Below are positions 1 through 64,000 of a stretch of DNA of 64,000 nucleotides, one piece after another. Position numbers and translations under genes: made by a program. The stretch's first letter is position 1. Every line of letters starts with the position of its first letter. A model generated the notes under the pieces. That model did not search any database. It saw only the letters and a program-made list of their open reading frames with translations, and had not been told where the DNA came from. The DNA is from Sediminitomix flava (GTDB lineage Bacteria; Bacteroidota; Bacteroidia; Cytophagales; Flammeovirgaceae). Where the stretch lies: NCBI RefSeq assembly GCF_003149185.1, contig NZ_QGDO01000002.1, forward strand, positions 682,001-746,000, written 5' to 3'.

Positions 1-1131
1 CAACAAGATTTACTATGGTTAGTCAATCACGAAATGATTCATTGTTTCTCTACACATACGGACAACAAACGTGACTTGGTTAGTAGCGTCAATGTAAACA
101 ATCCATTTGGTGATGATATTGGTATTTGGGATAAAGACTCTTCAGAGACTCACTTCATTTTACACAACGGAATTTATACATTCAACAAAGATTTAGGAAC
201 TCTTGAAAATGTATCACTAAAGCAAAAACTGAAAAGCTCTGATCAATTCAGAGTTTTACAAGGGCATGATGGGATTGTATGGAGCTACCTTAAAACAGGT
301 TGGACACCACTTTTGAATGGACGCCATTTGAGTGATGAGCCAACTTTCTATCACTTAAATCAAATACCTCAAATCAGAGCTATTTTACCTTCTGAAGACC
401 CCGAAAAACTATGGGTGATTACTAAGGGGAATCAACTTTTCTGTTACGAATACACGGAGAGTCAAATAGACAACAAGCACTATGACCTAAATCTTGCAAC
501 ATTGAAAGATATGAAAGGTCAAAAAATCCCGATCAATGATCTTGACTTCTCTTACCGAAATAATAATTTTCTCTTTTCCTTCAGTCAACCTCAGTATGAA
601 ATTGATAAAGAAATCTTATATCGATTTAAACTGAATGACAACCCTTGGTCTTCATGGACAAAAGAAAGTCATATTCCATTTCACTTGTTGAATAGTGGTA
701 AATATGCATTAAAAGTAGAATCTGGAAATGGAAATGGCTCTATTTATTCTTCATATTCACTTGATTTCAATATTGCACTTCCATACTGGAAAAAAACTTG
801 GTTCTATGCTTTAGAACTTCTGTTCTTTAGTTTCCTTCTTGTTTTCTCATTTAAATTAAATCAATCAAAAAGGGTAAATATATGGATCAGTAAAGTACTA
901 ACTTACCTTACCCTAATCATGGTTTTTGCCTTCTTAGAAACGGTAGCTCAATATTATATTAACTTAGAACCTGATCCGTTACTCGATTTCGGAATAGAAG
1001 CTAGTTTAGCAATCCTGCTTCTTCCTTTTGAGAATGTATTTAAAAAGTTAATTGCCTTCACTAGAAACACTGATTCAGACACTCAACGCCATTCAAATGA
1101 ATTGAATAATATAAAGGAAACCAATAGCTAA
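1..1131 (+). CDS. Y_Y_Y-domain membrane sensor protein, 5' end outside window
   Basis: The reading frame is open from base 1, so the N-terminus lies outside the window; the first visible Met codon is at 34 but need not be the start. The visible part shows beta-strand-rich sequence typical of the end of a two-component-regulator propeller. A Y_Y_Y-type domain (YRFKLNDNPWSSW ... GKYALKVESGNGNG) follows at about residues 195-250 counted from 34. A transmembrane helix (WFYALELLFFSFLLVFSF) and two further hydrophobic stretches come next, then a short polar tail. In this family the transmembrane helix is usually followed by a histidine kinase, GGDEF, SpoIIE or LuxR output module; none is present here. 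It may signal through partners or be a degenerate sensor. A terminator follows at 1168-1210. The domain call is firm; the function is unknown. Confidence 0.75.
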   Translation, partial: QQDLLWLVNHEMIHCFSTHTDNKRDLVSSVNVNNPFGDDIGIWDKDSSETHFILHNGIYTFNKDLGTLENVSLKQKLKSSDQFRVLQGHDGIVWSYLKTGWTPLLNGRHLSDEPTFYHLNQIPQIRAILPSEDPEKLWVITKGNQLFCYEYTESQIDNKHYDLNLATLKDMKGQKIPINDLDFSYRNNNFLFSFSQPQYEIDKEILYRFKLNDNPWSSWTKESHIPFHLLNSGKYALKVESGNGNGSIYSSYSLDFNIALPYWKKTWFYALELLFFSFLLVFSFKLNQSKRVNIWISKVLTYLTLIMVFAFLETVAQYYINLEPDPLLDFGIEASLAILLLPFENVFKKLIAFTRNTDSDTQRHSNELNNIKETNS

Positions 1132-1167
1132 AGTTTAGATAACATCACATTTTAAAATATAACATTC

Positions 1168-1210
1168 ACCAATTCAAACATGACTTAAGTCTTTTTGAAT
1201 TGGTTTTTTG
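1168..1210 (+). terminator. Intrinsic terminator of the Y_Y_Y sensor gene
   Basis: An 11-bp perfect stem (ACCAATTCAAA at 1168-1178 with its complement at 1194-1204) runs into a T-tract. It lies 37 bp after the sensor stop codon. Confidence 0.8.
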
Positions 1211-1286
1211 TTATAAAAACAACATTTGGTTAGATTAATGTTAGATACAACATATTATTTTTCTTCCACTTTTATAAAGCGTTCAT

Positions 1287-2783
1287 TTGCACTCCATTCA
1301 AAAAATTGAACGTTTCAAAGAAAATACACCTTTAATGAAAGCTCTTTTAAAGATTAGCCCCATTTTAGTTTTAGCGGGATTTATCTTATCTGGATTTGAT
1401 ATTTTAATTGCTGCACCTCTTGCTACAATTTATGCAGCATTTGTAGCTGCTTTTACTGAAAAGCTGAACACACAAACTATTATAAATGCAGCTGTTGATA
1501 ATGTCAAAGAAATGCAGATTGTGTTTTTCATTTTAATGTGTGCTTATGTAATGGCAGAAGCTTTTATGGCAACTGGCGTTGGCGCTTCTATCATAAATAT
1601 CTCTCTAGACCTCGGAATCACAGGAAGATCCGTTGCGGTAGTCGGGTTAGTCGTGACCTCTCTTCTTTCAATAGCGACAGGAACTAGTTGGGGAACATTC
1701 GCTGCTTGTGCCCCTGTCTTCTTGTGGCTAAGTCATATTCTTGGCGGCGATGTGATACTCACTATTGCGGCAATTGCAGGTGGTTCATGCTTTGGTGATA
1801 ACATTGGACTAATTTCAGACACAACCGTTGTTAGCTCTGGTATTCAAAAAGTAGAAGTAATAGATAGAATCAGACACCAAGGTGTATGGTCTGCACTTGT
1901 ATTATTATTTGGTGTTATTGCATTTTATATCGCAGGTTTCACAATGGATCTACCATCACAGCCTGGTGATGCTCACAGTGCAATAAGCTCAATACCTGAT
2001 GAAGCTTGGGTTAGTTTACAAGAAAAAAGAGCATCAGCTGTCACTCTTTTGGAACAAGTAAAAGAAGGTATGCCATATTATATGTCTCTCCCACTTATTA
2101 TTGTACTTGTAGCCGCATTCAGAGGAATGTCCACCCTACTATGCTTATTTTTAGGAATTATATCTTCTTTATGTTTTGGCTTACTACAAGGCACTGTTTC
2201 AGATGTAAATTCATTCTTAGAATTGATGTACAATGGTTTCTCTAGTGCAGGTTCTTGGGTAATTGTAATGATGATGTGGATCGGTGCTTTTGGTGGAATT
2301 ATGCTAAAAATGAATGCATTTGAGCCAATAGCAAAACTTGTAATTAAAGCATCAAGAAGTGTACGTCAACTAATGTTTTACAATGGAACACTTTCTATTT
2401 TAGGTAATGCAGCATTAGCCGATGAAATGGCACAAATTGTAACTATAGGTCCAATTCTTAAAGATATTGTGGATAAAAATGTAGAAGGAGATGAACAAAG
2501 CCTCTATAAACTTAGGCTTAGAAATGCCACTTTCAATGATGCATTGGGTGTTTTTGGCTCCCAGCTAATACCTTGGCATGTATACATTGGTTTTTATATT
2601 GGTATTGCAAGTGCTGTTTATCCACTCTACGAATTCACTGCTTTAGATATCATTAAATATAACTTCATGGCAATGATAGCTGTTATGAGCATACTTCTAC
2701 TCACACTTACAGGATTTGACCGCTTTATTCCTTTATTTAAGCTTCCATCTGAACCTAGTGTCAGATTGAAAAATAAAAAGTAA
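1287..2783 (+). CDS. nhaC: Na+/H+ antiporter, NhaC family
   Basis: This is an inner-membrane antiporter of the NhaC/IT superfamily, which exchanges cytoplasmic Na+ for external H+ in pH and sodium homeostasis. It has about 11 hydrophobic segments. The family signatures are TGTSWGTFAACAP near residue 130 and GSCFGDNIGLISDTT near 170, both in re-entrant or core helices that bind the ion. A soluble loop near residues 220-255 and the second half NAALADEMAQI also fit. The length (498 aa) is normal. The frame opens with TTG at 1287; the first ATG is at 1335 and would remove only 16 residues before the first membrane segment, so either start is possible. It is monocistronic, with a bidirectional terminator right after the stop codon. 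Confidence 0.9.
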   Translation: MHSIQKIERFKENTPLMKALLKISPILVLAGFILSGFDILIAAPLATIYAAFVAAFTEKLNTQTIINAAVDNVKEMQIVFFILMCAYVMAEAFMATGVGASIINISLDLGITGRSVAVVGLVVTSLLSIATGTSWGTFAACAPVFLWLSHILGGDVILTIAAIAGGSCFGDNIGLISDTTVVSSGIQKVEVIDRIRHQGVWSALVLLFGVIAFYIAGFTMDLPSQPGDAHSAISSIPDEAWVSLQEKRASAVTLLEQVKEGMPYYMSLPLIIVLVAAFRGMSTLLCLFLGIISSLCFGLLQGTVSDVNSFLELMYNGFSSAGSWVIVMMMWIGAFGGIMLKMNAFEPIAKLVIKASRSVRQLMFYNGTLSILGNAALADEMAQIVTIGPILKDIVDKNVEGDEQSLYKLRLRNATFNDALGVFGSQLIPWHVYIGFYIGIASAVYPLYEFTALDIIKYNFMAMIAVMSILLLTLTGFDRFIPLFKLPSEPSVRLKNKK

Positions 2784-2787
2784 AAAG

Positions 2788-2826
2788 AAAAAGCTTCAGA
2801 CTTTATCAAATAGTCTGAAGCTTTTT
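2788..2826. terminator. Bidirectional terminator between nhaC and the adenosyltransferase
   Basis: A 15-bp perfect stem (AAAAAGCTTCAGACT and its complement) encloses a 9-nt loop. It has A- and T-runs on both sides and serves the convergent genes ending at 2783 (+) and 2829 (-). Confidence 0.9.
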
Positions 2827-2828
2827 TA

Positions 2829-3383
2829 TTAATTCCCTCTAGGTACCCAATAAATTTCGTCTGCTTTCAATTCTTTCCCCATTGCTCTTGAAAGCACAAA
2901 TAGATAATCAGAAAGTCTATTTAAATATTGAAAAATTAAAGGCTCTAAATTACCTTCCACTTCTTCAACTCCAATACAAAGTCTTTCTGCTCTTCTACAA
3001 ACCGTTCGTGCTATATGGCAAAAAGAAACGTGTTGATGACCTCCTGGAAGTACAAAATATTTTAATGGCTCAAGATTTTCATCCATCTTATCTATTTCAG
3101 TCTCTAAAAGCTCTATATCCTCTACTAATAAGTCTGGTTTCTTTAATTTTGGTTTATCAGGATCAGCCGCTAATTCACTTCCCAAAGTAAAAAGTCTATC
3201 CTGAACTTCTTTAAGAAAAGCCTTTCTGTCAGTATTAACCGGAAAGTCACTGAGTAACCCTATGTATGAATTAAGTTCATCAACTGTCCCATAAGCATCA
3301 ATTCTTATATGTGACTTAGAAACTCTTTTCCCTCCAAATAAAGAAGTCTGTCCTTTATCTCCTGTTTTAGTATATACTTTCAT
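2829..3383 (-). CDS. Cob(I)alamin adenosyltransferase, PduO/MMAB type
   Basis: The enzyme transfers the adenosyl group of ATP to cob(I)alamin or cobinamide to make adenosylcobalamin. The N-terminus MKVYTKTGDKGQTSLFGGKR is the PduO-type ATP-binding signature. SHIRIDAYGTVDELNSYIG follows, and the late RRAERL and LNRLSDYLFVLSR helices complete the four-helix-bundle fold. The 184-aa length is typical for the single-domain form, and all conserved motifs are intact. No cobalamin synthesis genes are nearby, so the role is probably salvage for an adenosylcobalamin enzyme encoded elsewhere. It sits alone between the nhaC terminator and the cas6 terminator and shows no cobalamin riboswitch upstream. 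Confidence 0.93.
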   Translation of the reverse strand: MKVYTKTGDKGQTSLFGGKRVSKSHIRIDAYGTVDELNSYIGLLSDFPVNTDRKAFLKEVQDRLFTLGSELAADPDKPKLKKPDLLVEDIELLETEIDKMDENLEPLKYFVLPGGHQHVSFCHIARTVCRRAERLCIGVEEVEGNLEPLIFQYLNRLSDYLFVLSRAMGKELKADEIYWVPRGN

Positions 3384-3437
3384 GTGATTTATCCTGTTTC
3401 AATAGTTCTATTCAAAGAACGGTAAGAAAATTCAGAA

Positions 3438-3470
3438 ATAAAAAAACCGAATTGTGATTTACAATTCGGT
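3438..3470 (-). terminator. Terminator of cas6
   Basis: A 10-bp perfect stem (ACCGAATTGT, loop GATTT, ACAATTCGGT) is followed by a T-run on the minus strand (the A-run at 3440-3446). It lies 22 bp beyond the cas6 stop codon. Confidence 0.85.
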
Positions 3471-3492
3471 TCTTATTTGATAGAGTAAAAGC

Positions 3493-4287
3493 TTAACTAT
3501 CAATATTTTTATCTTCATAGATTACTTCTCGCTCTGTAGATAAAGACTCCGGAACGTCAAGCATTCCAAAACCTTTGTGAGTTAACTCCCCAAATCCACA
3601 AGTAAAGATAAATTCTTGTACTCTAGGGTCTGCATATAACTCAAATGGGAATGTATATCCTCTTACTTCCTTGATGCTGCCATCAATAATTAGAGTATAT
3701 ATACGAGCGAACTTCTTCTCTTGACGAGCAATACGCTCAAGATACCCTTTATCTGGAACTATTTGGAATCTATAGAAAGATGAAATCTCTTCCGCTGTGA
3801 ACTTACCAGACCTCTCCATACGATGCATAGTTGATTCGTATAGATAATCTGAGAATTCATCTAGCGTAGGATAAATAAATTCTTTATTTCTAGTATTACT
3901 TGGCGTATCTAAAATTACCAATGGAGAAATACATAGGAATTTAACGGCTTCACTAAAACTAGGAACTCCTTCCTTCTCAACACGCTCTGGCAATAAGATC
4001 AAGTTACCTAGTGTCCAATATGGCTGAGAGAAGAACTTCTTGATCAATAGTTGTAGGAAATCTTCGCTTAGTGCTGTAAATACAATAGTCACTCGTTTAG
4101 AGAAGTAATGCAATCCTTCTCTACCCACTTTTGTCTGACCTTTCAAACCAGAATAACTGTATAGCACCTCATCTTCTGGATATTCATTACCTAGAACATC
4201 CTTGATCAGAGAGCCAATCAGTTTTTGGTGATGAAATGGCAAAACAGCTCCCTTGTTTTTAAGACTAAAAATAACTCTAATCCTCAA
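3493..4287 (-). CDS. cas6: CRISPR-associated endoribonuclease Cas6 (orphan)
   Basis: Cas6 cleaves pre-crRNA within the repeat. This 264-aa protein has the Cas6 N-terminus (MRIRVIFSLKNKGAVLPFHH) and a ferredoxin-like body. It ends with the glycine-rich loop GFGELTHKGFGMLDV, the C-terminal Cas6 signature. A conserved-looking His pair (FHH, residues 18-20) is a candidate for the general acid, but I cannot assign the catalytic residue. There is no ATG: the frame opens with TTG at 4287, immediately after AGGGAG; an ATT start two codons later would sit at better spacing from AGGGAG. No other cas gene and no repeat-spacer array lies in the window, so it must act in trans, serve a distant array, or be a relic. 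The frame is intact and has its own terminator. Confidence 0.85.
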   Translation of the reverse strand: MRIRVIFSLKNKGAVLPFHHQKLIGSLIKDVLGNEYPEDEVLYSYSGLKGQTKVGREGLHYFSKRVTIVFTALSEDFLQLLIKKFFSQPYWTLGNLILLPERVEKEGVPSFSEAVKFLCISPLVILDTPSNTRNKEFIYPTLDEFSDYLYESTMHRMERSGKFTAEEISSFYRFQIVPDKGYLERIARQEKKFARIYTLIIDGSIKEVRGYTFPFELYADPRVQEFIFTCGFGELTHKGFGMLDVPESLSTEREVIYEDKNIDS

Positions 4288-4826
4288 CTCCCTAAAAAAT
4301 TAAGTAAGTGAATAATAATAACCTCAGAAATTTATAATTAAGCACCACCACACAGCTATATCGTGTCACTGTATAGATCGCCGTTTACATTAAGAGTTTT
4401 TATTGATTATATGAAGTACTCCTCTTAATGTATGTTTGTTGATTTACTCGCTAAATGCGCTTGAAAATAGTCTTGCAAATTTAACCTAAAAATTGTGTAT
4501 CGCTACATAATCTCAATTATAAAAAGTTAAATTGTTGAATTTCCTCGTAAGTTTTCATAAAATACAAGTTAATCCATACTTAATTTAACCGTAAATACAG
4601 CAACCTCCTAGTATATTTACATTTATTTCAATGACTTAAGTGTCATTAAAACTATTCAACTTAGCTCTATTTTCATCAACAAAACACTCATTAAATAATC
4701 CGAATTTAACTTACATTCTCTTGAACAAAAACTCAGTTATTAATTCTAGAAAAAAAAATATTTATTTTTAAACTAGAACTCTTTAAACTAAATAATTTGG
4801 TCATGGAATGCTCAAAAATCCTTTAA
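4288..4826. other. 539-bp AT-rich intergenic region upstream of cas6
   Basis: No gene was found. The only clear structure is a perfect 10-bp inverted repeat, ACATTAAGAG at 4387-4396 and CTCTTAATGT at 4422-4431, about 100 bp upstream of the cas6 start. It could be an operator or leader hairpin. There are no direct repeats with the spacing of a CRISPR array. The asnB stop codon lies at the right-hand end, and no strong terminator was recognised after asnB. Confidence 0.6.
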
Positions 4827-6731
4827 TCATCCAAATGTACCTTTCCACCAATATTGAAAGGCTAGAATAGCCCATACTTGGTTGTGGTCAAAATACTTTT
4901 GATGGAATATTTGATTTTTTACATTTCGGATATATTCAACAGAGAAAATTCCTTGTTCTTCTATAAAACCATCATTTAAGGCTTCGTGTTCAATCCAGTG
5001 TCTAAGTTGTTTTTTATAAGCATCTTTTAATGGCACTTCAAAACCATGCTTTGGTCTATTATACAACTCAGGAGGTAATAAAGGCTTGACGGCATCTCTT
5101 AAAACTCTCTTCTTCTGACTACCATTAAGCTTGTAATGATCAGGTAAGCCAAAAGCAAATTCGACTACATTATGATCTAAGAATGGCACACGAACCTCAA
5201 GTGCATTTCCCATAGACATAGAGTCAGCTTTTTGAAGCATATCATTTGGCAATAATAAATTCATATCTGCCAATAGAACTTCATTAAAAGCATTTCCTTG
5301 GACTAATGATGTGAAATCACTTTTTCTTCGTCCTAGTATACTTTGTTCTAATCGACTTCTGACACTTTTAGATAATAGCTGATCAACTTGATTCTCACTT
5401 GTCCAACAACATAAATACCAATACCTCTCTGCAGGAAGCATATGCATTGCTTCAGAAAACTTATGCAGTTGTCTAAACTTATTCGTCAGATAAGTATGCC
5501 TACTCTTTGGAAGTGGCTTGAGCAAAGGCAAAGCATTCATCAAAAGTCTAGCTTTTAAGCTATTCTCTCGCATTTTATACTCAGCTTGGTACTTATTATA
5601 ACCTGCAAATATTTCATCGGCACCATCACCTGAGAGTGCTACTGTAACATGTTTTCGTGTTTCTTGGCTTAGAATATAAAAAGGAATTGAAGAAGCATCA
5701 GCGAATGGTTCTCCAAAGAAATCCATAAGTTCAAAAAGGTGCGTAAACAAATCATCCGTAGTAAGGCTAAAAGCTGTATGATTTGTTTTGTATTTGTCTG
5801 CAACCATTTGAGCATACTTGGTTTCATCAAACATTGGTTGATCTTTGAAACCAATCGAAAAAGTATTCAAATGTTCAGTTTGCCTCGATGCCAAAGCTAC
5901 GATAGCTGAAGAGTCTATTCCTCCACTCAAGAATGCCCCAATCGGAACATCTGAAATCAATCTATCAGCTACTGACTTCTCCAAACGCTCTAATAATTCT
6001 TTTTGAGCATCTTCATAACTCATTCCACGCATTTCAGCGCGTTTCTTTTCCTCTCTTTCAGCTATTGCATAATATGCCTTTTTCTGAACCTGTCCTTTCT
6101 TAACCTCTAAATAATGTCCTGGCTCTAGCTTAAAAATATTCTTAAAAATAGTGTGTGGAGCAGGAATATAGCTAAGGCAGAAATAATGGTACATTGATTC
6201 CTCATCTAGCTCTTTAGGAATATGGTACTTGAGTAAAGTAGCCATTTCTGAAGCAAAAATGAGTTTATCTTCATCTAGAAAATAAAGCAATGGCTTTATA
6301 CCAAATCGATCCCTTGCTATGAATAACGATTCTTCTTCCTTATCATAAACAGCAAAAGCAAAGAAGCCATTAAGTCGTTCTACACACTTTTCTTTTTCAG
6401 TGATATATAGGTATAGTAAGACTTCGGTATCAGAGGTAGTTTTAAACTGTATTCCCTGTCCTGCTAGCTCTTGCTTTAATTCATTAAAATTATAGATTTC
6501 ACCATTGAATACAATCGTATATCGTCCACTCTCATCAGTCATTGGTTGAGAAGCTCCTTCAGATAAATCTAATATAGAAAGTCGTCTGTGTCCGAGTCCT
6601 ACATGATAATCAGTAAAAGTGCTTCCCATATCTGGGCCTCTATGGTGAAGACTATTTGTAGCTTCAGGAAGGTGAATAGCATGAAGCCGACCTAACTCAT
6701 TAAATGCAAAAATTCCAGTTATACCACACAT
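4827..6731 (-). CDS. asnB: Asparagine synthase (glutamine-hydrolysing)
   Basis: This cytoplasmic enzyme converts aspartate, glutamine and ATP into asparagine, glutamate, AMP and PPi. The N-terminal Ntn-type glutaminase starts MCGITGIF, with Cys2 as nucleophile after Met removal. It continues through HHRGPD, GHRRLSILD and VFNGEIYNF. The C-terminal synthetase domain has the PP-loop SGGIDSSAIVAL and the ALSGDGADEIFAGYNKY motif. The 634-aa length and the RPKHGFEVPL motif fit the AsnB family of free-living bacteria. A specialised amidotransferase in cell-envelope synthesis is possible in the same family, but no such genes adjoin. It is a single gene with a 270-bp AT-rich upstream region. Confidence 0.93.
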   Translation of the reverse strand: MCGITGIFAFNELGRLHAIHLPEATNSLHHRGPDMGSTFTDYHVGLGHRRLSILDLSEGASQPMTDESGRYTIVFNGEIYNFNELKQELAGQGIQFKTTSDTEVLLYLYITEKEKCVERLNGFFAFAVYDKEEESLFIARDRFGIKPLLYFLDEDKLIFASEMATLLKYHIPKELDEESMYHYFCLSYIPAPHTIFKNIFKLEPGHYLEVKKGQVQKKAYYAIAEREEKKRAEMRGMSYEDAQKELLERLEKSVADRLISDVPIGAFLSGGIDSSAIVALASRQTEHLNTFSIGFKDQPMFDETKYAQMVADKYKTNHTAFSLTTDDLFTHLFELMDFFGEPFADASSIPFYILSQETRKHVTVALSGDGADEIFAGYNKYQAEYKMRENSLKARLLMNALPLLKPLPKSRHTYLTNKFRQLHKFSEAMHMLPAERYWYLCCWTSENQVDQLLSKSVRSRLEQSILGRRKSDFTSLVQGNAFNEVLLADMNLLLPNDMLQKADSMSMGNALEVRVPFLDHNVVEFAFGLPDHYKLNGSQKKRVLRDAVKPLLPPELYNRPKHGFEVPLKDAYKKQLRHWIEHEALNDGFIEEQGIFSVEYIRNVKNQIFHQKYFDHNQVWAILAFQYWWKGTFG

Positions 6732-7001
6732 GGGAAAATAAGTTTAAAAGCTGTACAGTTTGTAAAAAGTAACTAAAAGTATTTGGTTTGATTTAATTAC
6801 AATGGAAATATTGATATTACAAAGATATAAAATTATAGAACGTTTAAGAATACGTTTGATTTCAAGAAAAACATAGAATATTTAAACTTGAACACCTTTT
6901 TTTTTTGAAAAAACCTTAAGTTGCACAAGTACCTATAAGTTAAATGGGAAAAATTCTTCTTTAAATTACAAACCACTTTTTGACCTCTAATTAATTTCGC
7001 C

Positions 7002-7517
7002 ATGCTGAAAAAAATCACCACAAACTTACTTAACCAACTTCAGAGTGCAATTTCAAACTTAGATGAGCAAACATACAGCCAAGAAATTGATATATTAGGA
7101 AATAGTTCTATTGGACAGCATTGCCGACATATTTTATCGTTCTATGAATGCTTAATCGATGCTAAACACAGTGGGTTTGTAAACTACGATCAGCGTAAGC
7201 GGCTACTAAAAATTGAAAACAGCCCTGTAGTTGCAAATATGTTTATTGAGACATTGAAGGAAAAGTTAGAAAAAGTAGAATTTTCAAATCCTATTACACT
7301 TGAAGGGCAGTATGGCAATACTAGCGATTTGAATTGTTTTAAAGTAAAAAGTAGCTTAGAGAGAGAACTGATCGCAAACATTGAACATTCCGTTCATCAC
7401 ATGGCTATCGTAAGAATTGCTTTAAGGTATCTCAAGCCTAATTTTAAGTTAGATGATAGTTTTGGAATTGCGAGTTCTACAATTCGTTATCAAGATTCTC
7501 AACAAAGCGAACAGTAG
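7002..7517 (+). CDS. DinB-like (YfiT/DinB) four-helix protein
   Basis: The 171-aa protein looks like a DinB-superfamily four-helix bundle. Metal-binding histidines are seen in IGQHCRHILSFYEC (H40, H43) and in NIEHSVHHMAIVRIALR near residues 125-131, the usual three-histidine arrangement. Members bind divalent metal and act in thiol-dependent transferase or unknown roles; no substrate can be assigned here. The gene opens a + strand group with the NRDE protein (45 bp later) and the ATP-grasp protein. Bacteroidota often keep DinB and NRDE genes adjacent, which supports the call. Confidence 0.7.
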   Translation: MLKKITTNLLNQLQSAISNLDEQTYSQEIDILGNSSIGQHCRHILSFYECLIDAKHSGFVNYDQRKRLLKIENSPVVANMFIETLKEKLEKVEFSNPITLEGQYGNTSDLNCFKVKSSLERELIANIEHSVHHMAIVRIALRYLKPNFKLDDSFGIASSTIRYQDSQQSEQ

Positions 7518-7562
7518 AACGTTAGAAGAATTATATTAAGAAATTGATTAGCACTGACACTT

Positions 7563-8297
7563 ATGTGTACCGTTACGTATTTGCCGTATAAAGATGGCTT
7601 TATCTTAACAAGTAATAGAGACGAATCTATCATTCGCCCAAAAGCACTAACACCAGCTATTGAATCATATAAATCAGAACAGCTTCTTTTCCCTAAAGAC
7701 CCTAAAGGTTTAGGTTCTTGGATTGGCTATTCTGATCATTGGGATGCCGTCGTTTTACTAAATGGAGGGCATCAAGGGCACATTCCCAATCCGCCGTACC
7801 GCCAAAGTAGAGGGCTTGTAGTCTTAGACTTACTTTGTAATCCTCACATCAAAAAATTTATTAGTTCTTATAATTTTCAAGATATTGAACCCTTTACTAT
7901 TGTTGCTATACGCAAGAATGAATTGTATTCTTTTGTGTGGGATAGTAAAAAAATAAGCTTTAATCAGTTGGAGTCTAATAGCCATTATATTTGGTCTTCA
8001 TCTACACTTTATAAGGAAGACATAAGGCTTAAGAGACAAATTTGGTTTCAAGAATGGCATACAGAACAAAATGGTTTTTATGAATTAGATCAAATCAGAG
8101 ATTTTCATCATTTTGGTGGTGAAGGGCATCATTCTGAGGTTCTAAAAATGGAAAAAACCGAAATTCAACTTAAGACAGTCAGTATCACTTCTATTCTCAA
8201 AACTGAGAATCAACATTTCATGCTTTATGAAGATTTACTTAGCAATGCTAAATATGAAGCCAAACTGCATGAAAGTGTTCAATTGATAGAAGTATAA
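7563..8297 (+). CDS. NRDE (TANGO2-like) family protein
   Basis: The N-terminus MCTVTYLPYKDGFILTSNRD carries both the conserved Cys2 and the NRDE-type motif (SNRDES) that define the TANGO2/NRDE family. The N-terminal Cys after Met recalls an Ntn-hydrolase-like nucleophile. The 244-aa length is usual. A GTWIG-like patch is present as GSWIGYSDHWDAVVLLNGG. The biochemical function of bacterial members is unsettled. The gene is 45 bp after the DinB-like gene and 15 bp before the ATP-grasp gene, so co-transcription is likely. Confidence 0.85.
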   Translation: MCTVTYLPYKDGFILTSNRDESIIRPKALTPAIESYKSEQLLFPKDPKGLGSWIGYSDHWDAVVLLNGGHQGHIPNPPYRQSRGLVVLDLLCNPHIKKFISSYNFQDIEPFTIVAIRKNELYSFVWDSKKISFNQLESNSHYIWSSSTLYKEDIRLKRQIWFQEWHTEQNGFYELDQIRDFHHFGGEGHHSEVLKMEKTEIQLKTVSITSILKTENQHFMLYEDLLSNAKYEAKLHESVQLIEV

Positions 8298-8312
8298 ACA
8301 TCACTTTATAGT

Positions 8313-9344
8313 ATGCGTAGTTTTATTATTAAAATAAAAGCTTGGGAATACTGGCCTTGGCAAGTTGTTTATGCACCTATCTTCATTTATGGAACTTGGC
8401 TCGCCATAAAAGCTAGATCGGCTTTCTTCTTTTCTGCAACTAATCCAGGTATTCAAAATGGTGGTTTATTAGGTGAATCAAAATCAGCTATCCTAAAGTT
8501 GATTCCACAAGATTTCATTCCAAAAACGCTCTTATTTCCTTCAGAGATTCAACTTCACACAATTACCGAATCTTTGGAGAAAGAAAACTTATTCTATCCT
8601 CTTATTGCAAAACCCGATGTTGGTGAAAGAGGAAGGTGGGTTGAAAAGATTGAAAATGAAAAAGAACTTTCAGATTATCTTCAACAGATTCAAATTCCAT
8701 TTCTAATTCAAGAATACATCGACTATCCACTTGAAGTTGGTATTTTCTATTACAGATTTCCTTCAGCAACTAAAGGTTCTGTAAGTTCAATTGTAGTAAA
8801 AGAGCTGCTTTCAGTTCAAGGAGATGGAAAAAGTACACTACAAGAATTAATTTTAGATTCTCCTAGAGCATTTCTTCAATGGGAAACTTTAAAATATAAA
8901 TATGCTGAGGAGCTAAATCTTGTATTAGAAAGGGGCGAACAGAAAGTACTTGAAAGTATTGGGAATCATTGTCGAGGAACAAAATTCATAAATGGGAATG
9001 ATTTTATCACAACTGAATTAGAAAACTCAATTGACCACATAGCACAGCAAATTGATGGTTTTTATTATGGGCGTTTTGACTTGAGATGCACTTCTTGGGA
9101 AGATTTATATGCAGGAAAAAACATCAAGATTATGGAATTGAATGGTGCAAAAGCTGAACCTGCTCATATTTACCATCCAAATTTCCCGATAAATAAAGCC
9201 TATAAAACACTTTTTAAGCATTGGAATATTCTAGGAAAAATAAGTGCAGAAAATCATAAGAACGGTGTCGAATACATGAGTTTTAAAGAAGGTTGGGAAG
9301 AATTAAGAAGGTACCGTGAAATTTTAAGCCTTGACCAAGAATAA
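8313..9344 (+). CDS. ATP-grasp domain protein (D-Ala-D-Ala ligase-like)
   Basis: This is a 343-aa ATP-grasp protein. ATP-grasp features include LIAKPDVGERGRWV (the grasp lysine strand), PFLIQEYIDYPLEVGIFYYR, and a C-terminal metal-binding pair in YYGRFDLRC ... IMELNGAKAEPAHIYHP. The N-terminal 60 residues are hydrophobic-aromatic (KAWEYWPWQVVYAPIFIYGTWL) and could associate with the membrane. Family members ligate carboxylates to amines or thiols; the substrate is not evident. It is the last gene of the DinB-NRDE-ATP-grasp group. Confidence 0.75.
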   Translation: MRSFIIKIKAWEYWPWQVVYAPIFIYGTWLAIKARSAFFFSATNPGIQNGGLLGESKSAILKLIPQDFIPKTLLFPSEIQLHTITESLEKENLFYPLIAKPDVGERGRWVEKIENEKELSDYLQQIQIPFLIQEYIDYPLEVGIFYYRFPSATKGSVSSIVVKELLSVQGDGKSTLQELILDSPRAFLQWETLKYKYAEELNLVLERGEQKVLESIGNHCRGTKFINGNDFITTELENSIDHIAQQIDGFYYGRFDLRCTSWEDLYAGKNIKIMELNGAKAEPAHIYHPNFPINKAYKTLFKHWNILGKISAENHKNGVEYMSFKEGWEELRRYREILSLDQE

Positions 9345-9425
9345 ATCTTGCTTCATTTTTTATCCAAAGTTCATGTCTCGAAAATGAGATTTCATTAAAT
9401 TGCGAACTTAGAAAATCACATTTTT

Positions 9426-9743
9426 ATGTATAATAAACTAAAAGAACTTTTATTTAACCTAGGTCAAACCATTCTGAAAAATAGGTATGTATTATTGACT
9501 ACCACAGCCTTCATTTGGGTTCTTTTTTTTGATAGTAATAGCCTACTTAATAGACATAAGCTTAACAATCAGTTTAAACAACTAGAAAGTGAAGCTGAGT
9601 TTTACAAGAATGAAATCAAAGAGCTTGAAAAAGAAATTGAAGCTCTTGAGAAAAATCCAGAAGCCCTTGAAAAATTAGCGAGGGAAAAATACTTGTATCA
9701 AGCAGAAGGTGAAACGATTTACATCCTTAAAGAAAAGGAATAG
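9426..9743 (+). CDS. DivIC/FtsB-like septum formation initiator
   Basis: This small bitopic division protein has a short cytoplasmic N-terminus, one membrane helix (VLLTTTAFIWVLFF, about residues 25-40) and a periplasmic leucine-zipper coiled coil rich in E and K. The tail NPEALEKLAREKYLYQAEGETIYIL is the conserved C-terminal signature of FtsB/DivIC. Members bind FtsL and FtsQ to build the FtsQBL complex at the septum. At 105 aa it has normal length. In Bacteroidota the gene often sits apart from the division cluster. Its last codons form one arm of the shared terminator with the convergent kinase gene. Confidence 0.88.
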   Translation: MYNKLKELLFNLGQTILKNRYVLLTTTAFIWVLFFDSNSLLNRHKLNNQFKQLESEAEFYKNEIKELEKEIEALEKNPEALEKLAREKYLYQAEGETIYILKEKE

Positions 9744-9770
9744 AAAGACACAAATCTTTCTATTCCTTTT
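9733..9770. terminator. Shared bidirectional terminator overlapping both stop codons
   Basis: A 15-bp perfect stem (AAAAGGAATAGAAAG at 9733-9747 and its complement at 9756-9770) encloses an 8-nt loop. It contains the stop codons of both convergent genes (9741-9743 + and 9760-9762 -). Because the arms are exact complements, each strand reads GAA AAG GAA TAG, so both proteins end in Glu-Lys-Glu. Confidence 0.85.
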
Positions 9771-12030
9771 CAGCTAATTTGGATTGCACAATTGGGAGAA
9801 CTACAGTAAAACAAGTAAATGAGTCTTCTCCTTCCTTACTTTTTACTTGAATCTCGCCCCCATGCTGTTCAATTATACCGTAAGAAATTGATAGTCCTAG
9901 ACCTTTTCCTTGTCCAATTTCTTTTGTGGTAAAAAACGGGTCAAATATTTTATTGATGATTGGCTCAGGAATTCCTCCTCCATTATCCCTAAAACCTATT
10001 TTTACAAGCTCATTTTCTTCGTCGTAAGATGTGATCAATTTGATTTCTCCCGTATCCTCACTTACCGCATCAATCGAGTTGTTTAGTAAGTTGATAAAAA
10101 CTTGATTGATTTTACCAGGCAAACATTCTACTAATGGCACTGGAGTGTACTCTTTAACTACATTCACCAATCCTTTTCGCATCAATTTACTATTCAAAAT
10201 AGTTAATGTTGCTTCCAAGGCTTCGTTGATATCAATGGCTCTAAAATCTCCTTCTCTATCAAGTCTAGCAAAGTTTCTTAAGCCTGCTACAATCTCTTTT
10301 GTTCGTTCAGCACCTTCACTTATACCATCAAGTAAAGCCCTAATTTCTGGCATGATTACATCTAACTCTGCTTTTTCTGCAAGTTGAATTGCTTCTTGAA
10401 TGACCTTTTCCTTATCAGTACTTTTATCTAATTGCTCTAAAACTGTCAAGACTTCTTTTAAATCTTGAATATCTTCTTTCAGAGGTTCGATATTCGCTGT
10501 CACAAAATTTATAGGGTTATTGATTTCATGTGCAATACCAGCTGTCAGCTGACCAATTGAGGCCATTTTTTCAGAATTGATCAATTGATTTTGAGTCGAT
10601 TTTAATTGAGTTAAAAGACTTTTCAAATGATCATTGGTCAATTGCAACATTTCAGATTGTTGACGAAGTTCTTCTTCTGAGGTCTGAATCTCATTATAAG
10701 CCTGTTGAAGCTCTTTCATTGATTCTTCCCGTTCCTCAATCATATTATTTGCAAGAGCACCCAATTGCTTAAATTCTTGGAAATGTAGATTTTCAATATC
10801 AATCTTTGCTTTTCTTTCAGATGCAGTAGAAAAGAAAGTCGCAAACTCCACAATTTCTTCGAAAATCTTATTGGTCATATTATTGATAATCCACCACAAT
10901 GAAATCATCAGAGTCAGCGTAATAATACCGATTTGAAGAAAACTATATAGTAGCTGTTGCTTCAACTTTTCTTTCTCATCAAGCATTATAGTACTAAAAT
11001 CCGCCATATCAGATTTACACCCGATTATCCATTTCCATTCAGGGATATAAACCCCATATAGGTTTGTTCTTACCAGCTCATTATTTTCATCTTTCCGATA
11101 CAATAAGCTATTGTAATACTTCGTAGCTCCTTGATTTTGGTGAACCATCTTTCTGAAATTAGAAACTGTATAAGAGAGCTCTGGATTGGCTATAAAAATA
11201 TCTTTAAACCTTATATCATTTCTTGGTTTTAGGTAGATATTATTATCAAGAAGCTTGAATCTCAAATCCTTATCCAATACAAAAATATTTCCTTCCAATC
11301 CCGACTGGTATGAAAATCGGTTTAATACAGTTTCTTGAATGTCACTGATGATGTTATCTAAATATTCACCTGCACCAATCAGAATATTTAATGGTTTAAA
11401 TTCTTTGATGTAAGAATACTTTGGATACTGTTTTTCAGAAGGCGTTCTAGGAATTTTCACATAATATTGCACATAACCCTGCCCATATTTTTTACAGGTA
11501 TTAATCATCTCTTTGATGTAATACTTCCCTTTCTTGTCTTGAATATCTAGGGCAGACTTTCCTTCTACAAAACCTTCATTTTGGGTCATCACGGTAGTTC
11601 CATCCATTCCATAAATGAAGAAATACCCTCGACCTTCATTAAACTCTACATTCCCTAAAGCAACCTTGATAATTTCTAGTATTTCCTCTCTTGACTTTTT
11701 CCCTTCAAATCTTTCATAAATATGCTTGATGAGTACATAAGATTCTTGAATCCGCTCTTCCAAAGACTCTCTCAGAATCTTCTCATTTTGTTGCTTTTTA
11801 TGCTGAAGGAATTTTAAAGAATGGTTTAGTACAGTGACAACTCTCTTTTTATTTTCGTCAAGGTAATTTAGTCTAAGTTCAACGATATCATTTTGGAATT
11901 TCTTATACTCTTGCGTACCCCAAATAGTTGACAAAATCACGATTGTAATCAGAGTGATTAAGACGATAGGCCTTTGAGTAGCATCTTGTAAAGACCGTTT
12001 TTCATTTCTTTGTGCTATATACTTTCTCAT
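9760..12030 (-). CDS. Cache-domain sensor histidine kinase (second of tandem pair)
   Basis: This is a 756-aa membrane sensor kinase. A first membrane helix ([15 protein letters not shown], about 22-37) is followed by a long periplasmic Cache region. That region has the type-2 Cache signature [18 protein letters not shown] and a second half ending before the helix near residues 363-386. A coiled-coil linker leads to the HisKA H-box [20 protein letters not shown]. The HATPase domain has the N-box [19 protein letters not shown] and [11 protein letters not shown]. All catalytic motifs look intact. No receiver domain or response-regulator gene is adjacent, so its partner is elsewhere. It lies 19 bp after a paralogue with the same architecture, pointing to tandem duplication and one transcript. 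Confidence 0.9.
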
Positions 12031-12049
12031 ACAATACTAGCTCTAATTC

Positions 12050-14257
12050 TTAACCATTCAATCGTTGTTTGATCGGCAATACAATTGTAAACTTCGTAAA
12101 GGAGTCTTCTCCTTGTTTACTTTCCACGAAGATTTCTCCATTATGCTGCTCTATGATACCATGAGTAATAGACAACCCCAAACCCGTACCTTCTCCAATA
12201 TCTTTGGTGGTAAAGAATGGATCATAGATTTTAGAAATTAAATCTTCTGGAATACCGCTACCATTATCCTCTATTTCTATCATGATTCTATTCTCGAAAC
12301 TATCCAATAAAGCAGTAGTAATCTTAATCACTCCACCATTTTCAATAGCTTGAACAGAGTTACTCAATAAGTTTACAAACACCTGATTTAACTTTCCTGG
12401 CATACACTCAATTTCTGGTAAATCACCAAAATGTGTTTCAATTTCTATGTTTGCCTTTTTAAAACGATTGCTCAAAAGAGTTAGAGTTGTCGACAATCCA
12501 TCATGGATATTGGAATGCTTAAATACAGCTTCATTCATACGAGAATAATCTCTCATCCCCCCAATGATTTCCTTCGTTCTTTCTGCTCCTTCTTTGATCC
12601 CTTGCAAAAGCATATCGATTTCCTCTACCAAGAAATCTAACTCTAGCTCTTCGCACTTTTGCTGAAATTCTTGGATTGCTTGTTCCTTATTTTCATGTTC
12701 TGGAATGGCTTGAAATAACTCTATTAAAATCTGAACGTCTTCAAGGTCTTCTCTCAGGGGTTGTACGTTGTTAGTAATATAATTTATTGGGTTATTAATC
12801 TCATGTGCAATACCTGCTGTCAACTGACCTAGTGAAGCCAATTTCTCTGTATTGACAAGTCTCATTTGTGTTGACTTCAACTCTTTCACAACTTTTTCGA
12901 GATGCTCATTTGTTTGTTGAAGTACTTCTGATTGTTGCCTTAATTCTTCTTCTGAAACCTGAATTTCTTGATAAGCTTCTGTCAGTGCATTTTGGTTTTC
13001 TTCAACATCTGAAATCATTTTATTAGCTTGCTTCGCCAATTGGGTAAACTCACTGTAGTCTAGATTATTGAGATCAATTTTCACCAATTTATTTGTTGCT
13101 TTCTCAAAGAAATCCCCAAATTCATCAAGGTTCCGAATAGTCTTTTTAAATGTTTTTCGGATGTACCACCAAAGCAAAGAGATCAAACACAGAGCAATGA
13201 TAATTACCTCCAAAAGATTAAATACGAGGTCTTGGTGAAGCCCTTTTGCTGCTCTCGCTATTTTTTCATCTAGTTTATCCATTGAAACCACTGCTGCTAC
13301 TTGCCAATTCCAAGGAGAAAATTGCCTTAGATAAGCCAATAACTGAGGTTTCTTTTCAGATTGTTTGAAAGAAGGATCATAATAGGTAAAGAAAAAACCT
13401 TCTTGATTTTTCAGGGAATCAGATAGCCAATCCATTCGTCCAATCACCTCATACTCGGAAGTATCAACAGGGTCTTCATGAACCTCTCCATCACTCATCA
13501 CAACTCCCTTTAAGGTATCATAAACAACAATTTGTCCTTCATCGCCAAATCGTATTACACTAAGGGTATTTAGAATTTCCTTCTGACTTTTATAATCTTG
13601 ATCAATAGCATAAGCTCCCGTCCCCACAATCATCCCTAAAGGCTTAAACAGTTTGATGTAAGAAAACTTCTTGTAGCTTCGGCCATCATTCATATTGGGT
13701 TTATACCAATAATAATCATTAAAGCCTTCACCCAACTCTTCTGCGATTTTGATTTCATCTTGGACAATGTATTTACCATCTTTGTCTTTGATATTGATCA
13801 TATTTTTCCCTTCCAACTCTGGGTAAGCTGAATTAAAAACAGATACACCATCTAGATCATCAATGAAATAATAACCAGCCCCTTGTGAATATCTCAGATC
13901 AGAAAAGACATCTTTGATATGTTTTATCACGACACCTCTTCCCTCATTTATATATTTCTCATAAATGCTCTCTACAATATCATACCCAATGTAGCAGCGT
14001 TCTTTGATGGACTTTTTAGCCTCTTCTTCATTTTGTTTTCGACCATACTCAATGTAACGCAAGGCATAATCGACCTCATTGATTAGAGCTACCTTTTTTT
14101 CCTCAATAAAATCTTCTCGAAGTCTGTTTGTTTCTTCATAAAATTTTTGAAGTTCATTAAAACTCCAAATCAGGGTTAAAATTAGAATTGAGCACAATGA
14201 CGCTAACAACAGGGTTCTCAGTGTCGACTCATATATATTGACTTGATTGTTCTCCAT
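12050..14257 (-). CDS. Cache-domain sensor histidine kinase (first of tandem pair)
   Basis: The 735-aa paralogue of the next gene has the same layout: membrane helix near 15-31, periplasmic Cache region (GAGYYFIDDLDGVSVFN; YIKLFKPLGMIVGTGAYA), and a second helix (LLEVIIIALCLISLLWWYI). A coiled coil, HisKA ([20 protein letters not shown]) and HATPase (FVNLLSNSVQAIENGG, DNGSGIP, GTGLGLSITHG) follow. The kinase halves are much more alike than the sensing halves, so the two probably sense different small molecules but feed a similar output. It is transcribed first in the pair and diverges from gldG across a 189-bp gap that must hold both promoters. Confidence 0.9.
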   Translation of the reverse strand: MENNQVNIYESTLRTLLLASLCSILILTLIWSFNELQKFYEETNRLREDFIEEKKVALINEVDYALRYIEYGRKQNEEEAKKSIKERCYIGYDIVESIYEKYINEGRGVVIKHIKDVFSDLRYSQGAGYYFIDDLDGVSVFNSAYPELEGKNMINIKDKDGKYIVQDEIKIAEELGEGFNDYYWYKPNMNDGRSYKKFSYIKLFKPLGMIVGTGAYAIDQDYKSQKEILNTLSVIRFGDEGQIVVYDTLKGVVMSDGEVHEDPVDTSEYEVIGRMDWLSDSLKNQEGFFFTYYDPSFKQSEKKPQLLAYLRQFSPWNWQVAAVVSMDKLDEKIARAAKGLHQDLVFNLLEVIIIALCLISLLWWYIRKTFKKTIRNLDEFGDFFEKATNKLVKIDLNNLDYSEFTQLAKQANKMISDVEENQNALTEAYQEIQVSEEELRQQSEVLQQTNEHLEKVVKELKSTQMRLVNTEKLASLGQLTAGIAHEINNPINYITNNVQPLREDLEDVQILIELFQAIPEHENKEQAIQEFQQKCEELELDFLVEEIDMLLQGIKEGAERTKEIIGGMRDYSRMNEAVFKHSNIHDGLSTTLTLLSNRFKKANIEIETHFGDLPEIECMPGKLNQVFVNLLSNSVQAIENGGVIKITTALLDSFENRIMIEIEDNGSGIPEDLISKIYDPFFTTKDIGEGTGLGLSITHGIIEQHNGEIFVESKQGEDSFTKFTIVLPIKQRLNG

Positions 14258-14446
14258 AAGGCATATAATCCTTCCAAGAAATGTTCTTTACTAACTAACG
14301 CAAAAATGACTTTTATAGACTTGAAAAACAAGGAAAGTAAACTTTGAACTAGTTCTTGCCTAGTTAGTTTTTGGTATAGTGAAAAATACTATGTTGCTTT
14401 GTGAAAATAGAAGAAGGTTCTTTTAGGGTTTGAAAGCTTTTTTAAG

Positions 14447-16144
14447 ATGAATAAAGTACTAAGATTCAAGAAGTGGGAAGATATACTAACTTTTTTAGCT
14501 ATTGTGCTCTCAGTCATTTGGCTGAATCAGATAGCAAATAAGTTCTATTTTAAATGGGATTTGACCGAAGAAAAAAGGTTTACTATTTCTGATGGAAGTA
14601 AAAATGTACTTCGCGAACTTCAAGGCGATATTTTCATTGAAGTATTTCTAGATGGTGAACTAAACGCTGAGTTTAAGCGACTACAAGAACACATCAGAGA
14701 AACCCTTATTTCATTCAGAGATGAATCGAAAGGAAAACTGAATTTTAAATTCATCAACCCAAATGCTTCCACTAATCCTAAAGTAAGAAATCAGACTTAT
14801 CAGAAACTTACAGATAAAGGACTTCCTCCAACTACGCTTTTTGATGTTGCAGACGATGGTGAGCGTATTCAGAAAGTAATATTCCCTGGGGTAATCATTC
14901 ATTATGGGAAGAAAGAAAAAGGTATTCTTTTATTAAAAGGGAATAAGACTGCTAGTGCCGAACAACAACTGAATCAATCTATAGAAGGTGTTGAATTTGA
15001 ACTCATCAATACAATCCATGAATTAAGTGCTAAAAGCAAAAAGCGAGTTGCATTTATTCAAGGGCATCAAGAATTAACACCACAACAGACAATCGACCTC
15101 ACTACGACACTCAATCAAAGCTATGTTGTCGATCATGTAAGACTAGATGGTAAGCAAAATATTGAAGGATTTGATGCGATCATTGTAGCACAACCTAAAA
15201 CTGCATTCTCTGAAATGGATAAATTCATTTTGGATAAATACATTATGAATGGAGGAAATGCGATGTTCTTGATGGATATGGTTCAGATGAACTTAGATAG
15301 TATTCCACTTGGAGGAACATACGCTTTTGGTCGTGACTTAAACATTGATGAGCTCCTTTTCAGATATGGAATTCGCCTAAACTATGACCTAATTCAAGAT
15401 CAACAAGCTGGCTTAATCGAGATTGTTACAGGAAATTTTGGAGATAAAGCAAATGTTCAGACACTGCCTTGGCCTTATTACAATTACATGAGTCAATTTA
15501 GTGATCACCCTATCGTTCGAAATATGGACGTAGTCTACGGAAAATTTGTCAGTACACTCGACACCGCAATTGTAGACAACGTTAAGAAAACGCCACTTAT
15601 TTTTTCTTCAAAGTATAGTCGCATCAAAAAAATACCGGGTTTAGTCTCCCTAGATGAAATAAAAGAAGCTGTAAAAAAGGAGCTATTCAATCAACCTTAC
15701 CTACCGACAGCTTATCTACTTGAAGGCGAATTCAAATCTTTGTTTGCAAATCGTTTCCCTCCGAAAGGGGCTGATAAAAATGGAATGCGTAAAACAAGTT
15801 TACCTGCCAAAATCATAGTTGTAGGCGATGGTGATATCATCAAAAATGAGATCAATCCTCAGACAGGAAAGATGGAACCCATAGACTTTGACAAGTACAG
15901 AAAAAGTCCTCTTTCCAATAAAGAATTTATCTTGAATTCATTGAGCTATCTGACTGATGATAGTGGTATTATCAATGCAAGAAAGAAAAGTATTACCATC
16001 AGACCACTAGACAAATTCAAGGTTGGTGAAGAAAAGTTGCAATGGCAGGTCATCAATATTTTAGTGCCTGTTTTGATCATCAGCCTATTCGGAATCCTTT
16101 GGTTCTGGTTGAGAAAAAGAAGATATGAAAGTTTCAAAAAATAA
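14447..16144 (+). CDS. gldG: Gliding-motility ABC transporter substrate-binding protein GldG
   Basis: GldG is the auxiliary component of the GldAFG ABC complex linked to gliding motility in Bacteroidota. The 565-aa protein has an N-terminal membrane helix (about 15-32), the KWDLTEEKRFTISDGSKNVL motif after it, and a large extracytoplasmic region (ABC_transp_aux type). A C-terminal helix (about 535-557) is followed by a basic tail. Length and topology match the family. The usual partner gldF is not upstream; the preceding gene is a divergent kinase. A DUF4340 gene follows by 11 bp, a common GldG neighbour. In organisms that do not glide the same complex may serve another role. Confidence 0.85.
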   Translation: MNKVLRFKKWEDILTFLAIVLSVIWLNQIANKFYFKWDLTEEKRFTISDGSKNVLRELQGDIFIEVFLDGELNAEFKRLQEHIRETLISFRDESKGKLNFKFINPNASTNPKVRNQTYQKLTDKGLPPTTLFDVADDGERIQKVIFPGVIIHYGKKEKGILLLKGNKTASAEQQLNQSIEGVEFELINTIHELSAKSKKRVAFIQGHQELTPQQTIDLTTTLNQSYVVDHVRLDGKQNIEGFDAIIVAQPKTAFSEMDKFILDKYIMNGGNAMFLMDMVQMNLDSIPLGGTYAFGRDLNIDELLFRYGIRLNYDLIQDQQAGLIEIVTGNFGDKANVQTLPWPYYNYMSQFSDHPIVRNMDVVYGKFVSTLDTAIVDNVKKTPLIFSSKYSRIKKIPGLVSLDEIKEAVKKELFNQPYLPTAYLLEGEFKSLFANRFPPKGADKNGMRKTSLPAKIIVVGDGDIIKNEINPQTGKMEPIDFDKYRKSPLSNKEFILNSLSYLTDDSGIINARKKSITIRPLDKFKVGEEKLQWQVINILVPVLIISLFGILWFWLRKRRYESFKK

Positions 16145-16155
16145 GGATTCTTGAA

Positions 16156-17058
16156 ATGACTAAGAAATTTAAAATACTGATCGGACTAAACCTTGCTATC
16201 ATTGGTTTAATTGCCATTACTTCTTGGCTTGATAAACCTCAGAGAACTAGCAATCAAAATCGTATAAGTTTTGGATTGGGCAATTGGCAAAGTTTAAGCG
16301 CTATTCGTGTAGACAACATAAATCTAAAACTACAAAATGGTCTTTGGACTCTTGAAAATGGGCAAGCCGCAAATACTGAAAGACTTGTCAAACTACTTTC
16401 TACAGTAGATAGAGTTGAAGTCCTAAACGAATTATCCAAAAGTGAGATTAACGTAGAAGCATTTAACTCTAAACAGGTCGAATTTTATGTAGGAGGTGTG
16501 CCTGTCAAAACACTTACATTCTTAGAAAATCAAGATCAGATTTTAATATCTGAAGATGCTCAAAATTGGTATTCCATCTATTTACCGGGTTCTGAACTCT
16601 CACTTTCTGATGTAATGGGCAATGGAATTGAAGATTGGATGAATAATCAAATATTCCAGATCACTTGGCGTACCTTAAATTACTTCCAAATCATTTACCC
16701 TGGAGATAAAGACAATAGTGTAAATATCCACTTCGACAATGAATTTTATAAAGTAGATAATATCTCAGAACTAGATTCGGGTATGCTTTATAACTACATC
16801 AGTCAGCTCACAAATGTAAAGATTGATCAGAGAATAGAAAGACAGAGCTTAAAAGACTCACTTAACAACTACGAACCTTTCTGTTTAGTGAGATATGAAG
16901 ATATGAATGGAGTAAAAAACGATTTAGAAGTTTATCCGGGTACAGACTTTATCTACTTAAAATCTAGCTCAGACAGTGAAATTATTGGTGTTTTACCACA
17001 AGACTTCCAAAATGTGCTAATCAGTAGAAAGTTATTCGATAAAAACAGATCTCAATAA
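16156..17058 (+). CDS. DUF4340 domain-containing protein
   Basis: The 300-aa protein has one N-terminal membrane helix (KILIGLNLAIIGLIAITSW) and an extracytoplasmic DUF4340-type region with repeated beta-rich units (WTLENGQAANTERLVKLLSTVDRVEVL ; YKVDNISELDSGMLYNYISQL). DUF4340 genes often follow gldG-type ABC auxiliary genes, as here with an 11-bp gap. It probably forms a complex with GldG at the outer face of the inner membrane; the molecular function is unknown. A shared terminator follows at 17064-17105. Confidence 0.75.
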   Translation: MTKKFKILIGLNLAIIGLIAITSWLDKPQRTSNQNRISFGLGNWQSLSAIRVDNINLKLQNGLWTLENGQAANTERLVKLLSTVDRVEVLNELSKSEINVEAFNSKQVEFYVGGVPVKTLTFLENQDQILISEDAQNWYSIYLPGSELSLSDVMGNGIEDWMNNQIFQITWRTLNYFQIIYPGDKDNSVNIHFDNEFYKVDNISELDSGMLYNYISQLTNVKIDQRIERQSLKDSLNNYEPFCLVRYEDMNGVKNDLEVYPGTDFIYLKSSSDSEIIGVLPQDFQNVLISRKLFDKNRSQ

Positions 17059-17063
17059 AAAAG

Positions 17064-17105
17064 AAAAACTCATTGTAATAGATTGATCTACTACAATGAG
17101 TTTTT
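17064..17105. terminator. Bidirectional terminator between DUF4340 gene and subtilase gene
   Basis: A 14-bp perfect stem (AAAAACTCATTGTA and complement) is extended inward by a further 5-bp stem after one mismatch, with a 2-nt loop. A T-tract follows on the + strand and an A-run precedes it. Confidence 0.9.
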
Positions 17106-17122
17106 TTAGATATTATTGATCT

Positions 17123-18610
17123 TTATTCCTCTTCCCAAATAATCTCAATTGAAGAACCTTCAAAGCTTACCGTACTACGCTTACAGTTTTTATATCGCTT
17201 AACTGTTACATCACCGCTTTTATTTACTTTTTCAGCCCTCTGACGAAGTACATTTCGATCATCTTTTTTATCAAAAACAGTTACATATCCTCCTCTTTTT
17301 TTCAATCTCAAAGCTACTTCGTCCAGTCCAATAGCTTTTTCGAGTCTAGAATTTATTACTGTTTTCCCTTCCAAAATCTGTAATGCTTTAGCTGCATCGG
17401 GTACTCCATAACCAACAAAATTATTTCCATACGGATATAAATTTGAAGACTTCTCAATCGCATCATATATTTCTTTGTTTGAAGCTTCTGGAAATTTCTG
17501 CCATAAACAAGCGACAAAGCCAGTGATAACAGGAGCTGAGAAGGATGTTCCATTCAATGAATAACATGACACATTGGGTTTTAAATAAGCTAAATCTTCT
17601 GGGCCAATACTACTGTATCCCATCTTTCTACCTTGTAGATCTGTAGCACCCACAGAGAGTACTCCTTTAGCATCTGCTGGTGTCGAAAGAACTCGCCAAG
17701 AAGGCTTCAAACCTTCATTTCCTGCCGATACGACAAGTAACATTCCTTTCTCATTTACAGCTATTTCTGATGCTAGTGCTATTTTTGAAGTTTTACCATC
17801 CATTTGAGAAGGAGCATAATCTTCCTTCGGGTCATCAAAACCTGAAGCATAGCCAAGAGAAGTATTCACAAGTTTTACTCCTAAGCTATCTAACCATTCA
17901 ATAGCTTGTACCCAATAGTCTTCTTCACCCCTAAATTCGTTTACACCATGATCTGTCCTAGCCAAATAAAAGTAAGCTTCTGGAGCCAAACCCTTTCGAG
18001 AGCTTCGAGACGGTTTGCCTGCCATCATCGTTAAAACAGTTGTTCCATGAGAATCTAAAGATGTTTCCATCTCTGAAAAGAATTCTTCTTTAGTAGGGTT
18101 TACGAAATCACGGTGAGCTAAAATTCGATCATTCTCAAATAACGATTTAAGTTCTTTATTTGAATCTGCTTCAAAATATCCTGCATCGATTACTCCTATT
18201 TTTACTCCTTTACCATCTAGATTTTCTTCAAAAAAAGCTTCTGGTTTAAGTTGTTTAATCGCTGAATAGAGTCCTAACTCTCCAAATGAATCTCTTTCAA
18301 GAGAATGAATAACCACATCAGTATCTACAGGTGATACTTCAGTTATGAATGTTTGCCTTTTCGCCCATTCCAACTGAATTTCATCCAATTCTACAGAAAC
18401 AGCATTTAACCATTTAGATTGCACAATAATACTTATTCCTTTACCTTTAATCTCATTGAGATAAAGTGGAGATATTGGAGCTGAAATATTCTCTTTTTTA
18501 GATTGTATTGATGATTCTTGACCTTTATCGATCAGAGAAAGCCAATAACGTTGCTGTGCGGATATAGACGTACAGCTAATTATCAGTAAGATAAATAGTA
18601 ATCCTCTCAT
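17123..18610 (-). CDS. Secreted S8 family serine peptidase (subtilisin-like)
   Basis: The signal peptide (MRGLLFILLIISCTSISAQ) directs export. A short propeptide-like stretch precedes the S8 catalytic domain. The triad is visible: Asp142 in VKIGVIDAG, His188 in SHGTTVLTMMAG and Ser356 in NGTSFSAPVITG. The oxyanion Asn298 lies in SAGNEG. A C-terminal extension of about 90 residues after the catalytic domain has no recognised sorting motif. At 495 aa it matches Bacteroidota subtilases of the periplasm or outside. It is a single gene converging on DUF4340. Confidence 0.92.
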   Translation of the reverse strand: MRGLLFILLIISCTSISAQQRYWLSLIDKGQESSIQSKKENISAPISPLYLNEIKGKGISIIVQSKWLNAVSVELDEIQLEWAKRQTFITEVSPVDTDVVIHSLERDSFGELGLYSAIKQLKPEAFFEENLDGKGVKIGVIDAGYFEADSNKELKSLFENDRILAHRDFVNPTKEEFFSEMETSLDSHGTTVLTMMAGKPSRSSRKGLAPEAYFYLARTDHGVNEFRGEEDYWVQAIEWLDSLGVKLVNTSLGYASGFDDPKEDYAPSQMDGKTSKIALASEIAVNEKGMLLVVSAGNEGLKPSWRVLSTPADAKGVLSVGATDLQGRKMGYSSIGPEDLAYLKPNVSCYSLNGTSFSAPVITGFVACLWQKFPEASNKEIYDAIEKSSNLYPYGNNFVGYGVPDAAKALQILEGKTVINSRLEKAIGLDEVALRLKKRGGYVTVFDKKDDRNVLRQRAEKVNKSGDVTVKRYKNCKRSTVSFEGSSIEIIWEEE

Positions 18611-18765
18611 GTTGATGCTTTTGATAGTCGTGGTTCTTTTAATGTAGGATAAATCTTACAATAATTCAATACTCTATAATGCTTTGTTATGGTAGTTTCT
18701 TTGAGGAATAACGAAAAAAATTAAAATTCTTATGAAGTAAATTTATTTCAATCAGAAATGAATTA

Positions 18766-20232
18766 CTATGATTTTGGAATAGGTTTTATTGAATTAAAAA
18801 AGACTGTAAAAAATCCTACTGTCATCATTAAGTGCAAAAGAAGTAGTGAATAATCATTGTAATAGATACCAAGAAAAGTCGCTATCAAAAAGTAACATGC
18901 CAGTATTCCTTCTCCAATCGTTAGCCAACTGATTTCATATCTGATATATTTATTGGATTGCCAGTTTTTCTCCTTTGCATCTACACCAAACTTAGGCGTC
19001 CTAATAAACGGTGATTTAAAACCTAACAAACCTTCCAATACTGCCAATGCATTATGCAAGGATAAACCCATTACCACGATCAAAAAGACAGGAAAACGCT
19101 TAAAGAAATACTTTTTAGCACCTTTCCCCTTAAGTCTTTTTGCTGAAAGATAATAGAAGTACCCAACAGACATAAAGCCAATAAAAAACACTGATGAAAT
19201 ATGAAATAGCGCCTTCAAAATTTCATTTTCTGTCTTTAAAATAAGTAATGGAACACTCACAAGGGCAGCGACTAGAAGAGAAATAAAGATTGAGCTGTTC
19301 AGTAAATGGAAGGTTGCATGAAACTTTGTCTGAAAAGGCAAGGACTGCTTCCATAATGAAGATAAATGCTTTCTAGCACACTCTGCCCCTCCTTTATTCC
19401 AACGAAACTGCTGAGACTTAACTGAAGGCATGTACACCGGCAGTTCAGCAGGTGACACCACACTTTCAACAAACTTAAATTTCCAACCTGACATCTGAGT
19501 TCTATAACTTAAGTCAAGGTCTTCGGTTAGCGTATCTGCTTGCCATCCACCACCATCTTCAATGGCTTGCTTTCTCCAAACTCCCGCTGTACCATTAAAA
19601 TTGATAAAACTTCCAGCACTGTTTCGTCCTCCTTGTTCAACCGTAAAATGGGCATCAAGACCAAAAGCTTGAAGTTTAGTCAAAAATGAAAAGTCTTGAT
19701 TTACATGTCCCCACCTTGTTTGTACGACACCAATATCTTCTTGGAATGCATTTATTGTTTGTTGAAGAAAATCGGATTCAGGTAAAAAGTCTGCATCAAA
19801 AATTGCGATAAACTGACCCTTACATATTTTTAAGCCATAATCTAAAGCTCCCGCTTTGAAACCTGTTCTTATCTCACGTTGGATATGCTGTATATCGATT
19901 CCTTCATTCTTCCAAAAAGATACCTTATTTGCTATAATTTCTACAGTTTCATCAGTAGAATCATCTAATACTTGAATTTCTAATTTTTCCTTTGGGTAAT
20001 CTAACTTACAAATACAATCAATCAAACGTTCAACAACATACTTCTCATTGTAAACAGGTAGCTGTACAGTTACATTTGGCAATTCTTGATTAGCTTGCTT
20101 TGAAAAATCTACTTGATTATCTTTTGACTTTAAGTATTTATGAGCCAAATGCAATTGACCTAAGCTATACAAAAAAATATATAGTAGTGCTAAAAAATAT
20201 ATACAGACTAAAAACCAAACCATTATATCCAT
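18766..20232 (-). CDS. Membrane glycosyltransferase family 2, cellulose-synthase-like
   Basis: This processive-type GT2 has one N-terminal membrane helix, a cytoplasmic GT-A domain and several C-terminal membrane helices. The motifs are LDDSTDETVE (first Asp), FDADFLPESDF (DxD), TLTEDLDLSYR (catalytic TED) and QQFRWNKGGAE (QxxRW). The length of 488 aa resembles CsbB/mannan-synthase or cellulose-synthase-like enzymes rather than full BcsA; there is no PilZ domain and no bcs operon. The product is probably a beta-linked polysaccharide or glycolipid. ATG at 20232 is preferred over the TTG one codon earlier. A second GT2 gene lies 71 bp upstream in the same direction. Confidence 0.85.
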   Translation of the reverse strand: MDIMVWFLVCIYFLALLYIFLYSLGQLHLAHKYLKSKDNQVDFSKQANQELPNVTVQLPVYNEKYVVERLIDCICKLDYPKEKLEIQVLDDSTDETVEIIANKVSFWKNEGIDIQHIQREIRTGFKAGALDYGLKICKGQFIAIFDADFLPESDFLQQTINAFQEDIGVVQTRWGHVNQDFSFLTKLQAFGLDAHFTVEQGGRNSAGSFINFNGTAGVWRKQAIEDGGGWQADTLTEDLDLSYRTQMSGWKFKFVESVVSPAELPVYMPSVKSQQFRWNKGGAECARKHLSSLWKQSLPFQTKFHATFHLLNSSIFISLLVAALVSVPLLILKTENEILKALFHISSVFFIGFMSVGYFYYLSAKRLKGKGAKKYFFKRFPVFLIVVMGLSLHNALAVLEGLLGFKSPFIRTPKFGVDAKEKNWQSNKYIRYEISWLTIGEGILACYFLIATFLGIYYNDYSLLLLHLMMTVGFFTVFFNSIKPIPKS

Positions 20233-20303
20233 CAATTCTTTCTTTAAAGGCTTTAGACAGTTATTGCGTAGTTATTAAACTATTAGAGTGAGCGTGGAAA
20301 TTC

Positions 20304-20996
20304 TTATAAATAACGAAAAATAGTCCAAAGAATTTTATATCCAGCACCTAGTGTTCCTTTCACTGTACCAGATACTTTTGATTTTCCAATTCTACGTCTG
20401 TAATCTACAGCTCTTTCGGCACACCTCAATCCTTTTTTAGCAGCTTTCAACTGCATTTCTACCGTCCATCCATAAGTTTTATCTACCATACCTAATGAAA
20501 GTAGCTCAGGATAACTGATTGCTCTAAAAGGACCTAAGTCTGTAAACTCAACTTTATAAAACCACTTTAGTAAAGTAGTGGCTAACCAATTTCCAAAGAT
20601 TTGTTGTGGAGTCATAGAACCGCTTTCTTTAGAACCCAAAGCTCGAGAACCTATAACCAAGTCTTCGGTCCCTTCAACAATAGGTTCTATCAATATTTTC
20701 AATTGTTCAGGATAATCTGAATAGTCCGCATCTAAAAAAACAATAATATCTGTTTGCTCATTTAACTCAGCTACATAATCCATCCCCTTCAAACAAGCAT
20801 AACCATAACCTTTACGCTCCTCTTTCAAAACTGTAGCTCCAGCTTCTGCTGCCTGAATTTCGGTTTGATCTGTAGAAGCATTATTCACAACAATCACTTC
20901 TTGCACAAACTCTTGAGGAATATCTCTAACTACTTTACCTACTGAATTTTCCTCATTGAATGCAGGAATTATCACCCGAACACACTTTTGCTCCAT
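20304..20996 (-). CDS. Family 2 glycosyltransferase, dolichol-phosphate-mannose-synthase-like
   Basis: This 230-aa soluble GT2 has the N-terminal IIPAFNEENSVGKVV, the nucleotide-binding VVNNASTDQT, the DADYSDYP metal site and the acceptor-side motif DLGPFRAI. The pattern fits DPM1/GtrB-type enzymes that move a sugar from a nucleotide to polyprenyl phosphate. It has no C-terminal membrane helices. Together with the downstream processive GT2 (71-bp gap) it may form a small glycan or glycolipid unit. The acceptor and donor cannot be read from sequence. Confidence 0.83.
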   Translation of the reverse strand: MEQKCVRVIIPAFNEENSVGKVVRDIPQEFVQEVIVVNNASTDQTEIQAAEAGATVLKEERKGYGYACLKGMDYVAELNEQTDIIVFLDADYSDYPEQLKILIEPIVEGTEDLVIGSRALGSKESGSMTPQQIFGNWLATTLLKWFYKVEFTDLGPFRAISYPELLSLGMVDKTYGWTVEMQLKAAKKGLRCAERAVDYRRRIGKSKVSGTVKGTLGAGYKILWTIFRYL

Positions 20997-21277
20997 TTTT
21001 TTCTTTTATAATTCAATACTTAAGCAAAGTAAAAAATTATTTCAAAGAAAACTGAATACTCTAAAGTAGTTTAACAATAAAGTCCTATTAAAAACACATC
21101 ACTGTTCATCAATTATTTACGGTAGTTCAATTTCACAAAAACACAACAATAAATAGATAACATTGTACATTTTAACACCTTACAATTAGCTTATATAAAT
21201 ATATAAACTTATTATTGTACTTATCCACTACTAACTACCAATATTTGGTTCAATTTGAGTATATAAAAACTTTGCCA

Positions 21278-22705
21278 ATGGACTTTTTGATTAACAAATT
21301 ACAAAATCAACTAACTTCTAATGATCTTGAAAAAGACATATTTGACCAACGAAGCGAGACATTCATAAGGAACTTCCCTTTATCTGTATTTTTTGGATTA
21401 ATTTTCACTCTTTTTTTGTGGTATATAGAGTTCTATAATGGTGCTATAATCGCCTTAATTTACAGTGGAATTAATATTCTGTTCCCCTTGGTACTTAGGT
21501 TCAAAAAAATGACCTATTCCTTTGCAGTGTATTTTATTACTATAGCAACCTACCTTGTTTATATTTATCTCTTGTTTTACACAGGAGGTCCTAGTTCTCC
21601 ATATAAAACTTGGTTAGTAACAATGATTTCTAGTGCCTTATGGTACTTTGACAAAAAAAATGCTCAAGTAAATGCTGTATTAGTCATATTTCTTTTCTCT
21701 TTGATGAGCTTTATTGCCCATCAAGGTTTATACGTATTTCCTAATCACGTACCTGAAACTAATCAGACTTTACATGAATCATTTGTATACACAACGTTTA
21801 TAACCTTCTACCTCTCATTCATTTTCATGTATGAAGGAGCCCTTCAAAAATCAACTAAAACGGTTAAAAAGCAGAATGAGGAAATCATGACTCAAAATGA
21901 GGAACTCAATCAGCAACAAGAAGAAATGCTTGCTCAAAACGAGCACCTTACGAAAACGCAAGAACTGATCGAAAGTAGTCTAAAATATGCTAGAAGAATT
22001 CAGAAAACAATGCTTCCGAAAGAAGAGCTTTTAGCCAAAGATTTCAAAGGATCATTTGTATTGAACAAACCAAAGCATATTGTTGGTGGAGACTTCTTTT
22101 GGTATGCACAAAAGGGCGATCACAAAATTACGATCATTGCAGACTGTACAGGACACGGAGTTCCTGCTGCTCTTTTAACAATGCTTGGTCATAACATGCT
22201 TGATCAAATTATTCACAAAGAGAATATTTTGACTCCATCAAAAATTTTGTTAGAACTTGATCTGAGACTTAGAGATAAACTGAACTACCATATCAATGAT
22301 GGTATGGATATGAGTATTTTATCTATCAATGAAAAAGAACAATCATTCCTGTTTGCAGGAGCAAAGCAAAACGCGATTCGTATTAGCGCTGATGGGACTC
22401 TAGAGAATCTTATAGGTGATAAATCACCTATTGGAAGTGAGCAACATAAAAATAAAAGCTTTGTTGATTACCCATCAAACTATAATGAAGGAGATACATT
22501 CTACATGTTTAGTGATGGATTCCAAGATCAATTTGGAGGAGATGATAACTCTAAGTATTTAAGAAAAAGATTTAGAAATCTACTTTCTGATATTTCGTCT
22601 AAAGATATGCCAAAACAGAAAGAAATTTTAGAATCTGAATTCATTACATGGAAATCAAACTTCCCTCAAACTGATGATATCCTTGTAGTAGGTATCAAGC
22701 AATAG
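21278..22705 (+). CDS. Membrane SpoIIE-family protein serine phosphatase
   Basis: Six or so hydrophobic N-terminal segments (about residues 28-190) are followed by a Gln/Glu-rich coiled coil (EEIMTQNEELNQQQEEMLAQNE). A PP2C-type SpoIIE phosphatase domain comes next. Metal-site motifs are seen in VGGDFFWY, ADCTGHGVPAALLTMLG and SDGFQDQFGG. This architecture is expanded in Flammeovirga-like Cytophagales, where it probably controls anti-sigma-factor-type switches. ATG at 21278 is preferred; the frame extends to a TTG at 21215 but that extension (YLSTTNYQ...) is not conserved-looking. Two terminators in tandem follow. Confidence 0.88.
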   Translation: MDFLINKLQNQLTSNDLEKDIFDQRSETFIRNFPLSVFFGLIFTLFLWYIEFYNGAIIALIYSGINILFPLVLRFKKMTYSFAVYFITIATYLVYIYLLFYTGGPSSPYKTWLVTMISSALWYFDKKNAQVNAVLVIFLFSLMSFIAHQGLYVFPNHVPETNQTLHESFVYTTFITFYLSFIFMYEGALQKSTKTVKKQNEEIMTQNEELNQQQEEMLAQNEHLTKTQELIESSLKYARRIQKTMLPKEELLAKDFKGSFVLNKPKHIVGGDFFWYAQKGDHKITIIADCTGHGVPAALLTMLGHNMLDQIIHKENILTPSKILLELDLRLRDKLNYHINDGMDMSILSINEKEQSFLFAGAKQNAIRISADGTLENLIGDKSPIGSEQHKNKSFVDYPSNYNEGDTFYMFSDGFQDQFGGDDNSKYLRKRFRNLLSDISSKDMPKQKEILESEFITWKSNFPQTDDILVVGIKQ

Positions 22706-22732
22706 CAAGGAACAAACTTGGTTTACACCAAA

Positions 22733-22781
22733 TAAAAATCCCCAGAGTGTATTAAAACATATACTCTGGGGATTTTATTTT
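22733..22781 (+). terminator. First of two tandem terminators after the SpoIIE phosphatase gene
   Basis: A strong stem of about 15-16 bp is built on ATCCCCAGAGT and ACTCTGGGGAT, with T-rich sequence after it. It ends 76 bp beyond the phosphatase stop codon. Confidence 0.9.
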
Positions 22782-22786
22782 AAAAC

Positions 22787-22820
22787 AAAAAAGAACTAAC
22801 CAAATGATTAGTTCTTTTTT
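22787..22820 (+). terminator. Second tandem terminator
   Basis: A 13-bp stem (AAAAAAGAACTAA with TTAGTTCTTTTTT) has an 8-nt loop and ends in a T-run. It begins 6 bp after the first terminator. Confidence 0.8.
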
Positions 22821-22821
22821 T

Positions 22822-23640
22822 CCTCTGTTACCACACAGAGACTGCTTTTAATCGATTACCTTTTCGTTCGCTAATTGCAGATTTTTATGCCACTTTTAAG
22901 TAAATCAACTGTTAGTAATTACATTTTCATAGTTTACTTCCTCAAGTAAAGTATTGTAGTTAAAGTTTTTTCATTTTCATATCGAGCAGAAACTGGAAAT
23001 TTAATGTTTTGTATTATTTCGACAATCTATTAGGTGTCTCCCTTACGTTTCTGTTATACAATTTTAGCATTAAAATCACATTTTTGCAAGTTTTCACACT
23101 ATAGCACAAACACCCCTAAAATACACTTATTGTACTTTTCAAAGACAACAATTCAATCATCAAAATATGCTATCACAATTTCATGCAATCGGTTTCGCAA
23201 CCGATGCAACACTGCAATTTTCGTGTAACGATAACACTTATTAAATAAATATAGGCCTTGAATAAAGCCTTATTTTATTGGATTTTTGTTGGCATAAATT
23301 TTTTATTTTTTTTCAAAAAATTTCTGATTAGATGAATAAATCAGATAAATGAATTAATATTCAGTTAATCTCAGCACTGATTTCATGAATCTATACACCT
23401 CTATAATTTTCTTTACCCATCTCAAACCAACAACATTTATAAAATATTGACGTAAAAGTTAATTGCAATAACTTTGATATTCGGAAAGCGCTATTGGTGA
23501 TTCATAAATATTGAAAAAGGCATTCATTACTTCATATTTCACTTTTTATCTAAATGTTGAATAGTCCTATTTTTATACCATTATTTCTTTCCATATATTT
23601 ATAAGGTTCAATATTCAAAAAATTTAGTCTATATATCTTT
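22822..23640. other. 819-bp non-coding region upstream of pspA-like gene
   Basis: There is no convincing gene; one 64-codon frame here has no coding character. Two structures stand out. CTCTGT(TACCAC)ACAGAG near 22833-22850 is a small hairpin just after the tandem terminators. ATCGGTT-TCGC-AACCGAT at 23188-23205 is a 7-bp perfect inverted repeat flanked by TGCA on both sides. The latter resembles LacI-family operators or a small RNA hairpin. The rest is AT-rich. Confidence 0.6.
23188..23205. promoter_or_regulatory. Palindromic operator-like site or RNA hairpin
   Basis: ATCGGTT and AACCGAT are separated by TCGC and flanked by TGCA on each side. The symmetry and core recall LacI-family operators in Bacteroidota, but no LacI gene or sugar operon is adjacent. 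It lies about 435 bp upstream of the PspA start, too far for a simple operator of that gene. Confidence 0.4.
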
Positions 23641-24498
23641 ATGTTTGGTTGGTTGAAAAGAATGTTCGGAATAGCTCAAGCTGAGGCTAATTCTGCTTTA
23701 GATAAATTAGAAGATCCTGTTAAAATGACTGAGCAGGGAATCAGAGATTTAAAAGGTGATCTTACGAAGAGCTTACAAGGCTTAGCAGAAGTTAAGGCTA
23801 TGGCTATTCGTGAAAAAAAATCATTAGAAGCCGCTGAGAGATCGTCTAAAGACTATGAGGAGAAAGCCATCCTTTTAATTCAAAAAGCTGAAAGAGGTGA
23901 AATTCCACAAGAAGAAGCCGATCGTTTAGCCTCTCAGGCATTAGCTAAAAAAGAACAAATTGATAATCGTTTGGTTGGAGCACGTAAAAATGCGACTAAT
24001 TATGACCAAATGGTTACTAAGATGGAAGGCAATGTTCAGAAGTTAAAAACTCAAATTTCGGAGTGGGAGAATGAACTAAAAACGCTTAAAGCAAGAGCGA
24101 CAGTTAGTAAAGCTACCGCGAAATTGAATAAGCAGCTTTCAAGTGTTGATTCTTCAGATACTTTAGCTCGTTTGGAAAGAATGAAGCAAAAAGTTGATGA
24201 ACAAGAAGCTTTAGCTGAATCTTATGGTGAAGTTGCCGAATTGGGTAACAATACTGTTGATGATGAAATTGATAAAGCATTAGGCGGAGCTGCAGATACT
24301 ACTAAAGCGATAGAATCTGATGCATTAAAACAATTAAAAGCTAAGATGTCTTCATCTTCTACAAAAGAAGAAAGTACTAGCTCTAATACCACACAAGATA
24401 CAACAAATAATAGCTCTTCATCTTCTAGTACTTCTGAAGATCCAAATAGCATAAGTGAATTAGATCGCTTAAAGCAGAAGTTGAAGGATAAAGAGTAA
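23641..24498 (+). CDS. PspA/IM30 (Vipp1) family protein
   Basis: The 285-aa protein begins with the amphipathic helix MFGWLKRMFGIAQAEANSAL and continues as the long coiled-coil ESCRT-III-like PspA_IM30 fold to about residue 215 (DPVKMTEQGIRDL; AERGEIPQEEADRLA). Family members polymerise on stressed inner membranes to maintain integrity. The tail at about residues 235-275 is unusually rich in Ser, Thr and acidic residues, and the protein ends with a short charged helix SELDRLKQKLKDKE. No pspF, pspB or pspC neighbours are present. It is monocistronic with a terminator 25 bp downstream. Confidence 0.9.
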   Translation: MFGWLKRMFGIAQAEANSALDKLEDPVKMTEQGIRDLKGDLTKSLQGLAEVKAMAIREKKSLEAAERSSKDYEEKAILLIQKAERGEIPQEEADRLASQALAKKEQIDNRLVGARKNATNYDQMVTKMEGNVQKLKTQISEWENELKTLKARATVSKATAKLNKQLSSVDSSDTLARLERMKQKVDEQEALAESYGEVAELGNNTVDDEIDKALGGAADTTKAIESDALKQLKAKMSSSSTKEESTSSNTTQDTTNNSSSSSSTSEDPNSISELDRLKQKLKDKE

Positions 24499-24522
24499 AT
24501 AATTATAAGATAATTTTATATC

Positions 24523-24556
24523 AGCAGTGTTTTACCTAAAAGCACTGCTTTTTTAT
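24523..24556. terminator. Bidirectional terminator between pspA-like and SDF symporter genes
   Basis: The AGCAGTG and CACTGCT arms continue inward as TTT/AAA pairs to a 4-nt loop (ACCT). A T-run follows on the + strand. It overlaps the last codons of the convergent symporter gene. Confidence 0.8.
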
Positions 24557-25776
24557 TTCTCTTCACTTTCTCCTTCCATCACTTCCTCTTCTGAACTTTC
24601 CTTGGGTTCCTTCACCTGATTTTCTTGAGAAAGATTATCTACTATTGAAACCACAAAAATATCACTGACTACGTTTGTAGCTGTCCCAAATGAATCTTGA
24701 ATTTTGAATAATGAAATCATCAAAATCTTTTGAAAATGTACAAAACCCAACATCGTATCTGTAACCGATAGAGCGGCCATCCCTCCTCCCCCTGGGATAC
24801 CAGGAGAAATCACATTTACAAAGGTCATGACAATCAAAAAGAGTAGTATTTGGTTGAATTCAGGCACATTCCCATACACAAACATCAATCCCACACAAGA
24901 CACCACGATAGCTACAATATCTCCTACTTTATGAATATTTGCACAAAGGGGGATTAAAGCTTCTGCTACCCATTTTCTTACACCAAGTTGTTTTACACAT
25001 TGTGTCGTTATAGGAACTGTAACTGAAGATGACTGTGTCCCAAATCCTGTAAAATATGCCCTCAACATACTTTTAACTATGTTATGAGGTAACATTCCTA
25101 AGTAACCGTATAAAAAATTATACTGTAGGAAAAGCATAAATAGCTGAAGAATGATTATCAATACAAAGATCAAAGAGAAATTGATTAGTAATTGAGAGCC
25201 ATAAACTTCGTAAGTGATTGAGGCTGTATTCCCAAAAACGAAGATTATTATATAACGCTCAAAATACTTATTGATCAGTGCATCAATCACTGACCTAAAA
25301 TCTTCAATCAAATCATGAATTTTTGTCTTTTTGGAAAGTGACAAACCTAAACCTAATAAGATGGCTCCAATAATTGATGTCACAATATCGGCTGTAGGTA
25401 ATGTTTCAAACTCAAAGAAAGTACTTAGAATTCCTTTATTAATTGCACTTTCTGGCACTGGTCCCAAAATACCGGGCAGGATAAAAGATGCTGCACAAAA
25501 ACTGATAGCCCCTGCCAATGCCGATGATAATAAAGATACCCAAATGGCATTCCATAAGATTCGTCCAGACTTCTTCCCTATATTCATTATCCCTGAGGTC
25601 ATATAAAGGATTATGATCCAAGGAGTAATAAACAGAAAGATGGACTCTAATATTTCGCTTAAGGTATGGATCAGCCTCATTATAAATAGGAGATCAAATA
25701 CCTTCAGTACATAACCTGTACCTATACCTATAAGGGTGGCTGTAACAATATAAATTTGAAAAGACCTTTGTTTCAT
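24553..25776 (-). CDS. Sodium/proton:dicarboxylate (SDF/DAACS) symporter
   Basis: This is an inner-membrane amino-acid or dicarboxylate symporter of the glutamate-transporter fold. Signatures are the serine-rich hairpin FGTQSSSVTVPIT, the second hairpin SPGIPGGGGMAALSV, and the TM8-type DSFGTATNVVSDIF with the substrate-binding Asp. About eight helices are predicted. The 407-aa length is normal, and a short acidic C-terminal tail is present. It is the third gene after the two ThrE halves (49-bp gap), which suggests an amino-acid import-export unit. The substrate is not deducible; serine/threonine or glutamate/aspartate are the likely classes. Confidence 0.88.
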   Translation of the reverse strand: MKQRSFQIYIVTATLIGIGTGYVLKVFDLLFIMRLIHTLSEILESIFLFITPWIIILYMTSGIMNIGKKSGRILWNAIWVSLLSSALAGAISFCAASFILPGILGPVPESAINKGILSTFFEFETLPTADIVTSIIGAILLGLGLSLSKKTKIHDLIEDFRSVIDALINKYFERYIIIFVFGNTASITYEVYGSQLLINFSLIFVLIIILQLFMLFLQYNFLYGYLGMLPHNIVKSMLRAYFTGFGTQSSSVTVPITTQCVKQLGVRKWVAEALIPLCANIHKVGDIVAIVVSCVGLMFVYGNVPEFNQILLFLIVMTFVNVISPGIPGGGGMAALSVTDTMLGFVHFQKILMISLFKIQDSFGTATNVVSDIFVVSIVDNLSQENQVKEPKESSEEEVMEGESEEK

Positions 25777-25825
25777 TTAAGTTGAATTTAAAATCTCAAC
25801 TTTAGCGATTATCAACCTCTCTCAA

Positions 25826-26317
25826 TCAACTCTTCACCAAACTCTTTGATTTTTTCAATTTTGCTTTACGAAGCTTAGGCAAAATTTTTCGTAGGATAAT
25901 TCTTGCGACAGTAGATACCAAAACAATTCCTATTGCAATAGCACCCGCTTGGAACATGGTATCAATCATTTTACGAAGAAAACTGAGTTCATCTCCATTA
26001 ATTGCCTCTAGTGTGGTATAATACATAGCACCTCCAGGTACTAAAGGAATAATTCCACAAATGATGATAATTGTAGCAGGTACCTTTAGTCTTCTTGCCA
26101 TGTACTCTGAATAAACTGTTACAATACATGATGCAAAAAACAAGGAGACTGAAATATTATAATCAGAACCCAACATAAGCTCAAACACTAACCAGCCCAC
26201 AAAACCTCCAAGTCCTGCATATAAAAGGTACTCCTTTTTTATATTAAAAATGACTCCAAAGCCAAAAGCCCCGATCATTGCATAACAAGATTTATATAAA
26301 ATATCAGACCACTCCAT
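25826..26317 (-). CDS. Threonine/serine exporter, small subunit (ThrE_2 / YjjB-like)
   Basis: The 163-aa protein has five hydrophobic segments. It matches the ThrE_2 half: the GGFVGWLVFELM start, VYSEYMARRLKVPATIIIICGIIPLVPGG (the PLVPG signature) and the MFQAGAIAIGIVL helix. It pairs with the ThrE_1 subunit encoded 5 bp upstream. Together they correspond to the single-chain Corynebacterium ThrE or the E. coli YjjP-YjjB pair. The pair exports threonine, serine or, for YjjPB, succinate. Confidence 0.9.
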   Translation of the reverse strand: MEWSDILYKSCYAMIGAFGFGVIFNIKKEYLLYAGLGGFVGWLVFELMLGSDYNISVSLFFASCIVTVYSEYMARRLKVPATIIIICGIIPLVPGGAMYYTTLEAINGDELSFLRKMIDTMFQAGAIAIGIVLVSTVARIILRKILPKLRKAKLKKSKSLVKS

Positions 26318-26322
26318 AGCTA

Positions 26323-27075
26323 CTATATATATGAAAGTTTATAAGCTATTGCAGCTCCAACAGCAATTGCAATTGCGATAAAAAAGGCTTCCATGGCTCT
26401 TGACATTCCACTCACAAGATCACCTGCTATCAAATCTCTCATTGCATTTGTAATCGCTAGACCAGGAACCAAAAGCATTATTCCACCAATACTTATTTTA
26501 TCTGCATTTTGTCCAATCTCTAAATACGTAGATACACTTCCGAAAACGATACATAGTGCCCCACCAATTACATTAGTAAGGAAACTAGTTAAAGACAGCC
26601 ATGAAAGTGCTTTGGAAAGTAAGTTGATAATTCCACCTAATAGAGTTGCTACCAAAAAGTCTTGCCATACTCCACCATACAATAGACAAAAAACACCTGC
26701 AGCTAGTGCTGAAAATAGAAATGTAGTAGTAGAACTGTATGACTCTATATTTTTAATATTTTCCAGTTCTTGCTTTACCTCATCTATAGAAGGTTTTTCT
26801 TCACCAATTCTTCTTGATAACGCATTTACTCTACGAATAACCTCCAAATTAACTGTACGTTGGGAAACCCTTTTAATCATTGAATAGGTTTCTTCTCCAT
26901 CCTCAGAACATGAAATCATGATCCCTGTTGGGGTCACAAAACTATCAACGACTTTTAAACCGTAGGCATAACCAATATTTCGGATGGTATCTTCTACACG
27001 GTAAGTTTCACCTCCATTTTCTAGGATCAGCTTTCCTGCTTCGGCTGCATATTTTACAATTCTCTTTACTTCCAT
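26323..27075 (-). CDS. Threonine/serine exporter, large subunit (ThrE_1 / YjjP-like)
   Basis: The cytoplasmic N-terminal ThrE_1 motif AGKLILENGGETYRVEDTIRNIGYAYGL is conserved. It is followed by PTGIMISC and then five membrane helices including LLVPGLAITNAMRDLIAGDLVSG. The length is 250 aa. It is encoded 5 bp before the ThrE_2 half, which indicates translational coupling and a two-subunit exporter. The 181-bp gap to the aldehyde dehydrogenase gene upstream leaves room for a separate promoter, so membership of the amine operon is uncertain. Confidence 0.9.
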   Translation of the reverse strand: MEVKRIVKYAAEAGKLILENGGETYRVEDTIRNIGYAYGLKVVDSFVTPTGIMISCSEDGEETYSMIKRVSQRTVNLEVIRRVNALSRRIGEEKPSIDEVKQELENIKNIESYSSTTTFLFSALAAGVFCLLYGGVWQDFLVATLLGGIINLLSKALSWLSLTSFLTNVIGGALCIVFGSVSTYLEIGQNADKISIGGIMLLVPGLAITNAMRDLIAGDLVSGMSRAMEAFFIAIAIAVGAAIAYKLSYI

Positions 27076-27256
27076 GACATCTTTACCTTCTCAATTCACT
27101 ATAATTTTGAAAAGTGATTCTTGAAGTTCTCATTCATACTTTATCTATATTTTTTGCAAAAGTATAAAATTGTAAATCGTTTGCAAGATGCCATACTCCT
27201 CACTAAATAGTTTAGTCATCAATATTCCTAAACAATCTTTATTGATTTAATTCCTA

Positions 27257-28645
27257 TCAAAATCGAATATGATATGCTTTAGTTTGAAGAAAAGACCGAA
27301 TACCATGATATGATAACGTTAGCCCTAATCCAGAATTCTTACGACCAGCCCATGGTAAATTCGGACTTACTCGATCACAACAATTTAGATAAACTGACCC
27401 TGTATCCATTTCCTCCATCAAACGTTCTGCTTCATTGTATTCATCCGTATAAATAGCTGAAGTCAAACCATAGTCAGTATCTTTCATCAAAGAAATAGCC
27501 TCTTCCAAATGCTCTACTTCTTGAATACCTATTATTGGTCCAAAAGATTCCTCTCGCATGACCGTCATTTCATGAGAGACATTAGCCAAAATTGTTGGAG
27601 GGAAATAGTAACTAGAAGGTTCATCCTTAATATTTAGTTGGATAGCCTGTGCTCCCTTAAAAAGAGCGTCATCTAATTGCGCCTGTAAGACCTTTTTCTG
27701 TTCTTTTCTAGTTAAAGGTCCTAGCATAGTATTGTTATCCAAAGGATCTCCAGCAACCCAAGACTTGGTATATTCATAAAAAAGATCAATGAACTGTTTG
27801 TAAATAGAAGTGTGAACATAAATGCGTTCTACCGCACAACAGCTTTGTCCATTATTATAAAAAACACCTTCACAAACCCCTTCTACTACTTTAGCTAGGT
27901 TTTCATTATTTTCTGAAACATATACTGCATCTTTCCCCCCTAACTCCAACTGACAGGGCACCATTTTAGAGGCTACTTTCTCATAAATATATTTCCCTGT
28001 CTTATGTGAGCCTGTAAAATAATAGCCATCTAAAGGTAAATCCAGTAGCTTTTCACCTTCTTCCTTATCGCCAATTATGGTTACAAATATCTCTTTAGGG
28101 ACACCTGAATCTTGCATCATCGACTCAATTTTTAGCCCTGTCAATAACGCATATTCAGAAGGTTTATAGAGAACTGCATTTCCTGTGAGTAAAGCAGGGA
28201 TGAAAACATTCACTCCTACAAGATATGGGTAGTTCCATGCAGAGATATTTCCAATAACACCAAGTGGTTCGTAATAGATTTTTTCTAGTAGCCCTTCTTC
28301 TTGAGTAATTGTCTCATTTTGCATGTACTTTTCCACATTATCTATAAAAAATTGGATACGAAGTCCAGCTCCCCTTAGCTCATTTAATGATTGCCATAGA
28401 GGTTTCCCTGTCTCTTGAGTAAGCGTAAGTGCTAAGGCATCTTTTTTATTCTCAAGTTCTTTCTGAAAACGTGAAATACAATCTATTCGATACTGAAGGT
28501 CTTGCTTCGCCCATTGTTTTTGTGCATTCCTTGCCTTTTCATAAATACTAGGAATATCTACACTAGCAGGAACTTTCGCGATACTTTTCTCAGTCGCAGG
28601 ATTGATAACTTCAATCTTTTTCATCTTTTCAAATGGCGAAGTCAT
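27257..28645 (-). CDS. NAD(P)-dependent aldehyde dehydrogenase (gamma-glutamyl-aldehyde type inferred)
   Basis: The 462-aa ALDH has the general-base glutamate in LELGGKDAVYVS and the nucleophile in NNGQSCCAVERIYVH. NAD-binding GNISAWNYPYLVG and the C-terminal PWAGRKNSGLGL are also present. In this operon it likely oxidises the aldehyde made by the iron alcohol dehydrogenase to a gamma-glutamyl amino acid, the PuuC-equivalent step. It is the last of four genes, 15 bp after the hydrolase. Sequence alone would allow a succinate-semialdehyde or generic ALDH role; the substrate is inferred from context. Confidence 0.87.
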   Translation of the reverse strand: MTSPFEKMKKIEVINPATEKSIAKVPASVDIPSIYEKARNAQKQWAKQDLQYRIDCISRFQKELENKKDALALTLTQETGKPLWQSLNELRGAGLRIQFFIDNVEKYMQNETITQEEGLLEKIYYEPLGVIGNISAWNYPYLVGVNVFIPALLTGNAVLYKPSEYALLTGLKIESMMQDSGVPKEIFVTIIGDKEEGEKLLDLPLDGYYFTGSHKTGKYIYEKVASKMVPCQLELGGKDAVYVSENNENLAKVVEGVCEGVFYNNGQSCCAVERIYVHTSIYKQFIDLFYEYTKSWVAGDPLDNNTMLGPLTRKEQKKVLQAQLDDALFKGAQAIQLNIKDEPSSYYFPPTILANVSHEMTVMREESFGPIIGIQEVEHLEEAISLMKDTDYGLTSAIYTDEYNEAERLMEEMDTGSVYLNCCDRVSPNLPWAGRKNSGLGLTLSYHGIRSFLQTKAYHIRF

Positions 28646-28660
28646 AGTTTATTGGGTTCT

Positions 28661-29404
28661 TTAGGTAAAAGATTCTAGAAAATAATCATACAGCTTTTCA
28701 GCATCTAATAATTGGTCATTTCCTTTATAGTTATAAATAAATTCTGGATGCCATTGAACACCCCAAATGTGAGAGTACTCTTTATGAACAAATGCTTCAA
28801 TGATATCATCTTCAGATGAATGAGCGATCGCAATCAAATCAGATGCTAAAGCCTTAACTCCCTGATGATGAATTGAGTTTACATTACCTTCATTCTGATT
28901 ATAAACCTGATAAAGAGGGGAGTCTGAATTCCAATAGATAGCATGAGCCAATTGATCGTAACGTTCTGCATCTCTATGTTGTATTGTGGCTTTATTTTGA
29001 GTTGAAATATCTTGATAAAGTGTTCCTCCGAAATACACATTAATCAATTGAAAGCCGCGACAAATCCCCCACAAAGGAATTTTATTCTTCACTGCAAAAT
29101 CAATGATTTTTAACTCATAAATATCCCTATACCGATCTCCTGGCCAACGTCCATTCTCAATTGCTTCTTCTCCATACGTTTGCGGAGAAATATCTGAACC
29201 TCCTTGAATGACAATTGCATCTAATTCACTTAGATATTTATATAATAATTCATCTTCCAAATCAGGAATTAATAGCGGTAAAACATCCTTTCTAGCAAGG
29301 AATCTCCCCATATCTTTCTCCAAATAACACAATTGCTTTGGAGCAAAAACTGCTCGAGAGGCATTCGCATACTCAAAACAAGAACTAACACCTAACTTCA
29401 ACAT
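28661..29404 (-). CDS. Class I amidotransferase-like gamma-glutamyl hydrolase (PuuD-like)
   Basis: This 247-aa protein of the peptidase C26 / PuuD family hydrolyses gamma-glutamyl amides. The motifs are IVIQGGSDISPQTYGE, the nucleophile elbow GICRGFQLINVYFGG and the catalytic His-Glu in VQWHPE. It begins 4 bp after the alcohol dehydrogenase gene and ends 15 bp before the ALDH gene. The role inferred is release of glutamate from the gamma-glutamyl product in the last step of the pathway, recycling the glutamate used by the ligase. Confidence 0.9.
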   Translation of the reverse strand: MLKLGVSSCFEYANASRAVFAPKQLCYLEKDMGRFLARKDVLPLLIPDLEDELLYKYLSELDAIVIQGGSDISPQTYGEEAIENGRWPGDRYRDIYELKIIDFAVKNKIPLWGICRGFQLINVYFGGTLYQDISTQNKATIQHRDAERYDQLAHAIYWNSDSPLYQVYNQNEGNVNSIHHQGVKALASDLIAIAHSSEDDIIEAFVHKEYSHIWGVQWHPEFIYNYKGNDQLLDAEKLYDYFLESFT

Positions 29405-29408
29405 TTAT

Positions 29409-30545
29409 CTATTCAGTTAATGCTCTTTCATAAATTGCTTCAACTTCTGTTCTTGAAATTTCTTTAGGATTAGATGGTAAACAGAAGTCTTTTAAAGTCA
29501 ACTCTACCAATTCAGATATATGTTCTTGCTTTACCCCAATACTAGAAAGTGTCGGTATTTGTAGCTTGGCTCTTAGTTTCTTTACCTCATCAATAAAAGC
29601 AGAAGGTGAAGAACTATCACACCCAATATTTACAGCTAAACGCTTAAATCGATCTTCTTGTCCTTCCAAATTAAATTCTAAACCAAAAGGAATCATGATT
29701 GCATTTGCCAAACCATGATGCACATCCAATAATGTTGAGAGTGGATGTGCTAATGAATGTACTAAACCTAACCCCTTCTGAAATGCGACAGCCCCCATCA
29801 AAGATGCCATCATCATCTCCGATCTAGCCTCAGAATTTGGATTAACAACAGCTCCTTCAAGAGAGTTAAAAATCATTCGAACCCCTTCAAGGGCTATACC
29901 ATCTGCCATGGGGTGATAACCTTTAGATAAAAATGCTTCTACATTATGCGTTAAGGCATCCATTCCTGTTGCAGCGGTAATATGAGGAGGTAAATCATAA
30001 GTCAGAACAGGGTCTGCAAAAACTCTTTTGGCTAACAAGTTTGGATGAAAAAGGATATGTTTTTGTCTAGACACATCATCTGAAATAATGGCTGCTCGAC
30101 CAACCTCACTACCTGTTCCAGAAGTTGTAGGTATCGTTGCTAACAATGGAATTTCTTCTGTGATATACTTACTACCTCCTTGTAAATCATCATATTCTAA
30201 TAAATCTCGTTGATGATTGACCATCAATGCAATTGCTCTTGCAGTATCCATTGCTACTCCTCCACCTATGGCTACAATACAATCTCTGCTTTCTGTCTTA
30301 TACTGTTTTACTCCATTCATCACATCGGAAACCAATGGATTGGGATGAAGATCGGAATAAATGGAAATATTGATTTCAAAAGGTAAAAGACTATCTATTA
30401 TTTTATTGAAAAAAGGCAATGTTCTTACAGATTCATCTGTAACAATAAGAGGCTTTTTCTTTTGTTCTTCTAGTAAGTATTTAGGAAGCAGTTCGCTACT
30501 TCCTTCTCCAAAATAGATTTGGGTTGGAAAACTATATTGATTCAT
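29409..30545 (-). CDS. Iron-containing (group III) alcohol dehydrogenase
   Basis: From ATG at 30545 this is a 378-aa protein starting MNQYSFPTQIYFGEGS. It has the NAD motif AIGGGVAMDTARAIA and TTSGTGSEVGRAA. Metal ligands sit in the GMDALTHNVEAF, LGLVHSLAHPL and HHGLANAI histidine motifs of group III dehydrogenases. The frame reaches back to a TTG at 30620, but that start would overlap the ligase gene and add 25 unrelated residues. Its place between ligase and hydrolase implies oxidation of a gamma-glutamylated amino alcohol rather than of an amine. In the classic Puu pathway this position is taken by the amine oxidase PuuB. Confidence 0.9.
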   Translation of the reverse strand: MNQYSFPTQIYFGEGSSELLPKYLLEEQKKKPLIVTDESVRTLPFFNKIIDSLLPFEINISIYSDLHPNPLVSDVMNGVKQYKTESRDCIVAIGGGVAMDTARAIALMVNHQRDLLEYDDLQGGSKYITEEIPLLATIPTTSGTGSEVGRAAIISDDVSRQKHILFHPNLLAKRVFADPVLTYDLPPHITAATGMDALTHNVEAFLSKGYHPMADGIALEGVRMIFNSLEGAVVNPNSEARSEMMMASLMGAVAFQKGLGLVHSLAHPLSTLLDVHHGLANAIMIPFGLEFNLEGQEDRFKRLAVNIGCDSSSPSAFIDEVKKLRAKLQIPTLSSIGVKQEHISELVELTLKDFCLPSNPKEISRTEVEAIYERALTE

Positions 30546-30586
30546 GGTTTGAAAGCAGTTTAATGGGGTAGCTATTTCATTTATAA

Positions 30587-31963
30587 TTAGATAATCTCGA
30601 AGTAACGTTTGCGTTCCCAATGAGGGTCAACTTGGTCATACTGCTGAACCTCCCACTCTCTTGTTTTTGCAAAATGTTGTACAAACTCTTCCCCAAACAA
30701 CTCATTTGCTAATACAGAGTCTTTAAACTTTTGTGTTGCTTCCTCTAGTGAGCTTGCCAATTTATCTCCCGTATCTTCATAACCATTCCCTTTTGTCATG
30801 GCTTTATTCAATGACAATTCATTTTCAATACCATAAATACCCGATGCCAAGCAAGCAGCAAAAGCCAAGTATGGATTTACATCCGAACCGACAACTCTTG
30901 TTTCCAATCGACACGATCTTTGTCCTGTAGGTAAAGCCCGAAGTGCTGTGGTTCTATTATCAACTCCCCAAGTAAGAGTAGTAGGCGCCCAATACCCTTC
31001 TACCAATCGTTTATAGCTGTTTGTTGTTGGTGCAATCATTACCAATAAATCGGAGAGACAAGTTAATTGCCCTGCCATATACTGACGCATCAGTTCGCTC
31101 ATTTTATAATTACCTCCATCATCGTAGAATAAGTTTTTCTCCATTTTCTTATCCCACAAACTCTGATGAATATGTCCACTACATCCTGGGTATTGATCAT
31201 TCCAACGTGCCATAAAACTTGCCATCAGACCATGATCGTAAGCAATTTCCTTTACAGAGGTTTTAAATAAATTGGCTCGATCTGCTGCCTCTAGCGCTGA
31301 AGAAGCTTGAATTGCTGCTTCATAAACTCCAGGCCCTGTTTCTGTATGTAATCCTTCTAATGGAACTCCAAAATCATTTAGATCATCAAAAATCTGATTG
31401 AAGTATTCAGAATAATATGAACTTCTCAAAATAGAATAACCAAACATTCCTGGTGTTAGAGTATTCAGGTCATGAAAAGACTTATCGATGAGACTTTCGG
31501 GGGTTTCTATAAAATTGAACCATTCAAACTCTTCTGCCATAAAAGGACTGTAGCCCATTTCTTCTGCTTTAGCTACTACTCTTTTCAGCACGTTTCGTGG
31601 GCAGACAGGATTAGGGTTTCCTTTACTATCACAAAAATCGGCAAGAAAGAACGGCATATTGTCTTCCCACGGAATCTGACGATAAGTCTCCATACAAAGG
31701 TGTGCTTGGGCATCTGGAAAACCTGTATGCCAACCTGTGTAATCGACTTTCCCATAAAGTTCATCCATCATGTCCCATCCAAAGACTACATCACAAAAGC
31801 CAAATCCTTTTTCTACTATAGATAAGAACTTATCCTTATGAATTACCTTTCCCCGTAAAACACCGTCCAAATCGGTGACTGCAACTCTAACTTTATTTGA
31901 TGGGTTTTTAATGATTTCTTCTTTAATCTCATCCGCACTTAAGACTTTTCTTTTTTCGCTCAT
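30587..31963 (-). CDS. Glutamine synthetase family gamma-glutamylamine ligase (PuuA/GlnA4-like)
   Basis: This 458-aa member of the glutamine-synthetase superfamily has the beta-grasp N-domain with VRVAVTDLDGVLRGKVI and metal-site residues in EEFEWFNF and HTETGPGVYEAA. GCSGHIHQSLWD, SYKRLVEGYWAPTTLTWG and TALRALPTG...RLETRVVGSDVNPYLA follow. The divergent motifs and the operon place it with PuuA/GlnA4-type ligases that join glutamate to amines rather than to ammonia. It heads a four-gene unit: ligase, alcohol dehydrogenase, hydrolase, ALDH. The amine is unknown; ethanolamine or another amino alcohol fits best. Confidence 0.88.
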   Translation of the reverse strand: MSEKRKVLSADEIKEEIIKNPSNKVRVAVTDLDGVLRGKVIHKDKFLSIVEKGFGFCDVVFGWDMMDELYGKVDYTGWHTGFPDAQAHLCMETYRQIPWEDNMPFFLADFCDSKGNPNPVCPRNVLKRVVAKAEEMGYSPFMAEEFEWFNFIETPESLIDKSFHDLNTLTPGMFGYSILRSSYYSEYFNQIFDDLNDFGVPLEGLHTETGPGVYEAAIQASSALEAADRANLFKTSVKEIAYDHGLMASFMARWNDQYPGCSGHIHQSLWDKKMEKNLFYDDGGNYKMSELMRQYMAGQLTCLSDLLVMIAPTTNSYKRLVEGYWAPTTLTWGVDNRTTALRALPTGQRSCRLETRVVGSDVNPYLAFAACLASGIYGIENELSLNKAMTKGNGYEDTGDKLASSLEEATQKFKDSVLANELFGEEFVQHFAKTREWEVQQYDQVDPHWERKRYFEII

Positions 31964-32428
31964 CGTCTATGGGTTTAGGTTTTTAGAAAGGTGCGTGAAT
32001 GTAAGAAGAAAGGGAATTAGGCTAAAAAAATCGATTCGTTTCTTGATCTCTATATTCTTTCCGAAAAAAAACAACTCAATTTTGTGCTATTTAACAAGAC
32101 ATAACATCGCACAAATCAACCCTTTATATTCTATAACATTTACTATATCCGTATTAATAATCTTAGTTGAACAGTATTTAGTCCTATCTATACGTCTATC
32201 TGAAGCGGTTTACTGAATTGGACTCTTAAAAAAAATTAATCCCCCTACTTCGTGCCATCATAAAATTTTACACAGGTCAACCCAAGACTGATCTGTCTAA
32301 GATTTTAAAGTAATAAATAACGAAGAATCTACTTAGTCGATCATAAAGTTCTACGATTCTTCTTCCCTAAAGTGATCTAGGGTATTACTACATAATATTT
32401 TTCTATACTAATTCAACAAACTCAGACA
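31964..32428. other. 465-bp divergent intergenic region
   Basis: It must hold the promoters of the gamma-glutamylation operon (-) and of the lipoprotein gene (+). There is one inverted repeat, GAAGAATC at 32322-32329 with GATTCTTC at 32355-32362. No gene, terminator or known riboswitch was recognised. Confidence 0.5.
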
Positions 32429-33658
32429 ATGAAAAAGAGTAACATTTTTTTCGCTGCAATTGCAGCATTTGTATTATCATCTTGTAATGAAAGTGATGAT
32501 GCTTCAATTCCATCAGAAAGCAAACCTATTACTGTATTACCAGTAGTGGAAGAGCAAATCACCCCAATGACGAACGAGCATTCTGCCAAAGATGGAGCTA
32601 TCCTTGAAGGATATACTGCAACTCTTAAAGATCAAGCGAATAACACATTTGTAATTGATGATGTGACTTTAGGAGATTCTTTACATTTCGAATCAGTAAC
32701 AGGTTACTTCTCTATTACAATTGAACATGAAAAAGCGAATGTAATTGGAGAAAATTACTATTTGAATGGAGGAACCCAAGGAACAGCAACTGATGAGGTT
32801 GTTGACATCCAAATGTCAAACCAAAGATATTCTTATATCGTGGTAGATGGTGCTCAAGATGAAGTAAGAGGTGTCACATCTGAAGGCTTCGAATTTTTAC
32901 CAACTAGCAACGATGAATTTCCGAACTTCTATGCTTACGTAGATGGAAATATCGATCATTCACTAGTTCTTAGTACTACTAGAGGTGACATTGGATATGA
33001 ACTTGAAGAACTTAAAGAAGATTATCAATACACGCTTTCTGTAGACTTTACTACTGATGGTAATGTTAAAATTGATCTTGGTTTCAAAAGAGGAGATGAA
33101 GAAGAATTGAAGCCAATCGAAAAAATGGATGCCATAATTCCTGAGTCTTATATTACTAATGGAGAAGATTATTTCCATGATTGGGGTACAGGTTATGTAT
33201 CAGGTTCTAATAAAGAGAATAGTGATATTTGGTTCTATGGTGTATCATACGGAACAGATAAAGACGGTGACAAATTTGATTTCACTCAGAATGTAAGAGA
33301 ATTCACTAAGCCATCATTCGATATCGATGTATTAAACGTTAGCTACGATGGAGATTCAGCACCTTACGCCTACATGAATGTATATATATCTGGAGGTACT
33401 CATAATAAGAAAAATGTTAAAGCTATAACTGTTTATCCTAGTAAAATTAGAAATACTGTAACTATTCATTACACAGATTATACTCAAGATGCGACTAATC
33501 TAACTTGGGAGGCAGCACTAGAGGCTATTGAAGGTAATCTAACATTTACAAAATGGGCTGATGCAGGTAGACTTCAGACCAACTTTATCATCAGAATTGA
33601 TGGCGAATCATCGAATTCATTTGAGTTTGACTATGTCTTAAAAGAATTCAATTTCTAA
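32429..33658 (+). CDS. Hypothetical lipoprotein
   Basis: I do not recognise the 409-aa family. A lipoprotein signal (MKKSNIFFAAIAAFVLSSC, Cys19) is followed by ESDDAS, acidic residues that in Bacteroidota often favour display on the cell surface. The rest is beta-rich, with many Tyr, Asp and Gly residues and no catalytic motif I can name. The final part (NVKAITVYPSKIRNTVTIHY) may be an immunoglobulin-like module. It is a single gene with a tetraloop terminator. A surface binding or structural role is possible but unproven. Confidence 0.7.
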   Translation: MKKSNIFFAAIAAFVLSSCNESDDASIPSESKPITVLPVVEEQITPMTNEHSAKDGAILEGYTATLKDQANNTFVIDDVTLGDSLHFESVTGYFSITIEHEKANVIGENYYLNGGTQGTATDEVVDIQMSNQRYSYIVVDGAQDEVRGVTSEGFEFLPTSNDEFPNFYAYVDGNIDHSLVLSTTRGDIGYELEELKEDYQYTLSVDFTTDGNVKIDLGFKRGDEEELKPIEKMDAIIPESYITNGEDYFHDWGTGYVSGSNKENSDIWFYGVSYGTDKDGDKFDFTQNVREFTKPSFDIDVLNVSYDGDSAPYAYMNVYISGGTHNKKNVKAITVYPSKIRNTVTIHYTDYTQDATNLTWEAALEAIEGNLTFTKWADAGRLQTNFIIRIDGESSNSFEFDYVLKEFNF

Positions 33659-33685
33659 ATATCTCAACACCACCATCAGAGATAT

Positions 33686-33708
33686 AAGCCCTCTACGGAG
33701 GGCTTTTT
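33686..33708 (+). terminator. Terminator with a UNCG tetraloop
   Basis: AAGCCCTC-TACG-GAGGGCTT is followed by T residues: an 8-bp stem closed by the extra-stable C(UACG)G tetraloop, 27 bp after the lipoprotein stop codon. Confidence 0.9.
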
Positions 33709-33744
33709 AATCATATTATTCGACCTCATTCAACAAAGCTAAAT

Positions 33745-33852
33745 ATGAAAGACAGTAACTTACTGACAAAATTCACTTTTATCTCACTATTGAGTTGCGT
33801 ATTCACTGTTTTCACAGTAATTGTTGTGAACGCTCAAGGACTCGTAATATGA
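33745..33852 (+). CDS. 35-codon frame encoding an isolated signal peptide
   Basis: ATG at 33745 opens MKDSNLLTKFTFISLLSCVF and ends in VVNAQGLVI at a TGA at 33850. It looks like a complete export signal: basic n-region, hydrophobic core and an NAQ-type cleavage site. Almost nothing is left after cleavage. It sits between two terminators. It may be the 5' remnant of a lost secreted-protein gene, a small membrane peptide, or chance. Confidence 0.35.
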   Translation: MKDSNLLTKFTFISLLSCVFTVFTVIVVNAQGLVI

Positions 33853-33924
33853 TATCTTCAATAGAAATTTGCCTTAGAAGTCTGAAGATTGAATACACCT
33901 TCAAATTCTTGTAAAATATCCCAA

Positions 33925-33964
33925 AAAAAGAGGGTAAACACAAAAGCTGTTTTACCCTCTTTTT
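33925..33964. terminator. Bidirectional terminator before the BspA-like gene
   Basis: A 14-bp perfect stem (AAAAAGAGGGTAAA with its complement) has a 12-nt loop with flanking A- and T-runs. It serves the convergent minus-strand gene ending at 34000. Confidence 0.88.
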
Positions 33965-33999
33965 ATATAATCGTTTAGTTAGATTATGAATATGTTGTA

Positions 34000-35472
34000 T
34001 TATTCAGCCTCCACTAAATTGTAAGTCTCCCAACCTGCAACTTCAAGGTATTTTTCTTTTGTACCTTTAGGAATTGTAATCGTGTATTTATCATTTCCTA
34101 TTCCTACAATTTTTGATAAACCAAAGCCTTCAGGGAAGGTTCCTAAAAAATCTGAGTCTGGTACATTGTATTTATCTGGGTTTTCTACCAAAGGTAAGAT
34201 CGTAGGAATATTTTCAGTCCAATGTACTGTGATTTCAGTCAATTCTTGAATATCAGCAAAGCTCCCTACCATTCCATCTTCAGATGCTAAAGACTCAACA
34301 GTAGCCGGAATATCTAAACTCTTCAAGTTTGTAGACATCAAAAATTGAGTTTGAATATGCTTTGTCGCTGAATTAATCTCGAATTCCTCTAAAGCAGTTC
34401 TGAAAAAACAATAATATGCATCTGAAAAGTCAAGATGATCAGGAGCTGAGAATGACCTTAGCGAAGAACAGGCAGCAAATACATTTCCAATAATTGTTTC
34501 CATTGACTCTGGTAATACTACTTCTGTTAGAGAGGTACAAGACACAAATGCCTGAGGATGTATAGTATGTAATGTGTTAGGTAATTCAAGATTATCCAAC
34601 TCTACACAGCTTGAAAATGCCGAAACACCGATCACCTCTAGTTTTCCCCAAGAGGCTATGTTTTTTAACTTCAAACAACTCGCAAATGCTTGTACATCGA
34701 TTCTAACTACTTCGTCTGGCAGTGATACTTCTTCTAGTTCAATACATTTTCCAAGCGCAGCAGCACCTACAATTGTAGCCTCATTTGGTAGCTTTAGTGT
34801 CTTAAGTTTGTCATTCACTTGACTCGGATCAAAATTTGGAAGAAAAGCAAATAGAGGCACTGCATTTTCTACATTTGGTTGACTCGGGTGAATTGTGATT
34901 TCACCAACGATATCAACATCACTAAGATCAACATGAGCAAAAGTAGCTAGTGAATTAAAATCTGCTTGGTTCATTGATCCTACAACAACAATACTTTCAT
35001 TTGTCGTAGCGTAATCTTCACCAAAAACGGCAATAATTGAAGCTGTAAGATTATTCATTGTAGGATCTGTGTCATCTCCTACATTGCTTACAATAATAGG
35101 GTTTCCATCTTGTGAAATAGCTATTGTCACCGACTCTGCACCTTCGTAACTGAAAGTAATTTCTCCTAGACGTTCTTCTCTTTGGTTACTTTTTTCAGCA
35201 TTAAACTGAATAACACCTTCCAGTGAATAATCAAATTCACCAACCCATTCTGTAGCAGTAGTTAAAACAACCTCTTGACCTTCAACAGGATTTTCAACCA
35301 TGTACTTAATTTGGATTAGCCCTCCCTCATTAGGAATTACTGCAATACTTTCAATACTCAGCACAGGAGGAAGAATAATCTCTTCATCCTCTTTACATGC
35401 AACTACAGAAAATAAAATTGCAAATAGTAATACAAGCTTTTTGGTAAACGTTGCAAAAAATAATCTTTCCAT
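34000..35472 (-). CDS. Surface lipoprotein with BACON-like domain and BspA-type leucine-rich repeats
   Basis: From ATG at 35472 the 490-aa protein has a lipoprotein signal ending in FSVVAC (Cys26) followed by KEDEE. A BACON/Ig-like domain occupies about residues 35-130 (IPNEGGLIQIKYMVE...TEWVG...VTIAISQDG). LRR_5 repeats of the BspA type follow at about residues 225-410 (ALGKCIELEEVSLPDEVVRIDVQAFASCLKLKNI and similar units). Such proteins act in adhesion or binding of host or polysaccharide surfaces. The frame extends upstream to a GTG at 35511, but the lipobox distance supports 35472. Confidence 0.8.
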   Translation of the reverse strand: MERLFFATFTKKLVLLFAILFSVVACKEDEEIILPPVLSIESIAVIPNEGGLIQIKYMVENPVEGQEVVLTTATEWVGEFDYSLEGVIQFNAEKSNQREERLGEITFSYEGAESVTIAISQDGNPIIVSNVGDDTDPTMNNLTASIIAVFGEDYATTNESIVVVGSMNQADFNSLATFAHVDLSDVDIVGEITIHPSQPNVENAVPLFAFLPNFDPSQVNDKLKTLKLPNEATIVGAAALGKCIELEEVSLPDEVVRIDVQAFASCLKLKNIASWGKLEVIGVSAFSSCVELDNLELPNTLHTIHPQAFVSCTSLTEVVLPESMETIIGNVFAACSSLRSFSAPDHLDFSDAYYCFFRTALEEFEINSATKHIQTQFLMSTNLKSLDIPATVESLASEDGMVGSFADIQELTEITVHWTENIPTILPLVENPDKYNVPDSDFLGTFPEGFGLSKIVGIGNDKYTITIPKGTKEKYLEVAGWETYNLVEAE

Positions 35473-36106
35473 AAATAGTTTAAATAATATATTAAATTGG
35501 TTCAAATGCACAGTTAGTAATTGGTTCGAGCATTAGATATGCTAAGCTTCATCGTTAAGAAGCAGTTGAACATTCTAGATGAATTATGACTTTATATGTC
35601 ATCAGCCTTAAACACCTCTAATCCCAACAAAATTTTATTAAACTCAACTTTCGGAAGATTTTATATTTATACTGATTATTTACACCACTCAAAAACATTA
35701 AACTAGTTAAACAAAACCACTCAGTAGAATATCAACCAACACTCACAACTACTACAGCCACTTTTTAAGTATTTGAATTTTAGGATTTAAAATATTGAAA
35801 GGTCCAAAAAGTAGTGATAAGCAATAAAAAAAGCATAAGGAAAGATTATTATAAAAGAGGCTACTCTCTTGTCATCTTACTACATCACAAGTGCATAATG
35901 TTGTATAAAGATTTCAATAGAGATATGTTAGAATATTTACTCAAAAGTTAGTTCGAATTAAATAAGCCTTGACCATACTTTAATGAATACTTATCATCTT
36001 AAGCTATCCATGCTCGTTTAACTTTTAATATTATTTTTATTAAATTTTGTAAGAATCATTTGAGATTCGGATATACGTTCTTACCCTTTCTTACTCTATA
36101 CTTTTT
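35473..36106. other. 634-bp AT-rich intergenic region
   Basis: It separates the divergent BspA-like and CPBP genes. I see no gene, strong hairpin or operator motif in it. Confidence 0.5.
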
Positions 36107-36925
36107 ATGTTGTTACTCAAAAAACACCCAATTGGAAGCTTCATTTTAATCACTTTTCTATTTACATATTTGATTGGTGGAAGTTTAAATATCTGGATCA
36201 ATCAAACTGAACTCAACTTACCAAAAACAATCACACTTTACTTATCAAGAATTGGTATTGTAATTGGCCCTGCGGTAAGTGCTATATTCATGTCTTACCT
36301 TCTAGAAAAGAGATTTGGAATCAGAAGTTTGCTATATAAACTCATTCCTTCTCAGAAGGAGATCACTTGGTTTATTACAATCCCAATATCCACTTTATTC
36401 ATTTCTTTTTCAGCTTGCATTTTTAGTGGTATTTCACTTAATCTATTACTTGAAATGTTAAGCAACTCTTGGGAAATTCTACTACTTCATTATGTCTTAC
36501 AAATTATAATTATAGGATTTGGGGAAGAACTAGGGTGGAGAGGATGGCTTTTCCCTAAACTAACTGAAACCTATTCATTCCTGTATTCAATACTTATATT
36601 TTTCATCACTTGGGTACTATGGCACTTACCAATTCTATTTTCAGGTGCTGAAATTGTCATTCCTTGGTTTTTTGTTGCTATTTCTGTCACTTCTATCCTT
36701 ACCTTTCTTTGGATTAAGACAAATGGGAATGTCTTTGTTTTAGCCTATGTACACGGGTGCATAAATGCTCCCCAATTCTTTATAGAAAATGAATTAGATC
36801 TGCCACAAGAAGTTATTCTTGAAAGTTGGAAAGTCAGTGGATTTATACATCTTGGTCTAAGTATCGTGTTCCTGTCCCTACTTCGAAAACACATTGTTAC
36901 AGGCTTAAACAAACGAATTCAATGA
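36107..36925 (+). CDS. CPBP family intramembrane metalloprotease
   Basis: The 272-aa polytopic membrane protein has Abi/CAAX-protease motifs. EELGWRG has the catalytic Glu140-Glu141 pair with Arg145. FxxxLWHLP has His173, and HGCINAP near residue 215 supplies the third conserved histidine. Bacterial members process peptides or act in bacteriocin immunity and envelope stress. No bacteriocin gene is nearby. The 47-bp palindrome 80 bp downstream could act as its terminator as well as the merC operator. Confidence 0.85.
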   Translation: MLLLKKHPIGSFILITFLFTYLIGGSLNIWINQTELNLPKTITLYLSRIGIVIGPAVSAIFMSYLLEKRFGIRSLLYKLIPSQKEITWFITIPISTLFISFSACIFSGISLNLLLEMLSNSWEILLLHYVLQIIIIGFGEELGWRGWLFPKLTETYSFLYSILIFFITWVLWHLPILFSGAEIVIPWFFVAISVTSILTFLWIKTNGNVFVLAYVHGCINAPQFFIENELDLPQEVILESWKVSGFIHLGLSIVFLSLLRKHIVTGLNKRIQ

Positions 36926-37004
36926 TGATTTTAACTTAGTCTTTAGAGATAAAAACGCTCACTTTATACTGTATTCATTAATCTCTATTTATAGTAATAA
37001 ACAC

Positions 37005-37051
37005 AACTCTCATTTTTAGATGCGACTTTGTTGCATTTAAAAATGAGAGTT
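37005..37051. repeat. 47-bp near-perfect palindrome enclosing the merC Zur-like box
   Basis: The 14-bp arms AACTCTCATTTTTA (37005-37018) and TAAAAATGAGAGTT (37038-37051) are exact complements, and the 17-bp operator lies between them on the same dyad at 37028. Only two positions per arm deviate and both become G-U pairs in RNA, so the transcript would fold into one 22-bp hairpin with a UUU loop. Confidence 0.9.
37020..37036. promoter_or_regulatory. Zur-type operator upstream of merC-folE-cobW
   Basis: ATGCGACTTTGTTGCAT fits ATGCRAC-N3-GTYGCAT. It lies 67 bp (centre) before the merC ATG and overlaps a candidate -33 TTG at 37031-37033, 20 bp from TACTTTTG at 37054-37061, a match to the Bacteroidota -7 consensus TAnnTTTG. 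Repressor binding here would block the promoter. Confidence 0.7.
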
Positions 37052-37061
37052 TATACTTTTG
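37031..37061 (+). promoter_or_regulatory. Candidate promoter of merC-folE-cobW
   Basis: TTG at 37031-37033, a 20-bp spacer and TACTTTTG at 37054-37061 match the Bacteroidota primary-sigma pattern. The -33 part lies inside the Zur-type operator. The transcription start would be near 37066. Confidence 0.55.
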
Positions 37062-37094
37062 AGGAAAATTTCCCCTAAAAAATCGAATTTATAG

Positions 37095-37496
37095 ATGGTA
37101 ATTTCTCAGAAATCAGATGTGTTTGGAGCTTGGGCTAGTGGTTTATGTCTGATTCATTGCCTTGCAACTCCATTATTGTACGTTGCCAAAATCTGTACAT
37201 CGTCTTGCTGTTCAGACACTCCTATGTGGTGGTCTAGCTTAGACTATATCTTCTTAGGGATTTCATTAGTAGCTGTTTATTGGTCTAGTATAAACAGTAG
37301 TAAAACTTGGGTAAGATACGCTTTATGGATGAATTGGGTTGTATTAAGTGGAATACTACTCAACGAACATTTTCACTTCTTTTCATTGGCTGAAGAAAGT
37401 ATTTATCTCCCAACCCTAAGTCTCATTTTACTTCACATATACAATAAAAAATACTGTCAGTGTGCCTCAGACGAATGTTGCACATCTGATCAATAA
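37095..37496 (+). CDS. MerC-domain membrane protein (zinc-regulated)
   Basis: The 133-aa protein has four hydrophobic segments of the MerC type. It has the metal-binding-like cysteines in LCLIHCLATPLLY and a CTSSCC pair, plus a Cys-rich tail (YCQCASDECCTSDQ). MerC was named for mercury uptake, but no merR, merT, merP or merA is nearby. The gene instead opens a unit with GTP cyclohydrolase I (12 bp later) and a COG0523 GTPase behind a Zur-type box. Zinc or other thiophilic metal handling is the more likely role. The upstream 17-bp operator sits 59 bp before the start codon. Confidence 0.8.
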   Translation: MVISQKSDVFGAWASGLCLIHCLATPLLYVAKICTSSCCSDTPMWWSSLDYIFLGISLVAVYWSSINSSKTWVRYALWMNWVVLSGILLNEHFHFFSLAEESIYLPTLSLILLHIYNKKYCQCASDECCTSDQ

Positions 37497-37508
37497 GAAT
37501 ACATCCTC

Positions 37509-38162
37509 ATGGAAAATAAAGAAATCGAATTAATAGGTGACAACCACCTATCTAGCAATATAGAAACACCTCTTCGTCCTGATGCTTTTGAAAAGTCTGA
37601 TGAAGAGAAAATTCAAAATATTGAAGGACATTTTGCTAAAATCATGGAAGAACTTGGCCTAGACCTAACAGACTCTAGCCTATCAGGGACTCCATACCGA
37701 TTTGCCAAAATGTATGTCAAAGAATTATTCTATGGACTTGATCCTAAGAATAAACCTAGAATGTCCACTTTCGAGAATAAATATGGCTATCACAAAATGT
37801 TGATTGAGCAAAATATCACACTCAATTCTTCATGTGAACACCACTTTCTTCCAATCGTCGGACATGCACACATCGGGTATATACCTAAAGACAAAGTAGT
37901 AGGTCTTTCAAAAATCAACAGATTGGTAGACTACTATGCACACCGTCCACAAGTTCAAGAACGTTTGTGTTCACAAATCTTGAATGACCTTCAACAACTT
38001 TTAGGGACAGATGATGTGATTGTCGTTGTAAATGCACAACACCTATGTGTCTCTTCAAGAGGTATCAAAGATCAAAACAGCTCTACTGTTTCAATTGAAT
38101 ATGGCGGCCGTTTTGAGGATATCACTTACAGAAACGAATTCTTTACAAGCTTAAAAAAATAA
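37509..38162 (+). CDS. folE: GTP cyclohydrolase I, zinc type
   Basis: FolE converts GTP to dihydroneopterin triphosphate for folate or pterin synthesis. Zinc ligands are intact: Cys109 and His112 in SSCEHHFLPIVGHAHIGYIP and Cys180 in NAQHLCVSSRG, matching E. coli Cys110, His113 and Cys181. The 217-aa length is usual. It lies between merC and a COG0523 GTPase with 12-bp gaps on both sides, so it is probably a zinc-starvation copy. The unusual point is that it retains the zinc site; zinc-sparing regulons more often carry FolE2 (FolE-type IB). The GTPase next door may load its metal. Confidence 0.92.
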   Translation: MENKEIELIGDNHLSSNIETPLRPDAFEKSDEEKIQNIEGHFAKIMEELGLDLTDSSLSGTPYRFAKMYVKELFYGLDPKNKPRMSTFENKYGYHKMLIEQNITLNSSCEHHFLPIVGHAHIGYIPKDKVVGLSKINRLVDYYAHRPQVQERLCSQILNDLQQLLGTDDVIVVVNAQHLCVSSRGIKDQNSSTVSIEYGGRFEDITYRNEFFTSLKK

Positions 38163-38174
38163 TTTAACCCTATT

Positions 38175-39398
38175 ATGTCTATCGCAAGAAAACTGCCTGT
38201 CACTGTTCTTAGTGGGTTTCTAGGTTCAGGAAAAACAACCTTACTTAATCATGTTCTACACAATAAAGAAGGCTTAAAAGTAGCTGTTATTGTAAACGAC
38301 ATGAGCGAAGTAAACGTGGATGCTGATTTGGTTAAAAGTGAAAACACACTTTCGCGTACCGAAGAAAAGTTAGTTGAAATGAGTAATGGCTGTATTTGCT
38401 GTACACTTCGCGAAGACTTAATGGTAGAGGTTGAACGTTTAGCCAAAGAAAATAGGTTTGACTATCTATTGATAGAAAGTTCAGGAATTAGTGAGCCTGT
38501 ACCTGTGGCTCAAACGTTCAGCTTTATAGATGAAGAAAACGGAATTGACCTTTCTCAGTTTAGTTACATAGACTGTATGGTTACTGTTGTTGATGCTTTC
38601 AATTTCTTCAAAGATTTTGGTAGTGCCGAACTACTCATAGACCGAAACCTATCAGATATTGAAGGCGATGTCCGTACCATAGTCAACCTCCTTACCGACC
38701 AAATTGAATTTGCGAATGTCATCATTCTCAACAAAACTGATTTGGTAAGTAAAGATACTTTAGGAGTCTTGAAAGCAGCGATACACAAGCTTAATCCTAA
38801 AGCTAAAATTATCGAGTCTAGCTTTAGTAAAGTACCTCCTCAAGAAATTCTGAATACAGGAATGTTTGACTATGATGAGGCTGAACAAAGTTCTGCTTGG
38901 ATAGAAGAGGCTAAAAAAGATCATCATACTCCAGAAACAGAAGAATACGGTATTAGTTCTTTTGTGTATCGTAACAAAAGACCTTTTGATCCTAATCGTT
39001 TCTGGCAATTCATCCAAACCCAATTTCCACATTCTATCATCAGAAGTAAGGGATTATTTTGGCTAGCTTCAAGACCAGAGCAAGCACTTATTTGGGGACA
39101 AGCAGGTGGTTCTGTACGTGCCGAAAGTGCTGGTGTTTGGTGGAGTAGTATGCCTTTCGAACAACGAAGTCATTATGCTTCTTTTATCGAAAATCAAGAG
39201 TATATCGAGTCTGAATGGGATCAACAATTTGGTGACCGCAAAAATGAGCTCGTTTTTATTGGGCAAGACATGGATACAGAACTCATCATTGCTCAACTTG
39301 ATCATTGCCTTAGTACAGATGACGAATTAGCGGATGGCGATTGGGAAAATGGCTACGAAGATAATTGGCCAGTGGAAAGATCTTATCCATTATCATAA
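38175..39398 (+). CDS. COG0523 (CobW/ZigA-like) GTP-binding metallochaperone
   Basis: The 407-aa G3E GTPase has the Walker A loop [15 protein letters not shown], the COG0523 metal motif [11 protein letters not shown] (CxCC), and [13 protein letters not shown]. The NKTD guanine-specificity motif and a C-terminal CobW_C domain (about residues 265-375) follow. Such proteins deliver zinc to client enzymes when zinc is scarce. Its position 12 bp after folE suggests FolE is the client. A His/Asp-rich link ([13 protein letters not shown]) could bind metal. It is ZigA/ZNG1-type by length; cobalt-corrinoid work is unlikely here. A terminator follows at 39428. Confidence 0.92.
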
Positions 39399-39427
39399 TT
39401 TTTGACACCGTTATCAATCATAATCTT

Positions 39428-39465
39428 AAAATGGGAAATCGTTCTAAATGATTTTCCATTTTATG
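39428..39465 (+). terminator. Terminator of the merC-folE-cobW unit
   Basis: AAAATGGGAAATC (39428-39440) pairs with GATTTTCCATTTT (39450-39462) with one mismatch; the T-rich tail is short and interrupted by A. Confidence 0.6.
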
Positions 39466-39547
39466 TATTAATTGCAATAAAAAAGTGATATCAGCTTTTA
39501 AAAAATAAGTTGACACTATTCGTTTTCATTAAAACTAACTTAAAAAA

Positions 39548-40486
39548 ATGAATACAAATGCAAAGCCTGTCACGATACTTACAGGCTTTTTAGGAGCAGG
39601 AAAAACTACTGTACTTAATGCCATTCTAAGGTCTAAGAAGGACAGCCGTTTTGCAATTATTGAAAATGAGGTCGGTGAAATCAGCATTGATGGAGAACTC
39701 ATTGTAAAAAATACAGATTCTTTCACTGAGCTAAATAATGGTTGTATATGCTGTTCTATCAATGACAGCTTTGTAGATACACTCCGTAAAATCTCTCAAA
39801 GAGACGATTGGGATGAACTGATTATTGAAGCCACCGGTATTGCGAACCCTGCTGGTATCATTGAGCCATTCAAACAACTTCAATGGCTACAGAAGTATTT
39901 CCAAATTCCGAATGTTATCGCTATTGCAGATGCCAAAAATATAGAAAGTCAACTGAAAGTATCTGAAACAGCGGCAACTCAATTAGCTTTCGGAAATAAA
40001 ATTTATATCAGTAAAACGGAAGAAGTTCTTGAGGATGAATTACAAAGCATCAAAAAACTAGTAAAAGATTTCAATCCGCTTGCTCAGTTACATACAGGTA
40101 GTAAGTCTGCTATTCCTATAGCTGAATTGTTGAAATCAGATGAATTGAGCACAAGTCCTAGCCTTCCATCTGAACACAAACCAAAACATGATCATTTTGA
40201 AGCAATTACTTTAGTCTATGATCAAGCCTTTGACGAACAAAAGTTATTCTCACGTTTGTACACATTTCTAATTGTACAATCAGCTGATGTTTATCGATTC
40301 AAAGGTGTATTTAATGACTCAAGAAGACCAAATAAACTTGTCATTCAATCAGTCATGAAATCTTTATATGTAGAAGAAGCTGAGACATGGAATGAAGGAG
40401 ATGAAAGAAAAAGTAAGTTTGTTTTTATCGGTAAAAATCTTCAATCTAAAGGTTTTGACAGAATGCTAAAATCCTGTTTCTTGTAG
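39548..40486 (+). CDS. Second COG0523 (CobW/YjiA-like) GTP-binding protein
   Basis: The 312-aa G3E GTPase has GFLGAGKTTVLNAIL, the CxCC motif NGCICCSINDSF, EATGIANPAG and a short C-terminal CobW_C-like domain ending at RMLKSCFL. It is smaller than the first paralogue and closer to YjiA/YeiR types. It lies 149 bp after that gene beyond a hairpin, with no recognisable Zur-type box of its own, so it may be read through or have another promoter. A HKPKHDHFE stretch near residue 218 may bind metal. Its position between the first COG0523 gene and the Fur-family gene supports a metal role. Confidence 0.88.
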   Translation: MNTNAKPVTILTGFLGAGKTTVLNAILRSKKDSRFAIIENEVGEISIDGELIVKNTDSFTELNNGCICCSINDSFVDTLRKISQRDDWDELIIEATGIANPAGIIEPFKQLQWLQKYFQIPNVIAIADAKNIESQLKVSETAATQLAFGNKIYISKTEEVLEDELQSIKKLVKDFNPLAQLHTGSKSAIPIAELLKSDELSTSPSLPSEHKPKHDHFEAITLVYDQAFDEQKLFSRLYTFLIVQSADVYRFKGVFNDSRRPNKLVIQSVMKSLYVEEAETWNEGDERKSKFVFIGKNLQSKGFDRMLKSCFL

Positions 40487-40550
40487 CCTTTAATGATATA
40501 ATCACATTACTTTCTATCAAGTGGCATTTTGAAATTCAATTTTCAGAATG

Positions 40551-40961
40551 CTATTTTTTTATGCATTCAGGACAAACGCCTTCTAAAGTCAAATTAGAAA
40601 CCTTCACCACAAAACCTTCTTTACACTCAATAGATGGAACTGACAAATCATTCATACAAAAAGTCTTTTTACATGAATGGCATATAAAATGAGCATGGTT
40701 TTTAACTTCTGAATTTTCAGTATACTCAAGTGCATATCTAGCATTATTATTAGGATCAGGTACTTTATGTATCAAACCCGATTTCTCAAAAGTCATGAGC
40801 GTTCTGTAAATCGTAGCCTTATCGGTTTTACCGTCTGATCTAGCTATAATTTCACTTACGGTTAATGCATGTTTAGTTTTATCAAAATAGGTCAATAACT
40901 CAATTCTAAACGCAGTTTTTCTGAGGTTATACTGATTAAGTAGGTCTTCAGGCCTTATCAT
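40551..40961 (-). CDS. Fur-family regulator, probable Zur
   Basis: The 136-aa Fur-fold repressor has a winged helix at about residues 8-75 (LRKTAFRIELLTYFDKTKHALTVSEI; KATIYRTLMTFEKSGLIHKV). Metal-site residues follow in NHAHFICHSCKKTFC and the C-terminal CPEC pair, giving the structural Cys4 zinc site plus His residues. It sits between two zinc-regulon units and has two ATGCRAC-N3-GTYGCAT boxes centred 55 and 92 bp upstream. That implies autoregulation and makes Zur the best assignment; Fur or PerR cannot be excluded by sequence alone. It diverges from the TonB receptor gene. Confidence 0.85.
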   Translation of the reverse strand: MIRPEDLLNQYNLRKTAFRIELLTYFDKTKHALTVSEIIARSDGKTDKATIYRTLMTFEKSGLIHKVPDPNNNARYALEYTENSEVKNHAHFICHSCKKTFCMNDLSVPSIECKEGFVVKVSNLTLEGVCPECIKK

Positions 40962-41007
40962 TTATCCAACTATTATTTTTTACAAAAAAAAGAGGATTAA
41001 ACAACTA

Positions 41008-41024
41008 TTGCAACTATGTCGCAT
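41008..41024. promoter_or_regulatory. Zur-type operator B1 upstream of the Fur/Zur gene
   Basis: TTGCAACTATGTCGCAT on the + strand fits the motif on the reverse strand (first T is the only end deviation). It is centred 55 bp before the regulator start. Confidence 0.7.
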
Positions 41025-41044
41025 TTTAATTTATGCTTTTATAC

Positions 41045-41061
41045 TTGCAACAAGGTCGCAT
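41045..41061. promoter_or_regulatory. Zur-type operator B2 in the divergent region
   Basis: TTGCAACAAGGTCGCAT has the same orientation as B1, with its centre 37 bp further from the regulator gene. It lies 277 bp before the TonB receptor start, so it may serve either direction. Confidence 0.68.
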
Positions 41062-41064
41062 TAA

Positions 41065-41080
41065 TAGTAAATATTTACTA
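41065..41080. repeat. Perfect 16-bp AT palindrome next to operator B2
   Basis: TAGTAAATATTTACTA is exactly self-complementary and starts 4 bp after operator B2. It may be a second-protein site in the divergent promoter region. The rest of the 40962-41337 gap contains only AT-rich sequence and a weak GGCTCTT...AAGAG hairpin just before the receptor ATG. Confidence 0.6.
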
Positions 41081-41337
41081 CATTAATAGAAATGAAGTTA
41101 ACCTGATATTTAAAAGTGTGTGCGTAAACCTTAATCGTCAATTATCTGAATAGAAATTGAAATTTGGAGCAATTACGGTGAAAGATTTTGAGATTAGTTC
41201 AGGGAATAATTATAACTATTTCAAAAGTTGAGATGAACTAATATATCATTGGAATTAGGTTATACTCATAATCTCTAAAAGTTAAAAAAGGCTCTTAAAC
41301 CCATTACTCTATCTCAGCAAAGAGTTTTTATAAAATT

Positions 41338-43743
41338 ATGAAGTTATTGGAGCTTTTCTGGGGAGTGTTCGTACTAATCTGTTTATGTCCTCCCACCTTC
41401 GCTCAAGAAAATCCATGTACCTCCACTATCAAAGGAAAAATATTAGATATAGAAACGAAAGAGCCAATACCTTATGTGACCATCAAAGTAAGGGGAACAG
41501 ATAAGATTACCATCACCGACATTCAAGGTGATTTCGAAATAAAAGGACTCTGTGAAAATCAACGTACACTAATTATTTCTTGCTATGGTTATTGTGATTC
41601 TGTGTGTGAAGACTACAACCATAAAGGACAAACACCACATATTTATCTAACACAGAAAGTTCGACAATTAGATGATGTGGTCATTAAAGCACAGAAGAAG
41701 GAAGATCAAGGTATTCAAACACTTTCTTATCAAACAATAGATAAAGATTTACTAGAACGTGATTTCACTCAATCTATAGCCTCTGCAATATCAAATATCG
41801 ACGGAGTTACATTAGTTTCTACTGGTGCCAATGTACAGCTACCCGTAATTCATGGATTATACGGTAATAGAATTCTCATATTGAATAACGGTTTGAAACA
41901 TGGTTTTCAGAATTGGGGAACAGACCATGCTCCCGAAATTTCATTATCATCAGCTGAAGATATAACTGTACTAAAAGGTGCTGCTGGTGTAAAATATGGC
42001 CCTGAAGCCTTAGGTGGAGTTCTCTTAATAGAATCTGCTCCACTCTATTTTCAAGAGCCGTTTAATTTGGATGCTACTGCCAGTTACCAGACCAACGGTA
42101 GAGGTCTGTTTAGCTCACTAGACTTTGGTAAAGGCGGTGACAAATGGAGCTATCATTTAGGAGGAAGCTACACTAAAATAGGTGACCGATTTGCCCCTGA
42201 TTACTCATTAACCAACTCGGGAAAAGAAGAAGTTGCTTTTCATGCAGGCGGTAGATATCAGCTTAAAGACTGGGATTTCAATCTGTACTACAGTTTTGTA
42301 GATCAAGACTTGGCACTTTTACGCTCATCGGTTTTTGAAAGTGGCACAGCGTTTATCAATGCAATAAATGCAGATGAACCACTTTTCATTGAGCCATTTT
42401 CATACGAAATCAATGCACCAAACCAGACTACTATTCACCATTTAGGAAAAATAAAGATTGATTGGAATTATAAGGAAAGCAATAAATTCACCTTTTTATC
42501 GGGTGTTCAGCTCAATAAAAGACAAGAATTTGATGTCAGGAGAAATGCAAATAAACCCATTATTGACCTTGACTTACTGACTACCGATTACCAATTAGAA
42601 TGGAAGCACCCAAATTGGGGCAGCCTTAGTGGACTTGTAGGTTTACAGCTTTTCACCCAGAATAATGACAACAATCCAGGAACAGATACTACACCTTTCA
42701 TTCCAAACTACAACTCAACCCGATACAGTGCCTTTGTCATTGAAAGCTTAAGAAAGGGGAAAAATACATTTGAATTTGGCTTGAGAGTGGACACAGAATC
42801 TAATAATGTAAGAGGGCGTGAAACCAATCAAGATATATTTAGAGATGAATATACCTTCACAAACCTCACACTTTCTTTTGGTTTCATACGAGAACTATCT
42901 GACTTTGCTACATTCCGAACAAATTTTGGTTCGGCTTGGAGAACACCTAACATGGCAGAACTCTATAGTTTTGGTCAGCATGGCTTCAAAGCCACCTTTG
43001 GATTACTCCGTTACCGCGTTGAAGATGGAGTGCTCAAAACAGATAAGGTTCTCGAACTTGATGACAGTGATGTTTCTCCTGAAAATGGGCTTAAATGGAT
43101 AAATGAGTGGCGTATGGAAAAAGAAAGTAACACTTTTGTCATCACAGCTTATTCACATTACATTCAAAATTTTATTTTCGAACGTCCTGCAGGTATTACA
43201 GGTACAGTCAGAGGGCCTTTACCTGTTTTTATCTATGATCAAGTAGATGCACTCTTTATTGGTGGCGACTTTACTTGGAGAAAACAATGGCTTCAAAATC
43301 TGAATGGACAATATTCAATCAGTTATTTATGGTCTAGAAATATTGAAGATAACGAGGTTCTTATCAATCAACCACCTCTAACGAACTCTTACCGATTGAC
43401 GTGGGATACTCCAAGATTTTGGACATTCAACGAATCTCAATTGAACCTCAGTGCTAGTTATACCTTTGAGCAATTTCAAGCACCAAGAACAATTCCTCCA
43501 GAAGATATTATAAATGGTGATGTAGAACTCACTCCCGACTCTGAAATATTTGATTTCAAAGATGCTCCTAGCGGATACTTTCTGTTAGACCTTTCGTATC
43601 GATTTAAAGTCGGACGATTTGATAATAGCTTTTCAATTCAAAATCTGTTGAATAATAGTTATCGAAACTATCTCAATGAAATGAGGTATTTCGCTGACGA
43701 ACCGGGTATAAATTTTCTATTCACTGTTCGCTACCTTCTTTAA
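41338..43743 (+). CDS. TonB-dependent outer-membrane receptor, probable zinc receptor
   Basis: The 801-aa protein has a signal peptide (MKLLELFWGVFVLICLCPPTFAQ). A carboxypeptidase-regulatory-like domain with extra cysteines occupies about residues 28-105. A plug (LDDVVIKAQKK ... NIDGVTLVSTGANVQLPVIHG; VLKGAAGVKYGPEALGGV) and a 22-strand barrel ending in aromatic YLL follow. The plug phrase HGLYGNRILILNNG resembles metal receptors of the ZnuD type. It diverges from the Fur/Zur gene across a region with two Zur-type boxes and is followed by an acidic lipoprotein gene 87 bp on. Zinc uptake is inferred from context; other metals are possible. Confidence 0.85.
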   Translation: MKLLELFWGVFVLICLCPPTFAQENPCTSTIKGKILDIETKEPIPYVTIKVRGTDKITITDIQGDFEIKGLCENQRTLIISCYGYCDSVCEDYNHKGQTPHIYLTQKVRQLDDVVIKAQKKEDQGIQTLSYQTIDKDLLERDFTQSIASAISNIDGVTLVSTGANVQLPVIHGLYGNRILILNNGLKHGFQNWGTDHAPEISLSSAEDITVLKGAAGVKYGPEALGGVLLIESAPLYFQEPFNLDATASYQTNGRGLFSSLDFGKGGDKWSYHLGGSYTKIGDRFAPDYSLTNSGKEEVAFHAGGRYQLKDWDFNLYYSFVDQDLALLRSSVFESGTAFINAINADEPLFIEPFSYEINAPNQTTIHHLGKIKIDWNYKESNKFTFLSGVQLNKRQEFDVRRNANKPIIDLDLLTTDYQLEWKHPNWGSLSGLVGLQLFTQNNDNNPGTDTTPFIPNYNSTRYSAFVIESLRKGKNTFEFGLRVDTESNNVRGRETNQDIFRDEYTFTNLTLSFGFIRELSDFATFRTNFGSAWRTPNMAELYSFGQHGFKATFGLLRYRVEDGVLKTDKVLELDDSDVSPENGLKWINEWRMEKESNTFVITAYSHYIQNFIFERPAGITGTVRGPLPVFIYDQVDALFIGGDFTWRKQWLQNLNGQYSISYLWSRNIEDNEVLINQPPLTNSYRLTWDTPRFWTFNESQLNLSASYTFEQFQAPRTIPPEDIINGDVELTPDSEIFDFKDAPSGYFLLDLSYRFKVGRFDNSFSIQNLLNNSYRNYLNEMRYFADEPGINFLFTVRYLL

Positions 43744-43830
43744 AAATTCAGACTAGAAAATAGGTAACGAAGGAAATGAACAAAACAACCCAAAAAATAT
43801 TCACTTATTATTTACCTAAAAATCAAACCC

Positions 43831-44436
43831 ATGGAAAAATTAAACAAATTCGGACTCTACCTACTTTTGTTCCTCGGACTCGCAATTACTAGTTGTGATG
43901 ACGATGATGATGCTCCACCAGAAGAAAATGAATTGGAGGTCATCACAGATGTGAAACTGATTTTCACGGCTACTGATGGTACTGAAGTAACAGCAAGAGC
44001 TCAAGACCCAGATGGAGAAGGAGTCGCGGACTTAGAAGTACTTGACAGTATTAATCTAAGTACGGATACCGATTACACGCTTACCTTTGAGATTCTGAAT
44101 AATCTCGATCCTAACGATCCAGAAGACATTGGTGAAGAAATTGCAGATGAAGATGATGAGCACCAATTCTTCTTTAGTTTCACTGAGGATGCTTTTAGCG
44201 ACCCTACTGGAAGTGGTAACATCGACGATCCTGATGGTGACATCAATTACGATGACACTGATGACAATGGAAATCCTGTTGGCTTATCCACTTCTTGGAC
44301 TACTTCTACTGACATCCTAGAAGAGGGTGAATTCAGAGTAAGACTTCAACATCAACCTGACATCAAATCTGGTGATACAGGAGCTAATGATGGAGACACA
44401 GATATTGATTTAACTTTTGTATTAAATATTGAGTAA
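43831..44436 (+). CDS. Acidic lipoprotein partner of the TonB receptor
   Basis: This 201-aa lipoprotein has lipobox Cys22 (AITSC) followed by a run of five Asp, a surface-export-like signal. The mature part is extremely acidic (EEIADEDDEHQFFFSF; DDPDGDINYDDTDDNG) and has several His residues (DEHQ, LQHQPD). It could be a calcium- or zinc-binding module of the outer membrane. It probably shares the TonB receptor transcript (87-bp gap, no terminator seen between). I recognise no named family. The last part, FRVRLQHQPDIKSGDTGAND, looks like the most structured region. Confidence 0.75.
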   Translation: MEKLNKFGLYLLLFLGLAITSCDDDDDAPPEENELEVITDVKLIFTATDGTEVTARAQDPDGEGVADLEVLDSINLSTDTDYTLTFEILNNLDPNDPEDIGEEIADEDDEHQFFFSFTEDAFSDPTGSGNIDDPDGDINYDDTDDNGNPVGLSTSWTTSTDILEEGEFRVRLQHQPDIKSGDTGANDGDTDIDLTFVLNIE

Positions 44437-44448
44437 TCAATAAAACTT

Positions 44449-44508
44449 AAAACTGTACTAAAACTATTTGAGATATAATTTCTTGTATAGTTATGTACAG
44501 TTTTTTTT
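44449..44508 (+). terminator. Strong hairpin and T-tract just before the HisI-like gene
   Basis: AAAACTGTAC (44449-44458) pairs with GTACAGTTTT (44495-44504), with an inner AACTAT/ATAGTT stem, then continues in a T-run. The HisI-like ATG follows only 10 bp after the T-run, so this may be an attenuator rather than a simple end. Confidence 0.7.
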
Positions 44509-44518
44509 ATTGCAAACT

Positions 44519-44929
44519 ATGGACAAACAAATCATAGAACTCGAAGAAGGACTTAACTGCGATCTTCAATTTGAGAAAAGAAACGGTTTACTTCCTGTAG
44601 CCGTACAAGAGTACTCAACTGGACAAATTTTAATGCTTGCCTCTGTAAATCAAGAAGCTTTTGATATCACAGTAAAAACTGGTAAAGCTACTTTTTGGTC
44701 TACATCTCGGAATTCACTTTGGACAAAAGGAGAAACTTCTGGAGACTTTCTGAAAATGGAAAAAATCTTGGTAGACTGTGATCAAGATGCCCTAATATTT
44801 CAAGTGACATTACAAGGTTCGGGTTCGTGTCATACCTATGACCAAGAAGGCAAACATCGTAAAACCTGCTTCTACAGAGAGCTTGACTTAGAAGAAAAAA
44901 AGCTAGCATTCATCAAAGAATTAAAATAG
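44519..44929 (+). CDS. hisI: Stand-alone phosphoribosyl-AMP cyclohydrolase paralogue (HisI-like)
   Basis: From ATG at 44519 this 136-aa protein has the HisI signature ATFWSTSRNSLWTKGETSG, the Mg-site DCDQDA with zinc Cys87, and Cys104 and Cys117. HisI converts PR-AMP to ProFAR in histidine synthesis. Usual HisI has about six residues between the second and third cysteines; here there are twelve (CHTYDQEGKHRKTC), a changed metal loop. No other his gene is near, and the location inside the Zur cluster matches reports that HisI paralogues are induced by zinc starvation. The frame runs upstream to 44468 but that start lies within the hairpin. An isolated his gene is the alternative reading. Confidence 0.82.
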   Translation: MDKQIIELEEGLNCDLQFEKRNGLLPVAVQEYSTGQILMLASVNQEAFDITVKTGKATFWSTSRNSLWTKGETSGDFLKMEKILVDCDQDALIFQVTLQGSGSCHTYDQEGKHRKTCFYRELDLEEKKLAFIKELK

Positions 44930-45023
44930 AGCAATTTACTTTCTATATCACTTCCAAGAACTAAGCGTCTCTTTTGACTTGTTACTCGCTTTGATTAAAA
45001 CCTTCTAACTCAAAATTACTAAC

Positions 45024-45877
45024 ATGAAAAAGCTATAACAGGAGCTACAGGACAACTTGGAAGTATTGTTGTAAATCACCTTAAAACAAAAATTCCTACC
45101 GAAAATATCATTGCTTTAGTGCGAAACCCTCAAAAAGCAGAAGCTTTGGGTGTAGAAGCTAGAACATTTGATTATAGTAAACCAGAAACACAAGTCGATG
45201 CTCTCAAAGGTATCAACAGATTATTACTTATTTCGGGTAGTGAAGTTGGTAAGCGTACAGAACAACATAGAAATGTGATAAATGCAGCAAAAGTAGCTGG
45301 TGTAGAATGGATTGTTTACACGAGTGTATTACGAGCAGACAGTTCAACTCTTTCGCTAGCTGCCGAACATGTTGAGACTGAAAAAATGCTTCAAGAATCT
45401 GATATCCCTTTTTCACTACTTAGAAATGGTTGGTACAGTGAAAACTATACCGTATCAATTGGAGGTGCACTTCAAAATGGTGCATTTATAGGCAGTGCTG
45501 GAGATGGAAAAATATCTTCAGCGGCAAGAGCTGATTATGGCGAAGCTGCTGCAAATGTCTTAGCTGATGAAAGTAACAAAGGGAAAACCTTTGAACTAGG
45601 AGGAGATTCTGCCTACACCCTTAGTGAATTTGCAGCTGAAATTTCTAATCAATTAGGTAATGATATTCCTTATAAAGACTTACCCGAGTCCGTATTTGCA
45701 GATATTCTAAAAGAAGCAGGACTACCTGAGGGTTTTGCTCAGATGCTAGCCAACAGTGATATCAGTGCATCAAAAGGAGATTTGTTTGAAGATGGAAAAC
45801 AACTTTCACAACTTTTAGGCAGACCAACTACACCTATAGCTAATTCTATTAAAGAAGCATTAAAACAAATAGGTTAA
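45024..45877 (+). pseudogene. Frameshifted QorB/YtfG-like NAD(P)H quinone reductase (SDR)
   Basis: The body (VRNPQKAEAL; LLLISGSEVGKRTEQHRNVI; LLRNGWYSENY) is a QorB/YtfG-type SDR that reduces quinones with NADPH. ATG AAA AAG CTA TAA at 45024 stops after four codons, while the next frame reads AAA GCT ATA ACA GGA GCT ACA GGA CAA CTT, the Rossmann GATGQLG motif. The A-run 45027-45031 has five A; six would restore MKKAITGATGQLG. The longest intact frame starts with GTG at 45119 and lacks the nucleotide-binding loop. Either the gene is inactivated by a one-base deletion, slippage restores it, or the A-run is miscalled. Confidence 0.8.
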
Positions 45878-45964
45878 GTAGGTGGACAAAAGAAAATGGT
45901 TTTATTTTCCATTCATAGTAATTCATGCACAGTGGCGATTGTATTGCTTATTCTAGTTGTAGTG

Positions 45965-46184
45965 TTCATTTCTTTTCTTGATAAAAGAAACGAACCAAAG
46001 AAAATCAAGCCACATAAAAAACGGGCACCCCACTAGCCATACTTCTCCGCTTTTGTGGCGAACAACCCGCAAACACGCATAAGGGGGCTGTTTGTCCCAT
46101 CGTGCGGAGCTTGCGCTGATTTGTGGGGAAGAAGATTGAATGGGACTTGATTTTTTGCTTCGTTTTTCATCAAGGAAAAATGAA
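45965..46184. repeat. MITE-like element with imperfect terminal inverted repeats and GC-rich core
   Basis: The left end (TTCATTT...CTTGAT...GAAACGAAC...AAATCAAG, about 45 bp) is the reverse complement, with small gaps, of the right end at 46144-46184. The core at about 46020-46135 is clearly richer in G and C than the surroundings and contains internal dyads (CTCCGC with GCGGAG, TGTGGGG-type). It holds no transposase. Similar short elements are scattered in Bacteroidota genomes. Confidence 0.7.
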
Positions 46185-46281
46185 GACTACGATTAAATCA
46201 ATGAACAATAATTCCCACTATAGACGATCAATTTGAATGAAAATCGAAATTACCCAAATTAATATGTCCTAGTACTTAATC

Positions 46282-46322
46282 AAAAGAATAAAGAGCATAG
46301 AAAATGCCCTTTATTCTTTTTC
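46282..46322. terminator. Terminator after the LCIB-like gene
   Basis: AAAAGAATAAAGAGCAT (46282-46298) pairs with ATGCCCTTTATTCTTTT (46304-46320) with one mismatch, and each side has T or A runs. Confidence 0.85.
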
Positions 46323-46324
46323 CA

Positions 46325-47038
46325 TTATAGCGTATTCAAATCGATCACTTCAAAGTTTCGAGTATCAAAATAATCATCCAAACCATAATCTGTATTAATA
46401 ATTATCCCCCCCAGTAGAGTTACCTTATCTACATTAAACTCCTCTTTACACGTTTTCAGATGTTCATGGATTTTTTCATCAATAACTCTATAAGTTGCTT
46501 CTGTGATTGCTTTTGACGGATTATCACTTCCTAATATTTCTGCTCGATACGGTAATAAACTTTCTTCCAACTTCATTTGCTGATAGTCAGGTTCATTGAC
46601 TACAGGAACGTAATCTTCATCTTGAAAACGGTCTAGGGCAAGCATTAAAGCACCGCAAGAATTTCCTGTTTCCTCCATTCTTGGTCGATACATTTTCCCC
46701 AATTCACCATCTAAAGTAATTCCTATATGTGGACCGTAAAAAATGAAAGCACTCCCTTCATCAGGGACGTGGTGAGCAAATGCGGTCATTCCTGTCTGAC
46801 CAACAAATGGAAGACCTCCTAATCCGCCCATTGAGAAAGGACCAAACAAGACATTAAAAAAAGTAGTGGATGGGACGTTAATATCATCAGAACATACAGA
46901 AGTAGCCATGAGTACTTTTGAAACATCAAGTTGATGTTCAATTTGCATTTTCCCTAAGTAATGAATTGAGGTGTCTTTCGCATCTTTAGCATTAGGAAAT
47001 TCTTTTTTAACTACTTGATCAAATTTTCTTTGTAACAT
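46325..47038 (-). CDS. LCIB/C-type beta-carbonic-anhydrase-like protein
   Basis: The 237-aa protein resembles the LCIB_C_CA family, named from limiting-CO2-inducible proteins of algae. Candidate zinc ligands Cys49 (TSVCSDDIN), His104 (FYGPHIGIT) and Cys128 (GNSCGALM) are in the family order. GGLGGLPFVGQTGM and FAHHVPDEG are also conserved-looking. Members interconvert CO2 and bicarbonate, though many are inactive or partners of others. A Zur-type box sits 71 bp (centre) upstream, so it may be a zinc-starvation isoform of carbonic anhydrase. A terminator follows immediately. The family call is from motif recall; catalytic activity is not established. Confidence 0.7.
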   Translation of the reverse strand: MLQRKFDQVVKKEFPNAKDAKDTSIHYLGKMQIEHQLDVSKVLMATSVCSDDINVPSTTFFNVLFGPFSMGGLGGLPFVGQTGMTAFAHHVPDEGSAFIFYGPHIGITLDGELGKMYRPRMEETGNSCGALMLALDRFQDEDYVPVVNEPDYQQMKLEESLLPYRAEILGSDNPSKAITEATYRVIDEKIHEHLKTCKEEFNVDKVTLLGGIIINTDYGLDDYFDTRNFEVIDLNTL

Positions 47039-47483
47039 GCTATAAAATGGTTGTAAAGTTAATAAGGTTTTAAATGTAAAGGTAGATTTTTCGAGCTCAT
47101 ACGCGACTATATCGCATAAATGGTTAGTGTTATTAAGATATTAAGAATGAAACTAATAAGTATTATATTTCAATAAGAAACACCGATAGTTAAGCTTAAT
47201 TAAAATAGATTAAAATAACCTATGTTACATCTAAATATAAAAAATTGAGTAGGGCAATTTATACTCTAAATTGTTATACTCCCATCCTTCTTTCAGATAA
47301 GAATATTCTTAGCTGTAATCATGTTATTTTTCAACCTTTAAAAGAAAAATCGAGATCCATTTTATAAAAAAATACGATTCAGTTTTTCAATTCCTTTACG
47401 AAAGCCATTTTTTAAAGTCTTAATCAATGATTAAAGCCTAGATCTTGTTTGTTTTTTATGTCAAAAACTAAACAAACTAACAA
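47039..47483. other. 445-bp divergent intergenic region holding a Zur-type box
   Basis: It lies between the LCIB-like gene (-) and the DUF2807 gene (+). The Zur-type site at 47101-47117 is the only clear signal. A weak TAnnTTTG-like element for the minus strand (TACCTTTA) is near 47076-47083. The rest is AT-rich. Confidence 0.5.
47101..47117. promoter_or_regulatory. Zur-type operator upstream of the LCIB-like gene
   Basis: ACGCGACTATATCGCAT differs from ATGCRAC-N3-GTYGCAT at two positions (C at 2, A at 11). Its centre is 71 bp upstream of the LCIB-like start, similar to the 67 and 55 bp of the merC and regulator boxes. Confidence 0.6.
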
Positions 47484-48263
47484 ATGAAAACTCTACTAAA
47501 AATCTCTATCCTTTTATCACTTTTCTGCTTTTGGTCTTGTGATGACGATGATGACATCAATGGTTCAGGAGAAAGTATTACACGGGAGGTTGATATTTCT
47601 AACGATTTTCAAGGCTTGGATATACGAGTTCCAGCTCAAGTCATGATTACGCAAGATGATTCAACATCTATTACAGCAACAGGACAAGAAAATATCTTGA
47701 ATAACCTTGAATATCGCATAAACAATGATGGAATACTTACAATTAAATTTGATCGAAATGTTTCTTCTTTTGAAGAATTGATTTTAGAAATCAGCTTAAG
47801 CACCCTCAAAGAAATGAGAGCTTCAGGAAAGGCTGAAATCACTGGACTTACTCCCTTCAGAGACCTAAATGATTTAGACATTAAACAAAGTGGTTTGTCT
47901 TCCATTAACCTAGACTCTATTTTTTCAGAAGAGCTTGAAATAGATATGAGTGGAGAATCTAAACTTAATATCATTCATAGCACTACTCAAACGGAAATTG
48001 ATATGAGTGGAAATACATCAATTGATATAGAGGGAACAAGCCAATCTACGGAAATAGACATGAGCGGAGACTCGAATATTGAAGGAGTTGATTTCAATAC
48101 CGAATCATTGGAAGTTGATATGAGCGGTTCATCTAATCTGACAATCACAGTAGAACTTTCCATTGATGGTCAAATCTCTGGGTCTAGTCAAATACGCTAC
48201 GGAGGGCAGCCTTCCGTAAATGTTTCAACGAGTGGCTCTAGCTCAATTGAGCCTATCAACTAA
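47484..48263 (+). CDS. GIN-domain (DUF2807) lipoprotein
   Basis: The 259-aa lipoprotein has lipobox Cys19 (CFWSC) followed by five Asp. The DUF2807 head-GIN region is a right-handed beta-helix. Four near repeats of about 17-21 residues share the core E-[IV]-DMSG between residues 155 and 220, and a serine/glycine-rich end follows (SGSSSIEPIN). The family is common on Bacteroidota surfaces; adhesion has been proposed, but no function is proven. It is a single gene. Confidence 0.85.
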   Translation: MKTLLKISILLSLFCFWSCDDDDDINGSGESITREVDISNDFQGLDIRVPAQVMITQDDSTSITATGQENILNNLEYRINNDGILTIKFDRNVSSFEELILEISLSTLKEMRASGKAEITGLTPFRDLNDLDIKQSGLSSINLDSIFSEELEIDMSGESKLNIIHSTTQTEIDMSGNTSIDIEGTSQSTEIDMSGDSNIEGVDFNTESLEVDMSGSSNLTITVELSIDGQISGSSQIRYGGQPSVNVSTSGSSSIEPIN

Positions 48264-48416
48264 TATTTTTCTACAAGGAGCCTTATTAAAAAACAGAGAT
48301 AAGGTTCCTTGAACTCTCTTAAAACCTTCCCAAACACCATTTTACTTCTCTTTAAAAAATTCCATATCTTAGACCTAATACACCTTAAACATTTGATACT
48401 ATCAAGTTCATACTGT

Positions 48417-49220
48417 ATGACTGACTTTTACTTTGACCAACAACAATATAGATTGCGTATTGGCTATTTTGATGAAATCACACCAACATTACCATCGCTC
48501 TCAGCTATTCATAGAGCACAACACTTAAGTATTCCTTTTGAAAACTTTGATATTTGTCTTGGCAAAGGCATCAATCTATCTTCTGATCACTTGTTCAATA
48601 AACTGATCAAACAGAAAAGAGGAGGATATTGCTTTGAGTTAAACGGGATTTTACTTTTAGCTCTTCAGTCATTTGATTTCAGTGCTAGAGCCTTATTAGG
48701 TAGAGTACACCTTTCGGGAAAGCCCACAGGACGAGGACATCAAATTACCTTAGTCAGTTTTGGAGAAGAAAAATATATTGTAGATGCTGGCTTTGGTTCA
48801 AATACACCACCTATGCCTATTCCACTTGTTTGTAATTCAGAATTTTCCTTTCAAGATCAGTCTTTCAAACTCGTAAATACAGCTCTATTTGGTTACATGT
48901 TACAAACAAAATATGAGAATGGTTGGAAAGATTTATACAGCTTTGAGCTAAATCATGTTTGTGAAGGAGATATCGCTTACGGAAATCATTATACCTCTAC
49001 AAGTCCTGACTCATTATTCACAAAGTCTAGAGTAGCAGTTATCCGAAAAGAGAATGGAATAATCACGTTGCTAAATCGTAGAATTAGAAAAGCACTGAAT
49101 GGTAAGGAAGAAATCATCTTTTTAGAAGAAAATCAATCTTACATCAGTGCTTTAAAAGAACATTTTGGAATAGAACTTAACACTCAATACGAACAGCTAA
49201 AACCTTATCATCCCGAATAA
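48417..49220 (+). CDS. Arylamine N-acetyltransferase
   Basis: From ATG at 48417 this 267-aa enzyme has the NAT catalytic triad Cys72 (RGGYCFELN), His108 (GRGHQITLV) and Asp123 (IVDAGFG), with the PFENFD motif near residue 40. NATs move acetyl from acetyl-CoA to arylamines, hydrazines or related amines, a detoxification or secondary-metabolism step. The frame extends upstream to a TTG at 48309, but those 36 residues are not NAT-like. It converges on the MATE gene only 3 bp away. Confidence 0.92.
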   Translation: MTDFYFDQQQYRLRIGYFDEITPTLPSLSAIHRAQHLSIPFENFDICLGKGINLSSDHLFNKLIKQKRGGYCFELNGILLLALQSFDFSARALLGRVHLSGKPTGRGHQITLVSFGEEKYIVDAGFGSNTPPMPIPLVCNSEFSFQDQSFKLVNTALFGYMLQTKYENGWKDLYSFELNHVCEGDIAYGNHYTSTSPDSLFTKSRVAVIRKENGIITLLNRRIRKALNGKEEIIFLEENQSYISALKEHFGIELNTQYEQLKPYHPE

Positions 49221-49223
49221 GAC

Positions 49224-50564
49224 TTAGGTCGCCAAAGCCTTGAGTCGACCTTGTTTTTGCAGTAAAAATAAACCTATAAGTAGCGTAATTGCCTCTGAGA
49301 GAATCAGCGCATAAATTACACCTTCACCTTTGAAGAATTTGGTTAGAATTATGATAAATATTATAGGAAGTACTAATGATCTACTCAATGAAATAATTAA
49401 GGATGGTCTTGGGCTATGGACTGCCGTAAAGTAAGACGACAAGATCAAGTTTACCCCAATAAATAGCAGTGCTGGCCAAACCATCATGACTAGCTCTTGC
49501 GCCAAGGCAATCACTTCAGTATTCGATTTTTTCAAGAAAACCAACACCAGTGAATCTGAATGCCAAACTACCAAAGAAACCAGAACTAAGCCTAATACCA
49601 ATACATTGGCAATAGCCAAGCGTCCCATTTTAGCTACTCTACGGAAAAGCTCTGCTCCATAGTTGATACTAATAATGGATTTCACCCCATCTGAAAGCCC
49701 GTAGCAAACCATAATATTGAAGTATAACAAATAACCTATAACGGAATAAGCTGCCACTCCATTAGTCCCGTAATACTTCATCATTGTAATATTGGTAAGG
49801 TAAAAAAGAAGACCTCCCGAAACCTCACTCAATAACTCCGAAGAACCATTGTATACAATATCTTTTAAAACAGACCAAGTATGCTTATTTGGTAGAACGT
49901 ACTTCAAATGCCCTTTTTTACTAAAGAAATGAGGCATTAGTAAAATTGGAATAGATAAATACGATAGGGAAGTACCCCATGCAGCTCCTTCCACACCCCA
50001 GTCTAGCACACCAATGAAAATGTAATCTAAAATCACATTTAGCACTCCTGTCATAATCAGAGAAAGTGAAGAGCGTTTAGGCAAACCATCTACTCTAGCA
50101 AAGTAACTAAGCCCGAAACTAGATAAGAACGGAATACACATAATAATCACACTGAGGTAATCGACAACCTTTGCGTGAATTCTCTGATCTGCACCAAGAA
50201 AAGTAGCTAATTCATCTACAAACGTAAGTCCCAAGATCATCATGATCAAATTGATTGACCAAATCAGATATGAAACCATACTAAAAATCTGAGAAGCTTT
50301 CTTAAACTTCCCCTCCCCAATATATTTTCCACAAAAGACTTCTCCCCCTGTAGACAGCAATATATCAAACGCAACAATGAAAGGTAAAATTGGTGCACAA
50401 ATACTAACCACTGTTAGTCCATCTGTACCCACATAATGCCCCAAAAAGATTCCATCAATGATCCCTGCCGATGACACTGCCACCAAACCGAGAATCACGG
50501 GAACGGTATAAGTGAAAAACACCCTTACGACCTTCCCTTCCAATACCCTATTATTATCTTCCAT
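49224..50564 (-). CDS. MATE family efflux transporter
   Basis: This 446-aa inner-membrane exporter has 12 hydrophobic segments in two related halves (GLVAVSSAGIIDGIFLGHYVG and NGSSELLSEVSGGLLFYLTN). It belongs to the MATE/MVF-type superfamily that expels drugs or cationic metabolites using H+ or Na+. A GTSLSYLSIP patch and Pro/Gly-rich helix 7 fit. It is convergent with the NAT gene, both being plausible detoxification functions. The substrate is unknown. Confidence 0.9.
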   Translation of the reverse strand: MEDNNRVLEGKVVRVFFTYTVPVILGLVAVSSAGIIDGIFLGHYVGTDGLTVVSICAPILPFIVAFDILLSTGGEVFCGKYIGEGKFKKASQIFSMVSYLIWSINLIMMILGLTFVDELATFLGADQRIHAKVVDYLSVIIMCIPFLSSFGLSYFARVDGLPKRSSLSLIMTGVLNVILDYIFIGVLDWGVEGAAWGTSLSYLSIPILLMPHFFSKKGHLKYVLPNKHTWSVLKDIVYNGSSELLSEVSGGLLFYLTNITMMKYYGTNGVAAYSVIGYLLYFNIMVCYGLSDGVKSIISINYGAELFRRVAKMGRLAIANVLVLGLVLVSLVVWHSDSLVLVFLKKSNTEVIALAQELVMMVWPALLFIGVNLILSSYFTAVHSPRPSLIISLSRSLVLPIIFIIILTKFFKGEGVIYALILSEAITLLIGLFLLQKQGRLKALAT

Positions 50565-50838
50565 ATTTCGTGCGCTTTAAAATCCAGCGAACACTCAAAC
50601 TCAAAATACACCTCTCATTTTCAATCGCTTAATGAAATAGCATATCCTAAGACTTAAAAGTTGCGCGAAATTGGAAATTTATTCTTTTAGAATAATTCTT
50701 TGTTCGCTTTTATTAAGATACGTTATAAATGCCTTGCTCAAGTTATAAAAAGTCAAAGAATATAAATTGACATCAAACAAATACTAGATTCAGTATCATA
50801 AACTCTTATACAATAATTTTATAAACATCTTAATCATT

Positions 50839-52038
50839 ATGAAACACTTACCTTTTCTTTTATTGCTTCTTTGCCCTCTGCAATTAATGGCTCAAAAAGA
50901 ATTCAAATCTTATATCAATACCAATACTACTGAACTCAAATCTATTGATCTCAACTATGAAAATGATGATGATCTTACACCCATAAAAAATGCGATTGGA
51001 GAAGCTCAAGTCGTAATGCTCGGAGAACAAGATCATGGAGATGCAGCTACATTTCTAATGAAAGCCCGACTTGTGAAGTATTTACATGAAGAATGTGGCT
51101 TTGACATCATCGCCTTCGAAAGTAATTTCTATGACTTACAAGGCGCCTTTGAAAAAGACTCACTCAACTTTCAAGATGCATATGAAGACATCTTTCCAAT
51201 ATGGACAAAGTGTGGAGAGTGTGAACCTATATTTTCATATATCAAAGAAACTCAACAATCTGAAAATCCGCTTTTCATCACCGGATTTGATATGCAGAAT
51301 TACTTTAATGAAGAGTATTCACCGAATTTTAAGCAATTCATAAGTGAAAACAATTTGAAAATTCAAGAAGAAGAAAAATTCTTTGAAGTACTAGATACCC
51401 TAACCAAAAATAATAATCCAACCACCTTTAATGAAGAAGAATGGAATACCTTCTTTACTACAATTGAAAAATTACAAAATACATACACTAAAGATAATTT
51501 TTGGAAACAAGAATTACATAACCTAAAGGGTTTTGCTGAAATGCGCAAGAGTACTAAATTCGATAACACATTGAATATTAGAGATACGTATATGGCTGAT
51601 AATTTGATTTGGTTAGCCGAGAAACGCTTTCCTAATAAGAAAATCATTGTTTGGGCTCACAATTTCCATATTGCCAGAGGACTTGGCCCCAAAAAAGTTA
51701 GTCTAGGTAATGAAGCCTACAAATCACTAGGAGACAAAATGTATTCAATTGCATTCACATCTCTTGAAGGTTCTACAGGTTGGGCATTCAAGACCTCTGA
51801 AAACTATAAAGTAATGCCTCCTCATAAAATTGCCCTTGAAAGAAGAATTGAGGACTTAGGGTATGAACAAGCCTTTCTCGATTTAAAAAGCTTTAATGGA
51901 AAAAGAACAAAGTTTACTATGAAGGGACTTAAACATTGGTCTGAAAAAAGAAACTGGTTCAATATTTTTGATAGTGTAATTTACATTAAAACTATGTTTC
52001 CTTGTACTAAAGAAGAAGAAGTCATGTTGATTAATTAG
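50839..52038 (+). CDS. Exported erythromycin-esterase-like protein
   Basis: The 399-aa protein has a signal peptide (LLLLLCPLQLMAQ) and an Ere-fold domain: VVMLGEQDHGDAATFLMK with the conserved His, IIAFESNFYDL with the catalytic Glu, and VVWAHNFH-type IIVWAHNFHIARG. Authentic Ere enzymes open macrolide lactones; most homologues in environmental Bacteroidota have unknown substrates. Export to the periplasm distinguishes it from cytoplasmic EreA/B. MazG is encoded 28 bp downstream, perhaps on the same transcript. Confidence 0.85.
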   Translation: MKHLPFLLLLLCPLQLMAQKEFKSYINTNTTELKSIDLNYENDDDLTPIKNAIGEAQVVMLGEQDHGDAATFLMKARLVKYLHEECGFDIIAFESNFYDLQGAFEKDSLNFQDAYEDIFPIWTKCGECEPIFSYIKETQQSENPLFITGFDMQNYFNEEYSPNFKQFISENNLKIQEEEKFFEVLDTLTKNNNPTTFNEEEWNTFFTTIEKLQNTYTKDNFWKQELHNLKGFAEMRKSTKFDNTLNIRDTYMADNLIWLAEKRFPNKKIIVWAHNFHIARGLGPKKVSLGNEAYKSLGDKMYSIAFTSLEGSTGWAFKTSENYKVMPPHKIALERRIEDLGYEQAFLDLKSFNGKRTKFTMKGLKHWSEKRNWFNIFDSVIYIKTMFPCTKEEEVMLIN

Positions 52039-52066
52039 ATTGTCATAGTTTTATACTTCAACTACT

Positions 52067-52447
52067 ATGGAACAATTTGAAAAACTACTTCACATTGCAC
52101 AACGCAAATCTATCATAGATCAAAATAGCGATTGGTCGAATGGTTCATCTACCTATCTTGAAGAAATCAAAAAAGAGGTAGAAGAAGTCTTGGAAGAAAT
52201 CCCTAAAAATAGAGATTGCTATCTTGAAGATGAACTAGGCGATATTCTTTGGGACTATATGAATATTCTTTTAGCGATGGAAAAAGAACGCGGTATCAAG
52301 CTTACGGCTGTTTTAGAGCGTGCTTGTAAGAAATACGAAGAAAGAATTTTGGGCATTGAATCTGGAAAATCATGGGCTGAAGTAAAAGAAAAACAGAAAA
52401 TTGACCTTGCCGAAGAACTTGATTTGGAAAAAAGTAAAAGCAGTTAA
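52067..52447 (+). CDS. MazG-like nucleotide pyrophosphohydrolase
   Basis: The 126-aa single-domain all-alpha NTP pyrophosphatase has metal-site acidic residues in YLEEIKKEVEEVLEE and YLEDELGDILWDYMN, the EExxE...ExxD pattern of MazG. Such proteins hydrolyse non-canonical or excess NTPs to NMP and PPi. It is half the length of full MazG. It lies 28 bp after the Ere-like gene. A terminator lies 110 bp downstream. Confidence 0.88.
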   Translation: MEQFEKLLHIAQRKSIIDQNSDWSNGSSTYLEEIKKEVEEVLEEIPKNRDCYLEDELGDILWDYMNILLAMEKERGIKLTAVLERACKKYEERILGIESGKSWAEVKEKQKIDLAEELDLEKSKSS

Positions 52448-52556
52448 TCACTTTCTGACTGTTCTTATTTTTATAATTCATCAGATAGAAAAAACGGAGA
52501 ACAATAAGTATTTTCATTGTCACTAAAAAGATTTTCACCCTAAAAATGAAACGACG

Positions 52557-52590
52557 AAATCCACTTAAGATATAATTAAGTGGATTTTTT
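52557..52590 (+). terminator. Terminator after the MazG-like gene
   Basis: A 12-bp perfect stem (AAATCCACTTAA with TTAAGTGGATTT) has a 7-nt loop followed by a T-run. Confidence 0.88.
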
Positions 52591-52688
52591 CATTTCAATA
52601 CTTTCGGTATTAACCCTTTCTAAATGTTCTACAGAAAATCAGTGTTTTCAAGTAAACAACACATTCTTTAATCAGAGTACCACTCTGA

Positions 52689-54992
<2,304 letters not shown>

Positions 54993-55153
54993 ACAATGTA
55001 AAAGCTACTACTTGAATGAGACACTTCAGTGTTGATTTTATACACTTGGGTAAGATTTAAACATTTATTTATCATGAAAACTCAACCTTTGATAGTGTAA
55101 TGTAAAAATCAGAAACTCATTCTTATAATAGAGGAGTAGTTTTAGCACTGGGC

Positions 55154-55188
55154 AAACCTGTAGAGTCATCCTCTACAGGTTTCTTTTT
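55154..55188 (+). terminator. Terminator before the TrmH-family gene
   Basis: A 12-bp perfect stem (AAACCTGTAGAG and CTCTACAGGTTT) with loop TCATC precedes a T-run. It lies about 160 bp after katG and probably ends its transcript. Confidence 0.85.
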
Positions 55189-55260
55189 AACCCTCAACCC
55201 ATAAATTATTTAGCTTCTCTGTATCTTTACCTTCAATTATTCAATTACATTTCATTTCTA

Positions 55261-55803
55261 ATGACTAGACAAGCGAACACTATCTGTAAAAACCTAATTG
55301 CAGTACTTGAAGAACCTAACTTCATCATGAACATCGGAAATGTAATCCGTAATGTGAATGCTTTAGGAGTGGAAAAACTCTATGTTGTTGATAGCAAGAA
55401 AAGGTTAGAGGATAATTTGGAAGAAATGCGAAAACGGAAATCTTTACTCAAACATTCTGTTTCAGCAATCAAATGGACTGAAGTAAACAGGTTTAACTCT
55501 ACAGAAGAATGTCTTCAGCAATTAGAAAAGGATCATTACACTTCGGTTGTAACCTCTCCATACATCAAAGGGAAGAAAAATGCTATTCTACACGAAGGAG
55601 TTTATACCCAAGAAAAATTAGCGGTTTGGTTTGGGAATGAATCTGATGGCATTAGCAATCTTGCCATTGAAAAAAGTGAGCTTTGTATTCAAATGGAAAT
55701 GTTTGGACAAGTAGACAGCCTAAACCTTGCTACTTCCACAGGAATAGTATTATACGAAATTACCAAACAAAGACGATTAGCAAATTTGGTTGATCTAAAG
55801 TAA
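55261..55803 (+). CDS. TrmH/SpoU-family RNA 2'-O-methyltransferase
   Basis: This 180-aa trefoil-knot SPOUT protein uses S-adenosylmethionine to methylate ribose 2'-OH in tRNA or rRNA. The three motifs are IGNVIRNVNALGVEKLYVVD, LAVWFGNESDGIS and VDSLNLATSTGIVLYEI. The length of 180 aa suggests TrmH or a small relative without an added N-domain. The target base is unknown. It is followed by the DUF2200 gene 37 bp later. Confidence 0.9.
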   Translation: MTRQANTICKNLIAVLEEPNFIMNIGNVIRNVNALGVEKLYVVDSKKRLEDNLEEMRKRKSLLKHSVSAIKWTEVNRFNSTEECLQQLEKDHYTSVVTSPYIKGKKNAILHEGVYTQEKLAVWFGNESDGISNLAIEKSELCIQMEMFGQVDSLNLATSTGIVLYEITKQRRLANLVDLK

Positions 55804-55840
55804 ATTGATCTTCTAATAATATTACTAAAAAGATTATAAT

Positions 55841-56206
55841 ATGAAAACGACTGCGACACACGACGATAGAATAGCCAATATGACCTTTAAGTCTGTTTAT
55901 CCTCATTACGTCACTAAAGTTGAAAAGAAAGGGAGAACACTAGACGAACTTCATGAAGTGATTGAATGGCTTACAGGTTTTGATCAAAAGAAACTTGAAG
56001 AATTAATGGAGGAAAATGTGACTTTCCAAACTTTCTTTGAAAGAGCTACAATCAATCCTAATGCAGAGCTTATCAAAGGTGTAATCTGTGGTTATAGAGT
56101 TGAAGAGATTGAAAATACACTTACTCAACAAGTTCGTTATCTTGATAAACTTGTTGATGAATTAGCTAAAGGTAAAAAGATGGAAAAAATCTTAAGAAAA
56201 GCCTAA
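55841..56206 (+). CDS. DUF2200 family protein
   Basis: The 121-aa protein matches DUF2200 by [26 protein letters not shown] and [22 protein letters not shown]. No enzyme motif is known. It lies 37 bp after the TrmH-family gene. Function is unknown. Confidence 0.85.
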
Positions 56207-56328
56207 CTTTTCCTTTAACCCCGAACAGCGATTGATGTACATATCGAAGTCGTACATCGAAAAACTTCGCATCCTTCAATCCTTATCTATAAATTCAGAT
56301 CATTAAATACCTGACTAAAATCACACAA

Positions 56329-57144
56329 ATGAGATTCTCCTTTTTAGTACTTTTTGTTCTTCCATTCTTTTCGTGTTCTCATGAAAACACAAATGAACAG
56401 AGTAATGAAATCATCGTTACGAAGTTTCAAGAATTACTTGATTCAGCAAAGCTTGAAGGAGCAATCCTAATTTATGATTTAGATCAGAATAAGTATTACA
56501 CAAGTGATTCTGAAAAAGCTAAAATAGGAAGTTTACCAGCTTCAACTTTCAAAATCCCGAATTCGATCATAGCCCTAGAAACAGGTGTTGTTGAAAATGA
56601 TAGTACACTGTTCAAGTGGAATGGAGAAAAAAGAGCTATGAAGATTTGGGAACAAGACCTCATTTTCAGAAATGCCTTTCATTATTCTTGTGTTCCTTGC
56701 TATCAAGAAATTGCTAGAGAAATAGGAGTGAAAAGAATGAACGAATACTTGGACAAATTAGATTATGGAAACATGGAGGTCGATTCTTCAAACATCGATT
56801 TGTTTTGGTTAAGAGGAAATTCTAAAATCAGTCCATTTCAGCAAATCGATTTCCTAAAGCGGTTTTATCAGTCTGAGCTTCCAATTAGTTCAAGAACAGA
56901 GGTAATCATGAAAAAAATAATGATTATCGAAGAAAATTCAGCGTATCAGTTAAGTGGAAAAACAGGTTGGTCAACCGATAAAAATATAAATAATGGATGG
57001 TTTGTCGGATATATTAAAAAAGGAAACAAGGTCTATTTCTTTGCTAATAACGTACAACCAAAACCTGAATTCGACATGAAAAACTTCTCTTCAGTGAGAA
57101 AGAAACTTGTTTTTCAAGCCTTAGAACATTTGAAAATTCTATAG
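56329..57144 (+). CDS. Class D (OXA-type) beta-lactamase, lipoprotein
   Basis: The 271-aa enzyme has a lipobox (FFSC, Cys16), so it is likely membrane-anchored in the periplasm. Class D motifs are all present: Ser72-T-F-Lys75 (PASTFKIPNS, nucleophile and carbamylated lysine), the second serine motif Ser120-C-V122, YGN at 146-148 and KTG at 211-213. WFVGY follows. The SxV motif reads SCVPC, so residues 121 and 124 form CxxC next to the active site, unlike the A/T usual there. The substrate spectrum cannot be predicted. The next gene encodes another beta-lactamase-fold protein. Confidence 0.92.
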   Translation: MRFSFLVLFVLPFFSCSHENTNEQSNEIIVTKFQELLDSAKLEGAILIYDLDQNKYYTSDSEKAKIGSLPASTFKIPNSIIALETGVVENDSTLFKWNGEKRAMKIWEQDLIFRNAFHYSCVPCYQEIAREIGVKRMNEYLDKLDYGNMEVDSSNIDLFWLRGNSKISPFQQIDFLKRFYQSELPISSRTEVIMKKIMIIEENSAYQLSGKTGWSTDKNINNGWFVGYIKKGNKVYFFANNVQPKPEFDMKNFSSVRKKLVFQALEHLKIL

Positions 57145-57198
57145 CGTAAACCGTCGTTAATCATAAACTTCACTTCACTGCATACTTTTTTAGGGATT

Positions 57199-58320
57199 AT
57201 GAAAAACTGGATACTTTTTCTGTGCATCATTTCCACACATGTTTCTTTCGGACAAAAAATCGATGCAACCTATGTCAATAATTACTTCGATAGTCTAAAT
57301 AAGATTAATAAATTTAGTGGACAAGTATTGATTGCAAAAGGAGAAAATATCTTATATAAAAATTCCTTTGGGGAAGCGAATTATTCAAGTCATCAATCGT
57401 TCAATGACTCTACCCGATTCCAAATAGCTTCTCTCTCAAAACAATTTACCGCAAGTGCAATTTTACTTCTTCAAGAAAGAGAATTGCTCAACATAGACTC
57501 CGCCTTTGTAAATTATTTTCCCGAATTTCCTTTCAAGGGTATTACCATAAGGCAAATGCTCAATCATACTTCTGGATTACCCGAGTTTTTTCCAAAGATG
57601 ACTAACGACATGAATACTACGATTGTCAATGGTAATCAGAAAATGATTGAAATGTTACAATCAAAAAAGTATAAACTAGAATTTGAACCAGGAACGCAAT
57701 GGCAATACTGCAATATTTCATACTGTCTTCTTGCTTCACTGATCGAAAACCTAAGTGGAAAATCCTATGATACATTTATGAAAGAAAACCTCTTTCTTCC
57801 TGCGCAAATGTATCATACAACAGCAGAACTCACCACCGACATTCGAACGATTAAAGGAGATAATCTTGCTCTTGGGTATGTCTATGATAAAACGACAAAG
57901 AAATTCATCAGAGCTGAAGAATTACCTCAATTTAATTTGGTGTATTGGCTAGGTGGATTTTATGGAGATGGTTCTGTCATTTCTACAGCCTCAGATCTTT
58001 TAAAATGGAGTCAAGCCTTAAAAAATACCTATCCTCTTTCTCAAAATATTGTAGAACAACTTACCGAGATCCAATACCTCAAAAGTGGCGAAAAGGCTAA
58101 TGCTTGGGGAAATCACTATGGACTAGGTTGGTCTATTCTTAATTCTCAAATTGGGTTAGAAGGAAAAATCATAGAACATTCGGGAGAACAACCAGGCTTT
58201 AGAGCTAGACTTACCATCGCTTTAGAACATGATTTGACAATTGTTATTCTTTCAAACCTAGAAATTGAAAGGTTTTGGGAATTACAGATTTTGTCCAAAG
58301 CCATTTCTTCTCCACAATAA
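57199..58320 (+). CDS. Exported serine hydrolase, class C beta-lactamase/DD-peptidase-like
   Basis: The 373-aa protein has a signal peptide (ISTHVSFGQ) and the penicilloyl-serine-transferase motifs: Ser78-x-x-Lys81 (IASLSKQF), YxN as YCN (QWQYCNISY), and HSG (EHSGEQPGF). It resembles AmpC-like esterases and D-aminopeptidases more than true AmpC. It lies 54 bp after the class D enzyme and 6 bp before the Crp/Fnr gene, so co-transcription with the regulator is likely. The substrate is unknown. Confidence 0.87.
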   Translation: MKNWILFLCIISTHVSFGQKIDATYVNNYFDSLNKINKFSGQVLIAKGENILYKNSFGEANYSSHQSFNDSTRFQIASLSKQFTASAILLLQERELLNIDSAFVNYFPEFPFKGITIRQMLNHTSGLPEFFPKMTNDMNTTIVNGNQKMIEMLQSKKYKLEFEPGTQWQYCNISYCLLASLIENLSGKSYDTFMKENLFLPAQMYHTTAELTTDIRTIKGDNLALGYVYDKTTKKFIRAEELPQFNLVYWLGGFYGDGSVISTASDLLKWSQALKNTYPLSQNIVEQLTEIQYLKSGEKANAWGNHYGLGWSILNSQIGLEGKIIEHSGEQPGFRARLTIALEHDLTIVILSNLEIERFWELQILSKAISSPQ

Positions 58321-58326
58321 AAGGAT

Positions 58327-58908
58327 ATGCAAGAACTTATAAATTCCATCAATCATTATATTCCTCTTAATTCAGAAGATATTACTTGGCTCCAAAACAC
58401 TGTTGAGCAAAGAGTTTATCAGAAAAATGAGGTCATCTTTGAGCAAGGAAAAATATCTGATGAAATCTATTTTGTCACAAAAGGTTGTGTACGGCTTTTC
58501 TACAATGTAGATGGAAATGATAAAACTGCATTCTTTTATACCGAAGGTAAATTTATCTGTGCGGGAGAAAGTTTTACTTATAATGTCCCTGCCATTGAAA
58601 GTTATCAAGCAATTGAAGAGACGGAGATTTATGTTTTCACCAAATCTAAGTTGCTTGACCTTCATGAAAAAGCTCCCAAATTTGAAGTCATTGCCCGTAT
58701 TGCCACCGAAGATGAGTTGATTACCTGTCAGAAAGTGATTGCCTCATTTGTCACCAAATCGGCAGAAGAAAGATACCTTGATCTTCTTGAAACTCAAGGA
58801 GAGCTTTTTCAGCGTGTACCTCAACAATACATTGCATCATTCTTAGGTGTTTCTCCCGAAACATTGAGCCGCATAAAAGCAAGAGTGTACAAGAAACTGC
58901 ATTCTTGA
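58327..58908 (+). CDS. Crp/Fnr-family transcription regulator
   Basis: The 193-aa regulator has a cyclic-nucleotide-binding beta-roll (EVIFEQGKISDEIYFVTKGCVRLFY) and a C-terminal helix-turn-helix (QQYIASFLGVSPETLSRIKARV). No Fnr-type N-terminal cysteine cluster is present. It begins 6 bp after the serine-hydrolase gene. Its stop codon lies within the 18-bp palindrome TCTTGACGATCGTCAAGA, whose 5-4-5 layout (TTGAC-N4-GTCAA) is that of CRP/FNR sites; it may bind there to control the next gene. Confidence 0.88.
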   Translation: MQELINSINHYIPLNSEDITWLQNTVEQRVYQKNEVIFEQGKISDEIYFVTKGCVRLFYNVDGNDKTAFFYTEGKFICAGESFTYNVPAIESYQAIEETEIYVFTKSKLLDLHEKAPKFEVIARIATEDELITCQKVIASFVTKSAEERYLDLLETQGELFQRVPQQYIASFLGVSPETLSRIKARVYKKLHS

Positions 58909-58920
58909 CGATCGTCAAGA
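58903..58920. promoter_or_regulatory. Crp/Fnr-type palindromic operator
   Basis: TCTTGACGATCGTCAAGA is a perfect 18-bp palindrome overlapping the end of the regulator gene. It lies 47-64 bp before the SDR start. The TACTTTTG element at 58941-58948 would place the operator centre near -41 to -44, the class II activator position, and there is no -33 TTG. Confidence 0.6.
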
Positions 58921-58940
58921 GAACTCGGTACTGCGAAAAC

Positions 58941-58948
58941 TACTTTTG
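58941..58948 (+). promoter_or_regulatory. Candidate -7 promoter element of the SDR gene
   Basis: TACTTTTG matches the Bacteroidota -7 consensus TAnnTTTG. No TTG is found 19-20 bp upstream, where the Crp/Fnr-type operator lies instead. Confidence 0.45.
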
Positions 58949-58966
58949 TAAAAAACGATCAATACA

Positions 58967-59836
58967 ATGGATTCAAAAAAAGTATTAGTAGCAGGAGCAA
59001 CAGGCTATCTCGGACAGTTTTTAGTGAAAGAATTGAAAGAAAGAGGCTATTGGGTTAGGGTTTTGATTCGGAAAGAAAGTCAAAAAAAACGCTTTGATAA
59101 AGTAGATGATTTCTTCATTGGGCAAATCACACAAGCTGACTCTCTGGAAGGTATTACTGAGGGAATAGATTGGGTATTTTCAAGTATCGGAATCACACGT
59201 CAGAAAGATGGAATGACCTATATGGATGTGGATTATCAAGGTAATTCAAATTTGCTTAAAGAAGCTTTAAAAAATGAGGTAGAAGCATTCCAATACATAT
59301 CAGCCATTAATGGAGATAAACTCAAACAGCTTAAAATTTTTGAAGCTAAAGAGAGATTTGTTGATGAATTAAAAGCTTCAAAAATCAAATCTTGTGTATT
59401 AAGACCAAACGGATTTTTCTCAGATATGAGAGACTTCTTAAATATGGCAAAAGGCGGAAGAGTTTATCTTTTCGGGGATGGGAATTTTAAACTCAACCCA
59501 ATTCATGGGGCTGATCTAGCAAAGGTCTGTGTCGATAAAATGATTGAAGGCATTGAAGAAGAAACTGTTGGTGGAATGGACATTTTGAGCCAGAATGAAT
59601 TGGCTGAACTAGCTCTTAAAGCATGGGGAAAACCCAAGAAGGTTACTCATCTTCCCGATTGGATTAGAACAACGACTATCAAACTACTGCGAGCACTTAC
59701 TTCTTCTAAGACTTATGGCCCTGTCGAGTTTTTCATGACGGCAATGGCTAGCGATAATATTGCTCACAAATATGGAACACACAAACTTGAAGACTTTTTC
59801 AATGCTGAAGTTCAAGCTTTAAAAGAAAAACTGTAA
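58967..59836 (+). CDS. NAD(P)-binding SDR (NmrA-like) protein
   Basis: The 289-aa atypical SDR has a Rossmann motif KVLVAGATGYLGQFLVKEL, a VFSSIGITRQK segment and a YISAINGD region in place of the classical YxxxK active site. NmrA-like and atypical SDRs often sense the redox state or reduce quinones or aldehydes. It lies downstream of the Crp/Fnr palindrome and is a likely target of that regulator. The following hydrolase gene is 74 bp away. Confidence 0.85.
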   Translation: MDSKKVLVAGATGYLGQFLVKELKERGYWVRVLIRKESQKKRFDKVDDFFIGQITQADSLEGITEGIDWVFSSIGITRQKDGMTYMDVDYQGNSNLLKEALKNEVEAFQYISAINGDKLKQLKIFEAKERFVDELKASKIKSCVLRPNGFFSDMRDFLNMAKGGRVYLFGDGNFKLNPIHGADLAKVCVDKMIEGIEEETVGGMDILSQNELAELALKAWGKPKKVTHLPDWIRTTTIKLLRALTSSKTYGPVEFFMTAMASDNIAHKYGTHKLEDFFNAEVQALKEKL

Positions 59837-59910
59837 AACTAACTAGATAGTTTAATACTCATTTATTCCGTAGATTGGTATATATTTTACACCTCAATGC
59901 CAATCAACAT

Positions 59911-60789
59911 ATGCTTGAAACTACCTATTCCATCCATAAAGAAGACATTCGTATCACTTGCTCCGATCAATTTCAACTAGCAGGAACTCTCTATAAGCCA
60001 CAAACAAATACCAAAGGTGCTATTATGTTGGCTCCCGCTACAGGTATACGAAGAAGGTTTTACAATTCATTCGCCACTTTCCTTGCAGAACAAGGCTTTG
60101 GTGTTATTAGCTTTGAAAATAGAGGTATTGGTGATTCTATCAATGGTTCAATTAATAGCATAAATGCATCTTTAGTGAATTGGGGTGTATTAGATATGAG
60201 GGCTGTTTTGGAAGAGTTGAAATCTCAGTTTCCAAATCAGAGTTACCACTTAGTTGGTCATAGTGCAGGCGGACAACTGGTTGGGCTTATGGAGAATGCT
60301 TCTGAGCTCAAATCAATGTTTAGTTTTGCCTCATCTTCGGGCAGTTTGAGTAATATGGAATATCCATTTAAGTTTTCAGCATTATTTTTCCTTAACTTCT
60401 TTATTCCTTTTAGTAATTTATTTTTTGGGAAAACAAATTCACAATGGGTTGGTATGGGAGAACCTCTTCCTAAAAAAGTAGCTAGCCAATGGAGTAAATG
60501 GTGCAACAGCAAAGGTTATGTAGAAGCTGATTTTGGAAAAGAGATCAAAAACCATCATTACAATACGTTGTCACGTCCTTCTATGTGGCTCTATGCAACT
60601 GACGATGGGATTGCCAATCATAAAAATGTAAATGATATGGTGCGAGTTTTTCCTAAATCAGAAACTGAAATTGTAGCACTCCATCCAAAAGAGTTAGGCA
60701 TAAAAACATTGGGACATATGAGTTTTTTCAGCTCAAAAAATAAAAATTTGTGGAAATACGCATTAGACTGGTTAAAGAAAAATGAATAA
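59911..60789 (+). CDS. Alpha/beta hydrolase
   Basis: From ATG at 59911 the 292-aa enzyme has the nucleophile elbow GHSAGGQ, the oxyanion-side SFENRGIGDS, and a late Asp (YATDDGI) and His (GHMSFF) consistent with a Ser-Asp-His triad. It looks like an exosortase-A-like or esterase-type hydrolase of unknown substrate. The frame extends to a TTG at 59875 but ATG is preferred. Its stop codon overlaps the next gene by 8 bp, which indicates coupled translation. Confidence 0.85.
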   Translation: MLETTYSIHKEDIRITCSDQFQLAGTLYKPQTNTKGAIMLAPATGIRRRFYNSFATFLAEQGFGVISFENRGIGDSINGSINSINASLVNWGVLDMRAVLEELKSQFPNQSYHLVGHSAGGQLVGLMENASELKSMFSFASSSGSLSNMEYPFKFSALFFLNFFIPFSNLFFGKTNSQWVGMGEPLPKKVASQWSKWCNSKGYVEADFGKEIKNHHYNTLSRPSMWLYATDDGIANHKNVNDMVRVFPKSETEIVALHPKELGIKTLGHMSFFSSKNKNLWKYALDWLKKNE

Positions 60790-61093
60790 AGCAGACTTAA
60801 AATTTATCCAAGAATGGGGCGAAACCAGAAAAAAAGGGCGCTGGTATTACGGATTGAAAGTAGGGGGAATACAAGGAGTAATTTTCGCTTTATTATCGGG
60901 AAGCTTCCATTACTTTTTTGATCGACCTTACGATCCGCCATATACATTTGATCGTTTTCTGACTGAAAGTACAACTTATGTGATTCTTTGGATGATCGGG
61001 AGTGCGACAATTATGTGGTGGCAAATGGAAAGAATGTATAAGAAACGACTTCAAAAATTGGAAGATGAAGAGTCTGCCGATAACGAATTATAA
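60782..61093 (+). CDS. Small membrane protein
   Basis: The 103-aa protein has two hydrophobic segments (GVIFALLSGSFHYFF; YVILWMIGSATIMWW) with an acidic linker and a charged C-terminal tail. It overlaps the preceding hydrolase by 8 bp, so the two are translated together. I recognise no family. A bidirectional terminator follows at 61097. Confidence 0.75.
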   Translation: MNKADLKFIQEWGETRKKGRWYYGLKVGGIQGVIFALLSGSFHYFFDRPYDPPYTFDRFLTESTTYVILWMIGSATIMWWQMERMYKKRLQKLEDEESADNEL

Positions 61094-61096
61094 AAT

Positions 61097-61146
61097 AAGA
61101 ACGACATCCTTCAATAGTTTCTAAACTTGAAGGATGTCGTTCTTTT
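61097..61146. terminator. Bidirectional terminator between the small membrane gene and GH97
   Basis: An 18-bp perfect stem (AAGAACGACATCCTTCAA and its complement) has a 12-nt loop and a T-run. It serves the convergent genes ending at 61093 (+) and 61162 (-). Confidence 0.93.
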
Positions 61147-61161
61147 ATGACGAAATAAAGT

Positions 61162-63270
61162 TTATTTCAACTTCTTGAAATGAATGGCTTGCCCACCACT
61201 TTCTTTCATATCGATATTCAAAATATCTGATTTACTCACTTTCTGATTTCTGATTTCATAAGCCGTTGGATTATTCTCCAAATCCGTTTTTTCAGAATCT
61301 GAATAAATTACCGCTTCATAAGTTGCTCCTTCATCCAAGAAATCTAAAGAAATTTCTAAGCTTCTCTTTTCTTCATCCGTAATTGCTCCCAAATACCAAT
61401 CATTTCTATTCTTACGGGCAGTTACTACATAATTACCAATTTCAGCATCCAATACTTTTGTATCATCCCAATTCACAGGTACATTTTCGATAAACTGGAA
61501 AGCAGGATTTCCTTCATAATGCTCTGGTAAATCTGCCGCCATTTGTACTGGAGAATAAATAACAACATACAGTGCTAATTGCTTTGCGAGTGTTGTATGT
61601 ACTCGGTTATCTGGACGATATTCATCAAAAGTAAGATTGAATATACCTGGCGTAAAATCGATTGGTCCACCTAGCATTCTCGTAAATGGAATTACGGTGG
61701 TGTGCCAAGGTTTATTTCCTCCCTGCGCATCCCAAGCATTGTACTCCTGTCCTCTCACACATTCTCTCGAAAGCATATTTGGGTACGTTCTTCGGACACC
61801 TGTTGGTTTAATAATTTCATGACCAACAACCATCACTTTATTTTTTGCAGCTACTTCTAGTACTCTTCTGTAATGCTGTACCATTCGCTGACCATGATGA
61901 TGATATGCTTTTCCATGAATATCTACAGGTCCTTCACCTCTTACGTAACCTGTTTTTACCGCTGGTACACCATTTTCATTGTAGTATTTGAAAGCATCCT
62001 CCAACTGATCTTCATAAACTCCTACATCTCCACCTGTTTCGTGATGACCAATCAAGAACATATCATGATCTTGTGCATATTTAGTAAGCTCTTGCATATC
62101 AAAATCAGGATAAGGAGTGGTAAAATTGAAGTTTTTCCAACCTCTCTCCCATCCATAATTCCAACCTTCTACAAGCAATCCTTTCATTTCGTGTTTGCTC
62201 GCAAAGTCAATGTATTTCTTAACATTCTCGGTATTTGCAGCGTGTTTTTTATCAATCCCTTTTCCAGCCTTAAATGCATCTTTTTGTTCTTGTAAAGATA
62301 GATGTTCTAAATCTGCTGCGTTTTTATTTTCCCAAGTACCTTTATTCAAGTGCATTTCCCACCAAATACCCATATACTTAGCAGGATGAATCCATGAAGT
62401 ATCTTCAATTTTATTTGGCTCATTCAAGTTGACAATCATCTGAGATTCGATCAATGCACCAGCTGTTTCAGCAATTTGTACCGTACGCCAAGGTGTTTTC
62501 ATTGGCGCAGCATGTTTTACTTTTACAGGACTATCTGGGCTGATTGGCACAAGTTGAGAAACTAAGACATTCGAACTATCTTTATTCAATAGTGTCATGC
62601 CAGCAAAATCAGTAAGTGCTGCTTCATGGATACTCAAATAAAGACTGTCTTGCGTTCTGAAGGTAGCGGGTGTATTTGCCGATGGCATTTCTGATAGTTT
62701 TGTTTCTTGATATCTTAACTCATAAGAATCAAACTGTGCTTTTTGCCACCAAGCAGTAGGATCGCCTACAAGTCTGAACTCCGTCACTTCATCCAAAATC
62801 TCGAATTCCTTTAGGTTTGCCTGCTCTGGGAATTCAAATCTAAAAGCGATACCATCATCATAAGCCCTGAAGACCAACTTCATTTCTTTTGCTATTGCAC
62901 CTTTCTGTGTAAGCGTCAAAATCAATTCTTCTGCTTTATTGGTAAATTCAGCATATTCACCCCAAACTGGAGTCCATATTTCATCAATAGAATTCTCTTC
63001 AACAGCAACCAATTCAAAATTGGATGACATATCAATAGAATCGCCAAACTCAAATCCCAATTTCGAAGATTCAATAACTGCGACATCCCCTCTGAATACT
63101 TGATAAGTCGGTTCTCCGTCCGAGTTCAACGAAAATTCAATTCTATTTTTTCCATCAGGAGAAGATACGGTTGTATCAAAGTTTTTTACACTCTCTTTGT
63201 TACAAGAAAACAAAACAGCCAAACTAAGGCTAAGTGTGATAAACGTGGTTAAGTTTCTTATTATTTTCAT
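61162..63270 (-). CDS. Glycoside hydrolase family 97 lipoprotein (SusB-like alpha-glucosidase)
   Basis: From ATG at 63270 the 702-aa protein has lipobox Cys23 (AVLFSC). The N-terminal beta-supersandwich, the catalytic barrel and the C-terminal sandwich of GH97 follow. Barrel motifs include the LVEGWNYGW region, HHETGGDVGVYE, GVPAVKTGYVRGEG and RECVRGQEYNAW. In GH97, the retaining type has Asp after GVxxVK where this protein has TGY, and the Glu in REC/AVRGxEY is the base of inverting SusB. The inverting alpha-glucosidase type is therefore inferred. No susCD pair is adjacent. The frame extends upstream to a TTG at 63297, but ATG is preferred. Confidence 0.92.
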   Translation of the reverse strand: MKIIRNLTTFITLSLSLAVLFSCNKESVKNFDTTVSSPDGKNRIEFSLNSDGEPTYQVFRGDVAVIESSKLGFEFGDSIDMSSNFELVAVEENSIDEIWTPVWGEYAEFTNKAEELILTLTQKGAIAKEMKLVFRAYDDGIAFRFEFPEQANLKEFEILDEVTEFRLVGDPTAWWQKAQFDSYELRYQETKLSEMPSANTPATFRTQDSLYLSIHEAALTDFAGMTLLNKDSSNVLVSQLVPISPDSPVKVKHAAPMKTPWRTVQIAETAGALIESQMIVNLNEPNKIEDTSWIHPAKYMGIWWEMHLNKGTWENKNAADLEHLSLQEQKDAFKAGKGIDKKHAANTENVKKYIDFASKHEMKGLLVEGWNYGWERGWKNFNFTTPYPDFDMQELTKYAQDHDMFLIGHHETGGDVGVYEDQLEDAFKYYNENGVPAVKTGYVRGEGPVDIHGKAYHHHGQRMVQHYRRVLEVAAKNKVMVVGHEIIKPTGVRRTYPNMLSRECVRGQEYNAWDAQGGNKPWHTTVIPFTRMLGGPIDFTPGIFNLTFDEYRPDNRVHTTLAKQLALYVVIYSPVQMAADLPEHYEGNPAFQFIENVPVNWDDTKVLDAEIGNYVVTARKNRNDWYLGAITDEEKRSLEISLDFLDEGATYEAVIYSDSEKTDLENNPTAYEIRNQKVSKSDILNIDMKESGGQAIHFKKLK

Positions 63271-63436
63271 ATTTTTGACAGCGTTAGTTGTGAGCAAGTT
63301 GCAACTTGAAGGAAGTTTTAAGAATGATAAAAATTACCTTTTTACACTTCAAGGAATTTCGAGTAGATCAATAATATCGTTTTCATTTGAAAATCACATG
63401 ATTGGAGAACAAAAAAAGTAGTAAATAGAAGCCCTT

Positions 63437-63922
63437 ATGCAAGACCAAACGTATTATACATATTTACAATCTCCGATCGGTTGGATTGAAATTGAGAGTT
63501 CTTCTGTTGGAATTACATCTTTGCGCTTCACCGAATCGGAACCTCAGAGAGAAAAAATCGAGAATAAAATCACGTTACAATGTAAAACTGAATTGGAAGA
63601 ATACTTCAGAAAAGAACGTAAACAATTCAGTGTTTCATTAGCTCCTGAAGGAAGTGAATTCCAACAAAAAGTTTGGAAAGCCTTGAATGAAATTCCATAT
63701 GGAACAACGACTTCTTACGGTAAAATAGCGGAGATTTTGGGTGATCCGCATGCGGTTCGAGCAGTCGGAAAAGCCAACGGAAGTAACCCTATCGCGATCA
63801 TTGTTCCTTGCCACAGAGTAATTGGCGCTTCTGGAAACCTCACAGGTTATGCTTGGGGCTTGGACAAAAAGCAATGGCTTCTCAAATTGGAGCAAGCAGC
63901 TTTTCAGACAACTCTATTTTAA
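63437..63922 (+). CDS. ogt: Methylated-DNA-protein cysteine methyltransferase (Ogt type)
   Basis: The 161-aa repair protein removes alkyl groups from O6-alkylguanine by suicide transfer to its cysteine. The active site is [10 protein letters not shown], followed by [13 protein letters not shown]. The [22 protein letters not shown] helix-turn-helix is complete. The length fits single-domain Ogt/MGMT; there is no Ada regulatory domain. It diverges from the GH97 gene. Confidence 0.94.
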
Positions 63923-64000
63923 AATCCCTTTACCTACATAAAAACACTTTATCGTCTTTTTACTTGTTTAAAAGGGATAAAAATTGAATTAAGATCAATA

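Follow-up and report, generated by a model that had tools for sequence, protein, structure and literature searches.

The closest described relatives of the protein reported here are the algal LCIB/LCIC proteins and PtLCIB4 (structures 5k5w, 5b5x and 5b5y; Pfam family PF18599), and the closest described regulatory setting is that of carbonic anhydrase (CA) paralogs that belong to Zur regulons in other bacterial phyla. Two of these serve for comparison, the gamma-type Cam of Proteobacteria and YtiB of Bacillus subtilis, which is a beta-class enzyme. For Proteobacteria, the accessible part of Haas et al. 2009 (PMC2770081) describes Zur-linked paralogs that include a gamma-CA and HisI, several of which keep their zinc ligands. 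By their titles and the beginnings of their abstracts, openly licensed papers on LCIB, Zur and carbonic anhydrase deal with plants or algae, and in the same titles and abstract openings we found no report of a Zur-linked LCIB, which does not prove novelty.

We analyzed an LCIB-type gene of Sediminitomix flava in a stretch of 64,000 nucleotides of its genome (the window). We propose, with a probability of roughly 80%, that it encodes a Zur-repressed back-up LCIB-class carbonic anhydrase that is made in zinc starvation. Zinc-loaded Zur would repress this beta-fold CA gene from a site that overlaps its promoter; when zinc falls, Zur would leave, and the LCIB protein would be produced alongside the products of zinc-uptake genes, the COG0523 metal chaperones, and the second copies of FolE and HisI. 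It would then maintain CO2/bicarbonate exchange while the cell's housekeeping carbonic anhydrases lack metal, and would itself be metallated with priority (perhaps by the COG0523 chaperones) or with another metal. In this scheme we infer that Zur is the protein that binds, that the signal is zinc, that the enzyme is catalytic, and that it is loaded with priority or with another metal. The LCIB family, the fold, the kept metal site, the operator, the promoter spacing and the conservation over many genera are computed results. A preliminary description had called the gene a Zur-linked zinc-starvation CA; the analysis supports the family, an active-type site, the operator and a back-up role, and the sequence does not support zinc sparing through changed ligands.

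The 237-residue protein matches the PF18599 profile with 172.3 bits (E = 1.2e-50, cut-off 25), an HMM search result that bears out the LCIB family membership proposed earlier. Among solved relatives, the best sequence match is the LCIB-domain protein 6kfs (E = 1.7e-35), followed by 9w05 and 9vzj and then by PtLCIB4 (E = 3.3e-25). An AlphaFold (AF2) model built from 37 sequences (mean pLDDT 81.4, below 50 at residues 54-57 and 63-75) aligns with 6kfs at Z = 26.8 over 229 residues and with PtLCIB4 (5b5y) at Z = 26.4, as against Z ≤ 10.2 for plain beta-CAs. Structure prediction thus gave an LCIB fold (Z of 26-27 to solved LCIB homologs), and by profile and model the gene product is a member of the LCIB family with a predicted LCIB fold. 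A scan of named genomes found 70 relatives, 68 of them at 75-88% identity and two Ignavibacteria rows at 48%; by title, nearly all of the 68 are Bacteroidota, including Flavobacteria, Cytophagales and Saprospiraceae, and one is a planctomycete bin. The span 46325-47117 given in the preliminary description covers the gene and its operator rather than a single reading frame. A frame reaching 47117 is ruled out because there is no in-frame start codon between 47038 and the upstream stop, and because the relatives start at the position equivalent to 47038 (their alignments begin at residue 1 in 68 of the 70, and at residue 8 in the other two).

Table 1. Features of the LCIB locus, the zinc cluster beside it, and related sites in this and other genomes (window positions, except where a prefix C or L is given)
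Feature	Position	Strand	Remarks
LCIB-type carbonic anhydrase gene	46325..47038	(-)	237 aa, ATG start; PF18599
Zur-like operator ATGCGATATAGTCGCGT	47101..47117	(-)	near-palindrome, 2 mismatches (15/17) to ATGCRACNNNGTYGCAT
Putative -7 promoter element TACCTTTA	47077..47084	(-)	5/6 fixed bases of TAnnTTTG, 16 nt past box
Zur-like box before MerC-like/folE/COG0523 genes	37020..37036	(+)	0 mismatches; promoter-like element 17 nt past
Small membrane protein, presumably MerC-like	37095..37496	(+)	ORF; homolog in 15/70 LCIB loci
FolE-type GTP cyclohydrolase I	37509..38162	(+)	NCBIfam FolE 262.1 bits, over cut-off
COG0523 GTPase, ZigA-like	38175..39398	(+)	PF02492, PF07683; NCBIfam ZigA 557.3 bits, below cut-off 600
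Second COG0523 GTPase	39548..40486	(+)	PF02492 and PF07683
Fur-family regulator, probable Zur	40551..40961	(-)	136 aa; PF01475 49.8 bits; two boxes in front
Zur-like box between zur and TonB receptor	41008..41024		1 mismatch; promoter-like element 15 nt (+) and 17 nt (-) past
Zur-like box between zur and TonB receptor	41045..41061		1 mismatch
TonB-dependent receptor	41338..43743	(+)	PF07715, PF00593; divergent from zur across two boxes
HisI-like phosphoribosyl-AMP cyclohydrolase	44468..44929	(+)	PF01502 92.2 bits
Box at 116-aa ORF and TonB receptor	C3:179125		≤1 mismatch
Box between TonB receptor and DUF2480 gene	C3:840509		≤1 mismatch
Box at ABC transporter	C4:211124		≤1 mismatch
iota-CA gene	L162 1501-1974	(-)	
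iota-CA gene	L163 1501-1971	(-)	
iota-CA gene	L164 1501-1974	(-)	
iota-CA gene	L165 1498-1971	(-)	
165-aa gene, example	L090 10811-11308	(+)	

The gene shares the window with a cluster of zinc-starvation genes (Table 1). The probable Zur scores 38.4 bits against the NCBIfam Zur model, below the cut-off of 167, and its genomic context fits Zur. A promoter-like element was sought on both sides of the second box in front of it (41045..41061) and none was found. From its boxes, the TonB receptor probably takes up zinc. The folE and hisI genes of the cluster each have a second copy in the genome, at C4:201254 and C1:628094. Boxes with at most one mismatch occur at six sites in the genome, three in the window and three outside. 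Those outside, together with two boxes that have two mismatches each (C1:465671 and C1:465710), are probably the rest of the zinc regulon; the genes next to them encode TonB receptors, a DUF2480 protein and an ABC transporter. A LolD/MacB-type ABC transporter recurs in the zinc clusters of related loci (for example, L032 14150-14815 (-) and L047 11961-13235 (-)); its ATPase cluster is present in 21 loci and its permease cluster in 18, and it is a possible zinc transporter. Elsewhere in the window, we take the ORF at 56329-57144 (+), from its STFK motif, to resemble a class D (OXA-type) serine beta-lactamase.

We compared the metal site of the window protein and the 70 rows that reached a profile score of 380 or more, whether or not they carry a zinc mark (71 clade proteins), with that of 38 other LCIB proteins; L023, L024 and L126, which duplicate L038, L034 and L096, were omitted from this comparison and from the promoter-spacing count below, and were retained in the tree and in the family and phylum counts. 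Cys49, His104 and Cys128 are where the preliminary description had placed them and the site is intact: C49, D51, H90, H104, R118 and C128 are invariant in 71/71 clade proteins and 38/38 others (109/109). The metal ligands of beta-CAs are two Cys and one His, according to the accessible part of a review (PMC5876011), and from this rule and the alignment C49, H104 and C128 would be the ligands here. The window protein looks like the active type because Ser50 (71/71 clade proteins, 35/38 others) aligns with Ser47 of PtLCIB4, a position that is Arg in the S47R mutant chain; the window protein has Ser there and not Arg.

The preliminary description had also raised zinc sparing, which might mean altered metal ligands. 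We sought loss of a zinc ligand in the 71 clade proteins, as the mark of a zinc-independent paralog, and it was absent. Since every zinc ligand is kept in all 71, zinc sparing by ligand loss is without support, and the sequence therefore does not separate priority metallation from use of another metal. The latter, a true zinc-sparing CA whose Cys-His-Cys site would hold Co, Fe or Mn, is an alternative that we consider less likely than not. Zur-type control beside COG0523 chaperones would suit it, other metals or none were proposed for such paralogs by Haas et al. in the accessible part of their text (PMC2770081), and residue 89 is His in 71/71 clade proteins and Ser in 31/38 of the others; against it, the ligands are identical to those of the other clade.

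Searches for beta-CA and alpha-CA showed that the genome of the window also has one beta-CA gene and two alpha-CA genes, and that a beta-CA is present in 23 of the 30 carrier genomes tested (30 of the 70 loci). The back-up role proposed earlier fits because of these genes. No beta-CA was found in the other 7 of the 30, some of which are draft bins, and the LCIB protein may therefore not back up that class in those genomes. An iota-class CA occurs in 4 of the 18 genomes of the window's own family (match to 7c5x with E = 9e-91 and to 7c5v with E = 6.5e-30), and in all four it stands behind a Zur-like box (2, 2, 1 and 0 mismatches). It is beside a zur-like gene in three of these genomes and behind hisI-folE in one, and in two of the four it is followed directly by a gene for a protein of 165 aa. 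An iota-CA was also searched for in the genome of the window, with no match. In G105, which is outside the family, the iota-CA/165-aa pair has no box in the stretch examined. We presume that 7c5x and 7c5v are the iota-CA proteins of the study in PMC8132391.

The 165-aa gene also lies within two genes of the LCIB gene in 23 of the 70 loci, and adjoins it in G199. Its product belongs to an undescribed family, with no match in Pfam and NCBIfam or in a sequence search of the PDB. The model of this protein (pLDDT 81.0) gave 50 listed Foldseek rows, all of them beta-carbonic anhydrases (best E = 2.9e-7), and aligns with a beta-CA at Z = 15.8 over 157 residues. Among 21 aligned members Cys9 is invariant and no His column exceeds 13/21; Ser/Ala63 and Asn66 would fall at about the positions of the beta-CA His and second Cys, if our register is right. 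Because no His is conserved, the family lacks a Cys-His-Cys zinc site. No significant match came from profile comparisons between the family and beta-CAs, or between LCIB and either of these, in a weak test for which 6 of 16 fetched beta-CA stretches passed a C[SA]DSR filter, and the link to beta-CAs is through predicted folds only. The protein may act as an enzyme without metal, or serve as a partner subunit. In the phylum sample described below the family matches at least 5 of 392 genomes (one copy broken; only some candidates scored), and a search of the genome of the window found none. The gene occurs without LCIB in G003 and G004, and behind a zur-like gene and a box, without an iota-CA, in G009. 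Distant relatives are found beside an SbtA-like gene (L160, 1465-2022 and 1988-2959) and beside a SulP-like gene (L140, 2-1456 and 1498-2001), both named by reading.

These neighbors bear on a second alternative, in which the product is a non-catalytic LCIB homolog that binds or buffers zinc, or is a structural partner, and is made under zinc starvation. We regard this as improbable. Three of six purified LCIB homologs lacked CA activity according to the accessible part of the review (PMC5876011), the zinc site is kept, and a gene for a CA-fold protein is so often nearby, all of which would suit such a protein; however, the same part of the review ties inactivity to a disordered His and Arg, which would correspond to H90 and R118, and these residues and Ser50 are kept in 71/71 clade proteins. 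Also against a non-catalytic role, the similar Zur-boxed operons hold an iota-CA, and COG4337-type enzymes are active without metal, as stated in the accessible part of PMC8132391. For the back-up enzyme that we favor, the 165-aa gene and the iota-CA as neighbors strengthen CO2/bicarbonate chemistry under zinc shortage as its role. More tentatively, marine Bacteroidota could have a Zur-controlled zinc-starvation module for CO2/bicarbonate, made of a replacement CA (LCIB or metal-free iota) and the 165-aa ligand-less protein of predicted beta-CA fold.

The operator itself was described earlier as a 15/17 match to the Zur box 71 bp upstream of the gene; it is present, and the 71 nt run from the box center to the LCIB ATG, with 62 nt from the near edge. 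TAnnTTTG is the consensus of the -7 promoter element, and if the TAnnTTTG-like element past the box is a -7 element, Zur would cover the -33 region. In the whole genome (6.6 Mb), sites with up to two mismatches to the box number 30, versus 25 for a backwards control pattern. At such a chance rate one site is expected about every 220-260 kb and 0.3 in a 64-kb window, so the LCIB box taken alone is weak evidence. It is far beyond chance because the site is directly before the gene, is spaced from a promoter-like element, and recurs before orthologs. Spacings were counted in the 19 rows that have a box of their own beginning 40-120 nt ahead of the gene start. In 16 of these 19 orthologous promoters the box is followed, 14-17 nt further on, by the start of a promoter-like element (≤1 mismatch to TAnnTTTG); 1000 shuffles gave 0.7 on average and never more than 4.

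In the 400 nt that precede the LCIB gene, a box with no more than one mismatch is present in 13 of the 70 loci and one with no more than two in 21, and most of these boxes are 63-97 nt before the ATG. When genes that precede LCIB in the putative operon (same strand, gaps ≤200 nt) are counted as well, a box is present at 43 of 69 loci and the reversed pattern at none of the 69, so the Zur-type operator has counterparts before orthologs, as far as can be read from loci that were chosen by similarity, share ancestry and are not independent. The total is 69 because L056 was not recognised in the gene calls. A zinc-starvation gene, meaning COG0523, zur, a MerC-like gene or the ABC permease that recurs, is present in 32/69 loci, and a box or such a gene in 52/69; the remaining 17 have neither, and some of their stretches are short. 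That the box matches by chance and marks a plain LCIB gene of bicarbonate metabolism, as its two mismatches and the small genome-wide excess over the control might suggest, is very improbable in view of the counts for the true and reversed patterns and of the conserved promoter spacing, which includes the window's own.

In the window's own family the LCIB gene is present in 5 of 18 genomes. Carriers with a box include G009 and G011; at the G008 copy and at both G002 copies a box was sought and not found, and one of the G002 copies adjoins the recurring ABC permease. In a quick tree, built with long-branch warnings, 56 of the 57 zinc-linked rows are within one starred branch of 73 rows, the exception being L122; the zinc label would have to change 17 times on this tree. 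PF18599 is present in 38 of 392 evenly sampled genomes of the phylum, the window's own included. In the other 37 carriers we examined roughly 6 kb to either side of the LCIB gene. Scores against the clade profile are low for 34 of the 37, which form a second LCIB group, and in these stretches a box was found in 0/34 and a zinc gene in 0/34. The three that score higher are L122 (in G199), with two boxes, and L126 and L134, without a box. A zinc mark within 6 kb on each side is thus restricted to two of the 38 carriers, G199 and the genome of the window, and the zinc-linked LCIB type is a minority in the phylum with a patchy spread.

In 8 of the 34 second-group loci (L109, L114, L115, L118, L123, L125, L131 and L136) there is both an SbtA-type bicarbonate transporter gene and a P-II-like (SbtB-like) gene; the SbtA identification rests on PF05982 (374.8 bits in the one example checked). 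This pair was sought in the zinc-set loci and not found there. The second-group LCIB, SbtA and P-II-like proteins are a candidate bicarbonate-uptake unit in Bacteroidota. The idea from gene sizes that this group has DAB-type neighbors was rejected, since the sequences read as helicase, RsmI-like and Lnt-like.

If the proposed back-up role is true, bacterial LCIB would gain a concrete job beyond CO2 concentration and would join the carbonic anhydrases already in Zur regulons (gamma-type Cam and YtiB). It would also pose the testable question of why some Zur-linked paralogs retain their zinc ligands, by priority metallation or by use of another metal. The 165-aa neighbor and the iota-CA operons suggest that zinc shortage may favor several unlike CAs in one role.

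Among known systems, the COG4337-type iota-CA (7c5x, 7c5v) is alike in having homologs behind Zur-like boxes in four genomes of the family, but it is an unrelated protein, metal-free according to the accessible part of PMC8132391, and without a match in the genome of the window. B. subtilis YtiB is likewise a carbonic anhydrase under Zur, as given in the accessible part of a Zur review (PMC6103462), but it is a different protein, from Firmicutes. Cam of Proteobacteria is, in the accessible text of PMC2770081, a CA paralog that shares predicted Zur regulons with COG0523, HisI and FolE-type genes, and the cluster in the window, with its second copies of FolE and HisI and its two COG0523 GTPases, resembles this Proteobacteria pattern; the class there is gamma, whereas here it is the unrelated LCIB beta-type, in another phylum. 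To LCIB/LCIC and PtLCIB4 the window protein is similar in predicted fold (Z = 20.4, 19.1 and 26.4 for 5k5w, 5b5x and 5b5y), in its metal-site residues and, as in PtLCIB4, in the active-type Ser. Unlike algal LCIB, which is under low-CO2 control, it is bacterial, 237 aa long, and encoded behind a Zur-type operator among zinc-starvation genes.
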